NCBI RefSeq assembly: GCF_000745475.1
Contig: NZ_JQJJ01000008.1
Location: forward strand, 558,001-622,000
DNA: 64,000 nt
Origin: Allobosea sp. UNC402CLCol
GTDB lineage: Bacteria > Pseudomonadota > Alphaproteobacteria > Rhizobiales > Beijerinckiaceae
Direction of reading: 5' to 3'
The position numbers were made by a program, and so were the translations under genes. The notes beneath the pieces are model-generated. The model was not told the DNA's origin. It worked only from the letters and a program-made list of their open reading frames with translations, and searched no databases. Of this stretch, positions 1-64,000 are shown one piece after another. Each line of letters begins with the position of its first letter. Within the stretch, counting starts at the first letter, position 1.

Positions 1-67
1 TCAGCCGCAGCGCTGTCCGCAGGGACACGCGGTCTGGACATCGCCTCGCGTGCCCCTGCGAAACAGA

Positions 68-2086
<2,019 letters not shown>

Positions 2087-2286
2087 TCAGCGCTCCGCAC
2101 TCTCGCGCCGGCCCTGGAACCACGAGCTCCATACCGACGCATAAAAGGGCGGCGCGACCGCAGGCCCGGCGCGCTCACCCACCCAAATCACTTGACGGCA
2201 GATGGCACCAAACGTCGTTGACGAATCGTGAACCACCCGCCAGCTTGCACGCGCATCGACAATGCGTCCGCCATTCGCTGGGTTGA

Positions 2287-4188
2287 TCAATCTCCGGACA
2301 TGGCCTCGGTGCCTTCGATCGTATCGAGGCGGGCCTTCACGTCCTTGATCCAGGCAAAATTGGCTTCGGTCGCTTCGTCAGCCAATGCGCGCTCGGCTGC
2401 TCTCAACTCGCTATTTAGCGTTCGTGCGCGCTGATGCAAGACGATGGCCTGATGAATCGAGTCGAAAACCGATTCAGGATCAGCGTCTTGCACCAGTTTT
2501 CGCCGTTCGGCCGGTCCGGTCACCGCCATGAGCTGGCTGTGAGCCTCCTTGACCCGCGGCTGGGCGAACCGATTCGCGAGCGTCTCCCGGTCGAGGCCGT
2601 CCTCCTGCACCGCATCGAGCAGCGCCTGCCGGAAGCGCTCGGCCGCCGGCCCGTCGAGTGAAAGCTCCGCGATCTCGTCGACGCAGCGCAGGATGAGCCC
2701 GGGGTGGCTCGCAAGCGCCAGCAGGATGAAGGCCTCGCGCGAATCCTCCCCACGCAGCTTCGTCACGAGCCGCGACTGCGTCAGCGCGCTCGACGCCTTC
2801 AGCGGTCCGGCCAGCCAGGGCGGCACCTGCCGAAAACCGCCGCGGCCTGGCCCCGCCCCGCCGCGTCCGCGCTGGAAATGGCCATCGCGTCCGCCGCGCT
2901 CCGGTCGCGCCGGTGCCGAACTGGCGAAGAGCTGGGCCAGCCGCTCATCCATCTCGCGGCGATAATGCTTGCGCGTGGTCTCGTCGCGGATCTGCCCGAG
3001 CGGCTCCTTCAGCCGGCGCTCGAAGGCGGCGCGGCGCTCTGGGGTATCGAGCGGCCCGGCCTCGACCTCGCGCTGCCAGAGCATGTCGACCAGCGGCCGC
3101 GCCGCCGCGACCACCTCGGCGATGGCCTGCCGTCCACCCGAGCGGGCGAGATCGTCCGGGTCCTGCCCGTCCGGCAGCAGCGCGAAGGACAGCGACTTGC
3201 CGGGTTCGAGCAGCGGCAGCGCGATATCGATCGCCCGGCTCGCGGCCCTGCGGCCGGCCTTGTCGCCGTCGAGGCAGATCACCGGCTCGTCGGCCATACG
3301 CCAGAGCAGGCCGAGCTGGTCCTCGGTCAGCGCCGTGCCGAGCGGCGCCACCGTCTGCGGAAACCCTGAGAGCGACATGGCGATGACGTCGACATAGCCC
3401 TCGACCACGATCACCTGCCCGGTGTCGTGCGATGCCTTGCGGGCGTTGTGATGGTTGAACAGCAGCGAGCCCTTGTGGAAGAGCGGCGTCTCCGGCGAGT
3501 TCAGGTATTTCGCCGCGACCTCCGCGCTCATCGCCCGCCCGCCGAAGGCGATGACCCGCCCGCGCGAATCGTGGATCGGAAACATCACCCGGTCGCGGAA
3601 GCGGTCATAGGGCACGGCGATCTCCTCGCCATGCACCAGCAACCCCGCCTCCATCATCAGTTCGGCCGGGACGCCCTTGCCGGCGAGATGGTCCCGCAGC
3701 GCGAAGCGATCGGCCGGACCGTAGCCGAGGCGGAAGCGCGTGCGCGCCTCGCCGTCGAGCCCGCGCGAGGCGAGATAGCGCCGCGCCGCGCCGCCGCGCT
3801 CGCCCATCAATTCGGCCTCGAAGAACTGCGCCGCCAGCTCCACGACCTCGTGCAGCCCCTTGCGCTTCTCCTCCTGGACCTGCGCTTCCGCCGTGATCTT
3901 CGGCAGGACGACGCCGGCCTCGGCCGCGAGTTTCTCGACCGCCTCCGGGAAGGAAAGCCCCTCGGTCTCCATCACGAACTTGAAGATGTCTCCGTTCTTG
4001 CCGGAGGAGAAATCGAAGAAGGAGGCCTTCTGATCATTCACGAAGAAGGAGGGCGTCTTCTCCGCGTTGAAGGGCGAGAGCCCCTTCCACTCGCGCCCTG
4101 CCTTCTGCAGGCGCACGCGTTTGCCCACGACCGCCGAGACAGGCAGCCGCGCCTTGATCTCCTCAAGGACGGAGGGCGGGAACTTCAT
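2287..4188 (-). CDS. dnaG: DNA primase DnaG with degenerate zinc site
   Basis: DnaG synthesises RNA primers for chromosome replication. I start it at the internal Met (MKFPPSVLEE), where family alignments begin, giving 633 residues; an in-frame upstream Met at 4224 is less likely. The TOPRIM catalytic core is intact, with VVEGYVDVIA and the acidic LDGDKAG motif. The N-terminal zinc-binding domain keeps its fold sequence (GREWKGLSPFNAEKTPSFF), but the four expected ligands are Ser38, Asn41, Asp59 and Ser62 instead of Cys, His, Cys and Cys. The C-terminal half is the usual helicase-binding region, with an Arg/Gly-rich linker near residue 430. It is followed by rpoD and preceded by a YqeY-family gene on the same strand. 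Confidence 0.97.
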   Translation of the reverse strand: MKFPPSVLEEIKARLPVSAVVGKRVRLQKAGREWKGLSPFNAEKTPSFFVNDQKASFFDFSSGKNGDIFKFVMETEGLSFPEAVEKLAAEAGVVLPKITAEAQVQEEKRKGLHEVVELAAQFFEAELMGERGGAARRYLASRGLDGEARTRFRLGYGPADRFALRDHLAGKGVPAELMMEAGLLVHGEEIAVPYDRFRDRVMFPIHDSRGRVIAFGGRAMSAEVAAKYLNSPETPLFHKGSLLFNHHNARKASHDTGQVIVVEGYVDVIAMSLSGFPQTVAPLGTALTEDQLGLLWRMADEPVICLDGDKAGRRAASRAIDIALPLLEPGKSLSFALLPDGQDPDDLARSGGRQAIAEVVAAARPLVDMLWQREVEAGPLDTPERRAAFERRLKEPLGQIRDETTRKHYRREMDERLAQLFASSAPARPERGGRDGHFQRGRGGAGPGRGGFRQVPPWLAGPLKASSALTQSRLVTKLRGEDSREAFILLALASHPGLILRCVDEIAELSLDGPAAERFRQALLDAVQEDGLDRETLANRFAQPRVKEAHSQLMAVTGPAERRKLVQDADPESVFDSIHQAIVLHQRARTLNSELRAAERALADEATEANFAWIKDVKARLDTIEGTEAMSGD

Positions 4189-4289
4189 GTTGTCTGATGT
4201 GGCCCCTAAGCGATGGAAAGCCAACCTCGAACATCGCTTCGACAGAGCTTGTCGGGAATATCCACAAGGGGAGGCAGCCAGGCAGGCTC

Positions 4290-4381
4290 GTCATTCTCGA
4301 GCGAAGCGAAGCGCAGACCCGAGAATCTCATGACCAGAGGACGCAGGTTTCCAAGATGCTCGGGTCAAGCCCGAGCATGAC
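4290..4381. repeat. Palindromic intergenic repeat, GTCATTCTCG / CGAGCATGAC family
   Basis: A 92-base element starts with GTCATTCTCG and ends with CGAGCATGAC. Its right arm contains the inverted pair GCTCGGGT/AAGCCCGAGC. It has the same ends and size as the element at 8066-8156 and is related to the one at 39954-40056. It lies between dnaG and the YqeY-family gene, just past the latter's stop codon. Confidence 0.8.
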
Positions 4382-4404
4382 AGCCTTCGTTACCCGATAG
4401 CGGC

Positions 4405-4866
4405 TCAGCCGCCGAGCGCAGCCTTCACCATCGGACTGACCTTGCCGAAATCCATCTGGCCGGCGTAAGTCCCGCGCAGGATGCCGATGACCTTGCCCAT
4501 ATCCTTGACGGCGGTCGCGCCGCTCTCGGTGATGGCCTTGTCGATCGCAGCCTTCACCTCGTCGTCCGACATCTGCTTGGGCAAATAGGAGGAGATCACC
4601 GCGACCTCGACGCGCTCGCCATCAGCCAGCTCGGGGCGGTTGTTTGCGTCGTAGATCGCGATCGATTCCTGGCGCTGCTTGATCATCTTCTGCAGCACGC
4701 CGAGGATCTCGTCGGCGGTGGCCTCGCCCTTGCCGGCGCCGCGCGCCTCGATGTCCTTTTCCTTGAGCGCCGCCTGGATGAGGCGGATCGCGCCGACCTT
4801 GCCCTTCTCGCCGGCCTTCATCGCTTCCTTCAGATCGCTGGTGAAGCGCTCGCGGAGGCTCGTCAT
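4405..4866 (-). CDS. GatB/YqeY domain protein
   Basis: A 153-residue protein begins MTSLRERFTSDLKEAMKAGE and matches the YqeY family (the C-terminal tail domain shared with GatB of the tRNA amidotransferase). The family is probably tRNA-associated, but its exact role is unsettled. Typical motifs are AIRLIQAALKEKDIEARG near residue 30 and SSYLPKQMSDDEV near residue 95. The open frame continues upstream antisense to carA, but the family start and length fix the Met at 4866. It lies upstream of dnaG on the same strand and divergent from carA. Confidence 0.92.
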   Translation of the reverse strand: MTSLRERFTSDLKEAMKAGEKGKVGAIRLIQAALKEKDIEARGAGKGEATADEILGVLQKMIKQRQESIAIYDANNRPELADGERVEVAVISSYLPKQMSDDEVKAAIDKAITESGATAVKDMGKVIGILRGTYAGQMDFGKVSPMVKAALGG

Positions 4867-4909
4867 TGCGTTGTTCCTTTTTCTCTTGTGCGGGCTGCGC
4901 CAAGCTTCA

Positions 4910-4938
4910 TTGACGGGCAGCGCCCGGCTCTTTAAGGC
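4910..4938 (+). promoter_or_regulatory. Possible promoter for carA
   Basis: A good -35 element, TTGACG, lies at 4910-4915. A plausible -10 element, TTTAAG or TAAGGC, lies at 4931-4938, 15 to 17 bases downstream. It would give a leader of about 80 bases ahead of carA. No leader peptide is evident. This is a motif match only. Confidence 0.35.
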
Positions 4939-5022
4939 TCGCGTTCCAGACCGGCGGAGTGGATTTCTGCAGCCCCGCCCCCGCATTTCTGCCGCTGGCG
5001 CGGCCTGGACCGAGACATAGAC

Positions 5023-6231
5023 ATGACCGCCACCGAAGGAAACCCCGCCGATAGTGGCTGGACCGAACCGCGCGCGACCGCGCTCCTCGTGCTCGCCGAC
5101 GGCACGGTGCTGGAAGGCTTCGGCCTCGGCGCCGTGGGCGAGGCGCCGGGCGAAGTCTGCTTCAACACCGCGATGACCGGCTATCAGGAAATCCTGACCG
5201 ATCCCTCCTATGCGGGGCAGATCGTCACCTTCACCTTCCCGCATGTCGGCAATGTCGGCGTGAACGAGGAAGACACCGAGACGGTGAACGCCGCCGCCTC
5301 CTCCGGCGTGCGCGGCTGCGTGCTCCATGCCGCGATCACCCAGCCCTCGAACTGGCGCGCGAACCGGCATTTCGACGCCTGGCTCAAGGCCCGCAACATC
5401 GTCGGCATCTGCGGCGTCGACACCCGCGCGCTGACCGCGCTGATCCGCGACAACGGCATGCCCAACGCCATCCTCGCCCATAGCCCGGACGGCGTCTTCG
5501 ACATCGAGCGGCTGAAGAAGCAGGCGGCGGAGCTGCCCTCGATGGCAGGCCTCGACCTTGTCCCGCTCGTCACCGCCGCCCAGCGCTATGACTGGGACGA
5601 GACGCCCTGGGTCTGGCCCGCCGGCTATGGCAAGCGCGAGACCACGAACTACAAGGTCGTCGCCATCGACTACGGCGTGAAGCGCAACATCCTGCGCCTG
5701 CTCGCCAAGGCCGGCTGCGACGTCACGGTCGTGCCCTCGACTGCAAAGGCCGAGGACATCCTCGCCCTGAACCCAGACGGCATCTTCCTCTCCAACGGCC
5801 CGGGCGACCCGGCCGCAACCGGCGAATACGCCGTGCCGGTCATCAAGGAACTGCTCGACCGGAAGGTCCCGACCTTCGGCATCTGCCTGGGACACCAGAT
5901 GATGGCGCTCGCCATCGGCGGCCAGACGATGAAGATGAAGCAGGGCCACCACGGCGCCAACCACCCGGTGCAGGACAAGACCACCGGCAAGGTCGAGATC
6001 GTCTCGATGAATCACGGCTTCGCCGTCGATCCGGCGACGCTGCCGGCCAACGCGATCGAGACCCATGTCTCGCTCTTCGACGGCTCGAACAGCGGCATCG
6101 CGCTCACCGACCGCCCGGCCTTCAGCGTCCAGCACCACCCCGAGGCTTCGCCCGGCCCGCAGGACAGCCACTACCTCTTCAACCGCTTCGTCGAGCTGAT
6201 GGCGGCGGAGAAGGGCAAGAAGGCGGCCTGA
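5023..6231 (+). CDS. carA: Carbamoyl-phosphate synthase small subunit (glutaminase)
   Basis: CarA hydrolyses glutamine and passes ammonia to CarB to make carbamoyl phosphate for arginine and pyrimidine synthesis. The 402-residue length is normal. The N-terminal CPSase small-subunit domain (residues about 20-155) is followed by a class I glutamine amidotransferase domain. Its nucleophile Cys288 lies in FGICLGHQMM, and the HxE pair, His372 and Glu374, lies in QHHPEASPGP. carB lies about 11 kb away on the same strand; separate car genes are usual in Hyphomicrobiales. The gene is divergent from the YqeY-family gene. Confidence 0.98.
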   Translation: MTATEGNPADSGWTEPRATALLVLADGTVLEGFGLGAVGEAPGEVCFNTAMTGYQEILTDPSYAGQIVTFTFPHVGNVGVNEEDTETVNAAASSGVRGCVLHAAITQPSNWRANRHFDAWLKARNIVGICGVDTRALTALIRDNGMPNAILAHSPDGVFDIERLKKQAAELPSMAGLDLVPLVTAAQRYDWDETPWVWPAGYGKRETTNYKVVAIDYGVKRNILRLLAKAGCDVTVVPSTAKAEDILALNPDGIFLSNGPGDPAATGEYAVPVIKELLDRKVPTFGICLGHQMMALAIGGQTMKMKQGHHGANHPVQDKTTGKVEIVSMNHGFAVDPATLPANAIETHVSLFDGSNSGIALTDRPAFSVQHHPEASPGPQDSHYLFNRFVELMAAEKGKKAA

Positions 6232-6259
6232 GGGCCGACCAGGACGACCGGAGGCAGGC

Positions 6260-6589
6260 ATGATCCACCAGTTGCGCATCTACGAGATCTTCGAGCGCAA
6301 CAAGGCGGCCTTCCATGCCCGCTTCCGCGACCACGCCGCCCGCATCATGGCGCGCCACGGCTTCCACATCGTGGCGATGTGGGAGACGGCGAGCGCCGGG
6401 CGCACCGAATTCGCCTATATCCTCGCCTGGCCGGATAGCGAGACGAAAACGAACGCCTGGGCGAGCTTCATGACCGATCCGGAATGGAGCGAGATCAAGC
6501 GCGTCACCCGGAACGAGCATGGCGACATGGTCGGCGCGATCGAGGACCGCATGATGAACCCGACCGACTACTCCCCGAAGCTCGGTTGA
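6260..6589 (+). CDS. NIPSNAP family protein
   Basis: A 109-residue protein begins MIHQLRIYEIFERNKAAFHA. The pattern of an opening beta strand, HARFRDHAARIMARHGF and a later WPD motif matches NIPSNAP-family alpha/beta-barrel dimers, whose cellular role in bacteria is poorly known. It follows carA by 28 bases and has a purine-rich ribosome site (ccGGAGGcag) nine bases ahead of its start, so it is probably co-transcribed with carA. No catalytic residues can be assigned. Confidence 0.85.
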   Translation: MIHQLRIYEIFERNKAAFHARFRDHAARIMARHGFHIVAMWETASAGRTEFAYILAWPDSETKTNAWASFMTDPEWSEIKRVTRNEHGDMVGAIEDRMMNPTDYSPKLG

Positions 6590-6715
6590 CAGCACCGCAC
6601 CCGCGCGCTTTAAGCAAAGCATGATCAGCCTGCTCGCCTTCCTTCACGGCTATTACGCCCCGCTCTCATAGAGGCGGTGGCATTCCCATGTTCAACCGCC
6701 GCGCTGGCGGTTGAA
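6586..6715 (+). promoter_or_regulatory. Candidate leader-peptide attenuator ahead of prephenate dehydrogenase
   Basis: A consensus -35, TTGACA (6586-6591), is followed after 17 bases by TTTAAG (6609-6614). The expected transcript start then falls on or next to the ATG at 6621, so the short ORF could be leaderless. Segment 0 (6660-6666) can pair with segment 1 (6670-6677, one bulge). Segment 1 (GGCGGT, 6673-6678) can pair with segment 2 (ACCGCC, 6695-6700). Segment 2 (6691-6700) pairs perfectly over 10 bp with segment 3 (6706-6715). The three pairings exclude one another in the trp-attenuator order. The final hairpin lacks a T-run, so the output could be Rho-dependent or act on translation. 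The logic is inference. Confidence 0.55.
6621..6671 (+). CDS. Candidate Tyr leader peptide (16 residues)
   Basis: A short ORF reads MISLLAFLHGYYAPLS and ends at TAG 6669-6671. Two adjacent Tyr codons at 6651-6656 sit 15-20 bases ahead of the first hairpin segment, where a stalled ribosome would mask segment 0. There is no Shine-Dalgarno sequence. The position relative to the promoter suggests a leaderless start, as known for trpL of Sinorhizobium meliloti. The next real gene encodes prephenate dehydrogenase, a tyrosine biosynthesis enzyme, which fits tyrosine sensing. No homolog is claimed. Confidence 0.5.
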   Translation: MISLLAFLHGYYAPLS

Positions 6716-6761
6716 TTCAGGCAGATCACCCGGCATCGCGGCCCACCACCGGACCAGAGCG

Positions 6762-7580
6762 ATGTCTTCCAGGATCAGAACCGTCTCCACCATCGGCATC
6801 ATGGGCTTCGGCGCCTTCGGCCGCCTGATGGCCCGCCATCTCCAGCCGCATTTCGCCTTGCGCGTCTGCGACCCCACCAGCGCGCCCGCAACCGATACGA
6901 GCGGCAAGGGCCTGCAGCCGGCGACCCCTGCCGAAGTCGCATCCTGCGACCTCGTCATCCTCGCCGTGCCCGTTCCGGCGATCCCCGAGGCGATCGCGGC
7001 TTTGCGCCCGCATCTCAAGGCCGGCGCCATCGTGCTCGATGTCGGCTCGGTCAAGATCGGCCCCGCCCGGGCGATGGAAGCCGCCCTGCCCGATGATGTC
7101 GAGATCATCGGCACGCATCCGCTCTTCGGCCCGCAGAGCGCTCGCAACGGGCTTGCCGGCCTCAAGATCGCGCTCTGCCCGATCCGTGGCCGCAGCACGC
7201 CGCGCATCGCCGCCTTCCTGCGCCATGTCCTCAAGCTGAAGGTCATCGTGACGACGGCCGACGCCCATGACCGCGAGGTCGCGATGGTGCAGGGCCTGAC
7301 CCATCTCATCGCCAAGATTCTGGTTCGCATGGAGCCGCTGCCGCGGACGATGACCACGGCGAGCTTCGACCTCCTGATGCAGGCGACCGAGATGGTCCGC
7401 TACGACGCGCCGAACGTCTTCATGGCGATCGAGCGCGCCAACCCGCACGCCAAGGCGGTGCGAGACCGCTTCTTCGCTCTGGCGGAGGAGATGCGGCTGT
7501 TCCTGGAGCATGGCCATGGCGAAGCGGCGCAAAAGACTCCCGCCCTGCCTCACAAGGTCGCAGAGGTCGTGCAGGCCTAG
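6762..7580 (+). CDS. Prephenate/arogenate dehydrogenase (TyrA family)
   Basis: This NAD(P)-dependent enzyme makes the tyrosine precursor from prephenate or arogenate. The protein of 272 residues starts MSSRIRTVSTIGIMGFGAFG, with a Rossmann GxGxFG-type loop. It contains the family motif GTHPLFGPQSA near residue 120 and the QGLTHLIAKIL helix near residue 185. I chose Met 6762 over the TTG at 6711, because the TTG lies inside the hairpin and adds residues unlike the family. There is no hisC or aroA neighbour, so it is a stand-alone gene. The candidate Tyr attenuator lies just upstream. Substrate preference cannot be read from the sequence. Confidence 0.9.
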   Translation: MSSRIRTVSTIGIMGFGAFGRLMARHLQPHFALRVCDPTSAPATDTSGKGLQPATPAEVASCDLVILAVPVPAIPEAIAALRPHLKAGAIVLDVGSVKIGPARAMEAALPDDVEIIGTHPLFGPQSARNGLAGLKIALCPIRGRSTPRIAAFLRHVLKLKVIVTTADAHDREVAMVQGLTHLIAKILVRMEPLPRTMTTASFDLLMQATEMVRYDAPNVFMAIERANPHAKAVRDRFFALAEEMRLFLEHGHGEAAQKTPALPHKVAEVVQA

Positions 7581-7630
7581 CCTTCGCGATCCTCAGCGAC
7601 GAGAATATCGGAAAGGCGAATGCTCCTGCG

Positions 7631-8056
7631 ATGACCGACAATCCCCTGCTCTACCCGGGCGCCGCCCATCCCGATCTGCGCGAGCCGATGATCGCCGACC
7701 TCGTCCGCACCTTCTACGAGCGGGCGCGTCTGGACGATGTGATCGGCCCGGTCTTCGCGGCGGCTGTGACGGATTGGGACGACCACATCGTCAAGATCAC
7801 TGATTTCTGGAGCGGCGTGATGCTGCGCACCGGCCGCTACAATGGCCGCCCGATGCGCCCGCATCTGATCCTGCCGCTCGAGGGCAAGCATTTCGACCGC
7901 TGGCTCGACCTGTTCGAGGCGACGGCAAGCGAGGTCTGCGCGCCCGACATCGCAGACGCCTTCATCATCCGGGCGCGGCGCATCGCCGACAGCTTCGAGA
8001 TGGCGCGCGCCAGCCAGCGCGGCGAATTCGCGGCACCGCGGCATAGTTTGCGGTGA
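7631..8056 (+). CDS. Group III truncated hemoglobin
   Basis: A 141-residue globin of the trHb3 type, predicted to bind heme and oxygen or nitric oxide in the cytoplasm. Family features are FYERARLDDVIGPVF near the N-terminus, a helix with KITDFWSGVMLRTGRYNG, then HLILPLEGKHFDRWLDLF, where the histidine-containing helix gives the proximal ligand region. The C-terminal helix reads ARRIADSFEMA. It starts 50 bases after the prephenate dehydrogenase gene on the same strand. The role is not shown by context. Confidence 0.9.
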   Translation: MTDNPLLYPGAAHPDLREPMIADLVRTFYERARLDDVIGPVFAAAVTDWDDHIVKITDFWSGVMLRTGRYNGRPMRPHLILPLEGKHFDRWLDLFEATASEVCAPDIADAFIIRARRIADSFEMARASQRGEFAAPRHSLR

Positions 8057-8065
8057 ATGCAGTGC

Positions 8066-8156
8066 GTCATTCTCGGGCTTGACCCGAGAATCTCAGGCCG
8101 AAAGAGGCTCTGGCACTCGCTGGTCATGAGATGCTCGGATCAAGCCCGAGCATGAC
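8066..8156. repeat. Palindromic intergenic repeat, same family as 4290-4381
   Basis: The 91-base element begins GTCATTCTCGGG and ends CCCGAGCATGAC. Each arm is itself an inverted repeat (CTCGGGCTTGACCCGAG on the left and GCTCGGATCAAGCCCGAGC on the right). It separates the convergent hemoglobin and LysR genes, where it could act as a bidirectional transcript end. Confidence 0.8.
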
Positions 8157-8167
8157 GCGCAAGGCAT

Positions 8168-9106
8168 CTAGGCCGCGCGTGCCTCCCGGCTCAGGAACGT
8201 AGCGATCTCTCCCCGATCAGCTCCCGCCTCCCGCGCGATCCGCTCGGCAAGGACCACCGACGAGGGCCGAAGCGTCCCCAGCGGCCGGTCGAGCCAGTAG
8301 GACACCGGATTCAGCGCCTCCCGCGCATCAACCCGTACGATCCGTCCCGCCGCGAGCTGCTCGCGCGCCAAAGGCGGCCGGGCCAGCGCGATGCCAAGCC
8401 CATGGGCGGCCGCATCGAGCACGAGATTGTAGTCCTCGAAGCGGCGATCCTGCGGCCGCGGGCGATAATCCAGCCCCTGCGCCGCGAACCAGGCCTTCCA
8501 GCCGGCCGCGTCGGAATCATGGATCAGCGGCTGCGCCAACAGGCGCTCCGGCGCGCCCTCCCCGATCGCGGCCGCGAGCCCCGGCGAGGCGATCGGAAAG
8601 CACCATTCTTCGAACAGCTTGAGCGAGAGCCGGTCCGGCGCGCCGCCGCGCCCGCAACGGATGCCGAGATCAACGCCTTCCTCCTCGAAATCCACCTTGC
8701 GATGCTCGACCTGCAGCACGATCCGCAGCGAGGGCGCGCCCGCCTCCAGCACGGCCAAGCGCGGCATCAGCCAGAGCGCGCAGACCGAAGGCGGCGCGCT
8801 GACCCGCACCACCGAAGCGCCGCGCGCCTCGCGCCAACGTTCGGAGGTATCGGCGATCAACGCGAAAGCTTCCTGCGTGCGCTGGAGCAGGCGCTGCCCT
8901 TCCGGCGTCAGCGAGACACCGCGGGCCTGCCGCAAGAAGACACGCAAGCCGAGCCAGTGCTCCAGCTTGGCGATCTGCCGGCTGATGGCGCCATGCGTCA
9001 GGTTCAGCGCCTCGGCGGCCGAGGAGAAGCTGCCGGTGCGCGCGGCCGCCTCGAAGGCGCGCAGGGTGTCGAGCGGCGGCAGGTTCGAGCTGTGATCCAT
9101 CATCAC
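8168..9106 (-). CDS. LysR-family transcriptional regulator (GcvA-like)
   Basis: This protein of 312 residues has an N-terminal winged helix-turn-helix: LPPLDTLRAFEAAARTGSFS followed by AAEALNLTHGAISRQIAKLE. The effector-binding domain follows. The LPPL(D/N)xLRAF opening is typical of GcvA-like LysR proteins. It is divergent from the EamA transporter at 9192 with an 85-base shared region, so it probably regulates that gene and itself; this is inferred from arrangement. The effector is unknown. The start could also be one of the next two Met codons. Confidence 0.93.
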   Translation of the reverse strand: MMMDHSSNLPPLDTLRAFEAAARTGSFSSAAEALNLTHGAISRQIAKLEHWLGLRVFLRQARGVSLTPEGQRLLQRTQEAFALIADTSERWREARGASVVRVSAPPSVCALWLMPRLAVLEAGAPSLRIVLQVEHRKVDFEEEGVDLGIRCGRGGAPDRLSLKLFEEWCFPIASPGLAAAIGEGAPERLLAQPLIHDSDAAGWKAWFAAQGLDYRPRPQDRRFEDYNLVLDAAAHGLGIALARPPLAREQLAAGRIVRVDAREALNPVSYWLDRPLGTLRPSSVVLAERIAREAGADRGEIATFLSREARAA

Positions 9107-9191
9107 AGCTCATGCGCGAATTGTTCGTTTGTCAATCAGCTCGTGCCGGCGCTTATCGGCAGCAACCTTTCGTCATTGATGGATCGACGCC

Positions 9192-10100
9192 ATGTCCTCC
9201 TCGAGCTGCGCCTCCCCTGCGCTCATTGCCCCCGGCGCCAGGCGCCTCGACCCGACGCTGGTCTTCACCGTGACTTTCACGGTCATGGCCTGGGCCTCCT
9301 CCTTCCCGGCGATCCGCGCCGGGCTCGCCGGCTTCGGCCCGGCCGAGATGGCCGCGTTGCGCTTCGCCCTTGCCGGCGGCCCGGCCGCACTCTTCCTCAT
9401 CGCGACGCGGGCGAAGCTGCCCGAGCGCGCCGACATCTGGCGCTTCCTGGTCGGCGGCGTGATCTTCATCGCCGGCTACGCCCTGCTGCTGAATTTCGGC
9501 CAGCGCGTCGTGCCGGCGGGTCCTGCCGCCTTCATCATCAACACCAACCCGATCATGACGGCCGTGCTCGCCATGATGATCCTCGGCGAGCGCTTCAGCC
9601 TGACCGCCTGGCTCGGGACGGCGCTGTCCTTCGCCGGCATCGGCGTGATCGCGCTCGGCAAGGGGCTCGACGTCGAGATCGGCATGAGCGTGCTGCTGAT
9701 CCTCGGCGCCGCCTTCTGCAACGCCATCACCACGGTCGTGCAGAAGCCGCTCTTCGCCCGCTACAAGCCCTTGCATGTCGCGGCCTGGAACATGGCGATC
9801 GGCGGCTTCGTGCTGCTGCCCTTCCTGCCCTCCGCCATCGCCCAGGCTCAGGTCGCCCCGGCCGTCTCCTTCTGGTCGGTCGTCTACCTGGCCGTTGTGC
9901 CGAGCCTGATCGCCTACGGCACCTGGGCCATCACCCTCTCGCGCCTGCCGGCCGCCCGCGCCTCCAATTTCCAGTACGCCGTGCCGCCAGTGGCGATGCT
10001 GCTGGGTTTCCTGTGGCTCGGCGAGGTGCCGACGCTGTTTGGCCTGATCGGCGGCGTCATGGCACTGGCCGGGGTCGTGGTGGTCAATCTGAAGCGGTGA
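9192..10100 (+). CDS. EamA (DMT) family transporter
   Basis: An inner-membrane protein of 302 residues with about ten hydrophobic segments and the EamA duplication. The first repeat is near residues 20-145 (AEMAALRFALAGGPAALFL, NTNPIMTAVLAM) and the second near 160-300 (WSVVYLAVVPSLIAYGTW, VPPVAMLLGFLWLGEVP). Members export metabolites or amino acids, but no substrate can be named. The divergent LysR gene is the likely regulator. The gene ends at 10100, directly abutting the convergent stop codon of the next gene at 10101. Confidence 0.92.
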   Translation: MSSSSCASPALIAPGARRLDPTLVFTVTFTVMAWASSFPAIRAGLAGFGPAEMAALRFALAGGPAALFLIATRAKLPERADIWRFLVGGVIFIAGYALLLNFGQRVVPAGPAAFIINTNPIMTAVLAMMILGERFSLTAWLGTALSFAGIGVIALGKGLDVEIGMSVLLILGAAFCNAITTVVQKPLFARYKPLHVAAWNMAIGGFVLLPFLPSAIAQAQVAPAVSFWSVVYLAVVPSLIAYGTWAITLSRLPAARASNFQYAVPPVAMLLGFLWLGEVPTLFGLIGGVMALAGVVVVNLKR

Positions 10101-11354
10101 TCAAAACCCCTTCGCCGCCAGCGCCTTCTCGTCATCGGCGATATAGTCGCGGATGATCGGGACGGCGCTCTTGTGCGGGCCGAGCAGAAGCTGGAACACC
10201 ATGTCGCCGCCGATATCGAAGGAGATCGAGCAGGCGCAGAGATAGAATTCCCACATCCGGGCGAAGCGCTCGCCCATCATGCCGACCACCTCCTGGCGCC
10301 TGGCCATGAAGCGCTCGCGCCAGGCTTCGAGCGTCCAGTGGTAGTGGCGCCGCCAGAATTCGCAGTCCGAGGACCAGAGCCCGGTCTGCTCCACCGCCGC
10401 GAACACCTCCGACAGCGCCGGCGCATAACCGCCGGGGAAGATGTATTTCTCGAAGAACGGCCCGGTGAAGCCCGGCGGCCCGGCGCGGCCGATGCAGTGG
10501 ACGAGCGCGATCCCGTCCGGCGTCAGCAAATCGCGGATCTTCTCGAAATATTCGCCGTAATGCGCGACGCCGACATGCTCCATCATGCCGACCGAGACGA
10601 TGCGGTCGAACGTCCCCGTGAGCTCGCGATAGTCCTTGTTGATGAAGGTCACGGCATCGCCGACGCCGGCGGCCTCGGCCCGCTTTTGCGCTGCCGCCAT
10701 CTGGTCGGGCGAAACGTTGAGGCCGGTGACCTTGGCTCCGCAGGCTTTCGCCAGATAGATCGAGAGTTCGCCCCAGCCCGAGCCGATGTCGAGCACGCGC
10801 ATGCCGGGCTCGATCTTCAACTTGGCGGCGATGTGCCGGAGCTTCGCTTTCTGTGCTGCCTCCAGCCCGACCTCGGGACTGTGCCAGTAGGCACAGGAAT
10901 AGGTCATCGTCTCGTCGAGCCAGAGCCGGTAGAAATCGGTCGGGATGTCGTAGTGATGCTTGACCTTCTTGCCGGCGGCACCGAGCGGGTTGTGCATCCG
11001 CCAGCGCCGGATGCGGAAGCGAACCTGCCGGATCGCCTTTTGCAGCGGATGCTTGCGCAGTTCCTTCCGTTGCAGCCAGAACAGCGTGAGCAGGTCGTGG
11101 ATCGTGCCTTCCTCGAAGTCGATCCGCCCGTCCATGTAGCCTTCGGCCAACGCCAGCTCGGGATTGAGGAAGAGCTCCCGCTCGATCCGGTCGTCATGAA
11201 AGCGTACGGTGACGGAGGGTGCGATCTTGCGCACCCCGGCGAACAGCATCTCGGCCGGGCCGGGGCCGAAGACATGCCGCTTGCCATCCGGGGTGACGAC
11301 AGTCAGGCGCCCCTGGCGGACGAACCCCTTGAGCAGTCGCGGCAGCAGCAGCAT
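10101..11354 (-). CDS. Cyclopropane-fatty-acyl-phospholipid synthase family protein
   Basis: This SAM-dependent enzyme is predicted to methylenate or methylate unsaturated acyl chains of membrane lipids. I start it at Met 11354 (MLLLPRLLKGFVRQGRL), giving 417 residues. The longer frame reaches into the divergent upstream region. It has the CFA N-terminal domain and the KVKHHYD(I)PTDFY motif near residue 140. The SAM loop VLDIGSGWGELSIYLAK lies near residue 185, and GMMEHVG and HCIGRAGPPGF come later. It is divergent from another methyltransferase gene at 11509. Cyclopropanation versus another acyl modification cannot be settled from sequence. Confidence 0.9.
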   Translation of the reverse strand: MLLLPRLLKGFVRQGRLTVVTPDGKRHVFGPGPAEMLFAGVRKIAPSVTVRFHDDRIERELFLNPELALAEGYMDGRIDFEEGTIHDLLTLFWLQRKELRKHPLQKAIRQVRFRIRRWRMHNPLGAAGKKVKHHYDIPTDFYRLWLDETMTYSCAYWHSPEVGLEAAQKAKLRHIAAKLKIEPGMRVLDIGSGWGELSIYLAKACGAKVTGLNVSPDQMAAAQKRAEAAGVGDAVTFINKDYRELTGTFDRIVSVGMMEHVGVAHYGEYFEKIRDLLTPDGIALVHCIGRAGPPGFTGPFFEKYIFPGGYAPALSEVFAAVEQTGLWSSDCEFWRRHYHWTLEAWRERFMARRQEVVGMMGERFARMWEFYLCACSISFDIGGDMVFQLLLGPHKSAVPIIRDYIADDEKALAAKGF

Positions 11355-11508
11355 CGGCGATCCCCGTTGACCCCGCGAGTCGCGGGCAGCCCGGCGAGCT
11401 AATCGCAAACGGCGCCGCGCCGGAAGCCCTGTGGTTGCGGAGCGGCCCGGCTTTCGCTTACTCGTCGCAAGGAAGAGGCCGCATCCGGCCCGAGGATCGA
11501 GCGAACCC

Positions 11509-12201
11509 ATGTCCTGGCGCGATTTCTGGAACGGCGAGCATGCGATCTACGTCTCGCCACGCCACAAGGCCCTGCATTACCGCGGGATCGCGAGCGACCT
11601 GATCGGCCATATCCCCTCGCCCGCAGCGGTCGTGCTCGACCATGGCTGCGGCGAGGCGCTCGATGCCGCCCGCGTCGCGCGGGCCTGCGGCAAGCTCTAT
11701 CTCTGCGAGGCGGCGCCGAGCGTCCGCGAGAAGCTGCGCGGGCAGTTCGGACGGCTGGAGACGGTCGCGGTCGTCTCGCCGGAGGAGGTCGAGGCCCTGC
11801 CCGAGGCGACGCTCGATCTCGTCGTCGCCAATTCGCTGATCCAGTACCTCTCCCGCGACGAGCTGAAAGCCGTGCTCGCGACCTGGCACGGCCGGCTCAA
11901 GCCCGGCGGCGCCCTCGTCCTCGCCGATGTCATCCCGCCCGATGTGAGCCCCCTGACGGACGCCACCCAGCTCCTTGCCTTCGGCTGGCGCGGCGGCTTT
12001 TTCCTGGCAGCTCTTGCCGGGCTCGTCCGCACGGCCTTCTCGGATTATCGCAAGCTCCGCGCCCAATACGGCCTTTCGACCTATACGCCGGAAGCTGTCC
12101 AGGGCCTGCTGCGCGAGGCCGGCTTCGTCGAGATCCAGCGGCCCGCGAATTTCGGCCACAACCCGCATCGGATGACCTTCAAGGCGATCAGGCCGGCCTG
12201 A
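11509..12201 (+). CDS. Class I SAM-dependent methyltransferase
   Basis: This 230-residue protein begins MSWRDFWNGEHAIYVSPRHK. Motif I is VVLDHGCGEALDAARVA near residue 45. A VVANSLIQYLS segment and an LKPGGALVLADVIPP segment follow, typical of methyltransferase family 11. The start at 11509 is chosen because the 26 preceding codons lie in the divergent promoter region and read as low-complexity basic sequence. The substrate is unknown. The divergent CFA-synthase-like gene hints at lipid or cell-envelope chemistry, but only by position. Confidence 0.85.
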   Translation: MSWRDFWNGEHAIYVSPRHKALHYRGIASDLIGHIPSPAAVVLDHGCGEALDAARVARACGKLYLCEAAPSVREKLRGQFGRLETVAVVSPEEVEALPEATLDLVVANSLIQYLSRDELKAVLATWHGRLKPGGALVLADVIPPDVSPLTDATQLLAFGWRGGFFLAALAGLVRTAFSDYRKLRAQYGLSTYTPEAVQGLLREAGFVEIQRPANFGHNPHRMTFKAIRPA

Positions 12202-12374
12202 AGGCCGGTGCGCGCGCAGCCGCTTGCAAGTCGCTCCTGCAAACCGAACACCGGAAGCGCCGGGCATTCCGTAACTGAACCCGACGGAATGACTTGATCC
12301 GGAACGGCAAATATGGCTTTGAGCGCGGCTTGTCTCCACGTCACCGCCACTAAGTCACTGCCTCCAAGCCCGGA

Positions 12375-13184
12375 ATGCCCGTGCAGGACCAATTCGCCTG
12401 TCCTTATTGCGACGCAATGCTCAACCGGGGCGTGCTGTCCTGCCGCTGCTGCGGGCGCGATCTCACGCCCGTCCTGCCGCTGCTGCGCCGCCTCGATACG
12501 CTGGAAGAGCGTCTCGCCGCCTTCGAGAAGAAAGCCGAGGAGGACCGCGCCGCAGTCGCGGCCATGCCGGCACCACCCGCGGCAGAGGTCAAGGCGGCAA
12601 TCCTGCCCGAGGCTATGCCTCCGGCCGATGAGCTGCCGCCTGCCCTGAACGCGGCGCGTCGGCGCTTCTGGGTGCTGCCGCTCGGCTTCCTGCTGCTGCT
12701 CGGCGCCTATGGCTCGGTCGTGCTCTGGCTCGACTTGCCCCTCTGGTCGCTGCGCCTTGCCTCGATCGCAATTCCCTTCACCACGGGCCTGATCTATTTC
12801 GGCGTCCGCCCGCGGCTGCTCGCCTTCGATATCGGCATCGCCCTCGCCTTCGCGATTTTTTCCGTCGCTGCCATGAACGCGTGGCTGGGTTGGCACGACA
12901 ATATACCGCTCCTTCCGCAGGGATCGGCAGCCTGGCGCGAGACGTTCTTCTATGCGCTGAGCATCGGTGCCTCCCTTTTCTCGGGGATGTTGCTGCGCGC
13001 GACGCAGGCTGCGCTGACTGCGCGCGGCCTCGTCTCGCTGCCGGAACTGCGTAGGGGGCTGCTGGCTGTTCACGGCAAGATCCCGATGGAAACCCTGAAG
13101 ACCATCGAGACCACGATCCTGATGGCCACGACCGTTATTTCTGCCATTGCCGGCATCATTGCCGGAATTTTGGGAGTGAAATAA
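12375..13184 (+). CDS. Membrane protein with N-terminal zinc ribbon (unknown function)
   Basis: I do not recognise a named family. The protein of 269 residues starts with a compact zinc-ribbon-like motif, Cys9-x2-Cys12-x10-Cys23-x2-Cys26 (an extra Cys at 25). A short charged coiled segment (LDTLEERLAAFEKKAEEDR) and an Ala/Pro-rich linker follow. About four to five membrane segments run from residue 95 to the C-terminus, the last being TTVISAIAGIIAGILGV. It is followed after five bases by a small exported protein, so the two are probably co-transcribed. The layout suggests a cytosolic sensor or binding head on a membrane anchor. Confidence 0.8.
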   Translation: MPVQDQFACPYCDAMLNRGVLSCRCCGRDLTPVLPLLRRLDTLEERLAAFEKKAEEDRAAVAAMPAPPAAEVKAAILPEAMPPADELPPALNAARRRFWVLPLGFLLLLGAYGSVVLWLDLPLWSLRLASIAIPFTTGLIYFGVRPRLLAFDIGIALAFAIFSVAAMNAWLGWHDNIPLLPQGSAAWRETFFYALSIGASLFSGMLLRATQAALTARGLVSLPELRRGLLAVHGKIPMETLKTIETTILMATTVISAIAGIIAGILGVK

Positions 13185-13189
13185 GAAAG

Positions 13190-13660
13190 ATGATCGAGAC
13201 TGTGCTTGTCCGGCACGTTCTGCCTGCCGTCTTCGCTGCCGCCATTATGCTGTCGAGCGCCCATGCCGCCGACCCGATCCAGCTCATCACGCGCCAGGAG
13301 GCCGCGCTGCCGGCCGCCGGCATCGCCGCCACGGGCACGCGCAACCTGACGCGCGGCCCCGGGATCGACACCTTGCCGACGCCCGACAAGGGCGTGGACG
13401 GCAAGCCCTTCCGGCTGGCCGTGCGCTTCGTGCCGAGCAACGGCGTGCCGGTCGACCCTTCGACCGTTCGCGTCTTCTATCGCCGCCAGCCCCCGCTCGA
13501 CATCACCGAGCGCGTCAAGACCTTCATCACGCCGGCCGGCATCGATGCGCCCGCGGTCGTGGTGCCGCCCGGCACGCATGTCATCGAGATCGAGGCGACT
13601 GACAAGGAAGGCCGCATCGGCCGCCGGCAGCTCCAGCTGACCGTCGCCCCGTCGCCATGA
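13190..13660 (+). CDS. Small exported protein (unknown function)
   Basis: The 156-residue protein opens with a signal peptide (VLPAVFAAAIMLSSAHAA, cleavage after AHA near residue 25). The mature part is about 130 residues of mostly beta-type sequence, with LAVRFVPSNGVPVDPSTVRVF near the middle and an ending like an extracellular beta-sandwich (HVIEIEATDKEGRIGRRQ). I do not recognise the family. It is likely periplasmic and co-transcribed with the zinc-ribbon membrane protein just upstream. Confidence 0.78.
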   Translation: MIETVLVRHVLPAVFAAAIMLSSAHAADPIQLITRQEAALPAAGIAATGTRNLTRGPGIDTLPTPDKGVDGKPFRLAVRFVPSNGVPVDPSTVRVFYRRQPPLDITERVKTFITPAGIDAPAVVVPPGTHVIEIEATDKEGRIGRRQLQLTVAPSP

Positions 13661-13688
13661 GATCGGGTGGAGGCGGGCGAAATGCCAG

Positions 13689-14093
13689 TCAACTCGCCCG
13701 GTCGGCGAAGCTGAAGAATTTGTGGCCGAGGAACGAGAACACCATCACCACCCCCGTCGTGACGAGCTGCATCGGCAGATAGGGCAGTCCGAGCCGGGTC
13801 ACGAAGAGATGCATCAGCAGGCCGGTGAGCACGAAGCCGCCGGCCGCGATCAGCCCGAAACGCCAGCCGGCCTGCGCATGGCTGCGCGTCGCGTCGAAAG
13901 TCATCCAGCGGTTCAACCCATAGGAGACCAGCGCGCCGACGACGAAGCCGGCGAGCGTCGCCGGCACGGGATCGAGCCTGGCGCCCTCCACCAGCCCGAT
14001 CAGCACGCCGTAATGGGCCACCGCCGTCAGCCCACCGGCGAAGGCATAGCTGACGAGTTGGCGGAACTGGCGCGGATAGCGACGAAGCGGCAT
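13689..14093 (-). CDS. GtrA family membrane protein
   Basis: A 134-residue protein with four predicted membrane segments matches GtrA, a family often linked to flipping or moving polyprenyl-linked sugars for cell-surface polysaccharide. The opening FRQLVSYAFAGGLTAVAHYG and the later YGLNRWMTF(D) motif are characteristic. It is convergent with the small exported protein. No glycosyltransferase partner lies next to it, so its pathway cannot be inferred here. Confidence 0.88.
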   Translation of the reverse strand: MPLRRYPRQFRQLVSYAFAGGLTAVAHYGVLIGLVEGARLDPVPATLAGFVVGALVSYGLNRWMTFDATRSHAQAGWRFGLIAAGGFVLTGLLMHLFVTRLGLPYLPMQLVTTGVVMVFSFLGHKFFSFADRAS

Positions 14094-14222
14094 CCGCGCT
14101 TCCTAGATCATCGGGCGCGCGGGGCGAATGATTTTTTGCCTCGCGCGGTCCCGTCATCCTGCATCGCGCCTCTCACGCGACAGCCTGTCGGCGCGGTTCA
14201 CGTCCCGCCGTGTCCTGCAGCG

Positions 14223-15290
14223 TCAGGCCCGGGCCTCGAAGACCATGTTGAACGGCGTCTCCGTGGCACGGCGGAAGTGCGAGAAGCCGGCATCGAGCGC
14301 AACCTTCCGCAGGCGCATCTCGCCCGCCTGCGCGCCAAGCCCGAGCCCGACCTCCTGCGACAGCGAGGCCGGCGTGCAGATCATCGTCGACGCCCCATAG
14401 AAGATCCGCCCGACCGGGTTGAGATTGTCCTTGAGATGGTCATGCGCAAAGGGCTCGACGATCATCCAGCTCCCGTCCCTGGCCAGCGACTCGCGCACAT
14501 GCTTTCCGGCACCGACCGGGTCGCCCATGTCGTGCAGGCAGTCGAACATGGTCACGAGGTCGTATTTCCGTTCCGGGAAGTCCTTGGCCGAGGCGCGCTC
14601 GAAGGTGATGCGGTCGCCCACGCCGGCCTTCTCCGCCGCCTCGCGCGCCCGCTCGATCGAAGGACCGTGATAGTCGAAACCGTAGAAGCGCGACTGCGGA
14701 TAGGCCTGCGCCATCAGGATGGTGGAAGAGCCGTGTCCGCAGCCGACATCGGCAACCGTCGCGCCCCGCTGCAGCTTGGCCTCGACATCGCCCAGCGCCG
14801 GGATCCATTCGGCCGTCAGATGGGCATTGTAGCCCGGCCGGAAGAAACGCTCGGTCCCGCGGAAGAGGCACCTGCTGTGCTCGTGCCAGCCGAGGCCGGC
14901 ACCGCTTCGGAAGGCCTCCGCGACCTTCGGCTCGTCGATCCACATCGACTGGACGACCTCGAAGGCGCCGGCGAAGAAGGCCGGGCTGTCCTCCTCCGCG
15001 AAGGCCATGGCCTGCTCCGGCGAGAGGCTGAAGCTGTCGCTGCCTTCGTCATAGTCGACATAGCCGGCCGAGGCCTGCCCGGCGAGCCATTCGCGCAGAT
15101 AGCGCTCCTTGAGGCCCGTCTTCTCCGCCAGTTGCCGGGAGGTGACGGGCTCGCCATCGGCCATCGCCTTGTAGAGGCCGAGCTGATCGCCCAGCACGAT
15201 CAGGGAGCCGGTGACGGACGCTCCGACATCGCCGACAAGACGTCCCACCAGCGCATCGAGTTTCTGAGGGTCGGCTTCACGCATGGCCAT
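14223..15290 (-). CDS. SAM-dependent methyltransferase with N-terminal winged helix (Rv2258c-like)
   Basis: A protein of about 355 residues. The N-terminal 100 residues form a winged-helix dimerisation domain (SRQLAEKTGLKERYLREWLA). The C-terminal part is a class I methyltransferase with motif I TVADVGCGHGSSTILMAQAY near residue 180 and MFDCLHDMGDP near 250. The architecture matches the Mycobacterium Rv2258c-like family, whose substrates are mostly unknown. The start is the Met at 15290 or the Met two codons later; the longer frame adds an Arg/Ser-rich stretch. It lies 111 bases downstream of the ArsR gene on the same strand. Confidence 0.85.
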   Translation of the reverse strand: MAMREADPQKLDALVGRLVGDVGASVTGSLIVLGDQLGLYKAMADGEPVTSRQLAEKTGLKERYLREWLAGQASAGYVDYDEGSDSFSLSPEQAMAFAEEDSPAFFAGAFEVVQSMWIDEPKVAEAFRSGAGLGWHEHSRCLFRGTERFFRPGYNAHLTAEWIPALGDVEAKLQRGATVADVGCGHGSSTILMAQAYPQSRFYGFDYHGPSIERAREAAEKAGVGDRITFERASAKDFPERKYDLVTMFDCLHDMGDPVGAGKHVRESLARDGSWMIVEPFAHDHLKDNLNPVGRIFYGASTMICTPASLSQEVGLGLGAQAGEMRLRKVALDAGFSHFRRATETPFNMVFEARA

Positions 15291-15401
15291 GCTCCTCGGG
15301 TTAGGGCGTGGCCGGCTTGACGCGATCCGGCTCGACGCCATCGCGGAAGCGGCAACGCTATACCCTTAGGTAAGCATGTCAACGCAAGGACAGGTCCGCT
15401 C

Positions 15402-15806
15402 TCAGCCCTTCGCCTGAGCCGGCTCGGGGACGCGCGGCAGGCTGGGGTCGCGCTGCGCTGCCTCGATCACGCTGTCGAGCAATCCCGGGAAGCGCCGGTC
15501 GAGATCGGCGCGCCGGATGCTGAGATAGCGCGAGGTGCCCTCGACGCGCATATGCGTGATCCCGGCCTCGCGCAGCTTGGCGAAGTGATAGGAGAGCAGC
15601 GACGGCGAAGCCAGCCCGACGAAATTGCTGCAGCGGGCCTTGTCCATCTCCGTTGCATCGGAGAGCGCCACCAGAATGCCGAGCCGGATCGGATCGGCCA
15701 GCGCCGCGAAGATGTCGGCCGGCGCGACATCGTCGATATCGGGATGGAACAGCGGTTTCATGCCTCCGAGATAGGCGATGGCATCACTCCTGACAAGATT
15801 CAACAT
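15402..15806 (-). CDS. ArsR-family transcriptional regulator
   Basis: A 134-residue winged-helix repressor. The core reads DIFAALADPIRLGILVALSD, then a recognition region LASPSLLSYHFAKLREAGI and a wing MRVEGTSRYLSI. Only one Cys is present, so the classic metal thiolate site is absent and the inducer is probably not a soft metal. It is divergent from the MFS exporter gene at 15912. Two inverted repeats of the same design lie between them, one covering this gene's start codon. A Met at 15761 is an alternative start. Confidence 0.92.
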   Translation of the reverse strand: MLNLVRSDAIAYLGGMKPLFHPDIDDVAPADIFAALADPIRLGILVALSDATEMDKARCSNFVGLASPSLLSYHFAKLREAGITHMRVEGTSRYLSIRRADLDRRFPGLLDSVIEAAQRDPSLPRVPEPAQAKG

Positions 15807-15814
15807 TCATTGAA
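15799..15814. promoter_or_regulatory. Operator 1 for the ArsR regulator, TTCAA-N6-TTGAA
   Basis: The 16-base site TTCAACATTCATTGAA spans the ArsR start codon (15804-15806). It shares its arms with the site at 15846-15865. Binding here would block the regulator's own expression. This is inferred from the repeat design and position. Confidence 0.6.
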
Positions 15815-15845
15815 ATTACCCTTGCGGTAATCGCCAGGCGCGATT

Positions 15846-15865
15846 AATTCAATGATCATTGAATT
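15846..15865. promoter_or_regulatory. Operator 2, perfect 20-bp palindrome
   Basis: AATTCAATGATCATTGAATT is a perfect palindrome that contains TTCAA-N6-TTGAA. Its centre is 49 bases from that of operator 1. It lies about 45 bases ahead of the MFS gene start at 15912, where it would overlap the promoter. Confidence 0.7.
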
Positions 15866-15911
15866 TCGAAGCCTGACTTCGATACAGCGACCATCCGCAA
15901 GGATCACTCCT

Positions 15912-17126
15912 ATGGACATCCGTCTCTTGTCGCTCGCCGGCGGCGCGTTCGCCATCGGCACGGGCAGCCTGATCGTCACCGGCATCCTGCCCCATCTCGC
16001 CTCCGGCCTCGGTGTTTCCGTCGACACCGCCGGCCTGCTCATCTCGATCTTCGCCCTGGCCTATGCGGTCGGCTCGCCGATTCTCTCCACCGTGCTGGGC
16101 GATGCCGATCGCAAGCGCGTCCTGATCGGTGCGATGGCGGTCTTCGGCCTCGCCAATCTCGGTGCCGCCTTCGCCACGGATTTCACCGTCGTCGTGTTGG
16201 CGCGCGTCGTCATGGCCTTCGCGGCCGGCGTGTTCATGCCCGCCGCCAACGCCGTGGCCGTGGCCATCTCTCCGCCTGAACGGCGCGGGCGCGCCATCGC
16301 GCTGGTCACCGGCGGCATGACCGTGTCGTTGATTCTCGGCATCCCGATCGGCACCGCCGTCGTCGGCTTCGGCGGCTGGCATCTCGCCTTCCTGATCGTC
16401 GCCGGCTTGAGCGTGCTCTCGCTGGCAGGGCTCTTCGCCAGGCTTCCGGCCGGCTTGCCGCACGGCACCAACACGCTGCGCGAGCGCCTGCAGGTCGCGA
16501 GCCGCTCGGACGTGCTGCTGGCGTTGGGCACGACCATGCTTTGGACGACCGGCGCCTTCGTCCTCTACACCTATATCGCGCCCTTCCTGACCAACCATGC
16601 CGGTATCGCCGGCCCCTGGCTGGCGGCGACGCTCGTCCTCTCCGGCATCGGCTCGGCGCTCGGCAACCAGTTCGGCGGGATGGCGAGCGACCGCTTCGGC
16701 CCCGAGCGCACGCTCTCGGTCGTGCTGACGATTCTCACCGGGGCCCTGCTTGCGGCCTCGCTGGTCGCGGTGACGCTGCCGCCGGCGATTGCGATCTATC
16801 TGCTGCCGCTCGTCATCATGGTCTGGAGCGGCGCGGGCTGGGCCGGCCACCCCTCGCAGATGTCGCGGCTGGCGGCGATGGCGCCGGACGCCATCGTCGT
16901 CGCGCTCTCGCTCAACGCATCCGCCCTCTATTTCGGCATCGCCGCCGGCGCGGCTTTGGGCCAGCAGGTGATGCGCCATGCCGGCACCTGGTCGCTCGGC
17001 TTCGTCGGCGCCGCCTGCGAGATCGCGGCGCTCGGCCTGCTCTTCGTCGCCATGCGCCGCAAGCGCAGAACGCCCAAGCCGCTGGAGATCGATCTCGTGC
17101 TGCCGGCATCACGGCCTGTGCGTTGA
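15912..17126 (+). CDS. MFS transporter (drug/arabinose efflux type)
   Basis: An inner-membrane protein of 404 residues with 12 predicted segments. It resembles the AraJ/YdhP-like DHA1 exporters: LSLAGGAFAIGTGSLIVTGILP at the start and a GASLV-type loop between segments 2 and 3 (VLGDADRKRVLIGAM). The start is the Met at 15912, preceded by AAGGA eight bases upstream. The open frame reaches back to 15852 but would then include the operator. It is probably repressed by the divergent ArsR protein. Substrate unknown. Confidence 0.92.
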   Translation: MDIRLLSLAGGAFAIGTGSLIVTGILPHLASGLGVSVDTAGLLISIFALAYAVGSPILSTVLGDADRKRVLIGAMAVFGLANLGAAFATDFTVVVLARVVMAFAAGVFMPAANAVAVAISPPERRGRAIALVTGGMTVSLILGIPIGTAVVGFGGWHLAFLIVAGLSVLSLAGLFARLPAGLPHGTNTLRERLQVASRSDVLLALGTTMLWTTGAFVLYTYIAPFLTNHAGIAGPWLAATLVLSGIGSALGNQFGGMASDRFGPERTLSVVLTILTGALLAASLVAVTLPPAIAIYLLPLVIMVWSGAGWAGHPSQMSRLAAMAPDAIVVALSLNASALYFGIAAGAALGQQVMRHAGTWSLGFVGAACEIAALGLLFVAMRRKRRTPKPLEIDLVLPASRPVR

Positions 17127-17269
17127 TGCGGGTGGGAAGCGCTTTTAGCTTTCCCCCGCCGCCTTGCCCGTCTATAGCGAGCGCCTAGCATTCATTCAGA
17201 CGCTCGCTCGGCCTCCGCTCGCCCGATCGGACCGGCCTTGCGCGCGCCTGCCCAAGACCGGTCGAGATC

Positions 17270-20587
<3,318 letters not shown>

Positions 20588-20696
20588 CGTAGCCGCTCGC
20601 AACGAGGTTCAAATACCGAGCGGAAGCGCGGACGCGCCGGCACCCTTGGACGGGGCCGGCGTCAGCCGCGCTTTCGGATCTTACGGGACGGAAAGA

Positions 20697-21170
20697 ATGG
20701 AAAAGGTTCCCATGACTGCGGGCGGCTTCGCCGCTTTGGAGGTGGAGTTGAAGCACCGCCAGCAGGTCGAGCGTCAGCGCATCATCGCGGCGATCTCCGA
20801 GGCCCGTGCGCTCGGCGACCTCTCCGAGAACGCCGAATATCACGCGGCGAAGGAAGCGCAGTCGTTGAACGAAGGCCGCATCATGGAGCTGGAGTCGCTG
20901 ATCGGCCGCGCCGACATCATCGACGTCTCCAAGCTCGGCGGCGACACGGTCAAGTTCGGCGCCACGGTCAAGCTGATCGACGACGATACCGAGGAAGAGA
21001 AGAGCTACCAGATCGTCGGCGAGCCCGAATCCGACGTGAAGTCGGGCAAGGTCTCGGTCGGCTCGCCGATCGCGCGCGCGCTGATCGGCAAGAAGGTCGG
21101 CGATTCCGTGCAGGTCAATACGCCCGGCGGCGGCAAGTCCTACGAGATCGTCGGAGTCGCCTTCCGCTAA
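20697..21170 (+). CDS. greA: Transcription elongation factor GreA
   Basis: GreA rescues backtracked RNA polymerase by stimulating transcript cleavage. With a start at Met 20697 ([18 protein letters not shown]), the protein is 157 residues, the family length. The N-terminal coiled coil carries the acidic tip [19 protein letters not shown]. The C-terminal FKBP-like domain includes the IVGEPESD motif and ends in YEIVGVAFR. The 17 extra upstream codons are rejected as untranslated leader. Confidence 0.97.
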
Positions 21171-21181
21171 CCACGGCAACA

Positions 21182-21205
21182 GGGCGCCGATGGCAATCGG
21201 CGCCC
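21182..21205. other. Stem-loop after greA
   Basis: A perfect 10-bp inverted repeat (GGGCGCCGAT / ATCGGCGCCC) with a four-base loop lies 11 bases past the greA stop. No T-run follows, so it is not a clear intrinsic terminator. It may mark a Rho-dependent end or protect the greA mRNA. Confidence 0.55.
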
Positions 21206-21219
21206 GAGCTCCTACATTA

Positions 21220-21239
21220 TCTCCGAAGGCCTTCGGAGA
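21220..21239 (+). promoter_or_regulatory. Palindrome over the ribosome site of the next gene
   Basis: The 20-base perfect palindrome TCTCCGAAGGCCTTCGGAGA ends seven bases before the ATG at 21247. Its right arm contains the likely Shine-Dalgarno sequence (GGAGA, 21235-21239). Folding would hide the ribosome site, or a protein could bind the palindrome as DNA. Confidence 0.5.
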
Positions 21240-21246
21240 CGACGCC

Positions 21247-21756
21247 ATGACGACACGCCGCCACTTCCTCGCATTGTCGCTTGCGGGGGCATCGCTCGCC
21301 CTGCTCCCGTCCGACCTCTCGCCTGCTCTCGCACAGGCCGCGCCCATCGGCTCGATCCGCGTCGAGTTCGCGCGAACGGTCACGGATGCCTGGGGCGACA
21401 ATGTCAGGCTGGTCAGCGCCGAGCTTCAGCGAACGCTGGCTCAGATCCTCGGACCGGAATTCCGTCAGGGAGCCGGCAACCGCCTCGTCGTGACGGTCCG
21501 CAGCCTCTGGCTGGCGAGCTATGCCGGTGGTGGTGGCGGCGGCAAGCCGGCCGATGGCGGCGCCAGCAACGACTATCTCGAGAGCACGGTCACGCTCTAC
21601 GACAGCCACGGCCGCGCGCTCAACAGCTGGCCGATCATGTCGACGGAACTCTCGGGTGGCGCAGGCGCCTGGTATCTGCCGGATGTCGACCAGCGCCGGC
21701 TGAAGGCGCTGGCGCGCAACAACGCCTACTGGATCAAGCGCTACGTCGCGGGCTGA
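21247..21756 (+). CDS. Exported protein with twin-arginine signal (unknown function)
   Basis: A 169-residue protein starts MTTRRHFLALSLAGASLALL, a twin-arginine type signal peptide ending near ALAQA (residue 31). The mature domain has no family I recognise. A Gly-rich loop (AGGGGGGKPADGG) lies near residue 95, and a segment LVVTVRSLWLASYA precedes it. The C-terminal region reads LARNNAYWIKRYVAG. An earlier Met at 21190 lies inside the stem-loop region and is unlikely. Expected location is the periplasm. Confidence 0.8.
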   Translation: MTTRRHFLALSLAGASLALLPSDLSPALAQAAPIGSIRVEFARTVTDAWGDNVRLVSAELQRTLAQILGPEFRQGAGNRLVVTVRSLWLASYAGGGGGGKPADGGASNDYLESTVTLYDSHGRALNSWPIMSTELSGGAGAWYLPDVDQRRLKALARNNAYWIKRYVAG

Positions 21757-21763
21757 GCGCCGC

Positions 21764-22228
21764 TCAGCCGAAAGGCACGATCGGCTCGTCCTTGACCCGG
21801 TCGAGGGCGAGCGCGGTGCGTACATTGCGGACGTTCGGCAGCGCCGTCAGATCCCCGACGAAATCCTGAAACGCCTTCAGGTCGGGCGCCACGCATTTCA
21901 GCACGAAGTCGATGTCGCCGGAGAGCGTCCAGCATTCGCGCACCGGCGCCCAGTCACGGATGCGGCTCTGGAAGGCGACGAGATCGGCTTCCGCCTGGCT
22001 CGCCAGATGCACGAAGGCGAAGCAGACCACCTCATAGCCCAGCTTCCGCTCGTCGAGATCGGCATGGTAGCCACGGATCAACCCGGCCTCCTCCAGCGCC
22101 CTGACGCGCCTGAGGCAAGGGGGCGGCGAGATGCCGACGCGGCTTGCCAACTCGACATTGGTCATGCGCCCATCGGCCTGAAGCTCGCGCAGGATACGCA
22201 GGTCGATATCGTCGAGTTTCGCCGGCAA
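21764..22228 (-). CDS. Lrp/AsnC-family transcriptional regulator
   Basis: This is a leucine-responsive-type regulator. The N-terminal helix-turn-helix reads LDDIDLRILRELQADGRMTN then VELASRVGISPPPCLRRVRALE. The C-terminal RAM domain has the GDIDFVLKCVAPD segment. I choose a TTG start at 22228 (154 residues). It matches the family start and has GAGGAC seven bases upstream. The ATG at 22291 would add 21 atypical residues and overlap the start of the divergent gene at 22290. The effector is likely an amino acid, but unproven. Confidence 0.9.
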   Translation of the reverse strand: MPAKLDDIDLRILRELQADGRMTNVELASRVGISPPPCLRRVRALEEAGLIRGYHADLDERKLGYEVVCFAFVHLASQAEADLVAFQSRIRDWAPVRECWTLSGDIDFVLKCVAPDLKAFQDFVGDLTALPNVRNVRTALALDRVKDEPIVPFG

Positions 22229-22289
22229 TGAATGTCCTCTGAGGCAGGTGGCGCTGGTGTAGACGGCGTCGGCAGGCGATACAAGGCGC

Positions 22290-23300
22290 ATGCCGCAGAC
22301 GCCCGCCCCCTTGCATCAGAAAACCGCCCCGACGATCTGGGTCCTGACCGACGGCAAGGCCGGCGATGAGCTGCAATGCCTCGGTGTGGCCGAGCGGCTC
22401 GGCATCGTGCCGGAGATCCGCCGGGTGGCGCCGCGAAAGCCCTTCGCCTGGCTGATGCCGCGCGGCCCCATCGACCCGCGCGAGGGGCCGGAGCGGCCGC
22501 AAAGCCCGATCCGCCCTCCCTTCCCCGACATCGCCATCGCCTCCGGCCGGCGTGCCGTCGCCTATCTCAGGGCGGTGAGGAAGGCCTCGAATGGCCGGAC
22601 CTTCACCGTCTTCCTCAAGGACCCGCGCACCGGCACCGGTACGGCCGATCTGATCTGGGTCGCGGAGCATGACCGGCTGCGCGGCGGCAATGTCCTGGTC
22701 ACCACGACCTCCCCTCATCGCCTGACGCCCGAGCGCCTCGCCGCCGCCCGCGCAGCGCCGCCGGCGCCGATCGCCGCCCTGCCCGCGCCGCGTGTCGCCG
22801 TGCTCGTCGGCGGCGACAGCCGGCATCATCGTTTCACCCCGGCGGATAGCGAGCGCCTCGCCCGACAGCTCGACGCGCTGGCCGCCTCCGGCGCAAGCCT
22901 GATGGGCTCGCCCTCGCGCCGGACCTCGCCTGCGCTCTCCGCCGCGGTGGCGGCGGTCTTCGCCCGTCATGGCGGCTGGTGGTGGGACGGCGGCGGCGAG
23001 AACCCCTACATCGCCCTGCTCGCCAATGCCGACGCCATCGTGGTCACGGCGGACTCGACCAACATGGTCGGCGAGGCGGCGGCGACCGGCGTGCCGATCC
23101 TCGTCTTCGAGCCCCAGGGCGGGCACGCGAAGATCGCCGCCCTGATCACATCGCTGACGCGCCAGGGCGTTGTGCATGCTTTCCGTGGACAGCTTGATGG
23201 CGAACGCTACCAGCCGATAGACTCCACGCCGATCATAGCCGATGCGATACGCGAAGGCTGGCTGCGCCACAGGGCGGCGCTCGGGCTCACGGGCCCCTGA
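22290..23300 (+). CDS. ELM1/GtrOC1 family protein (DUF1022-type, glycosyltransferase-like fold)
   Basis: This 336-residue protein belongs to the family named after plant mitochondrial fission factor ELM1, common in alphaproteobacteria. Typical features are IWVLTDGKAGDELQCLGVAE near the start and PDIAIASGRRAVAYL near residue 85. VAVLVGGDSRHH lies near residue 170, and VTADSTNMVGEAAATGVPIL is late in the protein. The fold resembles GT-B nucleotide-sugar enzymes, but the bacterial function is not established. It is divergent from the Lrp regulator, with 61 bases between starts. Confidence 0.88.
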   Translation: MPQTPAPLHQKTAPTIWVLTDGKAGDELQCLGVAERLGIVPEIRRVAPRKPFAWLMPRGPIDPREGPERPQSPIRPPFPDIAIASGRRAVAYLRAVRKASNGRTFTVFLKDPRTGTGTADLIWVAEHDRLRGGNVLVTTTSPHRLTPERLAAARAAPPAPIAALPAPRVAVLVGGDSRHHRFTPADSERLARQLDALAASGASLMGSPSRRTSPALSAAVAAVFARHGGWWWDGGGENPYIALLANADAIVVTADSTNMVGEAAATGVPILVFEPQGGHAKIAALITSLTRQGVVHAFRGQLDGERYQPIDSTPIIADAIREGWLRHRAALGLTGP

Positions 23301-23340
23301 AGCAGCGCCCCTTGTTTCGGCGCCACGCCGCCGTATCTGA

Positions 23341-24348
<1,008 letters not shown>

Positions 24349-24357
24349 GGGCTTTTC

Positions 24358-24388
24358 GGGGATTCATCACTGGAATCGATGAATCCCC
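24358..24388. other. Stem-loop between trxB and the LsrB-like gene
   Basis: A perfect 11-bp inverted repeat, GGGGATTCATC / GATGAATCCCC, with a nine-base loop starts ten bases past the trxB stop. No T-run follows. It may limit read-through or protect the trxB transcript. Confidence 0.55.
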
Positions 24389-24461
24389 TCACCAGATTCA
24401 GTGCCAAAAAGAACAATCTCTGTCGTCCGGGCATTGACGGACAAGAACTTTATCCCCCACC

Positions 24462-25382
24462 ATGCACAAAATGCATATCGGGGGAAGCGCGGTGGATTGG
24501 GACCGCATTAGAATTTTTTATACCGTCGCAGAGTCAGGCAGTTTCACAAAAGCTGGCGATGTTCTGGGGTTGAGTCAATCCGCCGTGAGCCGGCAGATCG
24601 GCGCGCTTGAGCGTGAGCTGCGGGCGCCGCTGTTTCATCGGCATACGCGCGGCCTGATCCTGACCGAGCAGGGCGAATTGCTCTGGCGCGCCGCGCGCGA
24701 GATGACGCAGCGGCTGGAGCGCACGCGCTCGCAATTGTCGGAGACCCGCGAGCATCCCTCGGGAGAGCTCAAGGTCACGGCGACGCGCGGCCTCGGTGGG
24801 CACTGGCTGACGCCGCGCCTGGCCGAATTCCTCGACCTCTATCCGGACATCAAGGTCGACCTCATCCTGACCGATGAGGAGCTCGACCTCTCGATGCGCG
24901 AGGCCGACATCGCCATCCGCCTGCGCCAGCCGCAGCAGCCGGACCTGATCCAGCGCAAGCTCTTCACCGTGCACTATCACGTCTATGCCTCGCCGGCTTA
25001 CGTGAAGCGCTTCGGCGAGCCGAAGAGCTACGAGGATCTCGACAACCACCGGATCGTCTCCTTCGGCGGCACCTCGCCATCCTATCTCACGGCCGTGCAC
25101 TGGCTCGGCACGATCGGCCGCGACCAGCGCAACCCGCGCCCGATCCATCTCGTCGTCAACAACATCACGGCGATGAAGCGCGCCGTCGATTCCGGCGCAG
25201 GCATCGCCGTGCTGCCGGACTACCTGATCGAGACGGGCTCGCCGCTCGTGCAACTGATGCGCGAGACCGAGATGCCGCAGCTCGAGAGCTATCTGGTCTA
25301 TCCGGAAGAGATGAAGTCGGTGGCCCGCGTCCAGGTCTTCCGCGATTTCCTGATCCAGAAGGCGCAGCGCTGGACCTACTGA
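24462..25382 (+). CDS. LysR-family regulator, LsrB/VtlR-like
   Basis: A 306-residue LysR protein with N-terminal DWDRIRIFYTVAESGSFTKA and the helix VLGLSQSAVSRQIGALEREL. This is close to the conserved alphaproteobacterial group that includes LsrB (Sinorhizobium) and VtlR (Brucella, Agrobacterium). The position downstream of trxB matches lsrB. The protein has no cysteine at all, although redox-active cysteines are reported for S. meliloti LsrB. The start may be a GTG at 24492, which has GGGGGA six bases upstream and begins VDWDRIR as relatives do; the ATG at 24462 has no clear ribosome site. It probably controls the adjacent sRNA. Confidence 0.88.
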   Translation: MHKMHIGGSAVDWDRIRIFYTVAESGSFTKAGDVLGLSQSAVSRQIGALERELRAPLFHRHTRGLILTEQGELLWRAAREMTQRLERTRSQLSETREHPSGELKVTATRGLGGHWLTPRLAEFLDLYPDIKVDLILTDEELDLSMREADIAIRLRQPQQPDLIQRKLFTVHYHVYASPAYVKRFGEPKSYEDLDNHRIVSFGGTSPSYLTAVHWLGTIGRDQRNPRPIHLVVNNITAMKRAVDSGAGIAVLPDYLIETGSPLVQLMRETEMPQLESYLVYPEEMKSVARVQVFRDFLIQKAQRWTY

Positions 25383-25898
25383 CGGCCCAGCGGATCGCCG
25401 GCGCACCCTCCGGGTACGTCGGCGGCTCGCGTCCCGCCCCGGCGCGGACTTCTCCTGAAAATGCCGCACCCCGGTCGCGGGTACATGCCCGGCCGGCTGC
25501 TGATCTTGCACGAACCCACCGCATCATCCCGGACCTGACCCGGGCCCCACGCCGAAGCGCTTGCGGGGCGCTTCGGGCAAGAGCTCCGGCGCTGCGTTCG
25601 CCCAGGCCGGAACGGCCCATATCTCCATGAAAACGCAGGCCGCTGTCGCCTTGCCGCCTGCTCGATTCGTAGGCAGCCAGTTGGCTGAGCAACCAACCGA
25701 AATCCTGCAAATGTATGACGGCAGCCCAGAAACTGTGCACGCCATACGGGCAGAAGCTACCAACCTTCATCCTGGATGATAGATCGTCGGAATTTCAATC
25801 TGCAATGAGTGCATATTTCTCAATCATTTAGGCACAAATTGGTCGCATCTGAGAGCGAGATATGCAGCTTGCGCATGGCGGCTCCAAGCTATGCTGCA
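25383..25898. other. Non-coding stretch ahead of the sRNA
   Basis: I see no convincing gene in these 516 bases. The first half is GC-rich and contains a perfect 9-bp stem-loop, CCGAAGCGC / GCGCTTCGG (25552-25576, seven-base loop), without a T-run. The second half, from about 25700, becomes much more AT-rich than the surroundings, as expected for the control region of the sRNA promoter. The 7-mers TGCATAT and GCACAAA occur near 25808-25840 and also at the start of the LysR gene. Confidence 0.5.
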
Positions 25899-25927
25899 TT
25901 GCAAAACGGCAGGTCCTGCACAATATT
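25899..25927 (+). promoter_or_regulatory. Possible promoter of the sRNA
   Basis: TTGCAA (25899-25904) is followed by CAATAT or AATATT (25921-25927) at a spacing of 16 or 17 bases. This predicts a transcript start near 25932-25934. It is a motif match only. Confidence 0.45.
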
Positions 25928-25931
25928 GAGT

Positions 25932-26075
25932 ACACGGTTGTTCGGAACGGGCTCCGCAATCTCCTCCCGGCGTTGAGTTCGTTTCAGCCGTTCCCCTCTG
26001 AGATGTTTGGCGTTTGAGCCAGATGTTTCAAACTTTCAAGGCCGGCTCCCCTCGGGGACGCCGGCCCTTTTTTTT
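25932..26075 (+). ncRNA. Candidate AbcR-like trans-acting small RNA (alpha-r15 family)
   Basis: A transcript of about 144 bases is predicted. It would contain a 5' hairpin (25937-25960, CGGA/TCCG core) and then an unpaired CTCCTCCC (25961-25968) able to bind ribosome sites. A second C-rich stretch, TTCCCCTC (25991-25998), a GTTTGA/TCAAAC hairpin (26012-26033) and a strong intrinsic terminator follow. AbcR sRNAs have this design: about 110-140 bases, anti-Shine-Dalgarno CUCCUCCC-type loops, and control of ABC transporter mRNAs with Hfq. In rhizobia and Brucella they are encoded beside the LsrB/VtlR gene, as here. Identity was not checked by alignment. Confidence 0.62.
26040..26075 (+). terminator. 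Intrinsic terminator of the sRNA
   Basis: The stem GGCCGGC / GCCGGCC (26040-26046 / 26060-26066) is extended inside by CCCC/GGGG and followed by eight T residues (26068-26075). It is the strongest intrinsic terminator in the window. It shows that a plus-strand transcript ends here, well past the LysR gene. Confidence 0.9.
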
Positions 26076-26122
26076 GCGCCGCGCCCAGTTGCGGCGCTCC
26101 GCTCCCGACAGATCGAGCCGAC

Positions 26123-26150
26123 AAAAAAGGCACCGCCGAAGCGGTGCCTT
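26123..26150 (-). terminator. Intrinsic terminator of the flavin reductase gene
   Basis: AAGGCACCGC / GCGGTGCCTT with a CGAA loop (26127-26150) is followed on the minus strand by a T-run (A residues at 26123-26128). It lies 28 bases past the stop codon of the minus-strand gene at 26179. Confidence 0.88.
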
Positions 26151-26178
26151 CCGGAGAGCGTATCCAGATCCCTGCCGC

Positions 26179-26730
26179 TCAGGCGGCGAGCTTGCCGACG
26201 ATCTTGGCGAAGCCGTCGAGGAAGCCTTGCAGGAAGCTGCGTGTGCCTTCGTTGGTGATCTCGTGGTTGGCGTCGATCAGGTCTTCCTTGAAGGTGATGA
26301 AGACCTGCCCGCCGGCCACCACGCCGGCGAGATTGGTCATGATCATGCGCAACTCGTTCTGGGCCACCGCCGTGCCGACGGCGCCGCCGCTGGCGCCAGT
26401 CACCGCGACCGGCTTGCCTGCCCAGGAATTCTTGCCATAGGGGCGCGAAGCCCAGTCGATCGCGTTCTTGAGCGCGGCCGGGATCGAGCGGTTGTGCTCG
26501 GGCGTGACGATCAGGATGGCATCGGCCGCCTCGATCTCGCGCTTCAGGCGCAGCGTCGGCTCGGGGCGATCAGCTTCGAGATCCTGGTTGAACAGAGGAA
26601 GGTCGTCGATCCGCACGAAGGAGGGTTCGAAGACATCGGCTCCGAGCTTCGCCAGAGCCTCCGCCAGCTTGCGGTTGATCGATTCGCGGCGGGTGCTGCC
26701 GACGACGATGGCGAGCTTCAACTTGGCCAT
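26179..26730 (-). CDS. NADPH-dependent FMN reductase family protein
   Basis: A 183-residue flavodoxin-fold protein starts MAKLKLAIVVGSTRRESINR, with the phosphate-binding GSxRxxSxNRKLAE motif of the SsuE/ChrR-like family. A second flavin-contact segment, ILIVTPEHNRSIPAALKNAI, lies near residue 85. It probably reduces flavins or quinones with NAD(P)H. The long upstream extension of the frame overlaps the promoter and is rejected. It has its own terminator at 26123-26150. Confidence 0.93.
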   Translation of the reverse strand: MAKLKLAIVVGSTRRESINRKLAEALAKLGADVFEPSFVRIDDLPLFNQDLEADRPEPTLRLKREIEAADAILIVTPEHNRSIPAALKNAIDWASRPYGKNSWAGKPVAVTGASGGAVGTAVAQNELRMIMTNLAGVVAGGQVFITFKEDLIDANHEITNEGTRSFLQGFLDGFAKIVGKLAA

Positions 26731-26849
26731 GGCATTCCTCGTTGTTGGGCGAAACTGCCGTGACAGTAGAAGGCTCCGCGAGCCCGGCGCAAGACGATGC
26801 GCTGCAAGCGCATCATTGCAGCGTTTCAATCGCCATGGTCCGGCGGTGG

Positions 26850-27425
26850 TCAGGAACGCGGTGGCCGGGCTGCGAGCGGCAACGCCTCGAACAGGCCAGG
26901 CTCGGTGCTGGTCCGCGCCTTCTCGATCGTCAGGATGCGCAGCTTGGTCTCGACGCCGCCATCGGCCGAGAAGCCGCCGGTCTTGCCGCCGGCCGCCAGC
27001 ACGCGGTGGCAGGGCACGATGATCGGCCAAGGGTTCTGGCCGAGCGCGACGCCCACCGCCCGCGCCGCGCCGGGCTCACCGATGCGCTGCGCCACCTCGC
27101 CATAGGTCAGGGTCTCGCCATGCGGGATCGACAGCGCGACTTCATAGACCCTGCGGTTGAAGTCCGGTGTCCGCTCGATTGCGAGCGGCAGATGCGAGAG
27201 ATCGCGCTTTTCGCCCTCGAACAAGGCGCGGATGCCCGCCACAGTGTCCGCGACGAAGCCTTGCGCCTCGGCCTCCTCGGCTTCCGGGAAGCGCCGCTCC
27301 AGACGCTTGCGCGCCGCCGCCTCGTCCCGCTCGGGCAGTTGCGCGCCGATGAAGCGCTCGCCTTCCCAAACCAGGGCACAGATGCCGATCGCCGTTTCGA
27401 AGAGATGGAAATGCTGGGTGGCCAT
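26850..27425 (-). CDS. ogt: Methylated-DNA--protein-cysteine S-methyltransferase
   Basis: This suicide repair enzyme removes O6-alkyl groups from guanine in DNA. The 191-residue protein, starting at Met 27425 (MATQHFHLFETAIG), ends with the DNA-binding winged helix. The active-site motif IIVPCHRVLA has the acceptor Cys139. The segment PHGETLTYGEVAQRIGEPGA before it is typical. The longer open frame adds 50 codons with no family match. No Ada-type regulatory domain is present. Confidence 0.95.
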   Translation of the reverse strand: MATQHFHLFETAIGICALVWEGERFIGAQLPERDEAAARKRLERRFPEAEEAEAQGFVADTVAGIRALFEGEKRDLSHLPLAIERTPDFNRRVYEVALSIPHGETLTYGEVAQRIGEPGAARAVGVALGQNPWPIIVPCHRVLAAGGKTGGFSADGGVETKLRILTIEKARTSTEPGLFEALPLAARPPRS

Positions 27426-27516
27426 GTTCGTGCTCCCGGCGCCATTGCGTGGACCGGATGGGTCTAGCACGCGGCATAGCGCTGAGGGCACCCGAAAGCT
27501 GGCAGCAGGTCGGGCC

Positions 27517-28473
27517 TCACATGAAGAGGGCTTCGCCCTCCAGCCCCTTGTAGAGCCCGGCGACCTGCTCGCCATAGCCGTTATAGATCAGCGTCGGCCG
27601 GCGATCACGCGAGCCCAGCACCTGCTCGCTCGCCTGGCTCCAGCGCGGATGCGGCACGGCCGGGTTCACATTGGCCCAGAAACCGTATTCGCTGGCCTGC
27701 AGCGCCTCCCAGAAAGTCTTCGGCCGCTCCGCGACGAAGCTGATCTTGCGGATCGATTTCACCGATTTGAAGCCGTATTTCCACGGCGTGATCAGCCGCA
27801 GCGGCGCGCCGTGCTGCGTCGGCAGCGGCTTGCCATAGATGCCGGTGACGAGCATCGGCAGATCATTCGCCGCCTCGGCGATGGTCAGCCCCTCGACATA
27901 GGGCCAGGGATACCAGCGCTGGTTCTGCCCCGGCGCGACGCGCGGGTTCAGGAAGGTCTCGAAGCGGATGTATTTCGCACCGGAGAGCGGCTTGGCGAGA
28001 TTAACGAAGGATTTGAGCGGAATGCCGGTCCAGGGCACGGCCATCGCCCAGGCCTCGACGCAGCGGAAGCGATAGAGCCGCTCCTCCAGCGGCAGCTTGC
28101 GGACGAGGTCGTCGAAACCGATCTCGAAGGGCTTCTCGACCAAGCCGTCGACCTGAATGCTCCAGGGCCGCGTCGCCAGCCGCTGCGAGGCGTCGACGAT
28201 GTCCTTCGACATGCCGAATTCGTAGAAATTATTGTAGTTCGCCGCGTCCTCCGCCTTGGTCAGCGGCACGTCGATCTTGAAGGCCTCGTTGCGCTTGGCC
28301 GGGTAGAGGTCGAGCGTCGGATCGGGCGTCTGGGCCGCGGCCAGACGCGGCAGGGCCGCACCGGCGATCAGCCCAGCTCCCGCAGCCATGAGTTGGCGGC
28401 GATTGAGGAAGGCGCCTTCCGGCGTCGCTTCGCTCTCCGGCAATTCCCAGCCGGCGCGGCGCTTGATCAGCAT
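27517..28473 (-). CDS. msrP: Protein-methionine-sulfoxide reductase, molybdopterin subunit MsrP
   Basis: MsrP (YedY) repairs oxidised methionines in periplasmic proteins using a molybdenum cofactor. A twin-arginine signal (NRRQLMAAGAGLIAGAALPRL) lies near residues 24-43. The cofactor-ligand Cys, near residue 138 in YRFRCVEAWAMAVPW, and the RxxHGAPLRLITPWKYGFKS-type region are present. The start MLIKRRAGWE at 28473 fits the family and has GGAG ten bases upstream; the Met at 28482 sits too close to that site. No msrQ heme partner gene lies beside it. Confidence 0.95.
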   Translation of the reverse strand: MLIKRRAGWELPESEATPEGAFLNRRQLMAAGAGLIAGAALPRLAAAQTPDPTLDLYPAKRNEAFKIDVPLTKAEDAANYNNFYEFGMSKDIVDASQRLATRPWSIQVDGLVEKPFEIGFDDLVRKLPLEERLYRFRCVEAWAMAVPWTGIPLKSFVNLAKPLSGAKYIRFETFLNPRVAPGQNQRWYPWPYVEGLTIAEAANDLPMLVTGIYGKPLPTQHGAPLRLITPWKYGFKSVKSIRKISFVAERPKTFWEALQASEYGFWANVNPAVPHPRWSQASEQVLGSRDRRPTLIYNGYGEQVAGLYKGLEGEALFM

Positions 28474-28557
28474 GACGGACATACTCCGCTTTCGTTGCGC
28501 CGAGCTAAGCCACGAAAGCGGTGTCACGGCAATTCACGAGGGAGAGAGGGAGGTCTT

Positions 28558-28699
28558 CCTTCTCCCCTCGGGGGAGAAGGTGGCAGCGCGCAGCGCTGAC
28601 GGATGAGGGCAGGAACCTCGCCAAAACGAAAAAGGGCCGCTATGCGGCCCTTCCCTCGTCCGTCGGCCTCGCAGACACCTTCTCCCCTAGGGGAGAAGG
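28558..28699. repeat. Palindromic repeat with CCTTCTCCCCT ends
   Basis: Two palindromes of the same type bound the element: CCTTCTCCCCT-CG-GGGGAGAAGG region at 28558-28580 and the perfect 22-base CCTTCTCCCCTAGGGGAGAA-palindrome at 28678-28699. The sequence CTGACGGATGAGGG after the first copy is common in intergenic repeats of this order. The leuB terminator lies inside it. It begins only eight bases past the leuB stop codon. Confidence 0.75.
28629..28652 (-). terminator. Intrinsic terminator of leuB
   Basis: AAGGGCCGC / GCGGCCCTT with a three-base loop (28632-28652) is followed on the minus strand by five T residues. It lies 55 bases past the leuB stop codon and inside the repeat element. 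Confidence 0.8.
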
Positions 28700-28706
28700 G
28701 CAACGA

Positions 28707-29816
28707 TCAGCCCCGCGCTTCCAGCGCCTTGATGATGGCGGCGCCCATCTCGCTGGTCGAGACGGCGTTGGTGCCATCAGCGGCGATGTCCTGGGTGCGG
28801 GTGCCCGAGCCGAGCACGTCGGAGATCGCGCCTTCGAGCCGGTCGGCCGCCTCGCCCGCGCCGAAGGAATAGCGCAGCGCCATGGCGAAGGAACCGATCA
28901 TCGCGATCGGGTTGGCCAGCCCCTTGCCGGCAATGTCCGGCGCCGAGCCGTGGACGGGCTCGTAGAGCGCCTTGCGCTTGCCGGTGACGGGGTCTTCCGC
29001 GCCGAGCGAGGCCGAGGGCAGCATGCCGAGCGAGCCGGTCAGCATCGCCGCGACGTCGGAGAGGATATCGCCGAACAGATTGTCGCAGACGATCACGTCG
29101 TACTGCTTCGGCCGGCGCACGAGCTGCATGGCGCAGTTGTCGGCGAGCACATGCTCGAGCTCGACATCCTTGTACTCGGCGGCGTGCAGCGCGGTCACCG
29201 TCTGCTTCCAGAGCACGCCGGTCTTCATGACGTTGTGCTTCTCGGCCGAGGAGACCTTGTTGCGGCGGGTGCGCGCCAGCTCGAAGGCGACCCGGCAGAT
29301 GCGCTCGATCTCAGGCGTAGTGTAAACCTGCGTGTCGACGCCGCGCTTGGAGCCATCCTCCAGCGTGACGATCTCCTTCGGCTCGCCGAAATAGACGCCG
29401 CCGGTGAGCTCGCGCACGATCAGGATGTCGAGGCCTTCGACGATTTCAGGCTTCAGCGACGACGCGGAGGCCAGCGCCGGATAGCAGATCGCCGGACGCA
29501 AGTTTGCGAACAGGCCGAGATCCTTGCGCAGGCGCAGCAGGCCGGCTTCCGGGCGGTGCTGATAGGGCACATCCGCCCATTTCGGCCCGCCGACGGCACC
29601 GAACAGCACGGCGTCGGCGTCTTGCGCCAGCTTCATGTCGCCTTCGGAGATCGCCTGCTTGTGCGCATCATAGGCGGCCCCGCCGACGAGCCCCTTCTCG
29701 ATCTCGAAGGAGCCGAGCCCCTGCTTGCCGAACCAGGAGACGATCTGCTCGACCTGGCCCATCACCTCGGGGCCGATGCCGTCGCCGGGGAGCAGCAGGA
29801 GCTTGTGGGTCGCCAT
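28707..29816 (-). CDS. leuB: 3-isopropylmalate dehydrogenase
   Basis: LeuB oxidises and decarboxylates 3-isopropylmalate in leucine synthesis. From Met 29816 ([20 protein letters not shown]) it is 369 residues, a normal length. Hallmarks are GAVGGPKW near residue 73 and [16 protein letters not shown] next. The signature [20 protein letters not shown] lies near residue 245, with [19 protein letters not shown] after it. The open frame continues upstream by about 190 codons as an antisense shadow and is trimmed. leuC and leuD are not in the window. Confidence 0.97.
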
Positions 29817-29914
29817 GGTCGTCGCCTCGCGCTTGGTCTGAACCGAACCGGTTTCCGGTCTCGCGGCGGTGATTACGGGCGGAACCGTGACGACGCAAGC
29901 GGCAGGCACGCGAA

Positions 29915-29942
29915 GCCGGCGCATGGCAGACCATGCGCCGGC
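29915..29942 (-). other. Stem-loop after the ABC binding-protein gene
   Basis: A perfect 12-bp stem, GCCGGCGCATGG / CCATGCGCCGGC, with a four-base loop lies 14 bases past the minus-strand stop at 29957. There is no T-run, so it may be a Rho-dependent end or mRNA-protecting hairpin. Confidence 0.5.
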
Positions 29943-29956
29943 GCCGAGAGCGGTGC

Positions 29957-31546
29957 TCAGACCTTCTTCTCCATGTTCCAGAAGAACTGGACCGGCGAGA
30001 GCACCATACCGCTCAGATTCTTGCGGAACGCCATGGGCTGCTGGACGAGGCCGCAGGGGACATAGGGAACGGCCTCGAAGCCGCGCTCCTCGATCCTGGC
30101 CGCGATCTCCTTCTGCTTGGCCTCTTCCGGCGTTGCGATCCACGCGTCGCGGAGCCCCTCCATCGGCGCGTCGTCGGGCCAGCCGAACCAGGCCGCGCCG
30201 CCATTGGTCCGCGTCAGCGGATGCAGCGCCGGGTTGAGCGTATCCGCACAGGACCAGAGCGTATGGAACACCGACCAGCCGCCCTGCTCGGGCAGGCCAC
30301 GATTGGCGCGCCGGCCGATGAAGCTCGCCCAGTCGGTCGCGACGAGTTCCGCGTTGATGCCGAGCTTCTTGAGCAGATCCTCGGTGACCATGCATTGCTG
30401 ATAGGCGATCGGCTGGTCGGCCGGGGCGAGCAGGATGACCTTCTCCCCCTTGTAGCCGGCCTCCTTGAGCATGGCCTTGGCCTTCTCGAGATTACCCGGC
30501 ATGGCGGCCTGCCCGCCCGCCCCGCTCGACATCGGCGAGCCGGGCGTGAAGAAGGTCTTGGCCTCCTTGTAGTAGGCCTTGTCGCCGACGACGGCCTCCA
30601 TGTAGTCGGTCTGATTGACGGCGGCCATCACGGCCCGGCGGATCGCCGGATTGTTGAAGGGCGGCTGCAACTGGTTGAACCGCATCAGCAGGAACAGGCC
30701 GAGCGGCACGTTCTCGATGACGACGTCCTTGTTGCCCTTCAGCATCGGGATGAGATCGACCGGCGGCTGCTCGAACCAGTCCAGCTCTCCCTGCATCAGC
30801 GCGCCAGCCGCGGCGGCAGCTTCGGTCAGCGCCAGCCACTCGATGCGGTCTATCTTGGCGATCTTGCCGCCGGCGGCCCAGGACGGCGCCTCCTCGCGCG
30901 GCTTGTATTGCGCGAAGCGCTCATAGATCGCGTTCTGGCCGGGCACCCATTGCTTGTCCATGAAACGCCACGGGCCGGAGCCGATCGCCTCCGTGATGTT
31001 CTTCATGTGGTCGGTCTGCGCGATGCGTTCCGGCATGATGAAGGGCACGTTCGACGAGAGCTTGCCCAGCGCGGACGTCATCATCGGGAAGGGCTTCTTC
31101 AGCCGAATCCGGAAGCTGCGCCGGTCGACGACATCGTAGCCCTCGACGAAGGTGGCAAAGGTCTGGCCGAAGGCATCACGCTTCGACCAGCGGGCGATCG
31201 ACGCGATGCAGTCCTCAGCGCGGACCGGCTCGCCGTCATGGAAGGAGAGCCCGTCGCGGAGGCGGAAAGTCCAGCTCAGCCCGTCGGTCGCCGTCTCCCA
31301 GGCTTCGACCATCTGCGGCTTGATCTGGAAATTCGCGTCGGTCGCAAACAGCGTGTCGTAGATCAGATAGCCATGGTTGCGGATGACGTAGCTGGTGGCC
31401 GTGATCGGATCGAGCGAGGGCAGCGGCGTCGAGGGGTTGAAGCGCAGCGTCGCCGCCGCTCCCTGCGAGAAGGCCCGGTTACCCAGGAAGGCTGTCGCGG
31501 CAAGCGCACCAGCACCTTTGAGAACAGTGCGACGACGGATCGACAT
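29957..31546 (-). CDS. ABC transporter substrate-binding protein (peptide/opine type, SBP_bac_5)
   Basis: This periplasmic binding protein of 529 residues belongs to the DppA/OppA-like family. The N-terminus has a twin-arginine-like signal ([19 protein letters not shown]), cleaved near AFSQG. Family segments include [17 protein letters not shown] near residue 95 and [15 protein letters not shown] near residue 305. No permease or ATPase gene is next to it, so it is an orphan binding protein or serves a transporter encoded elsewhere. The ligand cannot be predicted. Confidence 0.92.
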
Positions 31547-31637
31547 GGCATATCTCCCTCTGCTTAAGGCACGCGCCTTGATGCACGCTGACTTGCAAGA
31601 GATATACCAAAAGTCGACAGAGTGTCGACAACTCCGA

Positions 31638-32027
31638 TCAGCCTCCCCTAACCCGCGCGGTCACCTCGATCTCGACCTTCATCTCCGCCTTGAGCAGCCC
31701 GGCCACGACATAGATGCCGGCGGCGGGCCTGATCTCGCGAAAGAATTCACCGCAGACCGCCAGAACCGGCTCGCAATAGCTGCGGTCGGTGACGAAGTAC
31801 TGCGCCCGCACGGCCTGCATCAGCGACGACCCCGCCTCCTCCAGCACGGCGCCGATCGTGCGGAAGATGTTGCGCGCCTGCTCGGCCGGATCGTCCGGCA
31901 TCGTCATGGTGGCGTAGTCGTAGCCGGTCGTGCCGGAGATGAAGACGAGATCGCCATCGACCACGGCGCGCGAATAGCCGAAATTGCGCTCGAAGGGCGA
32001 GCCGGTGGAAATCAGGCGGCGTGTCAT
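31638..32027 (-). CDS. RidA family protein lacking the catalytic arginine
   Basis: A 129-residue YjgF/RidA-fold protein starts MTRRLISTGSPFERNFGYSR. The fold motifs DGDLVFISGTTGYD and EAGSSLMQAVRAQYFVTDR are present. In the region that normally carries the imine-deaminating arginine (PAR motif), the sequence is RPAAGIYVVAGLLKAEM, with no matching Arg. It therefore resembles the Rid4-7 type subfamilies, whose roles differ from RidA and are mostly unknown. It lies 77 bases downstream of the transglycosylase gene on the same strand. Confidence 0.9.
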   Translation of the reverse strand: MTRRLISTGSPFERNFGYSRAVVDGDLVFISGTTGYDYATMTMPDDPAEQARNIFRTIGAVLEEAGSSLMQAVRAQYFVTDRSYCEPVLAVCGEFFREIRPAAGIYVVAGLLKAEMKVEIEVTARVRGG

Positions 32028-32104
32028 GCTGTCTCCGGAAGCTTGGATGCGGCGGAAACGCTTCTCTGAAGCGCTTCCGCGACGCCACCCGTTTTCTGCA
32101 ACCT

Positions 32105-33289
32105 TCAGACTCGCCCGCCCTTCAGCGCGCGCAGCACCTTTTCGCCCGGCCGTCCCGTCTGGGGCATGCCCAGCTTGCCCTCGATCTCCTTGATCGCCGT
32201 GCGCGTCAGCGAGCCCACGGCACCATCGGGCTCGCCGACATTGTAGCCGCGTGAGATCAGCAGGCGCTGGAGCTCGCGCCGCTGCTCGCGCGACAGCGGC
32301 AGGTCGTCGGTCGGCCACTGCCCCTGCACGCCCGGCTTGCCGCGCAGCCGGTCGGAGAGGAGCGAGATCGCCAAGGCGTAAGAATCCGCGCCATTGTAGC
32401 TGTAGGCGGCATCGTAATTCTTGAAGACGAGGAAGGCCGGGCCGTTGCGGCCGGCCGGCATCAGGAGCCCGGCATTGCCGGCGCCATTCAAAGGCGAACC
32501 GTCGAACTTGACGATGCCGCGCGCCGCCCAGGTCGAGACCGGATGCTTCGGATTGCGCCCGCTCGGCCCGGAATAGCCATCCGGCACGCGCACCTCGTAG
32601 CCCCAGCTCGCACCCGTCACCCAGCCGGCCTTGGCCATGAAGTTCGCGGTTGAGTGTAGCGCGTCGGGAATGGAATCGACGAGGTCTCGCTTGCCGTCGC
32701 CGTCGCCATCGACAGCGAGCCTGAGATAGGTCGAGGGAATGAACTGGGTGTGCCCGAAGGCTCCGGCCCAGGAGCCGAAGAGCCGATCCGGCCGAACATC
32801 GCCGCGCTGGATGATCTGTAGCGTCGCGATCAGCTCGCCCTTGAAGAAGGCGTTGCGGCGCGGTGCGAGGCAGGCGCCGGTCGCCAGCGACTGCACCAGC
32901 GGCCACTTGCCCCGAGCCTTGCCGAAATCGCTTTCGACGCCCCAGACGGCGGCGATGGTGTGGCGATCGACACCGAACCGCTGTTCGGCCGCCGCGAAGA
33001 CGGAGGCATACTGGCGCAGCATGTTGCGCCCTTCCGCCACCTTCTCGTCATCGACCAGCGTGCCGAGATAGTCCCAGATCGGAGTCTTGAACTCCGGCTG
33101 GTTGTTCATCGCCTCGATGACCTTCATGTCCGGCTCGACGCCGGCCATGGCACGGTCGAAGGTCGCGCCCGAGACGCCCTTGGCCGCCGCGTCGGCGCGC
33201 AGGCCGGACAGGCAGGACTGAAAGCCCGCCTGAGCGCAGGCGGCAGAGGCGAAGAGGACGAGGGGCAGGGCCAGTCTGATTGCGCGCAT
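32105..33289 (-). CDS. Lytic murein transglycosylase (MltB/SltB type) with peptidoglycan-binding domain
   Basis: The 394-residue periplasmic enzyme cleaves peptidoglycan to 1,6-anhydro products. The start at Met 33289 (MRAIRLALPLVLFASAACAQ) gives a clean signal peptide. The catalytic Glu lies in AVWGVESDFGKARGKWPL near residue 120. The family motif GSWAGAFGHTQFIPSTY follows near residue 180. The C-terminal 60 residues form a PG_binding_1 domain (LQRLLISRGYNVGEPDGAVG). The longer frame upstream overlaps an untranslated region and is rejected. Confidence 0.94.
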   Translation of the reverse strand: MRAIRLALPLVLFASAACAQAGFQSCLSGLRADAAAKGVSGATFDRAMAGVEPDMKVIEAMNNQPEFKTPIWDYLGTLVDDEKVAEGRNMLRQYASVFAAAEQRFGVDRHTIAAVWGVESDFGKARGKWPLVQSLATGACLAPRRNAFFKGELIATLQIIQRGDVRPDRLFGSWAGAFGHTQFIPSTYLRLAVDGDGDGKRDLVDSIPDALHSTANFMAKAGWVTGASWGYEVRVPDGYSGPSGRNPKHPVSTWAARGIVKFDGSPLNGAGNAGLLMPAGRNGPAFLVFKNYDAAYSYNGADSYALAISLLSDRLRGKPGVQGQWPTDDLPLSREQRRELQRLLISRGYNVGEPDGAVGSLTRTAIKEIEGKLGMPQTGRPGEKVLRALKGGRV

Positions 33290-33549
33290 GGGTCTCCGCC
33301 GATTCGAATGCATTCGCCGCGAAGCTAGGCGAGCGTGGTTAACGGAGGTTAACCAGCGAGAATGGCGGTGCGAAGGAAAAACGCGGCGATCGGAACGCGA
33401 ACACCGGCAGGACGCTTCATCGTCCAGGCCGAGGGCTGACCAGCCCCGGTTGCAGCGCAACACAGCCACGCGCCAACAGCGCTTGGCCTTTCGCGCGGCG
33501 CGGTGGATATGGCTCGCCGCGACCGATCCCGATTCGTAAGGACTGCCCC

Positions 33550-33846
33550 GTGAGGACCCTGCTGATTGCCGCCTGCCTCGTTGCCGGCACCCTGCCCGCT
33601 CTGGCCGGCCCGACCTGCAGCCCGAGCGATTCCAGGGCCCAGATCCTCGGCTCCGCCTCGATCGGCGCCATCCACCCCGCCTGGCACGGCAGGAAGGTCG
33701 GCTATGGCTGGTCGCTGCAGGTCAAGCGCGAGGATCATGACGACGCCGGCATGACCTATTATGTCGGCGACCTCTACGACACCACCGGCAAGCTCGCGAC
33801 GCGCAATGTCTACGCCCTCGACAGCGAGTGGGATTGCGGCCCCTGA
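33550..33846 (+). CDS. Small exported protein (unknown function)
   Basis: A 98-residue protein with a GTG start at 33550 and AAGGA eight bases upstream. A signal peptide, MRTLLIAACLVAGTLPALAG, is cleaved after ALA. The mature 79 residues have two cysteines (in GPTCSPSD and the terminal WDCGP) that could form a disulfide. I do not recognise the family. It is convergent with the sugar dehydrogenase gene, with 19 bases between stops. Confidence 0.75.
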   Translation: MRTLLIAACLVAGTLPALAGPTCSPSDSRAQILGSASIGAIHPAWHGRKVGYGWSLQVKREDHDDAGMTYYVGDLYDTTGKLATRNVYALDSEWDCGP

Positions 33847-33865
33847 GCGGATCGCGTCTCGGCGT

Positions 33866-34999
33866 CTATTTCGCCGGCCGCACCCGCAGGATCTGCCCGT
33901 CCGTCTCGTCGGTGAGGAGATAGAGCAGGCCGTCCGGCCCCTGCCGCACGTCGCGGATGCGTGCACCGATATTAGTGAGGAGGCGCTCCTCACCCGTCAC
34001 CTTCTCACCCTGCGTGGACAGCCTGACCAGCATGCTGCCGGCCAGCGCCCCGACGAAAAGAGAATTCCTCCAGGCCGGCCAGACCGGCCCCGTATAGAAG
34101 GCGGCACCTGAAGGCGCGATCGACGGGTCCCAGTAGAACAGCGGCTGCTCCATACCGGGCTTCGCCGTCCCCTCCCCGATCTTGGCGCCCGAGTAGTCGA
34201 CGCCATAGGTGATGACCGGCCAGCCATAGTTCAGCCCGGCCTTCGGCGTGTTGATCTCGTCGCCGCCGCGCGCGCCGTGCTCGGCCGTCCAGAGCTGGCC
34301 GGTATCGGGATGCAATGCCGCGCCCTGCACGTTCCGATGGCCGATCGACCAGACCTCCGGAGCCCAGCCCGGCTTCTTCGGATTATCCGCCGGCGCGCTG
34401 CCGTCGGGGCGGATGCGGATGATCTTGCCGAGATGGTTGGCCGGATTCTGCGCCTGGTCGCGCTGCGTATAGCGCTCACCGACCGTCACGAAGAGCGCGC
34501 CGGTCCGGTCGAAGACCAACCGCGAGCCGAAATGCAGGTTGGAGCTGACCGTCGGCATCTGCCGGAAGACCACCGCGACGCCGGTCAGCGCGGTGCCCTG
34601 CTCATTCAGCCTGCCGCGGGCGACGCTGGTGCCGTTGCCGCCCGGTCGCGGCTCGGCATAGGAGAGGTAGACCAACCGGTTGTCAGCGAAGCCCGGATCG
34701 AGCGCCACATCGAGCAGGCCGCCCTGCCCGCGCGCCATCACACTCGGGATGCCGGAGAGGGGCCGCGACAGCTCGCCCTTGGCATCGACGATCCTGAGCC
34801 GGCCCGGCCGCTCCGTCACCAGCATGCGTCCGTCCGGCAGGAAGGCGAGACCCCACGGGTGCTCCAGCCCACCTGCGACGGTTTCGACCGCAAGCTCGCC
34901 GGCGCTCGAGGGAAAGCGCTTCTGTGCGGTCGCGGGAGCGATCACGCCGGCAAGCGCAAGCCCCGCCCCCAGTCCCAAAGCCATCCCGAGCCGCCGCAT
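33866..34999 (-). CDS. PQQ-dependent sugar dehydrogenase (glucose/sorbosone dehydrogenase family)
   Basis: A 377-residue periplasmic beta-propeller of the soluble aldose dehydrogenase (YliI/Asd) type. From Met 34999 (MRRLGMALGLGAGLALAGV) it has a signal peptide cleaved near TAQ, and GGAGGGAA precedes the start. Family motifs are GLEHPWGLAFLPDGRMLVTER, GGLLDVALDPGF, RNVQGAALHPDTGQLWTAEH and GGDEIN. Oxidation of an aldose with PQQ is the family reaction; the actual sugar is unknown. No PQQ synthesis genes are in the window. Confidence 0.92.
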   Translation of the reverse strand: MRRLGMALGLGAGLALAGVIAPATAQKRFPSSAGELAVETVAGGLEHPWGLAFLPDGRMLVTERPGRLRIVDAKGELSRPLSGIPSVMARGQGGLLDVALDPGFADNRLVYLSYAEPRPGGNGTSVARGRLNEQGTALTGVAVVFRQMPTVSSNLHFGSRLVFDRTGALFVTVGERYTQRDQAQNPANHLGKIIRIRPDGSAPADNPKKPGWAPEVWSIGHRNVQGAALHPDTGQLWTAEHGARGGDEINTPKAGLNYGWPVITYGVDYSGAKIGEGTAKPGMEQPLFYWDPSIAPSGAAFYTGPVWPAWRNSLFVGALAGSMLVRLSTQGEKVTGEERLLTNIGARIRDVRQGPDGLLYLLTDETDGQILRVRPAK

Positions 35000-35114
35000 A
35001 GCTTCCCTCCGCTCATCGCTTCGCCTGAGATAGAGGGCAACGCAGCGATCAGCCAAGGCGTTGCGGCAAGCTCACGACGACGTGAGGGACCGGCCGGCGA
35101 GCGGCGGACGGAGC

Positions 35115-36089
35115 CTATTCCGCTTTCACCCCGGCCTCAGTGATGATCTGCTTCCAGCTCGCGATTTCCTGGAGGAGTCGGGGCCTGAACGCTTCCGGAT
35201 CACGCACGTTGAGCGTGAAGCCGAGCTTCACGATGGCGTCGCGCGTCGCCGGCTTGTTGAGCGAGGCGATGATCGCCTTGGAGAGCACGTCGAGCTCCGG
35301 CTGGGGCGTCTTCGCCGGCGCGAAGAAGGCGGCCCAGGAATCGGCATCGGCATTGCTCACGCCCTGCTCGCGCAGCGTCGGGATGGCCTTCGCCTGCGGG
35401 TTGCGCTCGGGGCTCGCGATGGCGAGCGCGCGCAGGGTGCCGGCATTGATCTGCTCGAGCACGCTCGGCAGCGTCGAATTGGCGATGTCGATGCGCCCGC
35501 CGACGATCTCCTGCACCAGCGGCGCCGCGCCGCGGAAGGGCACATGCGTCATCTTGATGCCGGTGCGCTGCATGAACAGCTCCATCGCCAGATGCGAGCC
35601 GGAGCCGACGCCGGTCGAGCCGTAATTGAGCTTGCCCGGCTCGGCCTTCGCCAGTGCGATCAGTTCCTGGATGTTCTTGGCAGGCAGGTCGTTGCGGACG
35701 ACGAAGGCGTGCTCGAAGGCGCCGACGCCGGCGAGCGGCGCGAAATCCTTCACCGCGTCGTAGCCGGGGTCCTTCAGCAGGAACATGTTGTTGCCATGCG
35801 TCTGGTTGTTGCCGAAGACGATGGTGTAGCCATCGGCCGGCGCATGGGCGACGGCACGGGTGCCGACAGCCCCGGAGGCGCCGGCCCGGTTGTCGACCAC
35901 GACATTGTGGCCGAAGGCGATGGAGAGATCCTGCGCGACGAAGCGCGCAATCGCGTCGGTCGGGCCGCCCGCCGGATAGGGCACGATGATGGTGACGACC
36001 TTGCTCGGGAAGCTCTCGGCCCGGACGACGGACGGAGCAAAAACGGCGCCGGCCATCAGGCCGAGAGTGGAGCGGCGGGTCAACGACAT
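35115..36089 (-). CDS. Bug-family tripartite tricarboxylate transporter binding protein
   Basis: A 324-residue periplasmic binding protein of the TctC/Bug family starts MSLTRRSTLGLMAGAVFAPS, with a Tat-like or Sec signal cleaved near VRA. Diagnostic segments are VTIIVPYPAGGPTDAIARF near residue 32, GHNVVVDNRAGASGAVGT near residue 57, and LNYGSTGVGSGSHLAMELF further on. TctA/TctB membrane genes are not adjacent, which is common for Bug proteins. The ligand is unknown, probably a small carboxylate. Confidence 0.93.
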   Translation of the reverse strand: MSLTRRSTLGLMAGAVFAPSVVRAESFPSKVVTIIVPYPAGGPTDAIARFVAQDLSIAFGHNVVVDNRAGASGAVGTRAVAHAPADGYTIVFGNNQTHGNNMFLLKDPGYDAVKDFAPLAGVGAFEHAFVVRNDLPAKNIQELIALAKAEPGKLNYGSTGVGSGSHLAMELFMQRTGIKMTHVPFRGAAPLVQEIVGGRIDIANSTLPSVLEQINAGTLRALAIASPERNPQAKAIPTLREQGVSNADADSWAAFFAPAKTPQPELDVLSKAIIASLNKPATRDAIVKLGFTLNVRDPEAFRPRLLQEIASWKQIITEAGVKAE

Positions 36090-36179
36090 GGATATCCTCC
36101 CGGGAGCCCGTCTGAATGGCGGTGCTGATTGGCCGGGAGATTTAGGGACAAAGGCCGCATGCGTCCAGCAGCACGGATG

Positions 36180-36668
36180 TCATGGCTGCCCCGCACCGAA
36201 ACCGGCCCGCTTCAGCCGCTGGATGGCGAGGTCGAGCGCCTGCAGGAAGGCGGAACGGTCCTTTTGCGAGAAGGGCTTCGGCCCGCCACCCGCCACGCCC
36301 ATGGCGCGCAGATCCTCCATCATGTCGCGGGTCGCCAGCGCCATGCCGATCGAGGCCTCGGTGAACGGCTTGCCGGTCGGCCCAATGACCTCGGCGCCGG
36401 CCTTGATGCAGCGATCGGCGAGCGGAATATCGGCGGTGATCACGATCGCCCCCCGTGAGACGCGTTCCGCGATCCAGTCATCGGCAGCATCGAAATTGCC
36501 GGGAACGGTGACGCGCTCGATCCAGGGCTCGCGCGGCACGTTGAGGAAGCTGTTGGCGACGACGAAGACGTGCAGGCCATGGCGGCCGGCAACGCGATAG
36601 ACCTCGTCCTTCACCGGACAGGCATCGGCATCGACATAAACAGCGATCGGTTCGGCAGGGCTCGTCAT
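36180..36668 (-). CDS. YaiI/YqxD family protein (UPF0178)
   Basis: From Met 36668 ([20 protein letters not shown]) the protein is 162 residues. It belongs to the UPF0178 (DUF188) family with a PIN-like nuclease fold. The conserved acidic motif [16 protein letters not shown] and the later [19 protein letters not shown] are present. Biochemical function is not established. It is divergent from the aminotransferase gene at 36833. Confidence 0.92.
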
Positions 36669-36721
36669 GAGCCGGGCTTCGCATACCCGACCTGCAAGGG
36701 CAAACGGCTCACAATTCATGA

Positions 36722-38035
<1,314 letters not shown>

Positions 38036-38044
38036 GCCGCGCGC

Positions 38045-39445
38045 TCACGGCCCCGGTGTCGCGCTCCTGATCTCGGCGGTCAGGCGTTCGACCCAGGCCA
38101 GATAATCCCGCGAGCCGGAGCGGCGAAACGCTTCCCCGGCCCGCTCCAGCAGCTTGAGCGCCTCGTCGCGACACAGCTTCGCTGTCTTCTCCAGATCGGC
38201 GTGCCGCCCTTCTTCTCCATCCCCGAGCTGCTTGGCGAGCGCATCGGCGCTACGCGCCTTGGCATCGAGGCTTTTCGCCAGCCGGTAGCGCCCATAATCG
38301 GCATCGAGCTTCTCCTGGCCTTCCTCGAAGGCGGCGATCGAGTCCTCCTGGTCGCGCAACGCCGCGTCGTGCAGTGCCAGATCGTTTTCCGCGAACGCCA
38401 TTCGACTGCGAGCCGCTCCCAGATTCGACTTCGCACGCGCCCAGGATTGTCGGAAGCGAGAGCGGTCGAAGAGCGGCAGGCTCTTCTCGTAGAAGGCAAT
38501 GCCGCGCTCGAAATCCTTCTTGCTGTTGCTGATCGCACCGCGATCGACATAGGCCGCTCCGAGGTTCTGCCAGAGCCTGCCGGAATCGAAGGACGGTGCC
38601 TTGGCGTCCGCCTGAGCGAGTTCCGCCTCATAGGCGACAATCGCCTCGTCGATCAGCGGCAATCGCTCGCCCGCCGGTGCGAAAGCCGAGGCATAGCTGA
38701 AGGCGTTGCCGATATCGTTCGCCAGCGAAAAGCGCTCATCCGGATCGATATCGTTCCCCTGTTCCCGGAGCACGTCGCGCAATCGCTCGGCGGCCAGGCG
38801 CAGCCGCACCGTGTCGTTGAACCATCGCCCGGCATTGACGAGGCTGCGGCCGGACTGACGCAGATTGGAGAGGCGGCATTGCCGTTCGCCATCGGGACAG
38901 AAGGCTGCGGTAACCAGCCAGAGCTCGGAGGCAATATCGTGCAGCCGCCCATCATCGGACTGGTCGGCGAGATCCTCATAGACATGGACCGGTGGCACCG
39001 GCCGCGTCTCGAAGGCATCGCTGCGCAGCGCCAGCAGGACGAAACCGTTGGCGTCGCGCACCAGCCGCTCACGCTCGGCAAGCGGTCGCTTCTCCGCCTG
39101 GCGCAAGATGGTGGCAGCCTCCAGCATTGCGGCATCGCCGCGTGACTGGGCTTCGTCCTCATCCTGTTCGGCCTTGCCGCCGCAGGCCACGCGGCGCCAA
39201 TCGTCGGGCGTCGTACCATCTTGCGGCCGGCAGAGAATGTTCTCGGCCGTTGCGCCGTAGCGCAGCAGGGCATCGAGCTGCACCATGCGCTCGCGCCCAC
39301 CGACACGGATGCGCAACGGGCCGGGTTGCTCTAGATTCTGCATTTCAGCCGGCAACGCTTCAGCGCTGCGAAACGGTCGGCGTGCCAGTTGGGAAACCAG
39401 CAGCGCCACCGCCGCCGCGGTCACCACCAGCAAGAAAGCCCGCAT
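38045..39445 (-). CDS. Large membrane-anchored helical protein, TPR-like (unknown function)
   Basis: The 466-residue protein starts MRAFLLVVTAAAVALLVSQL, an N-terminal anchor or signal. The rest is rich in Ala, Glu, Leu and Arg. Helical repeats in its second half (SFDSGRLWQNLGAAYVDRGA, ARAKSNLGAARSRMAFAEN) read like degenerate tetratricopeptide units. Four cysteines lie in the middle region (CRPQDGTTP, VACGG, FCPDG, QCRLSN). I cannot name it. It is convergent with the aminotransferase gene, with nine bases between stops. Its start codon overlaps that of the divergent rhodanese gene. Confidence 0.75.
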   Translation of the reverse strand: MRAFLLVVTAAAVALLVSQLARRPFRSAEALPAEMQNLEQPGPLRIRVGGRERMVQLDALLRYGATAENILCRPQDGTTPDDWRRVACGGKAEQDEDEAQSRGDAAMLEAATILRQAEKRPLAERERLVRDANGFVLLALRSDAFETRPVPPVHVYEDLADQSDDGRLHDIASELWLVTAAFCPDGERQCRLSNLRQSGRSLVNAGRWFNDTVRLRLAAERLRDVLREQGNDIDPDERFSLANDIGNAFSYASAFAPAGERLPLIDEAIVAYEAELAQADAKAPSFDSGRLWQNLGAAYVDRGAISNSKKDFERGIAFYEKSLPLFDRSRFRQSWARAKSNLGAARSRMAFAENDLALHDAALRDQEDSIAAFEEGQEKLDADYGRYRLAKSLDAKARSADALAKQLGDGEEGRHADLEKTAKLCRDEALKLLERAGEAFRRSGSRDYLAWVERLTAEIRSATPGP

Positions 39446-39947
39446 GCCCTACCCCGTATCGATCACGCCGCACCACGCTGGCCTCAAGACCACGGCCCGG
39501 TCAACGTCACGAAAGGGAAGGTGTTTCGCCGCGTTGCTGCCGGCCCTGGCTCTCTGGGGGGCGATGGCTGGCGGGGCTGCCGCGCAGGGAGCGGGCTCGC
39601 CGGCACCGGGCTCCATCACGGTCCAGGAGGCGCATGGAGAGCAATCCGGTGGGCGCCTCCTCCTCGTCGACATCCGGTCTCCGGGCGAGTGGAGCGATAC
39701 CGGCCTGCCGCAGGGCGCGATCCCGCTCGATGTCGACGCCACGGCCTTCGAGGTCAGGCTGGCGGGGCTGCGTCTCGACCACCCGGCCAAGCGCATCGCC
39801 CTGATCGACCGCACCGGCGCACAGGCGGTCGCCACGGCGCAGAAGCTCGGCGGCCGAGGCTGGCGCGATCTCGTGGCAGTGCGGGGAGGCATGCTCGGGC
39901 CGGGCGGCTGGCTGGCCGAGAAGCTGCCGGTGGCAGAGTATCGTTAG
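39444..39947 (+). CDS. Exported rhodanese-like protein
   Basis: This is a 167-residue frame with a rhodanese domain from about residue 55 (ITVQEAHGEQSGGRLLLVDIRSPGEWSDTG, later RIALIDRTGAQAVATAQKL). The catalytic loop, normally Cys, reads LIDRTGAQA here with no cysteine, so sulfur transfer is doubtful. Export is suggested by a hydrophobic LLPALALWGAMAGGAAAQ. The annotated start gives an unusually long basic stretch before that segment, so a later non-ATG start is possible. The start overlaps the divergent gene's start codon by two bases. Confidence 0.72.
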   Translation: MPYPVSITPHHAGLKTTARSTSRKGRCFAALLPALALWGAMAGGAAAQGAGSPAPGSITVQEAHGEQSGGRLLLVDIRSPGEWSDTGLPQGAIPLDVDATAFEVRLAGLRLDHPAKRIALIDRTGAQAVATAQKLGGRGWRDLVAVRGGMLGPGGWLAEKLPVAEYR

Positions 39948-39953
39948 CGTTGC

Positions 39954-40056
39954 GTCATGCTCGGGCTTGACCCGAGCATCGCATGCCGCAGAGGGAGCCG
40001 GCGCCCTCTCCTGAACGAATTTTCCGGATCTGCGCTGCGCTCCGCCCGAGAATGAC
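39954..40056. repeat. Palindromic intergenic repeat, GTCATGCTCGGG family
   Basis: A 103-base element runs from GTCATGCTCGGGC to CCCGAGAATGAC. The left arm is an inverted repeat (GCTCGGGCTTGACCCGAGC). The ends match those of the elements at 4290-4381 and 8066-8156. It lies between the convergent rhodanese and trmD genes. Confidence 0.78.
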
Positions 40057-40065
40057 GGCAAGGGA

Positions 40066-40761
40066 TCACCCCTCGCCCCGCTCCCTCAGCAAATCCGGCC
40101 GCCGTTCGCGCGTGATCCTCTCCGCCTGCTGGCGCCGCCATTTCGCGATGCGGGCATGGTCGCCGGAGAGCAGCGCCTCGGGCAGGCCCCTGCCCTCCCA
40201 TTCGCGCGGCCGCGTGTAGTGCGGATATTCGAGCAGCCCGTTCTCGAAACTCTCCTCCTCGCCGGAGGCTTCCTTGCCCATCACGCCCGGAATCAGGCGC
40301 ACACAGGCATCGAGCAGCGTCAGCGCCGCCATCTCGCCGCCGGAGAGGATGTAGTCGCCGATCGAGACCTCGATCAGGTTGCGCCCCTCGATGACGCGCT
40401 CATCCACGCCCTCGAAGCGCCCGCAGACGATGACGAGGCCGGGACCGTCAGCCCATTCGCGCACCTGGCGCTGCTGCAAGGGCCGCCCGCGCGGCGACAT
40501 CAGCAGGCGCGGGCGTTCATCATCGGTCGGCACGGCGGCATCGATGGCCGCCGCCAGCACGTCGCAGCGCAGCACCATGCCGGCCCCGCCACCGGCCGGA
40601 TTGTCGTCGACATTGCGATGCCGGCCGATGCCGTGCTCGCGGATCTGGTGGGTGTCGAGCGACCACAGCCCCTTGCGCAGCCCCTCGCCCGCCAGCGAGA
40701 TGCCGAGCGGCCCGGGAAACATCTCCGGATAGAGCGTCAGGATCGAGGCGCGGAAGGGCAT
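40066..40761 (-). CDS. trmD: tRNA (guanine37-N1)-methyltransferase
   Basis: TrmD makes m1G37 in tRNAs and prevents frameshifting. From Met 40761 ([20 protein letters not shown]) it is 231 residues. The knotted SPOUT fold is shown by [17 protein letters not shown] near residue 115 and [19 protein letters not shown] near residue 140. The start lies four bases after the HAD-hydrolase stop, so it is translated from the same operon. rplS, its usual partner, is not next to it and lies at 60216. Confidence 0.97.
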
Positions 40762-40765
40762 GCCG

Positions 40766-41452
40766 TCAAGCAAAGCGCAGCGCGGGCAACCCGTCCAGCG
40801 CGGTGAAATCGTGCGCCGAAGCGATCAGGTTATCATAAGCGGCGAAGGCCTGCGCATCGAGCATGGTGAGCAGCGCCACCGCGCGCATCCCGGCGCGCCG
40901 GGCCGCCTCGACGCCATTCGGGGCATCCTCGAAGACGATGCATTCGGTCGCCGGAACACCCATGCGCCGCGCCGCCTCCAGGAAGAGGTCCGGGTTCGGC
41001 TTGCCGGGAAAGCCCTGCGAGGGAGAGACGACCGTGACGAAGCGCTCGCGCAGCTTCAGCTTGTCGAGCACCAGATCGACATTGCCCGGAGGAGCGGCGG
41101 TGGCGAGCGCCATCGGCACTTTGGCGGCGTCCGCCCGTGCCATCAGCGCAAGCAAGCCGGAGAGCGGCGCGACATGCGGGGCATAATCCTCGCGGTAATA
41201 GATTTCCTTGTCGTGCCCGAGCGCGTCGATCCGCGCCGCATCGGCATCCGGGAACAGGGGTGCGAGGATTTCGGCCGAGGCCATGCCGGCGGTCTTCTTG
41301 AAGAAGCTGTCGGCGTCGAAAGGCAGGCCGTGCTCGGTCAGGAGTCGCCCCCATGCCGCCTCGTGATAGCGCATGTTGTCGACGACGGTGCCGTCCATGT
41401 CGAAGATCAGCGCGCGGGCGGGCTTATCGCTTGGCGTCATCTCTGCGACCAT
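40766..41452 (-). CDS. HAD-superfamily hydrolase (beta-phosphoglucomutase-like), inserted in the trmD operon
   Basis: A 228-residue HAD phosphatase. Motif I is [17 protein letters not shown], motif [13 protein letters not shown], the Lys motif [16 protein letters not shown], and motif [21 protein letters not shown]. This is the DxDGT...EDxxxG type of subclass I, like beta-phosphoglucomutase or sugar-phosphate phosphatases. It overlaps the end of rimM by 29 bases (17 if the Met at 41440 is used) and runs into trmD, so it is translated with the tRNA/ribosome factors. The substrate is unknown. Confidence 0.92.
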
Positions 41453-41972
41453 CGTCGGGCTCGAACAATCCTGCGGGCGGCTCGGCCTCGATGCGGCGCG
41501 CGGCGATGTCGATGCGCGGCGCGAAGGCCTTGGTGAAGGGCATCAGGACGGAGCGCCCATCCGGCGTCTCGATATCGAGCAGGTCGCCCGCGCCGTAATT
41601 CTCGACGGTGGAGACGGTGCCGAGCGGCACGCCATCCGGCCCGATAACGCTGCAACCGATGAGGTCGGCCTGCAGGAACTCGTCCTCATCCTCGGCTGCC
41701 GGCAACTTGTCGCGCGAGACGAACAACTCGACGCCGTTCAGCGCCTCGGCTGCCTCGCGCGTGGCCACGCCCTTGAGCCGGGCGACGACGACCTCCTTGG
41801 CAGGGCGGATGTCGATGATCTCGAAACTGCGGCCCTTGCCGTCGGTCAGCGGGCCATAATCGGCGATCGCGAGCGGATCGCCGGTGAAGGTCTTGATCCT
41901 GACCTCGCCGCGCACGCCATGCGGCGCGCCGACGATACCGAGCAGGACGAGATTGTCGGTGCCAGCCATCAT
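41424..41972 (-). CDS. rimM: Ribosome maturation factor RimM
   Basis: RimM helps assemble the 30S head and binds S19. The 182-residue protein has the N-terminal domain VLLGIVGAPHGVRGEVRIKTF and the PRC-barrel domain with DLIGCSVIGPDGVPLGTVST and LLDIETPDGRSVLMPF. It starts MMAGTDN. The start lies only two bases from the end of a 134-base palindromic repeat (41975-42108). Its ribosome binding region, with no strong Shine-Dalgarno, therefore falls inside the repeat. Confidence 0.96.
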   Translation of the reverse strand: MMAGTDNLVLLGIVGAPHGVRGEVRIKTFTGDPLAIADYGPLTDGKGRSFEIIDIRPAKEVVVARLKGVATREAAEALNGVELFVSRDKLPAAEDEDEFLQADLIGCSVIGPDGVPLGTVSTVENYGAGDLLDIETPDGRSVLMPFTKAFAPRIDIAARRIEAEPPAGLFEPDDGRRDDAKR

Positions 41973-41974
41973 CC

Positions 41975-42108
41975 GTCATTCCGGGGCGCAGCGAAGCTGC
42001 GAGCCCGGAACCCATGAACACCACGATGACCGGAGCACACCGCCACCTTGTCATGAACGACGTGTTCATGGCTTCCGGGCCCGGGCCTGCGGCCCGTCCC
42101 GGAATGAC
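41975..42108. repeat. Large palindromic repeat between rpsP and rimM
   Basis: The outer arms are GTCATTCCGGG and CCCGGAATGAC. An inner pair, CCATGAACAC / GTGTTCATGG, and a GC-rich arm pair (GAGCCCGGAA / TTCCGGGC) allow a long nested hairpin. This motif, with CCCGGAACCCATGAACAC, is widespread in intergenic regions of this bacterial order. It lies inside the ffh-rpsP-rimM-HAD-trmD cluster. Confidence 0.82.
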
Positions 42109-42126
42109 GGCAGTGCAGCGTCGAGC

Positions 42127-42498
42127 TCACGCCTCGGCGGAAGCTTCTTCGGCGGCCGGGGCGGCAGCCTTCTCGGCCTTGGCCGCAGCGCGCTCCTTGG
42201 CCTTCTCGCCCGGAACGGCCTTGTTCGGGTTGTTGCGAGCCGGGCGCTTGGCGAGGCCGGCGGCATCGAGGAAGCGCAGGACGCGGTCGGTCGGCTGGGC
42301 GCCCTTGGCGAGCCAGGACTGGACCTTCTCGAGGTCGAGCACGACGCGCTCGGCCGAATCCTTCGGCTTCATCGGGTCATAGGAGCCGATCTTCTCGATG
42401 AAGCGGCCATCGCGCGGCGAACGGGCGTCGGCGACGACGATGCGGTAATAGGGGCGCTTCTTGGCGCCGCCGCGGGTCAGGCGGATCTTGAGGGACAT
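42127..42498 (-). CDS. rpsP: 30S ribosomal protein S16
   Basis: A 123-residue S16. The conserved core is [20 protein letters not shown] and [19 protein letters not shown]. An Ala/Lys/Glu-rich tail of about 40 residues follows, as usual in alphaproteobacteria. It lies 49 bases downstream of ffh and ahead of rimM. Confidence 0.98.
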
Positions 42499-42547
42499 GG
42501 GTCTTCTTCCTTTGGTTGAACGTTGAAGTCGGGTTGAACGGTAAAGG

Positions 42548-44119
42548 CTATTTCTTCTTGCCGAACGGGCCGCCGCCCAGCCCCGGCAGGCCGCCGCCAA
42601 GGCCTGGCAGCTTCGGCATCATGCCGGCCGGCGGGGTGACGCCCTTCGGCAATCCGGGGAACCCGCCCGGCGGCAGCGACGGCAGGCCGCCGCCCGCGCC
42701 GAGCTGCTTCTGCAGTTCGGCGAGCTGGGCCGGGTCCATCTTGGAGGGGTCGGGCATGCCCGCGGGCAGACCGCCGCCAAGCCCGAACATGCCGCCGAGC
42801 TTGCCCAGCATGCCGCCCTTCTGCTTCTTCATGGCCTTCATCATGTCGGCCATGCCGCGATGCATCTTGAGCAGCTTGTTGATCGCCTCGGGCGAAGTGC
42901 CGGAGCCGGCGGCGATGCGCTTCTTGCGGCTGTTCTTGAGCAGGTCGGGATTCCGGCGCTCGGCCGGCGTCATCGAATTGATGATCGCGACCTGACGGGC
43001 GATCATCTTGTCGTCGACCTTGGCGGCGGCGAGCTGGTTCTTCATCTGCGCCATGCCGGGCAGCAGGCCCATCACGCCGCCGAAGCCGCCCATCTTCTCC
43101 ATCTGCTGGAGCTGCATGCGCAAATCGTCGAGGTCGAAATTGCCCTTGGCGAGGCGTTGCGCCAGCGCCTGCGCCTTGTCGGCATCGACCGTCTGCGCCG
43201 CCTTCTCGACGAGCGAGACGATGTCGCCCATGCCGAGGATGCGGTTGGCGACGCGCGAGGGATGGAAATCGTCGAGTTCGTCGACCTTTTCGCCGGTGCC
43301 GACCAGCTTGATCGGCTTGCCGGTGACGGCGCGCATCGAGAGCGCCGCGCCACCGCGCGAATCGCCGTCCATACGGGTCAGCACGATGCCGGTGAGGCCG
43401 ACGCGGGCGTCGAAGGCGCGGGCGGTATTGACCGCGTCCTGGCCGGTCAGTGCGTCGGCGACGAGCAGCACCTCATGCGGGCTGGTCGCAGCCTTCACCT
43501 GCGCGACCTCTTCCATCAGCGTGTCGTCGAGCGTGACGCGGCCGGCGGTGTCGAGCATGACGACGTCGTAGCCGCCGAGACGGGCGGCCTCGATCGCGCG
43601 CCTGGCGATCTGCACGGCCGACTGGCCGGCGACGATCGGCAGCGTCTGCACGCCGACCTGGGTGCCGAGAATGGCGAGCTGTTCCATGGCGGCCGGGCGT
43701 CGCGTATCGAGCGACGCCATCAGCACCTTCTTCTTGTTGCGCTCGGTCAGGCGCTTGGCGATCTTCGCCGTAGAGGTGGTTTTACCGGAGCCCTGCAGAC
43801 CGACCATCAGGATCGGCACCGGCGGCACGGCGTCGAAGCCGATGCCCTCGCCCTCCCCGCCCAGCGTGTCGATCAGGACGTCGTTGACGATCTTGATGAC
43901 CTGCTGGCCGGGCGTGACCGACTTCAGCACCTCGGCGCCGACGGCGCGCTCGCGCACCTTGTCGGTAAACGAGCGCACGACCTCGAGCGCGACATCGGCC
44001 TCGAGCAGCGCGCGGCGAACCTCGCGCAGCGCGGCGTTGACGTCCTCCTCGGTCAGCGAACCCCGGCGGGTCAGCCCCGAAAGGATGCCGGAGAGTCTTT
44101 CGCTCAGCGTGCCGAACAT
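42548..44119 (-). CDS. ffh: Signal recognition particle protein Ffh
   Basis: Ffh binds SRP RNA and signal sequences and delivers ribosomes to the membrane with FtsY. From Met 44119 ([20 protein letters not shown]) it is 523 residues. The GTPase domain has [15 protein letters not shown] near residue 106, DTAGR near residue 190 and the [12 protein letters not shown] motif. The M domain is methionine-rich. The C-terminus continues into an unusual Gly/Pro/Leu-rich tail of about 75 residues ending in PFGKKK. rpsP follows after 49 bases. ftsY is not in the window. Confidence 0.97.
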
Positions 44120-44441
44120 GCGGACCTGCCTGCTTTGCCTCAAGGAACCGTCACAGCCGGAACCTCATCGCCAAACGGTTTCGCGCCCGAGGGCGCAAGC
44201 GCGCTGTCGGACGTTGACCTCCGGGCTCATGGAAGCATGATGCGGCCCGGTCGGCGGATGTGGTTTCGGCGATGTCGGCGAAACGGATGGCGCTCTTAAA
44301 GCGGAAGAATGTGGCGAAAGTCAAGGTTGTGGGCGTTCGTGCCGTCACCGGCCACCTCTCGCTCATGGGAATAATGGCGTTCGGCCCCAGAATGGCCCTG
44401 ATCTGACGGCATCGCATCGCGCCCCCAATCGAGCCGAGCCC
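44120..44441. other. Divergent intergenic region without a recognised gene
   Basis: This is 322 bases between the divergent ffh and CAP-domain genes. I see no gene, RNA or clear repeat. It must hold the promoters of both flanking genes, but I could not pick convincing -35 and -10 elements. Confidence 0.4.
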
Positions 44442-44996
44442 ATGAAGACCGTGATCGCCCCGCCGCTGCTGGCCCTCACCCTCCTCCTTGCCGGCTGCGC
44501 GGGCGAGCCCCGCCGCGAAGGCCCGCTCGATCCCCGCATGGTCGAGCGGCTCAACGCCGTCTCCCTCGATCCGGCGCAGGCAGGGCGCATCCTCAACGCC
44601 TATCGCGCCAGCCTCGGCCTCGGACCTGTCCGGCCCGATCCGCGATTGATGGCGATGGCCCAGCGCCAGGCCGACGCCATGGTCGCGAAGAACGCCCTCT
44701 CCCATGACGCCGGCGGCGGCTTCGCGGGCCGCGTCGAGGCGGCCGGCCTCGACTCCGCCCGCGTCGCGGAAAATCTCGGCGGTGGCTATTTCTCCGTCGA
44801 AGAAGCCTTCGAGGGCTGGCGCAAATCCCCCGGCCACGACGCCAATCTGCGGATGAAGGAGGCGACGCGCTACGGCATCGCGCTCTCCAAGGATCCGCGC
44901 ACGAGCTACCGCGCCTGGTGGGTGCTGGTCGTCGCAGCCGAACCGGAGCCGCGCGTAACCTTGGGTTACGGTGACAGGATGCCGCAACCTCGGTAA
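44442..44996 (+). CDS. CAP-domain lipoprotein (SCP/YkwD-like)
   Basis: A 184-residue protein. The lipobox LLLAGC gives lipidation at Cys19. The CAP domain follows, with LNAYRASLGLGPVRPDPRLM, AMAQRQADAMVAKNALSHDA and the late HDANLRMKEATRYGIA. Family members are secreted, with varied and mostly unknown functions. Being a lipoprotein, it probably sits in the outer or inner membrane facing the periplasm. Confidence 0.9.
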   Translation: MKTVIAPPLLALTLLLAGCAGEPRREGPLDPRMVERLNAVSLDPAQAGRILNAYRASLGLGPVRPDPRLMAMAQRQADAMVAKNALSHDAGGGFAGRVEAAGLDSARVAENLGGGYFSVEEAFEGWRKSPGHDANLRMKEATRYGIALSKDPRTSYRAWWVLVVAAEPEPRVTLGYGDRMPQPR

Positions 44997-45031
44997 CGGA
45001 GGGCGTCCCTTAATCGATTGCGAGCGCAACG

Positions 45032-45457
45032 ATGCCTACCCGCCTCCTGATACCTTGTGCCATCGCCGTGTCCGCCGCCTTTGCCGGCCTGAACGGAGCC
45101 CAGGCGCAGCCCTGCTCCACCAATTTCACCAGCGCCGGCGTGCCGATGCTGTCGGAGATCACCTATCGCACCTGGGACCTGGTCAAGAGCCCGCCGGCCA
45201 AGGCCATCAATGGCGCCGCCCGCGCCGTGTCCGCCGAAGGTTTTGGCGGGATCCGCGTCGACAAGGCGACCAACACGCTCACCGCCCTTCAGGACGGTGC
45301 CGGCTCGGGCCGCCTGCAATCGCTGCGCATCACCGCCCGCAAGAGCGGCGGCGCCACCCGCCTCGATCTCGTTTTCACCGTCCAGGCAGGCCAGATCGGC
45401 CATGAGGGCGAGGTCCGCCGCGGCTTCTGCAACTTTGTCGACGCCGCTCGCGGCTGA
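45032..45457 (+). CDS. Small exported protein (unknown function)
   Basis: The 141-residue protein has a signal peptide (LLIPCAIAVSAAFAGLNGAQA) cleaved after AQA. The mature part has two cysteines, in QPCSTNF and GFCNFVD, that could form a disulfide across the domain. I do not recognise the family. It is 35 bases downstream of the CAP-domain gene on the same strand. Confidence 0.78.
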   Translation: MPTRLLIPCAIAVSAAFAGLNGAQAQPCSTNFTSAGVPMLSEITYRTWDLVKSPPAKAINGAARAVSAEGFGGIRVDKATNTLTALQDGAGSGRLQSLRITARKSGGATRLDLVFTVQAGQIGHEGEVRRGFCNFVDAARG

Positions 45458-45513
45458 CCTCTTTACAAGCACCCGCTTCTGGTGATGGTTCTGGTTTTCA
45501 GGGAGCCATCATC

Positions 45514-46140
45514 ATGACCTTCGAAGCCTGGGCCGCCTTCGCCGCCGCCACCGCCGTCCTCCTCGTCATCCCCGGGCCGACGATCCTGCTCGTCATCTCC
45601 TATGCGCTCGGCCAGGGCTGGCGCACGGCCTTCCCGATCGCGGTCGGCGTCGCGCTGGGCGACTTCACCGCCATGACCCTTTCGATGCTCGGCGTCGGCG
45701 CCCTGCTCGCAACATCAGCCATGATCTTCACCGCGCTGAAATGGATCGGCGCGGCCTATCTGATCTGGCTCGGCATCAAGCTCTTCCGCGCCGGCGGCAC
45801 GCTGGATGCCAAGCCGCGCGAGGATGCCGCCCCTGCCTGGAAGATGCTCGGCCATGCCTGGCTCGTGACGGCGCTGAACCCGAAGAGCATCACCTTCTTC
45901 GTCGCCTTCCTCCCCCAGTTCCTCGACACCAAGGGCGATTTCTGGATGCAGATGCTGATCTTCGAGACGACCTTCATCGGCCTCGCCTTCGCCAACGCCA
46001 TGGGCTACGCGCTGATCGCCTCCCGGGCTCGCGCCGTGGTGAGCAATCCGCGCGCCATCGGCCTGTTCAACAAGGCCGGCGGCACGCTGCTCATCGGCGC
46101 CGGCGTCGCGACGGTGGCGATCCGCTCCGGCAGCAACTGA
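45514..46140 (+). CDS. LysE/RhtB family amino acid exporter
   Basis: A 208-residue inner-membrane exporter. The family opening VLLVIPGPTILLVISYALGQ with Pro-Gly-Pro is present, followed by FTALKWIGAAYLIWLGIKLF and ALNPKSITFFVAFLPQFL. About five to six membrane segments are predicted. The exported compound, probably an amino acid or homoserine-type metabolite, is unknown. GGGAG lies ahead of the start. Confidence 0.94.
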   Translation: MTFEAWAAFAAATAVLLVIPGPTILLVISYALGQGWRTAFPIAVGVALGDFTAMTLSMLGVGALLATSAMIFTALKWIGAAYLIWLGIKLFRAGGTLDAKPREDAAPAWKMLGHAWLVTALNPKSITFFVAFLPQFLDTKGDFWMQMLIFETTFIGLAFANAMGYALIASRARAVVSNPRAIGLFNKAGGTLLIGAGVATVAIRSGSN

Positions 46141-46217
46141 AGGCCACCGCCTTACAGAAGTAATACTGCCGTAGGCGGTCTTGATCGAACGTCACGACCG
46201 CCTACTTCTACCGGGCC

Positions 46218-47276
46218 ATGAACCGCCGCAAACTCCTCTCCTTCCTCGGTCTCGGTGCCTTGCTGGCCTCGACCGGCGCGGCCTGGGCCGCGATCTCCCG
46301 CTCGCGCAACCCCTATTACCAAGGGCCCGTCAGCGACCATTTCGACGGCCTCCTTTTCAGCGACGGCCGCACGGTCAGCAAAGGGCTGATGGACGTGCTG
46401 CGCTGGCAGACCGGCAAGCGCGAGCGCGAAGCCTTCCCGCCGCAATACGCCGCGCCTGTACAGGACAAGCCGCCGGCGCGAGTCGAGGGCGTGCGCATCG
46501 TCCATCTCGGCCACGCATCCTTCCTCTACCAGATCGCCGGCCTCAACCTGCTGATCGACCCGGTCTATTCGGAGCGCGCCAGCCCCTTCACCTTCCTCGG
46601 GCCGAAGCGCGTCAACGCGCCCGGCGTCGCCTTCGACGACCTGCCGAAGATCGACGCGGTCCTGATCACCCACAATCATTACGACCATCTCGATATCGAG
46701 ACGCTGGCGCGGATCCACCATCGCGACCGGCCGCGGATGATCATGCCGCTCGGCAACGACACCATCGTCAGGGCCCGCATCCCCGATGCCCGCACCGAGG
46801 CGCATGACTGGGACGCCCGGTTGCAGCTCTCCGAGGCCGTCGCCGTCACGCTGGTGCCGACCTATCACTGGTCGGCGCGCGGCGCCTTCGACCGGCGCAT
46901 GGCGCTGTGGTGCTCCTTCATCCTCGAAACCGGCGGCGCGAAACTCTTCCATGTCGGCGACACCGGCTATCATGACGGCTCGCTCTATGAGCGGCTCGGC
47001 CGTGACCATGGCCCGTTCAGCCTCGCCGTGCTGCCGATCGGCGCCTATGAGCCGCGCTGGTTCATGTCGGACAACCACATGAACCCGGAAGAGGCGGTGA
47101 AGGTCATGCAGGCGCTTCGCGCCGAGGCGGCCATCGGCCACCACTGGGGTACCTTCCAGCTCACCGACGAGGGCGTCGAGCGCCCGCCCGAGGCGCTGAA
47201 GGCGGCGCTGGCTGCCGCTGGCTTGCCGGAAGAGCGCTTCCGGCCGATGCGGCCGGGCCTGAGCTGGAGCGCGTGA
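46218..47276 (+). CDS. MBL-fold metallohydrolase, exported or anchored (NAPE-PLD/UlaG-like)
   Basis: This 352-residue protein starts MNRRKLLSFLGLGALLASTG, with a twin-arginine-like signal or anchor. The metallo-beta-lactamase fold is shown by HLGHASFLYQIAGLNLLIDP near residue 95 and the metal motif ITHNHYDHLDIE near residue 155. ETGGAKLFHVGDTGYHD comes later. This HxxxDH arrangement fits phospholipase D-like or lactonase-like members. The substrate is unknown. It is convergent with the gene at 47286. Confidence 0.9.
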   Translation: MNRRKLLSFLGLGALLASTGAAWAAISRSRNPYYQGPVSDHFDGLLFSDGRTVSKGLMDVLRWQTGKREREAFPPQYAAPVQDKPPARVEGVRIVHLGHASFLYQIAGLNLLIDPVYSERASPFTFLGPKRVNAPGVAFDDLPKIDAVLITHNHYDHLDIETLARIHHRDRPRMIMPLGNDTIVRARIPDARTEAHDWDARLQLSEAVAVTLVPTYHWSARGAFDRRMALWCSFILETGGAKLFHVGDTGYHDGSLYERLGRDHGPFSLAVLPIGAYEPRWFMSDNHMNPEEAVKVMQALRAEAAIGHHWGTFQLTDEGVERPPEALKAALAAAGLPEERFRPMRPGLSWSA

Positions 47277-47285
47277 CGCCCCGCC

Positions 47286-48176
47286 TTATTTCGGCTGGAC
47301 GTAGACGTTGATCTCCAGATTCGGATCGCCCGGATCATTGAGATCGCTGACATATTCCTCGAGGAAGGCGTCCTTCACGACGATGCTCTTCGCCTCCAGA
47401 TAGGCGGTGATCGTCTCATAGGTGGAATCGATGTCGTCATAAGGCGCCTGATGCAGGAAGCGCAGCGCCGCCCCGGCGGGCGAGGTCGACATCTTGAAAT
47501 CGGCGCCGAGCGAAGGCGCCTGACCGCCCGGCGGGATCGCGACCGGCAGCATCGCATCGAAACGGAAGCCTTCATCCGTCGTTTCGACGAAGAGCGTCAG
47601 CGGCCGGCCGGCGGCGGAGAGCCCCGCCTTCTGCGCCTCGGCCCGCAACGCCTTGAAGCTGTCGGAGAGCTTCTGGAAGCCCTGATCCCATGTCGCCTGC
47701 CCTGACAGGAGAAGCACGGGCTTGGGCGAGAGCGTCACCTCCGCGACATCGCTCGTATCGGAGCCTTTGCCGGCCAGCGTGGAATTCGGGTCGGGCACGC
47801 CGGTCTGCTGTTGCTGCGGGACGGGCGGCAGCGGCTGGCCCGGCGCCGGCAGGGTCGGCGGCGGCTGCACCGGCTGCGGCTCCAGCGGAAGCTGTGGCGT
47901 CGGCGCAGGCTGCACCGGCTGCGGCGTCACCGGAAAGGGCGGCGGCGGCGCGGGCTGGACCGGCTGCGGAGAGGGCTGCGAATCGGGAACCGCTGCGGGC
48001 GGGCCCTGATTGGGGGCCGACGGCACCTGTACCGGGGTCGCGCCAGGCGGCGGGGCAAGCGGCGCCGACTGGACGGCGGAAGGCGGAGCAACCGTCGCCT
48101 GGGCGAAGGCCATCGACACGGCACCGGCCATGCCGGTGCAGGCCAGAACACAAATCCGGAAATACCGCATCGTCAC
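47286..48176 (-). CDS. Exported proline-rich protein with GyrI-like effector domain
   Basis: The 296-residue protein has a signal peptide (YFRICVLACTGMAGAVSMAF) followed by about 105 residues rich in Pro, Gln and Ala, with repeated PQPVQP-type units (residues about 30-135). The C-terminal part (from about residue 145: LSPKPVLLLSGQATWDQGFQ, later RPLTLFVETTDEGFRFDAML and APYDDIDSTYETITAYLEAK) resembles GyrI-like small-molecule-binding domains. A periplasmic ligand-binding role across the cell wall is plausible but inferred. Confidence 0.8.
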   Translation of the reverse strand: MTMRYFRICVLACTGMAGAVSMAFAQATVAPPSAVQSAPLAPPPGATPVQVPSAPNQGPPAAVPDSQPSPQPVQPAPPPPFPVTPQPVQPAPTPQLPLEPQPVQPPPTLPAPGQPLPPVPQQQQTGVPDPNSTLAGKGSDTSDVAEVTLSPKPVLLLSGQATWDQGFQKLSDSFKALRAEAQKAGLSAAGRPLTLFVETTDEGFRFDAMLPVAIPPGGQAPSLGADFKMSTSPAGAALRFLHQAPYDDIDSTYETITAYLEAKSIVVKDAFLEEYVSDLNDPGDPNLEINVYVQPK

Positions 48177-48309
48177 GGCCCTAGCTTCTCGCGATTCGCG
48201 CCCTTGCAGCGCAGCATAGAATGTCCACCTTCTCTCAGGAACGGGGACGAGGGTGGCTTTTTCACGTCGCCTCCGTCATAGACCCGTTATTCATGGGACG
48301 TGTGACCAA

Positions 48310-49194
48310 ATGAACGCTCTGGCCAATCGCCGGTTCCTGAAGATGAACGGGCTCGGCAACCAGATCACCGTGCTCGACCTGCGCGGTACCAAGCTCCTGG
48401 TGAGTGCTGACGACGCGCGCGCCATCGCCGCCGAGCCGCGCGCCCGCTTCGACCAGCTCATGGTGCTGCACGATCCCCAGGTCGCGGGCACCGATGCCTT
48501 CGTGCGCATCTACAACATCGACGGCTCCGAGGCCGGCGCCTGCGGCAACGGCACGCGCTGCGTCGCCTGGGCGATGGTCGCCGACCCCGAGATGGGCGAC
48601 CCCGCCAGGACCAGCCTGACCTTGCAGACCAAGGCCGGCCTGCTGCCGGTCAGGCGCGAGAGCGAGACGATCTTCACCGTCGATATGGGCGCCCCGCGCC
48701 TCGCCTGGGACGAGATCCCGCTCGCCGAGCCCTTCGAGGATACCAGCCGCTTCGAATTGCAGATCGGCCCGATCGACGACCCGATCCTGCACACGCCCTG
48801 CGCCGTCAATATGGGCAATCCCCATGCGGTCTTCTTCGTCGAGGACCCCTATGCCTACAATCTCGCGCAGATCGGCCCATTGCTCGAGAACCACCCGATC
48901 TTCCCCGACCGCGCCAATATCGAGCTCGCCGCGGTCAAGGCGCCCGACCATATCGTGCTGCGTGTCTGGGAACGCGGCGCCGGCATCACCCAGGCCTGCG
49001 GCTCGGGCGCCTGCGCGGCGCTGGTCGCCGCAGTGCGCCGTGAGCTATCAGCCCGCAAGGCCGTGGTCAGCCTGCCGGGCGGCGATCTCACCATCGAATG
49101 GCGCGAGAGCGATGGCCACGTCCTGATGACAGGCGCGGCCGAATTTGAGTGGGAAGGCACACTCGATCCGTCCCTGTTCGAGAGCGCCGCCTGA
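48310..49194 (+). CDS. dapF: Diaminopimelate epimerase
   Basis: DapF converts LL- to meso-diaminopimelate for lysine and peptidoglycan. From Met 48310 ([20 protein letters not shown]) the enzyme has 294 residues. Both catalytic cysteines are present, in GACGNGTRC and in [10 protein letters not shown], along with [13 protein letters not shown]. The longer frame upstream adds 19 unlikely residues. mtaB follows, an order often seen in this group, but a repeat element is wedged between. Confidence 0.97.
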
Positions 49195-49204
49195 TGGGGG
49201 CCAA

Positions 49205-49303
49205 GCATTTTTGAGCGAAGTGGACACCGGTTCGCGTGAAGAAAATGCGAGAAGACAAAGGATCAGAGCATTTCCCCGTTTCGGAGAAACGGGGAAATGC
49301 TCT
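49205..49303. repeat. Palindromic repeat spanning the mtaB start
   Basis: The right part is a perfect 18-bp inverted repeat with a three-base loop (49265-49303, AGAGCATTTCCCCGTTTC and its complement). The left part (GAAGTGGACACCGGTTCGCG, then GAAGAAAATGCG) matches a repeat common in rhizobial genomes. The element lies between dapF and mtaB and includes the first 22 codons of the mtaB frame. Confidence 0.85.
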
Positions 49304-50567
49304 GGAGGTCGTTACCTTCGGCTGCCGCCTCAATATCGTCGAAAGCGAGGCGCTCAGGCTCCAGGCGGAAGCCGCCGGGCTGAAACACGCCGCGATCGTC
49401 AACTCCTGCGCCGTCACCGCCGAGGCGACCCGGCAGGCCCGTCAGGCCATCCGCCGCCTCAAGCGCGAGCAGCCGGACCGGCCCGTCATCGTCACCGGCT
49501 GCGCCGCGCAGATCGAGCCGGCCCGCTTTGCCGCCATGCCCGAGGCCGACCGCGTCCTCGGCAATGACGAGAAGCTGCGGCCGGAGAGCTGGGAGGCGCT
49601 TGCCCGTTCCAACAGCCTCGGCGGCGAGCAGGCCTTGCCTGCCGACAAGCTCGCAGTGGGCGACATCATGGCCCATGCGACCATGCGTGCGGCGCCGACG
49701 GGCCGCTTCGCCGGGCATACGCGCGGTTTCGTGCAGGTGCAGAACGGCTGCGACCATCGCTGCACCTTCTGCGTCATCCCCTTCGGCCGGGGCCATTCGC
49801 GCTCGCTGCCGGCGGGCGATGTCCTTGCCCAGTGCCGACGTCTCGTCGAGGCCGGCGCGCGCGAGATCGTCCTGACCGGCGTCGATCTCACCAGCTATGG
49901 CCGCGACCTGCTCGGCAAGCCGACGCTCGGCACGCTCGCCACGGACATCCTGCGCGAAATCCCGGAGCTCCGGCGGCTACGCCTCTCCTCGATCGATGCG
50001 GTCGAGGTCGACGATGCCCTGCGCGATCTCATCGCCACGGAAGCGCGATTGATGCCGCATCTGCACCTGTCGCTGCAGCATGGCGACGACCTCATCCTCA
50101 AGCGCATGAAGCGCCGGCATAGCCGTAGCGACGCAATCCGCTTCTGTGACGAGATGCGGCGCCTGCGCCCCAACATCGTCTTCGGCGCCGACCTCATCGC
50201 CGGCTTCCCGACAGAGGATGAGGCGATGTTCGCCCGCTCGCTGTCCCTCATCGAGGAATGCGGGCTCAGCTTCGTCCATGTCTTTCCCTATTCGGCAAGG
50301 CCCGAAACGCCGGCCGCGCGCATGCCGCAACTGCCTGGCGAGATCGTGACGGAGCGGGCATCGAGGCTGCGTGCGGCCGCCGCGACGGCTCAGCAGCGGC
50401 ACCTCGCGGCCCGGATGGGCCGGGCGCTCTCGGTGCTGACCGAGCGCGGCAAGACCGGCCGCGCCGAGGATTTCACGCTCGTCCGGTTCGCAAGCGAGAT
50501 CGAAGCGGGGCGGATCGTCTCGGTCACCGGCCATGCCAGCGACGGCCGTGCCTTGCTGGCCGCCTGA
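49236..50567 (+). CDS. mtaB: tRNA t6A37 methylthiotransferase MtaB
   Basis: MtaB, a radical-SAM enzyme, adds a methylthio group to t6A37 of tRNAs. The 443-residue protein has the N-terminal cluster domain with VTFGCRLNIVESEAL, the radical-SAM motif CDHRCTFC (Cys172, Cys176, Cys179), and a C-terminal TRAM-like domain. Normal members start about three residues before VVTFGCRLN. Here the only in-frame starts are GTG 49236 or ATG 49245, both inside the repeat, so about 20 N-terminal residues are repeat-derived. The stop is normal. Confidence 0.94.
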   Translation: MKKMREDKGSEHFPVSEKRGNALEVVTFGCRLNIVESEALRLQAEAAGLKHAAIVNSCAVTAEATRQARQAIRRLKREQPDRPVIVTGCAAQIEPARFAAMPEADRVLGNDEKLRPESWEALARSNSLGGEQALPADKLAVGDIMAHATMRAAPTGRFAGHTRGFVQVQNGCDHRCTFCVIPFGRGHSRSLPAGDVLAQCRRLVEAGAREIVLTGVDLTSYGRDLLGKPTLGTLATDILREIPELRRLRLSSIDAVEVDDALRDLIATEARLMPHLHLSLQHGDDLILKRMKRRHSRSDAIRFCDEMRRLRPNIVFGADLIAGFPTEDEAMFARSLSLIEECGLSFVHVFPYSARPETPAARMPQLPGEIVTERASRLRAAAATAQQRHLAARMGRALSVLTERGKTGRAEDFTLVRFASEIEAGRIVSVTGHASDGRALLAA

Positions 50568-50690
50568 AGAGCCGAAACAAAGAGAAATAGCCGCCTCGGT
50601 CGCCGATGGGAGGAGGGAGTGACCGAGGCGGCAGAGCCGTGCCGGCAGCGGCAGACTCGAGGGGTTAGACGCGCCCGCGCCGTAAAAGGT

Positions 50691-51941
50691 TCAAATGCCC
50701 CGAGAAAATTCCTCGCGCAAACCCCTCGCATCGCGCGCCCTAACCGTCCCGCTGACACGCTGCACCTGATTGTTGCAGTAACCGCGCGGATTCCACGGCG
50801 GTTCGAGCGGCTGACAATTCCCGGCCGTATCCCGGGCGCGGGCCATGATCGTGAGCGGCCCGGGCGCCACGGCCGGCAGACGGATCTCGAAACGGCGCCA
50901 GCCGAACGGGCCCTCGCCCGGTTCGAGCGCGACCTCGTCCCAACGGCTTCCGCCGTCGCAGGAGAGCTCGACTGCGGCAAGCGGAATGGCGCCGCTCCAG
51001 GCGAAGCCGGCGACCGCGACCATCTCGCCCGCCGCCACGGTGAAGCCATTCGTCGGGCGGGTGATCAGCGACTTCACCGGCATGTCGGTGATCACGGCGA
51101 AATGGGTGGGATCGAGCGGCTCGCCCGGCCGCAGCGCATGGATCGGCAGGCGGTAATCCGTGCCGCGCATCTTCTCGCCGTCATGTTCCTGCGTCCGCAG
51201 GCTGATGCGGTTCAGCCATTTCTGCCAGGCCGAGCCGGGATAGCCCGGCGCGACGATGCGCAGCGGCCCGCCATGCAGGCGCGGCAGGGGCTCATCGTTC
51301 ATGGCGAAGGCGATCAGCGTCTCCGGTGCCAGCGCCTTGGCGATCGGCAGGCCGCGCGACAGGGCCTCCTTCTCCGGCTTGCCGATCTGCCGGTCGGGCG
51401 CGAAATGGGCGGTATAGACGGCGCCCGGTCTTACGCCCGCATGGTTCAGCACATCGGCGAGCCTGACCCCGGTCCAGCGCGCACAGCCGACCGCGCCGAG
51501 CCGCCACGGCAACCCGTCGGTCGCGGGCAAGAATTGGGCGCGGCCGTTGCCGGCGCATTCCAGCACGGCAGTCTCGGTGACCGTCTCGAAAGCCTCCCGC
51601 AGCGCCGGCAGCGTCCAGACGGCCGGACGCTCGACCTCACCGTCGATCGTCAGCGTCCACGAGCCTTCATCGGCGATGTCCGGAAGCTCGCCATTGTTGC
51701 GGATGAAGAAGGCGCTGACCGGCGTGATCGCCTCGTCGAGGAGATCGAGCGCCGGCTCGGCGTTCAGGGCCTCCTCGTCATGGACGTAGAGCCCCGGCTT
51801 CAGCCGGCGCAGCAAGGGCAGTTCGATAAGGCGGCGTGGCAAGCGAGAACGGTCTCCGGCGACAGCGGCCGGACAGACAACACGCTGTTCCGCCCTCTGT
51901 CGACTGCCCGGCGGCGCTTGGCAGCTTCCCGGACGCCGCAA
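50691..51941 (-). CDS. Sulfite-oxidase-type molybdenum enzyme
   Basis: A protein of about 416 residues. The sulfite oxidase molybdopterin domain has TAVLECAGNGRAQF (the Cys is the expected Mo ligand), LPWRLGAVGCARWTGVRLAD and RLHGGPLRIVAPGYPG. A C-terminal dimerisation domain follows (VAGFAWSGAIPLAAVELSCD). No export signal is visible, so it may be cytoplasmic. I choose a TTG start at 51941. It lies seven bases after AAGGGG, which overlaps the fadD stop codon and suggests translational coupling; the true start remains uncertain. Substrate is not proven to be sulfite. Confidence 0.88.
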   Translation of the reverse strand: MRRPGSCQAPPGSRQRAEQRVVCPAAVAGDRSRLPRRLIELPLLRRLKPGLYVHDEEALNAEPALDLLDEAITPVSAFFIRNNGELPDIADEGSWTLTIDGEVERPAVWTLPALREAFETVTETAVLECAGNGRAQFLPATDGLPWRLGAVGCARWTGVRLADVLNHAGVRPGAVYTAHFAPDRQIGKPEKEALSRGLPIAKALAPETLIAFAMNDEPLPRLHGGPLRIVAPGYPGSAWQKWLNRISLRTQEHDGEKMRGTDYRLPIHALRPGEPLDPTHFAVITDMPVKSLITRPTNGFTVAAGEMVAVAGFAWSGAIPLAAVELSCDGGSRWDEVALEPGEGPFGWRRFEIRLPAVAPGPLTIMARARDTAGNCQPLEPPWNPRGYCNNQVQRVSGTVRARDARGLREEFSRGI

Positions 51942-51945
51942 GCAC

Positions 51946-53661
51946 TCACCCCTTGGCGACGATTTCCTCGCGCAGGGCCCGGCGCAAGACCTTGCCGACA
52001 TTGGTCTTGGGCAGGGTTTCACGGAAGAAGATCTGCCTGGGCACCTTGTAGCCGGTGAGATTCTCCTTGCAGTAGGCGCGCAGCGCGTCGGCCGTGAGCG
52101 TCTGGTCCTTGCGCACGACGAAGGCCGCGACGACCTCGCCGGAATGCTCGTCCGGAAGGCCGATCACCGCCGCTTCCAGCACGCCGGGATGCGCCGCAAG
52201 CACATCCTCGACCTCGTTGGGATAGACGTTGAAGCCCGAGACGAGGACCATGTCCTTCATGCGGTCGACGATCTTGAACTGGCCGTCGGGCAGCATCACG
52301 CCGATGTCGCCGGAGCGGAAATAGCCGTCCTCCGTCATCGCCTTCGCGGTCTCGTCGGGGCGGTTCCAGTAGCCCCGCATCACCTGCGGCCCGCGGATGC
52401 AGATCTCGCCGGGCTCACCGGGCGGCATGTCGTTGCCGTCGGCGTCGCGGACAGCGACATCGGTCGAGGGAATGGGATAGCCGATCGTGCCGGAGAACTC
52501 CTGGATGTCCGGCCGGTTGATGGTGGCGACCGGCGAGGTTTCGGAAAGCCCGTAGCCCTCGATGATCGGCTTGCCCGTGACCTCCTTCCAGTGCTTGGCG
52601 ACGGCGGCCTGGGTCGCCATGCCGCCGGCCACGGCAAAGCGCAGCTCGCCGAAATTCACCGTGCCGATCTCGGGATGGTTGGCGAGCGCATTGTAGAGCG
52701 TGTTGACGCCCGAGATCAGCGTGAACCGGCTCGCCTTCAGCGTCTTGATGAAGCCGGGAATATCGCGCGGATTGGCGATCAGCAGGCTCTTGGCACCGAT
52801 CCGGAGCAGGAACATGCAGCAGCAGGTCAGCGCGAAGATGTGGTAGAGCGGCAGCGCCGTCACCATGACGTGCTGATATTCGCCCCGCCCTTGCGGCGGC
52901 TCGAGCGTCCATTCGAGCCAGAATCCGGCCTGCTGAACATTGGCGGCGACGTTGCGATGCGTCAGCGTCGCGCCCTTGGCGACCCCGGTCGTGCCGCCGG
53001 TATATTGCAGGAAGGCGACGTCTTCCGGAACGATGGCGACAGGCTCCATTCCCTCCACCGTCTGCAGGATATGCCGGAGCTCGACGGCGCCCGGCAGATT
53101 GAAGGGCTTCACCACCTTCTTGATGCGGCGGGCGACGAAATTGACGATCCTGCCCTTGAAACCCATCAAATCGCCGGCCGTGGCAATGACGATGGCGTCG
53201 AGCTTCAGGTTCGCCTTCGCCTCCTCGACGACATGGGCGAAGTTCTCGATCACCACGAGGACGCGCGCACCGGCATCGTTGACCTGGTGGGTGAGCTCGC
53301 GCGCCGTATAGAGCGGGTTGACGTTGACGACGGTGAAGCCGCCGAGCAGCGTCCCGAAGATCATCGCCGGATAGGCCATGATGTTCGGCATCATCAACGC
53401 GACGCGGTCGCCCTTCTGAAGCCCCCTCGCCTGAAGCCAGCCCGCGAAGGCCTCCGCCGCGCGCAGGGTCTCGGCGAAGGTGATCGTCTTGCCGAAGCTC
53501 TCGAAGGCCGGGCGATTGGCATAGGTCGCGCAGGACGAGCGGATCAGATCCGCCAATGTCCCGATCTTCGCCTCGTCGAGCGTTTCCGGGACGGCCGGCG
53601 GATAATGCGCAAGCCACGGACGCGCACCCTGCATGGGCTGCGCGACGCCGATCGCAGTCAT
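51946..53661 (-). CDS. fadD: Long-chain-fatty-acid--CoA ligase
   Basis: FadD activates fatty acids to acyl-CoA with ATP. The 571-residue adenylate-forming enzyme has the AMP-binding motif LQYTGGTTGVAKGATLTHRN near residue 218. YGLSETSPVA lies later, as do the DIGVMLPDGQFKIVDRMKDM hinge and the catalytic Lys near the C-terminus (GKVLRR). GGAGGAG precedes the start at 53661. The downstream sulfite-oxidase-type gene begins within five bases of its stop. Confidence 0.95.
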   Translation of the reverse strand: MTAIGVAQPMQGARPWLAHYPPAVPETLDEAKIGTLADLIRSSCATYANRPAFESFGKTITFAETLRAAEAFAGWLQARGLQKGDRVALMMPNIMAYPAMIFGTLLGGFTVVNVNPLYTARELTHQVNDAGARVLVVIENFAHVVEEAKANLKLDAIVIATAGDLMGFKGRIVNFVARRIKKVVKPFNLPGAVELRHILQTVEGMEPVAIVPEDVAFLQYTGGTTGVAKGATLTHRNVAANVQQAGFWLEWTLEPPQGRGEYQHVMVTALPLYHIFALTCCCMFLLRIGAKSLLIANPRDIPGFIKTLKASRFTLISGVNTLYNALANHPEIGTVNFGELRFAVAGGMATQAAVAKHWKEVTGKPIIEGYGLSETSPVATINRPDIQEFSGTIGYPIPSTDVAVRDADGNDMPPGEPGEICIRGPQVMRGYWNRPDETAKAMTEDGYFRSGDIGVMLPDGQFKIVDRMKDMVLVSGFNVYPNEVEDVLAAHPGVLEAAVIGLPDEHSGEVVAAFVVRKDQTLTADALRAYCKENLTGYKVPRQIFFRETLPKTNVGKVLRRALREEIVAKG

Positions 53662-53870
53662 GGTCTCCTCCCTCTCGCCCGGCTCAGCTTGCTTGCGCGA
53701 AGCCTCCGGCGCGCTTTTTCACGACCATAGAGTGCGGAACGGCGGCCCGACGCGCAAGCGCGACCTCTCGCCACCCCACGAATTGTTTAGATATAAACCT
53801 TTCGCGGGATGGCGAGGCAAGCCCTGGCGGAGCGAGTTCCGCCGAGACTATCGTCGTAAGAGGTCCGTCT

Positions 53871-53921
53871 AGAGCAGGATGCGAAAAGCAGGAGCCGGCT
53901 TTTTCGCGAGAATCCTGCTCT
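53871..53921. repeat. Palindromic repeat, AGAGCAGGAT arms
   Basis: AGAGCAGGAT and ATCCTGCTCT are 10-base perfect arms, with inner CGAAAA / TTTTCG arms. The unit is 51 bases. It lies in the 332-base gap between fadD and the EF-G-like gene and is a typical mobile-looking intergenic repeat of this order. Confidence 0.75.
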
Positions 53922-53946
53922 GTCTCTTTGATGAGAGACGGATTCA

Positions 53947-53985
53947 GATGTCAGATGGGATCACCATGTGATTCCATCTGACATC
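53947..53985. repeat. Hairpin after the EF-G-like gene
   Basis: GATGTCAGATGG / CCATCTGACATC arms with inner ATCAC / GTGAT give a stem of 17 pairs with one G-T mismatch and a three-base loop. It begins nine bases past the stop codon of the minus-strand gene at 53994, so it could serve as its transcript end, although there is no T-run. Confidence 0.6.
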
Positions 53986-53993
53986 ATCCGGCT

Positions 53994-56078
53994 CTAGCGC
54001 GCCTGCGCCGCCGCCAGTGCCTGGGCCGAAACCACCGCTTCGGCCGGCTTGCCGGCGAGCTCCGCCAGATGGTCGAAGCGCGCGCTGAAGGAACCGACGC
54101 CGGAGGTCGCCGAGCGCAGTTCGACGATCAACCCCGGCATCTCCGCTTCCGGGACGAGGGCGTTGATCTGGTCCCAGCCGCGCCAGCCGGGGCGGGTGTC
54201 GTAGCCGAGGATCTGCCCGCGCCGGGCCGAGATCAGCGCCGAGGCACGCGACATCGCCTCGGACGGGATCACCACCTCGATGGAGAGGATCGGCTCCAGC
54301 AGCACGGGCCTGGCCTGCGGCATGGCCTCGCTCATCGCCAGTCGCGCCGCCTGGCGGAAGGCCATGTCGGAGGAATCGACGGTGTGATAGGAGCCGTCCG
54401 TCAGCGTGACCGCGAGATCGACCACCGGGAAGCCGAGCGGCCCCTTCTCGCAATAGTCGCGCATGCCCGCCTCGACCGAGCCGATATACTGGCGCGGCAC
54501 CACCCCGCCGGTGATCTTGTCGATGAAGCGGATGCCCTCCCCGCGCGGCAGCCCCGCAATCTCGATCACGACATCGCCATACTGGCCATGGCCGCCGCTC
54601 TGTTTGCGATGGCGCCCGCGCGCACCGGCCTGGCCGCGGATGGTCTCGCGATAGCCGACCTGCGGTGGCCGGCTTACGACATTCACGCCGTAGCGGCCGG
54701 CGAGCTTCTCCAACGTGACGCGCAGATGCATCTCACCCTGGCCCGAAAGCCGCGTCTCGCTCAGTTCCGGCACCTGGGTGACGAGGAGCGCGGTATCCTC
54801 TTCCGCGATCTTCTGCAGCGCGGCGGCGAGCCGGACATCGTCCTTGCGGTCCTTGACCGCGATCGCGAGCGTATGCACCGGCTCGGGCGGGGCGACCGCG
54901 CTGACCACGCCGGCACGCTGCTTGCCGAGCATGAAGGCCTCGCCCGTACCGATGCCGTCGAGCTTGGCGAAGCCGGCGACCTCGCCCTCCTCTGCGGCGG
55001 GCTTGCGGCTCTGCTCGCTGCCTTTCAGGGAGACGATGCCGGCAATGCGCGCCTCGACGCCGGCGGAAGAGGTGACGACGTCGCCCTCGGCCAGCCGCCC
55101 GCGCATGACCCGGGCGAGCGAAACCTTGCCGCCCTGCCCCGCATGCCAGCTCTTCATCACCTGCGCCAATGGCGGCCCGTTCTCGACGATGCCGACCCGC
55201 CCGCGCGTCTCGCTGAGCGTCGGGGCCTCATGCCTCAGCGCCTTCAGGAGCCGCGTCACGCCATTGCCGCGCTCGGCCGCGCCGATCAACACGGGCACGA
55301 CGTGGCGATGCTGCAATTCGCGGGCGAGATCGTCGAAGATGCGATCGCGCGGCGGCTCCATGTCACCGAGCAGCTCCTCCATCAATTCGTCGTCGTAATC
55401 GGCGAGCTTCTCCAGCATCGAGAAGCGCGCATCCTTCTCGCGGCCGCTCTCGTCGGGGTCGATCGGAACGATCTCGCTGGGCGCGTGCTCGCGATAGATG
55501 AAGGCCCGCTCCAGCGCGAGGTCGATGAAGCCGATGGCGATGCCCTTCTGCCAGATCGGGATCTGGCGCAGCAGCAAGGGCGTGCGCGAGGCCCGCTGCA
55601 GGATGGCGAGCGTCTCGCGCACCCGGCGCGAGGCCGTGTCGATCTTGTTCAGGAAAAGGAAGCGGGGGATGTCGGCCTCCTCGAGCTCGCGCAGCACGAG
55701 CTCGAGCGCCGGCGCCTTGCGGTCATCCGCCTCGCAGACCACCACGGCCGCGTCGACCGCCGGCAGGACATGGCGCATCTCGTGCAGGAACTCGACCGAT
55801 CCGGGACAGTCGATGAATTGAAACTGGTCGCCGAGGAATTCGACGCTCGCGACATTGGGCTCGACGCTCATCTGGTGAGCCCGCGCCTCGGGCGAGGCAT
55901 CGCCGACGCTGTTGCCGGCCTTGACCGAGCCGGTGCGGGAAAGCGCGCCGCATCGCATCAGGATGCTTTCGAGCAGCGTGGTCTTGCCGCTCTGGAAGGG
56001 GCCGACGATCGCGATGCATCGTGGCCCCGCGCGTCGGGTGCCGGATGCCGCGTCTCCCTTGCCGTTCTGTGCAGCCAT
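53994..56078 (-). CDS. Elongation factor G-like GTPase with altered switch II
   Basis: A 694-residue protein with EF-G domains in order (GTPase, II, III, IV, V) but distinct from FusA. It starts at Met 56078 with a perfect AAGGAGG site. P-loop: VGPFQSGKTT (residues 25-34). The G3 motif reads DCPGSVEF (90-97) instead of DTPGHVDF, so the catalytic His is Ser94. G4 is normal (FLNKIDT). Domain IV has SGGHGQYGDVVIEI. Such proteins are annotated as elongation factor G in many alphaproteobacteria, but their role (translocation, rescue or other) is not established. Confidence 0.9.
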   Translation of the reverse strand: MAAQNGKGDAASGTRRAGPRCIAIVGPFQSGKTTLLESILMRCGALSRTGSVKAGNSVGDASPEARAHQMSVEPNVASVEFLGDQFQFIDCPGSVEFLHEMRHVLPAVDAAVVVCEADDRKAPALELVLRELEEADIPRFLFLNKIDTASRRVRETLAILQRASRTPLLLRQIPIWQKGIAIGFIDLALERAFIYREHAPSEIVPIDPDESGREKDARFSMLEKLADYDDELMEELLGDMEPPRDRIFDDLARELQHRHVVPVLIGAAERGNGVTRLLKALRHEAPTLSETRGRVGIVENGPPLAQVMKSWHAGQGGKVSLARVMRGRLAEGDVVTSSAGVEARIAGIVSLKGSEQSRKPAAEEGEVAGFAKLDGIGTGEAFMLGKQRAGVVSAVAPPEPVHTLAIAVKDRKDDVRLAAALQKIAEEDTALLVTQVPELSETRLSGQGEMHLRVTLEKLAGRYGVNVVSRPPQVGYRETIRGQAGARGRHRKQSGGHGQYGDVVIEIAGLPRGEGIRFIDKITGGVVPRQYIGSVEAGMRDYCEKGPLGFPVVDLAVTLTDGSYHTVDSSDMAFRQAARLAMSEAMPQARPVLLEPILSIEVVIPSEAMSRASALISARRGQILGYDTRPGWRGWDQINALVPEAEMPGLIVELRSATSGVGSFSARFDHLAELAGKPAEAVVSAQALAAAQAR

Positions 56079-56347
56079 GACGTCCTCCTTCGGGTTGGAC
56101 CCACGAGGACGAAAGGCCTTTGGCCTCTCATCGACGCGGATGGAGGCCGGCGCGTCGGGACAGAAGAGCCCGCAGCACCGGTCAGGCGGCGGTCGCACCG
56201 GCCCGAGCGGGCCGAGCGGCCGTCGAAGAGGCATGTCAAGGCAGGTTCGCGCCGTTCACGGTCGGCTGCAAGGAGATTATGTGCCGCACCGCAGCGGAGC
56301 CGGCAGGCCGCGCAAGGAAGCGCCCCTCGCCGCCGGGACGACGGGGC

Positions 56348-57610
56348 TCAGCCGGCCCGCTCCTGCGCCTGGCGCTGGTAGACCGAGAGAAAGGCCTTGC
56401 CCATCAGCGAGCTCTCGCCATCGATGGCCTTCTGCAGGACGCTGGCGCGAATGGCCTGGATGCGGGGAGCGTCGGGCGCTGCCGCACCGGCAAGCTCGGC
56501 GAGTTGCACGGCGAGCCGGGACGCTCCCTGCTCCGACAGGATGGCCGCCCGCTCGGCCAGCTTCTCCGCTCCGCCCGCGAGCCCGGCCAGCTCGGCGGCA
56601 ACCTCCGCGGTCCGGGCGGGCTTGAGATGCGCCGGATCGCCATCGAACCAGCCGGCATAGAAATGATAGATGCTGCGGACGAGGAACTCCGGATCGTCAT
56701 ATTTCGCCAGCAAATAGGGTTTCGCGAGGTAACCCGCCGGCACCTTCACCGCATGCAGCACCGCGTCGAGCGTGGCGCCCCGGTTCATCAACGCCAGCGT
56801 CTCGCGCACGAGATGTTCGAGCGCTTCCGCACCGTCGCGCAGCATCTGCAACGCCCGCTCCTCGCCGAAGACGACAGGGCCATGGCCGGGGATCAGGATG
56901 GCGGGCCTGAGTTGCTCCATGTGCCGGAGCGCAACGGCCCATTCGGCGGCATAGCGCTGGACCTTTCGGGGATTTCCGGCATTCGGGAACACCCAGATCA
57001 CGAAGTCGCCGCTTGCCAGGACGCGCTGCTCCGGCAGCCAGACGAAGCTGGCATCATCCGTCTCACCTCGCCCATGGAAGAGTTCGAGCCGCTCGCCGCC
57101 GATCGTGAGCGACAGCGTCTCGTCATAGACCTCGTCCGGCTGCCGCTGGCCGATGGGGTAGACATAGCCGGGCTTGTTGAACTGCTGGCCCTGCACGATG
57201 CTGTTGAAGCCGTGCGAGGCCGCGTAACGCTCCATCCGCCGGCGGACATTGCGATGGGCGACGATCCGGGGGCGTGGGACGCCCCGCGCATCGGCCTCCG
57301 CATCGATGACGGCGATGCCGCTGGTGTGGTCGATATGGCCATGGGTGAAGATCACCGTATGGATCGGGCTGTCGTCCCAGCTCCGGATCACCTCCAGCGT
57401 CCGCTGCGCCGTATCCGGCTTGGCGGTGTCGATCAGGACCAGCCCTTCCGTGGTGCGGATCGCGGTGACGCTGCCGCAGAAATAGGTGGTGTGGACCGTG
57501 ATGATGCCGTCCGCGACAGCGGTGATGGCGCCATCGGAAACCGCCGCCGTCCATTCCTCCATTGGCGCGCTGCCGTTCCACAGGCGCTCGAACAAGGGGT
57601 CTGAAGCCAT
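56348..57610 (-). CDS. MBL-fold alkyl sulfatase-like hydrolase
   Basis: A 420-residue metallohydrolase. The metal motif THGHIDHTSG lies near residue 90. LPEQRVLASGDFVIWVFPNA and LIPGHGPVVFGEERALQML follow, then an alkyl-sulfatase dimerisation-type region (YDDPEFLVRSIYHFYAGWFD). This fits the SdsA1/BDS1-like group, though it is shorter than typical alkyl sulfatases and lacks the C-terminal sterol-carrier-like domain. The start is the ATG at 57610, with GTGGAGAG about eight bases upstream; the GTG at 57625 is an alternative. The substrate is probably an alkyl ester or sulfate, unproven. Confidence 0.9.
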   Translation of the reverse strand: MASDPLFERLWNGSAPMEEWTAAVSDGAITAVADGIITVHTTYFCGSVTAIRTTEGLVLIDTAKPDTAQRTLEVIRSWDDSPIHTVIFTHGHIDHTSGIAVIDAEADARGVPRPRIVAHRNVRRRMERYAASHGFNSIVQGQQFNKPGYVYPIGQRQPDEVYDETLSLTIGGERLELFHGRGETDDASFVWLPEQRVLASGDFVIWVFPNAGNPRKVQRYAAEWAVALRHMEQLRPAILIPGHGPVVFGEERALQMLRDGAEALEHLVRETLALMNRGATLDAVLHAVKVPAGYLAKPYLLAKYDDPEFLVRSIYHFYAGWFDGDPAHLKPARTAEVAAELAGLAGGAEKLAERAAILSEQGASRLAVQLAELAGAAAPDAPRIQAIRASVLQKAIDGESSLMGKAFLSVYQRQAQERAG

Positions 57611-57740
57611 CGGTGAACTCTCCACGCGTCACGACAGGCTTAGCATGGCTGCCGCCAGCCGAAAGCCGCTGCCGGCGATGTACTGACACCCGGCGTCAGC
57701 GGAGGCGCGACCGGCCGGCGAGCGCGCATCTAGAGCGCCG

Positions 57741-58118
57741 CTAGGCGTTCCCCGTTTCCTTCGTGCCCGTCGGTTCATGCATCGGGACGCCCGCCTCGCC
57801 TTCGCTCATCCGCTTGAGGCGGCTCAGCATGGCCGCCGCATAGGCCGCATAGGGACCGATCCAGCGCTCGTGAATCCCGTGGATCGGCAGCGCGTCGAGA
57901 TGGTTCCAGCGCTCGCGCCCGCGCCGCTCGACGATTACAAGACCCGCCTCCTCCAGCACCTTCAGATGCTGCATCACGGTGCAGCGATCGAGTTCCGGCA
58001 TAAGCTCGCACAGCATCCCCGTCGTGCGGGGGCCCGCCTTCAGCGCATCCAGAATCCGCCGCCGGGCGCGATGGCCCAGCGCCTTGAAGAGCGCGTCGTC
58101 CTGGTCGTCCATTGACAT
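57741..58118 (-). CDS. ArsR-family transcriptional regulator
   Basis: This 125-residue winged-helix repressor has LFKALGHRARRRILDALKAG then LMPELDRCTVMQHLKVLEEA, with the wing VIVERRGRERWNHLDALPIH. It is divergent from an SRPBCC (AHSA1) gene, a very common pairing. An inverted repeat at 58117-58136 covers its start codon, so it probably represses itself and the neighbour. Two cysteines are present, but no clear metal site can be assigned. Confidence 0.92.
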   Translation of the reverse strand: MSMDDQDDALFKALGHRARRRILDALKAGPRTTGMLCELMPELDRCTVMQHLKVLEEAGLVIVERRGRERWNHLDALPIHGIHERWIGPYAAYAAAMLSRLKRMSEGEAGVPMHEPTGTKETGNA

Positions 58119-58136
58119 GTTATAAATCTATAACAT
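58117..58136. promoter_or_regulatory. Operator for the ArsR/SRPBCC pair
   Basis: ATGTTATA-AATC-TATAACAT is a perfect 8-bp inverted repeat with a four-base spacer in a very AT-rich island. It overlaps the start codon of the ArsR gene (58116-58118) and lies 30 bases ahead of the SRPBCC gene. Confidence 0.7.
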
Positions 58137-58166
58137 AATAATCCCGACAGCAATGGGAGACCGTCG

Positions 58167-58640
58167 ATGGAACCGCAGATGGATCTGAAATTTTCGGTCG
58201 CCGGGCGCATCGCGAAGCCGGTCGGCGAGGTTTTCGAGGCAGTGGTCAATCCCGACCACCTCTCCCGTTTCTTCACGACCGGCGGCGCGAAGGGGCGGCT
58301 CGAGACTGGAGCGGTCGTCACCTGGGATTTTCACGACTTCCCAGGCGCCTTCCCGGTCCATGTCGTGGAGGTGGAGAAGGACAGGCGCATCGTCCTGCGC
58401 TGGGGCTCGGCCGAGACGACGCCCGACCCCGCCGCCAGCCGCGAGACCACCGTCACGATGACCTTCGAGCCGCTCGAAGACGGCCGCACGCTCGTCCGGA
58501 TATCGGAACAGGCCTGGTCACGGACGCCGGAGGGGCTGAAGGCCTCCTACGGCAATTGCGAGGGCTGGACGGGCATGCTCTGCGCGATGAAAGTCTGGCT
58601 GGAGCACGGCTTCAACCTGCGCGAGGGGTTCTACAAGTAG
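58167..58640 (+). CDS. SRPBCC domain protein (AHSA1 family)
   Basis: A 157-residue protein of the START/Bet v1-like AHSA1 group, a hydrophobic-cavity fold. Typical features are the opening DLKFSVAGRIAKPVGEVFEA, WDFHDFPGAFPVHVVEVEKD near the middle and the closing EGWTGMLCAMKVWLEHG. It is divergent from an ArsR regulator with a shared operator. The ligand is unknown. Confidence 0.9.
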   Translation: MEPQMDLKFSVAGRIAKPVGEVFEAVVNPDHLSRFFTTGGAKGRLETGAVVTWDFHDFPGAFPVHVVEVEKDRRIVLRWGSAETTPDPAASRETTVTMTFEPLEDGRTLVRISEQAWSRTPEGLKASYGNCEGWTGMLCAMKVWLEHGFNLREGFYK

Positions 58641-58759
58641 GGGGCAATGCGGCTCAAAGGCCGTACAGTGCAGCTGACGATCACCGACCTTTTATGCGCG
58701 GGCAGCCGCCCCTCTTCGCGCTCGATGATCTCGCACCGGCCCTCTTTGGAGACAAAACG

Positions 58760-59134
58760 ATGTTCACTCACGTCATGATCGGCAGCAACGACCTGGAGCG
58801 GGCGAGAGAGTTCTACGACGCCACATTCGCCGCGTTGGGAGGCGAGCCCGGCGAGATCGATGCCAGAGGCAGGCTGATCTATGTCCACGACGGCGGTCGG
58901 CTGATGATCACGAAGCCGATCGACGGCAAGCCAGCGACGGCGGCCAACGGTGGGACAATCGGTATCGCCGCGGCGAGCCGTGACCATGTTCTCGCATGGC
59001 ATGATGCCGGCACCGCCCATGGCGGAACGTCGATCGAGAGCCCACCCAGCGAGCGCCCGAACGGAGCCTTCGTCGCCTACCTTCGCGATCCCGACGGAAA
59101 CAAGCTCACCGCGCGCACTCAGCCGACGAAGTAA
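58760..59134 (+). CDS. VOC family protein (glyoxalase/bleomycin resistance fold)
   Basis: A 124-residue protein starting MFTHVMIGSNDLERAREFYD, the usual VOC opening, and ending near AYLRDPDGNKLTARTQ. This gives the two-module beta-alpha-beta-beta-beta fold. Only part of the usual metal ligand set is clear (His4, the late Asp-Pro-Asp-Gly region), so activity is uncertain. The longer open frame from 58556 overlaps the SRPBCC gene and is rejected. It may belong to the same ArsR-controlled transcript. Confidence 0.87.
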   Translation: MFTHVMIGSNDLERAREFYDATFAALGGEPGEIDARGRLIYVHDGGRLMITKPIDGKPATAANGGTIGIAAASRDHVLAWHDAGTAHGGTSIESPPSERPNGAFVAYLRDPDGNKLTARTQPTK

Positions 59135-59217
59135 CACAACCGCAACAGCCGCTGCGAAGATCATCCCGCTTTCCGGGAAACCCGCCGGCAAGCGGATGGA
59201 GGGGGAAACCAGCCCCT

Positions 59218-60006
59218 CTATAAATTCCGCCGCTCACCCCGCAGCGTCGCCAATCCGATCCCGGCCGCATCGAACCCGCCATCGACGGCCAACACCTGCC
59301 CGGTGATGTAACTCGCCTTGTCCGAGCACAGGAAGAAGATCGACTCCGCCAACTCCTCCTCCAGCCCGTAGCGGCCGAGCGGGACGGCATCGCGATAGTC
59401 CGCGCGGATCTCCGGGCTGTGCACGGCCTTCGCCATCGCCGTCTCGACCGGGCCCGGCGCGACCGCGTTGACGCGAATGCCGAGGCTCGACAATTCGACC
59501 GCCTGCTGCTTCGTCAGATGCGCCAGCGCGGCCTTGGAGGTGCCGTAGGCGACGCGCAGCGTCGAGGCGCGCAGGCCCGAGATCGAGGTGATGTTGACGA
59601 TGGCGCCGCCGCCTCGGTCGGCCATCAGCGGGGCCGCAAGCTGCGTCGCCAGGAAGGGCCCGGTGAGGTTGACCGCGAGCACGCGCTGCCATTCCTCATG
59701 GGTCGTCTCCAGCAGCGGCTTGAACACGGCCGTGCCGGCATTGTTGACCAGCGCGTCGAGCTGCCCGAAGCGCGCGACGAGCGCGTCGAAAGCGCCCGCG
59801 ACCTGCTTCGGATCGGCGATGTCGCAGGCCAGCGCCAGCGTCTCCTCCGGCTTGCCGATCTCCGCCACGGCCCGCTCCAGCCCGGCCCCGTCGATGTCGA
59901 GCAGGCCGACGCACCAGCCATCTGCGAGAAAGCGCTTCGCCGTCGCCAGCCCGATGCCGCGCGCGGCGCCGGTGACGAGGGCGACCTTGGAAACTGTGCT
60001 GATCAT
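59218..60006 (-). CDS. SDR family oxidoreductase
   Basis: A 262-residue short-chain dehydrogenase. The start at Met 60006 (MISTVSKVALVTGAARGIGL) gives the GxxxGIG cofactor loop near residue 15. Catalytic residues are in NITSISGLRAS and the YGTSK motif (Tyr and Lys, near residue 160). The closing ITGQVLAVDGGFDAAGIG is typical of the classical FabG-like group. An acidic residue (LLDIDGAG) after strand 2 points to NAD over NADP. The substrate is unknown. The 49-residue upstream extension is a shadow. Confidence 0.93.
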   Translation of the reverse strand: MISTVSKVALVTGAARGIGLATAKRFLADGWCVGLLDIDGAGLERAVAEIGKPEETLALACDIADPKQVAGAFDALVARFGQLDALVNNAGTAVFKPLLETTHEEWQRVLAVNLTGPFLATQLAAPLMADRGGGAIVNITSISGLRASTLRVAYGTSKAALAHLTKQQAVELSSLGIRVNAVAPGPVETAMAKAVHSPEIRADYRDAVPLGRYGLEEELAESIFFLCSDKASYITGQVLAVDGGFDAAGIGLATLRGERRNL

Positions 60007-60215
60007 GCGGGCATCCGGACAATGGGACGTGATCGGGAAATGGCGCCCGGAAGCTATGCTTCGCGAAGCCCCGCCCGCAAGATCGCCGGCCCGCATGCGC
60101 CTTGCCGGCATTCCCGCTCGACAAATGCCGGACTCTCCTGTATGGCCCCGCACTCAACTGAAAACAGCGAGCCGAAAGCCCGCGCTTCCGCGCGAATACG
60201 GCCATGGAGAGACCC

Positions 60216-60611
60216 ATGAACATCATCGAGCAGATCGATGCCGAGCAGATTGCCAAACTGAGCGAAGGTCGCGAGATCCCGGCCTTCCAGCCCGGCGACA
60301 CCGTGCAGGTCAACGTCAAGGTCAAGGAAGGCGAGCGTAGCCGCGTCCAGGCCTATGAGGGCGTCGTGATCGCCCGCAACGGCGGCGGCCTCAACCAGAG
60401 CTTCACCGTCCGCAAGATTTCCTATGGCGAAGGTGTCGAGCGCGTTTTCCCGCTCTTCTCGCCGAACCTCGATTCCATCAAGGTCATCCGTAAGGGCAAG
60501 GTGCGTCGCGCCAAGCTCTATTACCTGCGCGATCGCCGCGGCAAGTCGGCCCGCATCGCCGAGCGCGTCGAGGCCCGCCCCGCCAAGGGTGGCAAGGCCG
60601 CCGGCAAGTAA
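60216..60611 (+). CDS. rplS: 50S ribosomal protein L19
   Basis: From Met 60216 ([20 protein letters not shown]) the protein is 131 residues, with an Ala/Lys-rich tail. Core motifs are [20 protein letters not shown] and [20 protein letters not shown]. In most bacteria rplS directly follows trmD. Here it is about 19 kb away, on the opposite strand, with its own terminator. Confidence 0.98.
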
Positions 60612-60638
60612 GCCGCGGCCCCCTTCGAGAATTCAGGA

Positions 60639-60665
60639 ACGCGGTCCTTCGGGGCCGCGTTTTTT
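60639..60665 (+). terminator. Intrinsic terminator of rplS
   Basis: ACGCGGTCC-TTCG-GGGCCGCGT forms a nine-pair stem (one G-T pair) with a stable UUCG loop, followed by a run of T residues to 60665. It lies 28 bases past the rplS stop codon. Confidence 0.92.
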
Positions 60666-60722
60666 GTTGCGCGCAACGCTTCGTGGCGCAGGGGCACCCG
60701 GAATGATGGCCGCCCAGTCGAA

Positions 60723-60768
60723 TGCAATAAACGCATATCGGCGCGTATAATTTTCATTTGATATGCGC
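60723..60768 (+). promoter_or_regulatory. Promoter and likely MarR operator of the efflux operon
   Basis: TGCAAT (60723-60728) and TATAAT (60746-60751), spaced by 17 bases, form a promoter candidate. It is overlapped by inverted repeats: CGCATAT (60732-60738) with ATATGCG (60761-60767), and GCGCGTAT-N12-ATATGCGC (60741-60768, one mismatch). The MarR gene starts 53 bases downstream, fitting autoregulation. Confidence 0.55.
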
Positions 60769-60820
60769 ATTACGCTCCTATAAGCATGCCAATCATTAGC
60801 TTGCTATTGATATTCATCCT

Positions 60821-61270
60821 ATGGATCAGACACAGCTCCAGGCCGCCTTCACCGCCGAGCTCGCGGCCGTCAACCGCAAGCTGCGCACTCTCGTCGACGA
60901 GCGCGCCCGCGACATGGGCCTGACCTGGTCCCGTGCCCGGCTGCTGATGGAGCTCGCCCGTGAGGACGGGCCGATCCAGTCCGATCTGGCCGGCCTCCTC
61001 GACATCGAGCAGCCGACATTGGTGCGCCTGCTCGACGGGCTCGAGCGCAACGGCATGATCGAGCGCCGCGCCGTCGAAGGGGATCGCCGCGCCCGCCGCG
61101 TGTTCCTCACGCCCATGGCGCGCGCTCAAGCCGAGGACATCCTGAATTTCCTCGCCGCCCTGCGTGCTGATATCCTGCAGGGCATCGCGCCGCGGGAGCT
61201 GGAAATGGCACTCGATGTCCTGCGCCGGACGTCCCGCAACATCGCCGCCGGGCGGAGCGCCGCCCCATGA
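60821..61270 (+). CDS. MarR-family transcriptional regulator
   Basis: A 149-residue winged-helix regulator of the MarR/EmrR type. It starts MDQTQLQAAFTAELAAVNRK. The recognition region reads QSDLAGLLDIEQPTLVRLLD and the wing IERRAVEGDRRARRVFLTPM. Its stop overlaps the start of the MFS gene by four bases (ATGA), so the two are translationally coupled. It is likely the repressor of the efflux operon. The inducer is unknown. Confidence 0.94.
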   Translation: MDQTQLQAAFTAELAAVNRKLRTLVDERARDMGLTWSRARLLMELAREDGPIQSDLAGLLDIEQPTLVRLLDGLERNGMIERRAVEGDRRARRVFLTPMARAQAEDILNFLAALRADILQGIAPRELEMALDVLRRTSRNIAAGRSAAP

Positions 61271-62910
61271 GCACGGCAGAGCCCGCTTCCGCGCCAGCCG
61301 CTGCGCCGACCCCTGCCCCGACGCAGGGCTGGTTCACCATGCCGGTGCCGCGCGCGCTCGCCTACATGCTCGCCTCGGTCACATTGGCGATGACGCAGCA
61401 GATCGGCCAGAACATCGTCAACACCAACATCTACCAGATCCAGGGCGAGCTCGGCGCCACCGTCGCCGAGACCAACTGGCTGGTCGCCGCCTATATGGCG
61501 CCCAACGTCTCGCTCTCGATCGCGCTGATCAAGATCCGCATGCAGTATGGCTTGCGCAATTTTGCGGAGATCAGCATCGCCGGCTTCGTGCTGGCCGCCG
61601 CCCTGAATTTCTTCTTCGTCCAGGATCTGCAATCGGCCGTCGCCGTGCGCTTCATGAGCGGCATGGCGGCGGCGCCGATGTCCTCGCTCGCCTTCTTCTA
61701 CATGATCGAGCCGATGCCGCCGCAGCGGAAACTGACCGTCGGCCTGTCGCTGGCGCTGACCAACACCACGCTCGGCATCCCCGTGACGCGGCTGATCTCG
61801 CCCTATCTGCTCGATCTCGGCGGCTTCCACAGCCTCACCATGATCGAGATGGGGCTGGCCCTATTGGCTTTCGGCTTCGTCTACGCGCTGCCGCTGGCGA
61901 CGCCGCCGCGCATCAAATGGATCGGCCCCTTCGACATCGTCAGCTATCTGCTGATCGCCATCGGCTTCGGCAGCATCGCCGTCGCGCTCAGCCTGGGCCG
62001 CCTCTACTGGTGGCTCGAGGCGCCCTGGCTCGGCTGGCTCCTTGCCGTCGCCATGGTCTGCTTGATGCTGGCCGCGATCATCGAATTGCACCGCGAAAGC
62101 CCGCTCGTCGACATTCGCTGGCTGACCAGCCCGACCACGCTGCATTTCGCCGGCACGCTGCTGCTGCTGCGCCTCGTCCTGGCGGAGCAGACCGTCGGCG
62201 CCTCGAATTTCTTCCAGGCGCTCGGCATCCAGAACGAGCAGACCGTACCGCTCTACGCGATCATCCTCGCCGCGATCATCGCCGGCGGCCTGACCTGCGC
62301 CGCGCTGCTGCGCCCCGGCCGTGAGAACGGGTTCTACGGGGCCGCGCTCGCCTGCGTCGCGCTTGGCGCCTGGCTCGACAGCGGCGCCACCAGCCTGACC
62401 CGGCCGGACGACATCTGGCTCAGCCAGTCGCTCGTCGCCTATGGCTCGGCGCTCTTCCTGCCAGCCGCGATGGCCCAGGGGCTCGGCGCGGCGATCGTAC
62501 GCGGGCCGATCTACATCCTGAGCTTCTTCACCGTCTTCCTGTTCACGCAGAGCATCGGCGGCCTGTTCGGCTCGGCGATCTTCGGCACCTTCATCACGCT
62601 GAGAACGACGTTCCACTACAATGTGCTGACCGAGCATTTCACCCTGTCCGACCCGTTGGTCGCGCAGCGCGTCAGCCAGCTCGGCAGCGCCTATGGTCAT
62701 GTGCTGACCGACCCGACGCTGACGCGGGCGGAAGGCGTGTCGCTGCTGGCCCAGCAGGCGACGCGGGAGGCGACGGTGCTGGCCTATAACGACGCCTTCC
62801 TGCTGATTTCGCTGATCGCCGGCCTCGCCCTGGCCGGCCTTCTCACCCATCTCGCCTTCCTGCAATGGAAGGCACGCTCGGCCGCGCCGGCCGCCTCCGC
62901 GACAACCTGA
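61267..62910 (+). CDS. MFS efflux permease (EmrB/DHA2-like)
   Basis: A 547-residue membrane transporter with about 14 hydrophobic segments after an Ala/Pro-rich start. It resembles EmrB-type drug/proton antiporters: NTNIYQIQGELGATVAETNW and VAAYMAPNVSLSIALIKIRM near the start match the QTLGASLPTIQ...WV-type region of that family. The basic loop RIKWIGPFDI precedes segment 7. It is followed after 16 bases by an HlyD/EmrA-type adaptor gene. With an outer membrane TolC-like channel these would form a tripartite pump. The substrate is unknown. Confidence 0.9.
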   Translation: MSTAEPASAPAAAPTPAPTQGWFTMPVPRALAYMLASVTLAMTQQIGQNIVNTNIYQIQGELGATVAETNWLVAAYMAPNVSLSIALIKIRMQYGLRNFAEISIAGFVLAAALNFFFVQDLQSAVAVRFMSGMAAAPMSSLAFFYMIEPMPPQRKLTVGLSLALTNTTLGIPVTRLISPYLLDLGGFHSLTMIEMGLALLAFGFVYALPLATPPRIKWIGPFDIVSYLLIAIGFGSIAVALSLGRLYWWLEAPWLGWLLAVAMVCLMLAAIIELHRESPLVDIRWLTSPTTLHFAGTLLLLRLVLAEQTVGASNFFQALGIQNEQTVPLYAIILAAIIAGGLTCAALLRPGRENGFYGAALACVALGAWLDSGATSLTRPDDIWLSQSLVAYGSALFLPAAMAQGLGAAIVRGPIYILSFFTVFLFTQSIGGLFGSAIFGTFITLRTTFHYNVLTEHFTLSDPLVAQRVSQLGSAYGHVLTDPTLTRAEGVSLLAQQATREATVLAYNDAFLLISLIAGLALAGLLTHLAFLQWKARSAAPAASATT

Positions 62911-62926
62911 CCTTCCGCTTGCGACC

Positions 62927-63985
62927 ATGACCCGCCTGTTCCGCTCCCTTTCGACCTATATCGCGCTGGCGATCGGCCTCGCCGGCGTCGCTCTCGTCCT
63001 CTACGCTTGGCGGCTGCCACCCTTCGCGAGCGCCATCGAGAGCACCGAGAACGCCTATGTGCGCGGCCAGGTCACGGTGATCGCGCCGCAGCTCGCCGGC
63101 TATGTCGCGGAAGTGCCGGTGCAGGATTTCGCCACGGTGAAACAGGGCGACCTGCTGCTGCGCATCGACGACCGGATCTTCGCGCAGAAGCTGGAACAGG
63201 CCCGTGCCGGCCTCGCCGCCCAGCGTGCCGGCCTCGCCAATTCCGATCAGGCCCGCGCCACGGCCGAAGCCCGGCTGCGCGCCGCAGTGGCGAATGTCGC
63301 CAGTGCCGAAGCGGCCCTGCGTACCGCCGAGGCGAATTGGGGCCGGATCGAGCCGTTGCGCGAGCGCGGCGTCGTCAACCAGACCAGCACCGACCAGAGC
63401 CAGCAGGCGCTCGACCAGGCGCGCGCCTCCCTCACCGCCAACAACGCTGCCGCCGAAGTCGCGCGGCAGGATATCCAGACCGCGATCGTCAACCGCCAGT
63501 CGCTCATCGCGGCGGTCGAGGGGGCCGAAGCCGCCGTTCATCTTGCCGAGATCGACCTGATCAATACCCGGATCCTCGCCCCGCAGGATGGACGCCTCGG
63601 CGAGGTTTCCGCCCGGCTCGGGCAATATGTCTCAGCCGGCACCCAGCTCATGGCGCTCGTGCCCGCCCAGGTCTGGGTCATCGCCAATTTCAAGGAGACG
63701 CAGCTCGCCGGCATGCGTGTGGGCCAGCCGGTGAGCTTCACCGTCGATGCACTCCGCCATGCGAAGCTCAGCGGCCATATCGAGCGCTTCTCGCCGGCCG
63801 CCGGTTCCGAGTTCAGCGTGATCCGCCCTGACAACGCCACCGGCAACTTCATCAAGATCGCCCAGCGCGTCCCGGTGCGCATCGCCGTCGACCCGGGCCA
63901 GCCTCTGGCGGAACGGCTGACGCCCGGCATGTCGGTGGTCGTCAGCGTCGACACGGCGGCGCCGGGCCCCGCGTCCGGCAAATGA
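62927..63985 (+). CDS. HlyD/EmrA-type membrane fusion protein
   Basis: This 352-residue periplasmic adaptor is anchored by one N-terminal segment (YIALAIGLAGVALVLYAWRL). Two biotinyl-lipoyl-like halves are visible: GQVTVIAPQLAGYVAEVPVQ near residue 45 and TRILAPQDGRLGEVSARLGQ near residue 215. A long coiled coil rich in Ala, Gln and Arg separates them. A beta-barrel region near the end contains VWVIANFKETQLAGMRVGQP. It completes the pump with the MFS permease just upstream. The stop at 63985 lies 15 bases before the window end; no TolC-like gene is visible. Confidence 0.93.
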   Translation: MTRLFRSLSTYIALAIGLAGVALVLYAWRLPPFASAIESTENAYVRGQVTVIAPQLAGYVAEVPVQDFATVKQGDLLLRIDDRIFAQKLEQARAGLAAQRAGLANSDQARATAEARLRAAVANVASAEAALRTAEANWGRIEPLRERGVVNQTSTDQSQQALDQARASLTANNAAAEVARQDIQTAIVNRQSLIAAVEGAEAAVHLAEIDLINTRILAPQDGRLGEVSARLGQYVSAGTQLMALVPAQVWVIANFKETQLAGMRVGQPVSFTVDALRHAKLSGHIERFSPAAGSEFSVIRPDNATGNFIKIAQRVPVRIAVDPGQPLAERLTPGMSVVVSVDTAAPGPASGK

Positions 63986-64000
63986 CGGCTCCGCGAGTGG

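Follow-up and report, generated by a model that had tools for sequence, protein, structure and literature searches.

A putative leaderless tyrosine attenuator upstream of tyrA in Bosea, with related elements in other Alphaproteobacteria

The leader region upstream of tyrA in the window (the whole stretch of 64,000 nucleotides that was analysed) is likely to be a tyrosine-sensing, ribosome-mediated attenuator, whose output in Bosea would be translational and would reach the tyrA start codon through a relay of RNA pairings. A first-pass annotation had proposed a leaderless Tyr leader peptide followed by four RNA segments (0 to 3) with the exclusive pairings 0:1, 1:2 and 2:3. When the sequence was read directly, the positions given there for the promoter, the ATG at 6621, the 16-codon ORF, the TAT TAC pair and segments 0 to 3 all proved exact (Table 1). 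Two further segments, 4 and 5, lie downstream of these four and were absent from that annotation. The reading as a Tyr attenuator was supported by comparison, as both Tyr codons are present in 53/53 Bosea orthologs and the element was found before tyrA or tyrS in other genera and families. It also had to be widened, since the family is far broader than tyrA.

The leader, its promoter and its conservation in Bosea

Table 1. Features of the tyrA leader region, in coordinates of the window
Feature	Position	Strand	Details
Promoter (putative)	6586-6614	+	TTGACA 6586-6591, 17 nt spacer, TTTAAG 6609-6614
Leader ORF	6621-6671	+	16 codons, MISLLAFLHGYYAPLS and stop; ATG 6 nt past the -10 hexamer
Tandem Tyr codons (putative sensing codons)	6651-6656	+	TAT TAC; invariant in Bosea alignment A1
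Segment 0	6660-6666	+	CCGCTCT
Segment 1	6670-6681	+	AGAGGCGGT at 6670-6678; partner 0 or 2
Segment 2	6691-6700	+	TTCAACCGCC; partner 1 or 3
Segment 3 including preceding loop	6701-6715	+	GGCGGTTGAA at 6706-6715 forms the 2:3 helix; 3:4 pairs within 6701-6710
Segment 4	6730-6739	+	CCGGCATCGC; partner 3 or the tyrA start region
Segment 5	6759-6766	+	GCGATGTC; includes the tyrA start codon 6762-6764
tyrA, prephenate/arogenate dehydrogenase	6762-7580	+	272 aa, start ATG 6762

The TyrA protein matched the Pfam family PDH_N (E=7.9e-20) and the prephenate dehydrogenase models of NCBIfam, every one of the latter below its curated cut-off. The closest PDB structures were entries titled 'Prephenate dehydrogenase 1' (E=6e-19), which we take to be plant proteins. 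A TTG at 6711 was considered as an upstream start of tyrA; ATG 6762 was preferred because the distance to tyrA is not constant in frame. A second short ORF from the ATG at 6688 was also rejected, as insertions at columns 78-79 of the Bosea alignment do not maintain its frame. The upstream gene, of the NIPSNAP family, has a stop codon that is overlapped by the -35 hexamer of the leader promoter. A generic scan of positions 5400-8000 found no sigma-70-like site and no T-run terminator. The promoter call therefore rests on conservation, and the absence of a T-run past the last hairpin, conceded in the first-pass annotation as its weak point, is real. The stretch 6657-6720 has a folding energy of -33.7 kcal/mol (z=-4.86), and 0/200 shuffles were as good.

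We examined 67 genomes of the genus, 53 of which contain a close TyrA ortholog (67-100% identity; that of G030 is in two pieces); the remaining 14 showed distant TyrA matches only. Leaders were searched upstream of the gene as TATTAC followed by CATCGCGGC, and this pattern was found in 53/53, one with an altered base right after the Tyr codons. The leader layout was likewise present with 53/53 orthologs, so that a lack of conserved Tyr codons and pairings in relatives, named beforehand as grounds against the attenuator, was not encountered. In the alignment of the 53 leaders (A1), the start, the Tyr pair and large parts of segments 2-4 were invariant. All 53 leaders are 15-17 codons long, and gaps within the ORF are exclusively 3 nt long, with 1- and 2-nt gaps common past its stop. 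The entropy was 0.00 for the Tyr pair versus 0.97 for the codons preceding it. Segment 4 (columns 123-134; 0.06) was as conserved as segments 2-3 (0.10).

Six of the Bosea genomes that lack the ortholog were included in the family samples, and the element was absent in 6/6. Among 27 named records with the same TyrA protein, 19 are titled Bosea, and the others Rhizobiales or Hyphomicrobiales bacteria, with one Boseaceae, one Methylobacterium and one Sneathiellales. No such leader was seen at the tyrS locus of Bosea (L229). An ORF that resembles, by eye, an aminotransferase sits immediately 5' of the canonical G000 tyrA (L231).

The promoter spacing was conserved as well. TTGAC starts 34-36 nt upstream of the leader ATG in 53/53 Bosea and 34-39 nt upstream in 93 of 97 leaders from elsewhere. 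These 97 are the 112 non-Bosea loci described below without 13 that were weak, false or leader-lacking (L184, L187-L191, L193-L196, L198, L236, L237) and without L092 and L098, whose start is further upstream; L246-L248 were read in this count from an ATG 3 nt downstream. Motifs resembling a Shine-Dalgarno (SD) site precede the leader ATG in 0/53 Bosea and 11/99 other leaders. The conserved spacing supports the leaderless placement proposed before, and the leader ORF of the window is probably leaderless. On this spacing, transcription is expected to start at the leader ATG.

Related elements before tyrosine genes in other taxa

We searched further genomes with three models. R1, a covariance model whose training set was limited to Bosea, had matches in 76 of 397 family genomes: 40 of the genus and 36 in eight other genera, the latter with 38 matches. 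Five of these 38 were partial (L124-L128), judged false and dropped before the loci were tabulated. The 33 full-length matches outside Bosea all preceded Tyr genes, 26 of them tyrA and 7 tyrS, and one tyrS member was confirmed by NCBIfam TIGR00234. A search of the window's own genome with R1 for a paralogous element gave a single strong match only. R2 was built from 11 T-run members with Bosea left out and was run on an order sample of 397 genomes; it matched 15, with 9 matches before tyrS, 4 before tyrA and 2 before GNAT proteins (all inspected). R2 did not call G000 in the order sample at E<=0.01, and it matched the window element at 6621-6718 (E=0.001) when run on 190 kb of selected loci from 55 sources. 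R3 matched 26/385 class-sample genomes, where all 28 matches were inspected, and 132/394 family-sample genomes, where the inspected subset comprised 30 supplied and 19 fetched loci. R3 also gave false matches, reaching E=4e-6 for L237, a gene end with a terminator, and E=1.6e-5 for L236, which lies inside a long ORF.

After removal of 13 duplicates, 112 non-Bosea loci were tabulated. The downstream gene was tyrA in 44, tyrS in 39, trpS in 3, a GNAT protein in 4 and an S4 protein in 2, and 20 were left without assignment by that search. Those 20 include five leaders with Trp-Tyr-Phe that precede GNAT proteins (assigned by Pfam for L175 and L177, by eye for L171, L178 and L180), three aromatic leaders before a gene without assignment (L192, L197, L243) and twelve weak or false loci. 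A YY leader, L234, also precedes a GNAT protein.

An upstream ORF with cognate codons, the hallmark of a leader-peptide attenuator, was thus found both in Bosea (YY in 53/53) and in 82/83 tyrA or tyrS leaders elsewhere, where a Tyr codon occurs in 43/44 tyrA leaders (L108 has none; L092 and L098 were read from an upstream ATG) and in 39/39 tyrS leaders. The tandem YY was kept in 34/44 tyrA and 21/39 tyrS leaders outside Bosea; in broken tandems the second codon encodes F, S, H, R or P, or the first encodes D (L244). With all targets taken together (94 leaders), TAT serves as the first Tyr codon in 88 and TAC in 6, a synonymous exchange, and the following codon is TAC in 29, TAT in 26, TTT in 27 and another in 12. 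Leaders before trpS carry Trp instead (WW in L186, W in L241), and the third trpS locus, L184, has no leader. The record titled Sneathiellales (L169; R3 E=3.9e-10) has the YY leader MNTQLTLFVSFYYPPLK, followed by a stop, before a TyrA 54% identical.

Alternative pairings and the tyrA start

We assessed the pairings in A1 as two sets. In the set 0:1, 2:3 and 4:5 (OFF), 90.5% of cells were paired, compared with 30-59% when slid by 1-3 columns; in the set 1:2 and 3:4 (ON), 96.9% were paired, compared with 22-59% in the slid controls. The OFF set contained 27 cells changed on both sides (10.4 in shuffles), all in three pairs, and neither its double-change pairs (3, against 2.9 in shuffles) nor its extra pair types (9, against 10.2) were in excess. 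The ON set contained 5 cells changed on both sides, all in one pair. Covariation between lineages was tested with 23 lineages, one sequence each (some share a genus), by comparing the duplex energy of own and foreign partners in 20,000 permutations; the resulting p values are inexact because the lineages are related.

The three pairings proposed in the first-pass annotation fared unequally. The 2:3 hairpin covaries across genera, with changes on both sides at 5/8 pairs in alignment A4 (45 sequences, fitted to the covariance model and hence biased toward it). The other two show few compensatory changes within Bosea. In the 0:1 helix, 91.8% of cells are paired over the 53 sequences, with C-G replaced by G-C in 10 and by U-A in 5, and the 1:2 helix changes from G-C to A-U in 5. 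Between the 23 lineages neither 0:1 (permutation p=0.25) nor 1:2 (p=0.18) showed covariation, and foreign-lineage partners paired nearly as well as own ones. The element nonetheless has the mutually exclusive pairings of leader-peptide attenuators, with a ribosome footprint spacing derived from the coordinates.

Past segment 3, the near-invariant CCGRCATCGCGG can pair with the tyrA start (GCGATGYC) in a 4:5 hairpin of 8 bp. Column pair 126:163 of A1, which belongs to 4:5, is G-C in 28, G-U in 12, A-U in 12 and unpaired in 1 of 53, the partner often changing with the purine. Unconstrained RNAalifold paired segment 3 with segment 4 and not with 2, with covariation near nil (-0.17), and each pairing was therefore counted separately. 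In genera other than Bosea, segment 4 often lies opposite the SD site instead, with other sequences; examples of 3:4 there are GTCGGCGG/CCGCCGAC in L095 and GCCGGCGG/CCGCCGGC in L116. Across the 23 lineages, the excess energy was -2.56 kcal/mol for 3:4 and -4.27 kcal/mol for 4:5, each with p=5e-5, the lowest value that 20,000 permutations allow. The control 3:5 showed no covariation over the same lineages (excess -0.14, p=0.37). The SD pairing was 0.83, versus 0.63 with the upstream part shuffled (44 sequences). In single-sequence tests against shuffles, 3:4 reached p<0.05 in 6/51 sequences and 0/10 Bosea, and the fold of the stretch including 4:5 did so in 26/51; L183 and L185 entered these tests and were omitted from the lineage covariation and the ON/OFF accessibility sets. 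Within Bosea, the pairs that segment 3 forms in 3:4 are constant.

Equilibrium folding of the 53 Bosea leaders gave a 4:5 pairing of 0.97-0.98 unconstrained and 0.91 with 1:2 enforced, and the AUG was unpaired at <=0.03. Accessibility of the SD site and start was 0.38 in the ON and 0.36 in the OFF state in Bosea (ON greater in 45/53), and 0.36 and 0.33 in the other genera (ON greater in 26/39). When segment 5 was not yet transcribed, segment 3 in Bosea was 0.73 paired to downstream RNA. A simple switch is thus contradicted by equilibrium folding, in which the start stays closed in the ON state. The covarying 3:4 and 4:5 would suit a translation attenuator of the ermC type, whose leader peptide controls sequestration of the downstream SD site or start codon; the closed start at equilibrium would not. 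Since 4:5 was closed in every equilibrium state, the relay would have to be kinetic, acting during transcription.

Proposed mechanism, alternatives and known systems

Comparative sequence analysis shows the leader, its Tyr codons, the alternative segments and the linkage to Tyr genes; from these we infer the direction of the response, the translational output in Bosea and the kinetic order as follows. Transcription would start at or next to the leader ATG, and the leader would be translated without an SD site. When charged tRNA-Tyr is low, the ribosome would stall at the Tyr codons with the second one in the A site and, by the ribosome footprint rule used here, would cover the RNA to about 6665 and with it segment 0. 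Segment 1 would then pair with 2, leaving segment 3 free to capture segment 4 as it emerges, so that the tyrA start codon in segment 5 would stay open and TyrA would be made. With plentiful Tyr, a ribosome at the stop would cover the RNA to about 6680, that is, segment 1; segment 2 would pair with 3, segment 4 with 5, and the tyrA start would be closed. In relatives with a T-run, the 2:3 hairpin probably also ends transcription.

The trp-type logic put forward at first is supported, with one change: 2:3 in Bosea is probably no intrinsic terminator. The U-run of an intrinsic terminator, which marks a trp-type transcription attenuator, was not found in Bosea; elsewhere it occurs in the members before tyrS and in part of those before tyrA. 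The Bosea element would work like a trp-type transcription attenuator, yet it is not filed as one.

Its sole output in Bosea could instead be termination at 2:3, by Rho or by a terminator that lacks a T-run, with 4:5 incidental. Relatives with a T-run (L104, L110, L130, L132, L135) have the same layout, the R2 model derived from T-run members found the Bosea element, L181 combines TTTTTT after 2:3 with a start-codon hairpin, and equilibrium folding gave the translational switch no support. SD hairpins are also predicted in many T-run members. T runs past segment 3 reach a length of 4 in a single Bosea leader and of 1-3 in the other 52; moreover, segment 4 is conserved like segments 2-3, and 4:5 covaries across lineages. 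Because the 4:5 hairpin lies over the tyrA start codon, we regard translational control in Bosea as more likely than termination at 2:3, which we consider rather unlikely as the only output. The Bosea element thus probably controls translation, and its T-run relatives probably terminate transcription.

Other explanations are much less credible. The short leaderless-type ORF recalls trpL as presented in part of PMC7298713, and the leader RNA or peptide might accordingly work mainly in trans, like rnTrpL/peTrpL of Sinorhizobium; the peptide ahead of the Tyr codons is not conserved, however, and tyrA or tyrS follows in cis in 83/112 inspected loci and in every full-length R1 match, which makes this very improbable. 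Direct sensing of tyrosine, tRNA or a protein by the RNA, with the ORF unread, would suit the high sequence conservation of segments 2-4. It is hardly to be expected in view of the frame-preserving indels, the synonymous exchange of Tyr codons, the Trp codons before trpS and the lack of a match to any Rfam family. Parts of the pattern do arise elsewhere, as the false model matches (L124-L128, L236, L237) illustrate, but chance hairpins beside a chance ORF have a negligible probability given the conservation in 53/53 orthologs and the 33/33 full-length R1 matches before tyrA or tyrS, and a chance origin was ruled out by that conservation.

We compared the tyrosine-sensing attenuator with known systems. 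Leader-peptide attenuation has been described for Trp, His, Leu/Ile/Val, Thr and Phe, and TyrR repression is a known form of Tyr control. Tyr T-boxes act via the charging of tRNA-Tyr and, unlike the element proposed here, sense the tRNA directly, without a leader peptide. Corynebacterium glutamicum, whose AroR leader is discussed below, belongs to another phylum. No Rfam 15 family matched 6560-6800 at E values up to 1, or ten relatives at gathering scores, and we found no Tyr-responsive leader peptide in the open-access literature searched or in Rfam. The leaderless trpL of S. meliloti, as outlined in parts of PMC7298713 and PMC10117765, is similar in being alphaproteobacterial, in an RNA whose first codon is the AUG of a 14-codon uORF containing consecutive sense codons, and in its alternative structures ahead of a biosynthetic gene; it concerns Trp, trpE and a transcription terminator, as opposed to Tyr, tyrA or tyrS and, in Bosea, a start-codon hairpin without a T-run. 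Attenuation by leader peptide has also been predicted for Cys: uORFC-8-2, before cysS of Rhodobacterales, shares the tandem sense codons, the matching aminoacyl-tRNA synthetase gene, the alphaproteobacterial host and an intrinsic terminator like that of the tyrS members here, both systems being predictions (excerpt of PMC8632094). It differs in amino acid and gene, and the same excerpt describes neither a tyrA-like target nor a second start-codon hairpin.

The AroR leader of C. glutamicum aroF includes Tyr among its codons (Phe-Tyr-Phe) and likewise stands ahead of a gene of an aromatic pathway; unlike the element here, it precedes another gene, responds to Phe and is unaffected by Tyr availability, according to the portion of PMC11802643 available. 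For tyrA operons, among them hisHb>tyrA of Agrobacterium tumefaciens, putative attenuators are listed by Song et al. 2005 (Table 7; PMC1173090, in part). These are likewise predictions of terminators and antiterminators before tyrA operons, whereas they come from a web list, are based on structure only and concern a different operon, and the main text of PMC1173090, as available, contains neither 'leader peptide' nor 'tyrosine codons'. An attenuation hypothesis for the E. coli aroF(-tyrA) operon (Camakaris et al. 1980, as cited in PMC8632094) also concerns a tyrA operon, but in E. coli, and the citing excerpt mentions no Tyr leader peptide. T-box regulation for Tyr, reported in part of PMC1262725, is similar in being RNA-level control. 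The accessible part of PMC2965389 mentions neither tyrS nor tyrA.

Taken as a whole, the elements may form a class of alphaproteobacterial leaderless aromatic attenuators, a view that we favour slightly. Their codons would match the target (Tyr for tyrA and tyrS, Trp for trpS, Trp-Tyr-Phe for GNAT and S4 proteins), a relay 0:1/1:2/2:3/3:4/4:5 would lead to the start codon or SD site of the target, and the output would shift by lineage from a terminator with an SD hairpin to the purely translational form of Bosea. On the same view, this would be the first Tyr-responsive leader-peptide attenuator. If true, a leader that is specific for Tyr and precedes tyrA as well as tyrS would fill a gap among leader-peptide attenuators, and many alphaproteobacteria would gain a concrete hypothesis for Tyr homeostasis. 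The family would then also provide a natural series showing how a single architecture shifts both its amino acid and its mode of control, termination or translation.

Variants among the inspected loci

Variation was observed among the loci that we inspected outside Bosea (L handles). In L174, a 25-codon leader with a GTG start and consecutive Tyr codons lies ahead of a prephenate dehydrogenase (312 aa) that Pfam assigns to the two-domain type. In L099, L101, L106 and L119, the tyrA frame contains a long additional stretch past about residue 45, giving proteins of 326-344 aa, and the extra stretches share similar repeat-like peptides; they look like an inserted, in-frame repeat. L181 carries, at about 1570-1660, a TTTTTT run 3' of hairpin 2:3 together with a start-codon hairpin 4:5; it is an intermediate between the two proposed outputs, termination and translational control. 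As for other RNA in the window itself, an Rfam search matched an ffh sRNA on the minus strand (44176-44228, E=1.5e-8).

Trp leaders before trpS

Leaders with Trp codons precede trpS in L186 (WW) and L241 (W), with the same architecture as the Tyr leaders. Candidate attenuators upstream of trpS have already been published for Streptomyces (PMC1262725).

Mixed aromatic leaders

Leaders combining aromatic codons were also found before other genes. A WYF leader lies upstream of a small protein resembling the C-terminal, S4-like region of TyrS in L176 and L179, and Tyr-Tyr-Tyr-Trp-Phe codons occur upstream of a gene without assigned function in L192.

Coordinates of leaders at the inspected loci
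Leader	Position	Orientation
L174	1501	
WYF, L176 and L179	1501	match orientation
L192	1501	match orientation
Trp-Tyr-Phe, L171, L175, L177, L178 and L180	1501	match orientation

GNAT acetyltransferase genes are preceded by short Trp-Tyr-Phe leaders in the last five loci (assigned by Pfam in L175 and L177, by eye in the others) and in L249, and by leaders with the order Tyr-Phe-Trp in L134 and L143, each accompanied by a terminator-like hairpin. These GNAT-linked leaders look like sensors for tryptophan, tyrosine and phenylalanine alike.
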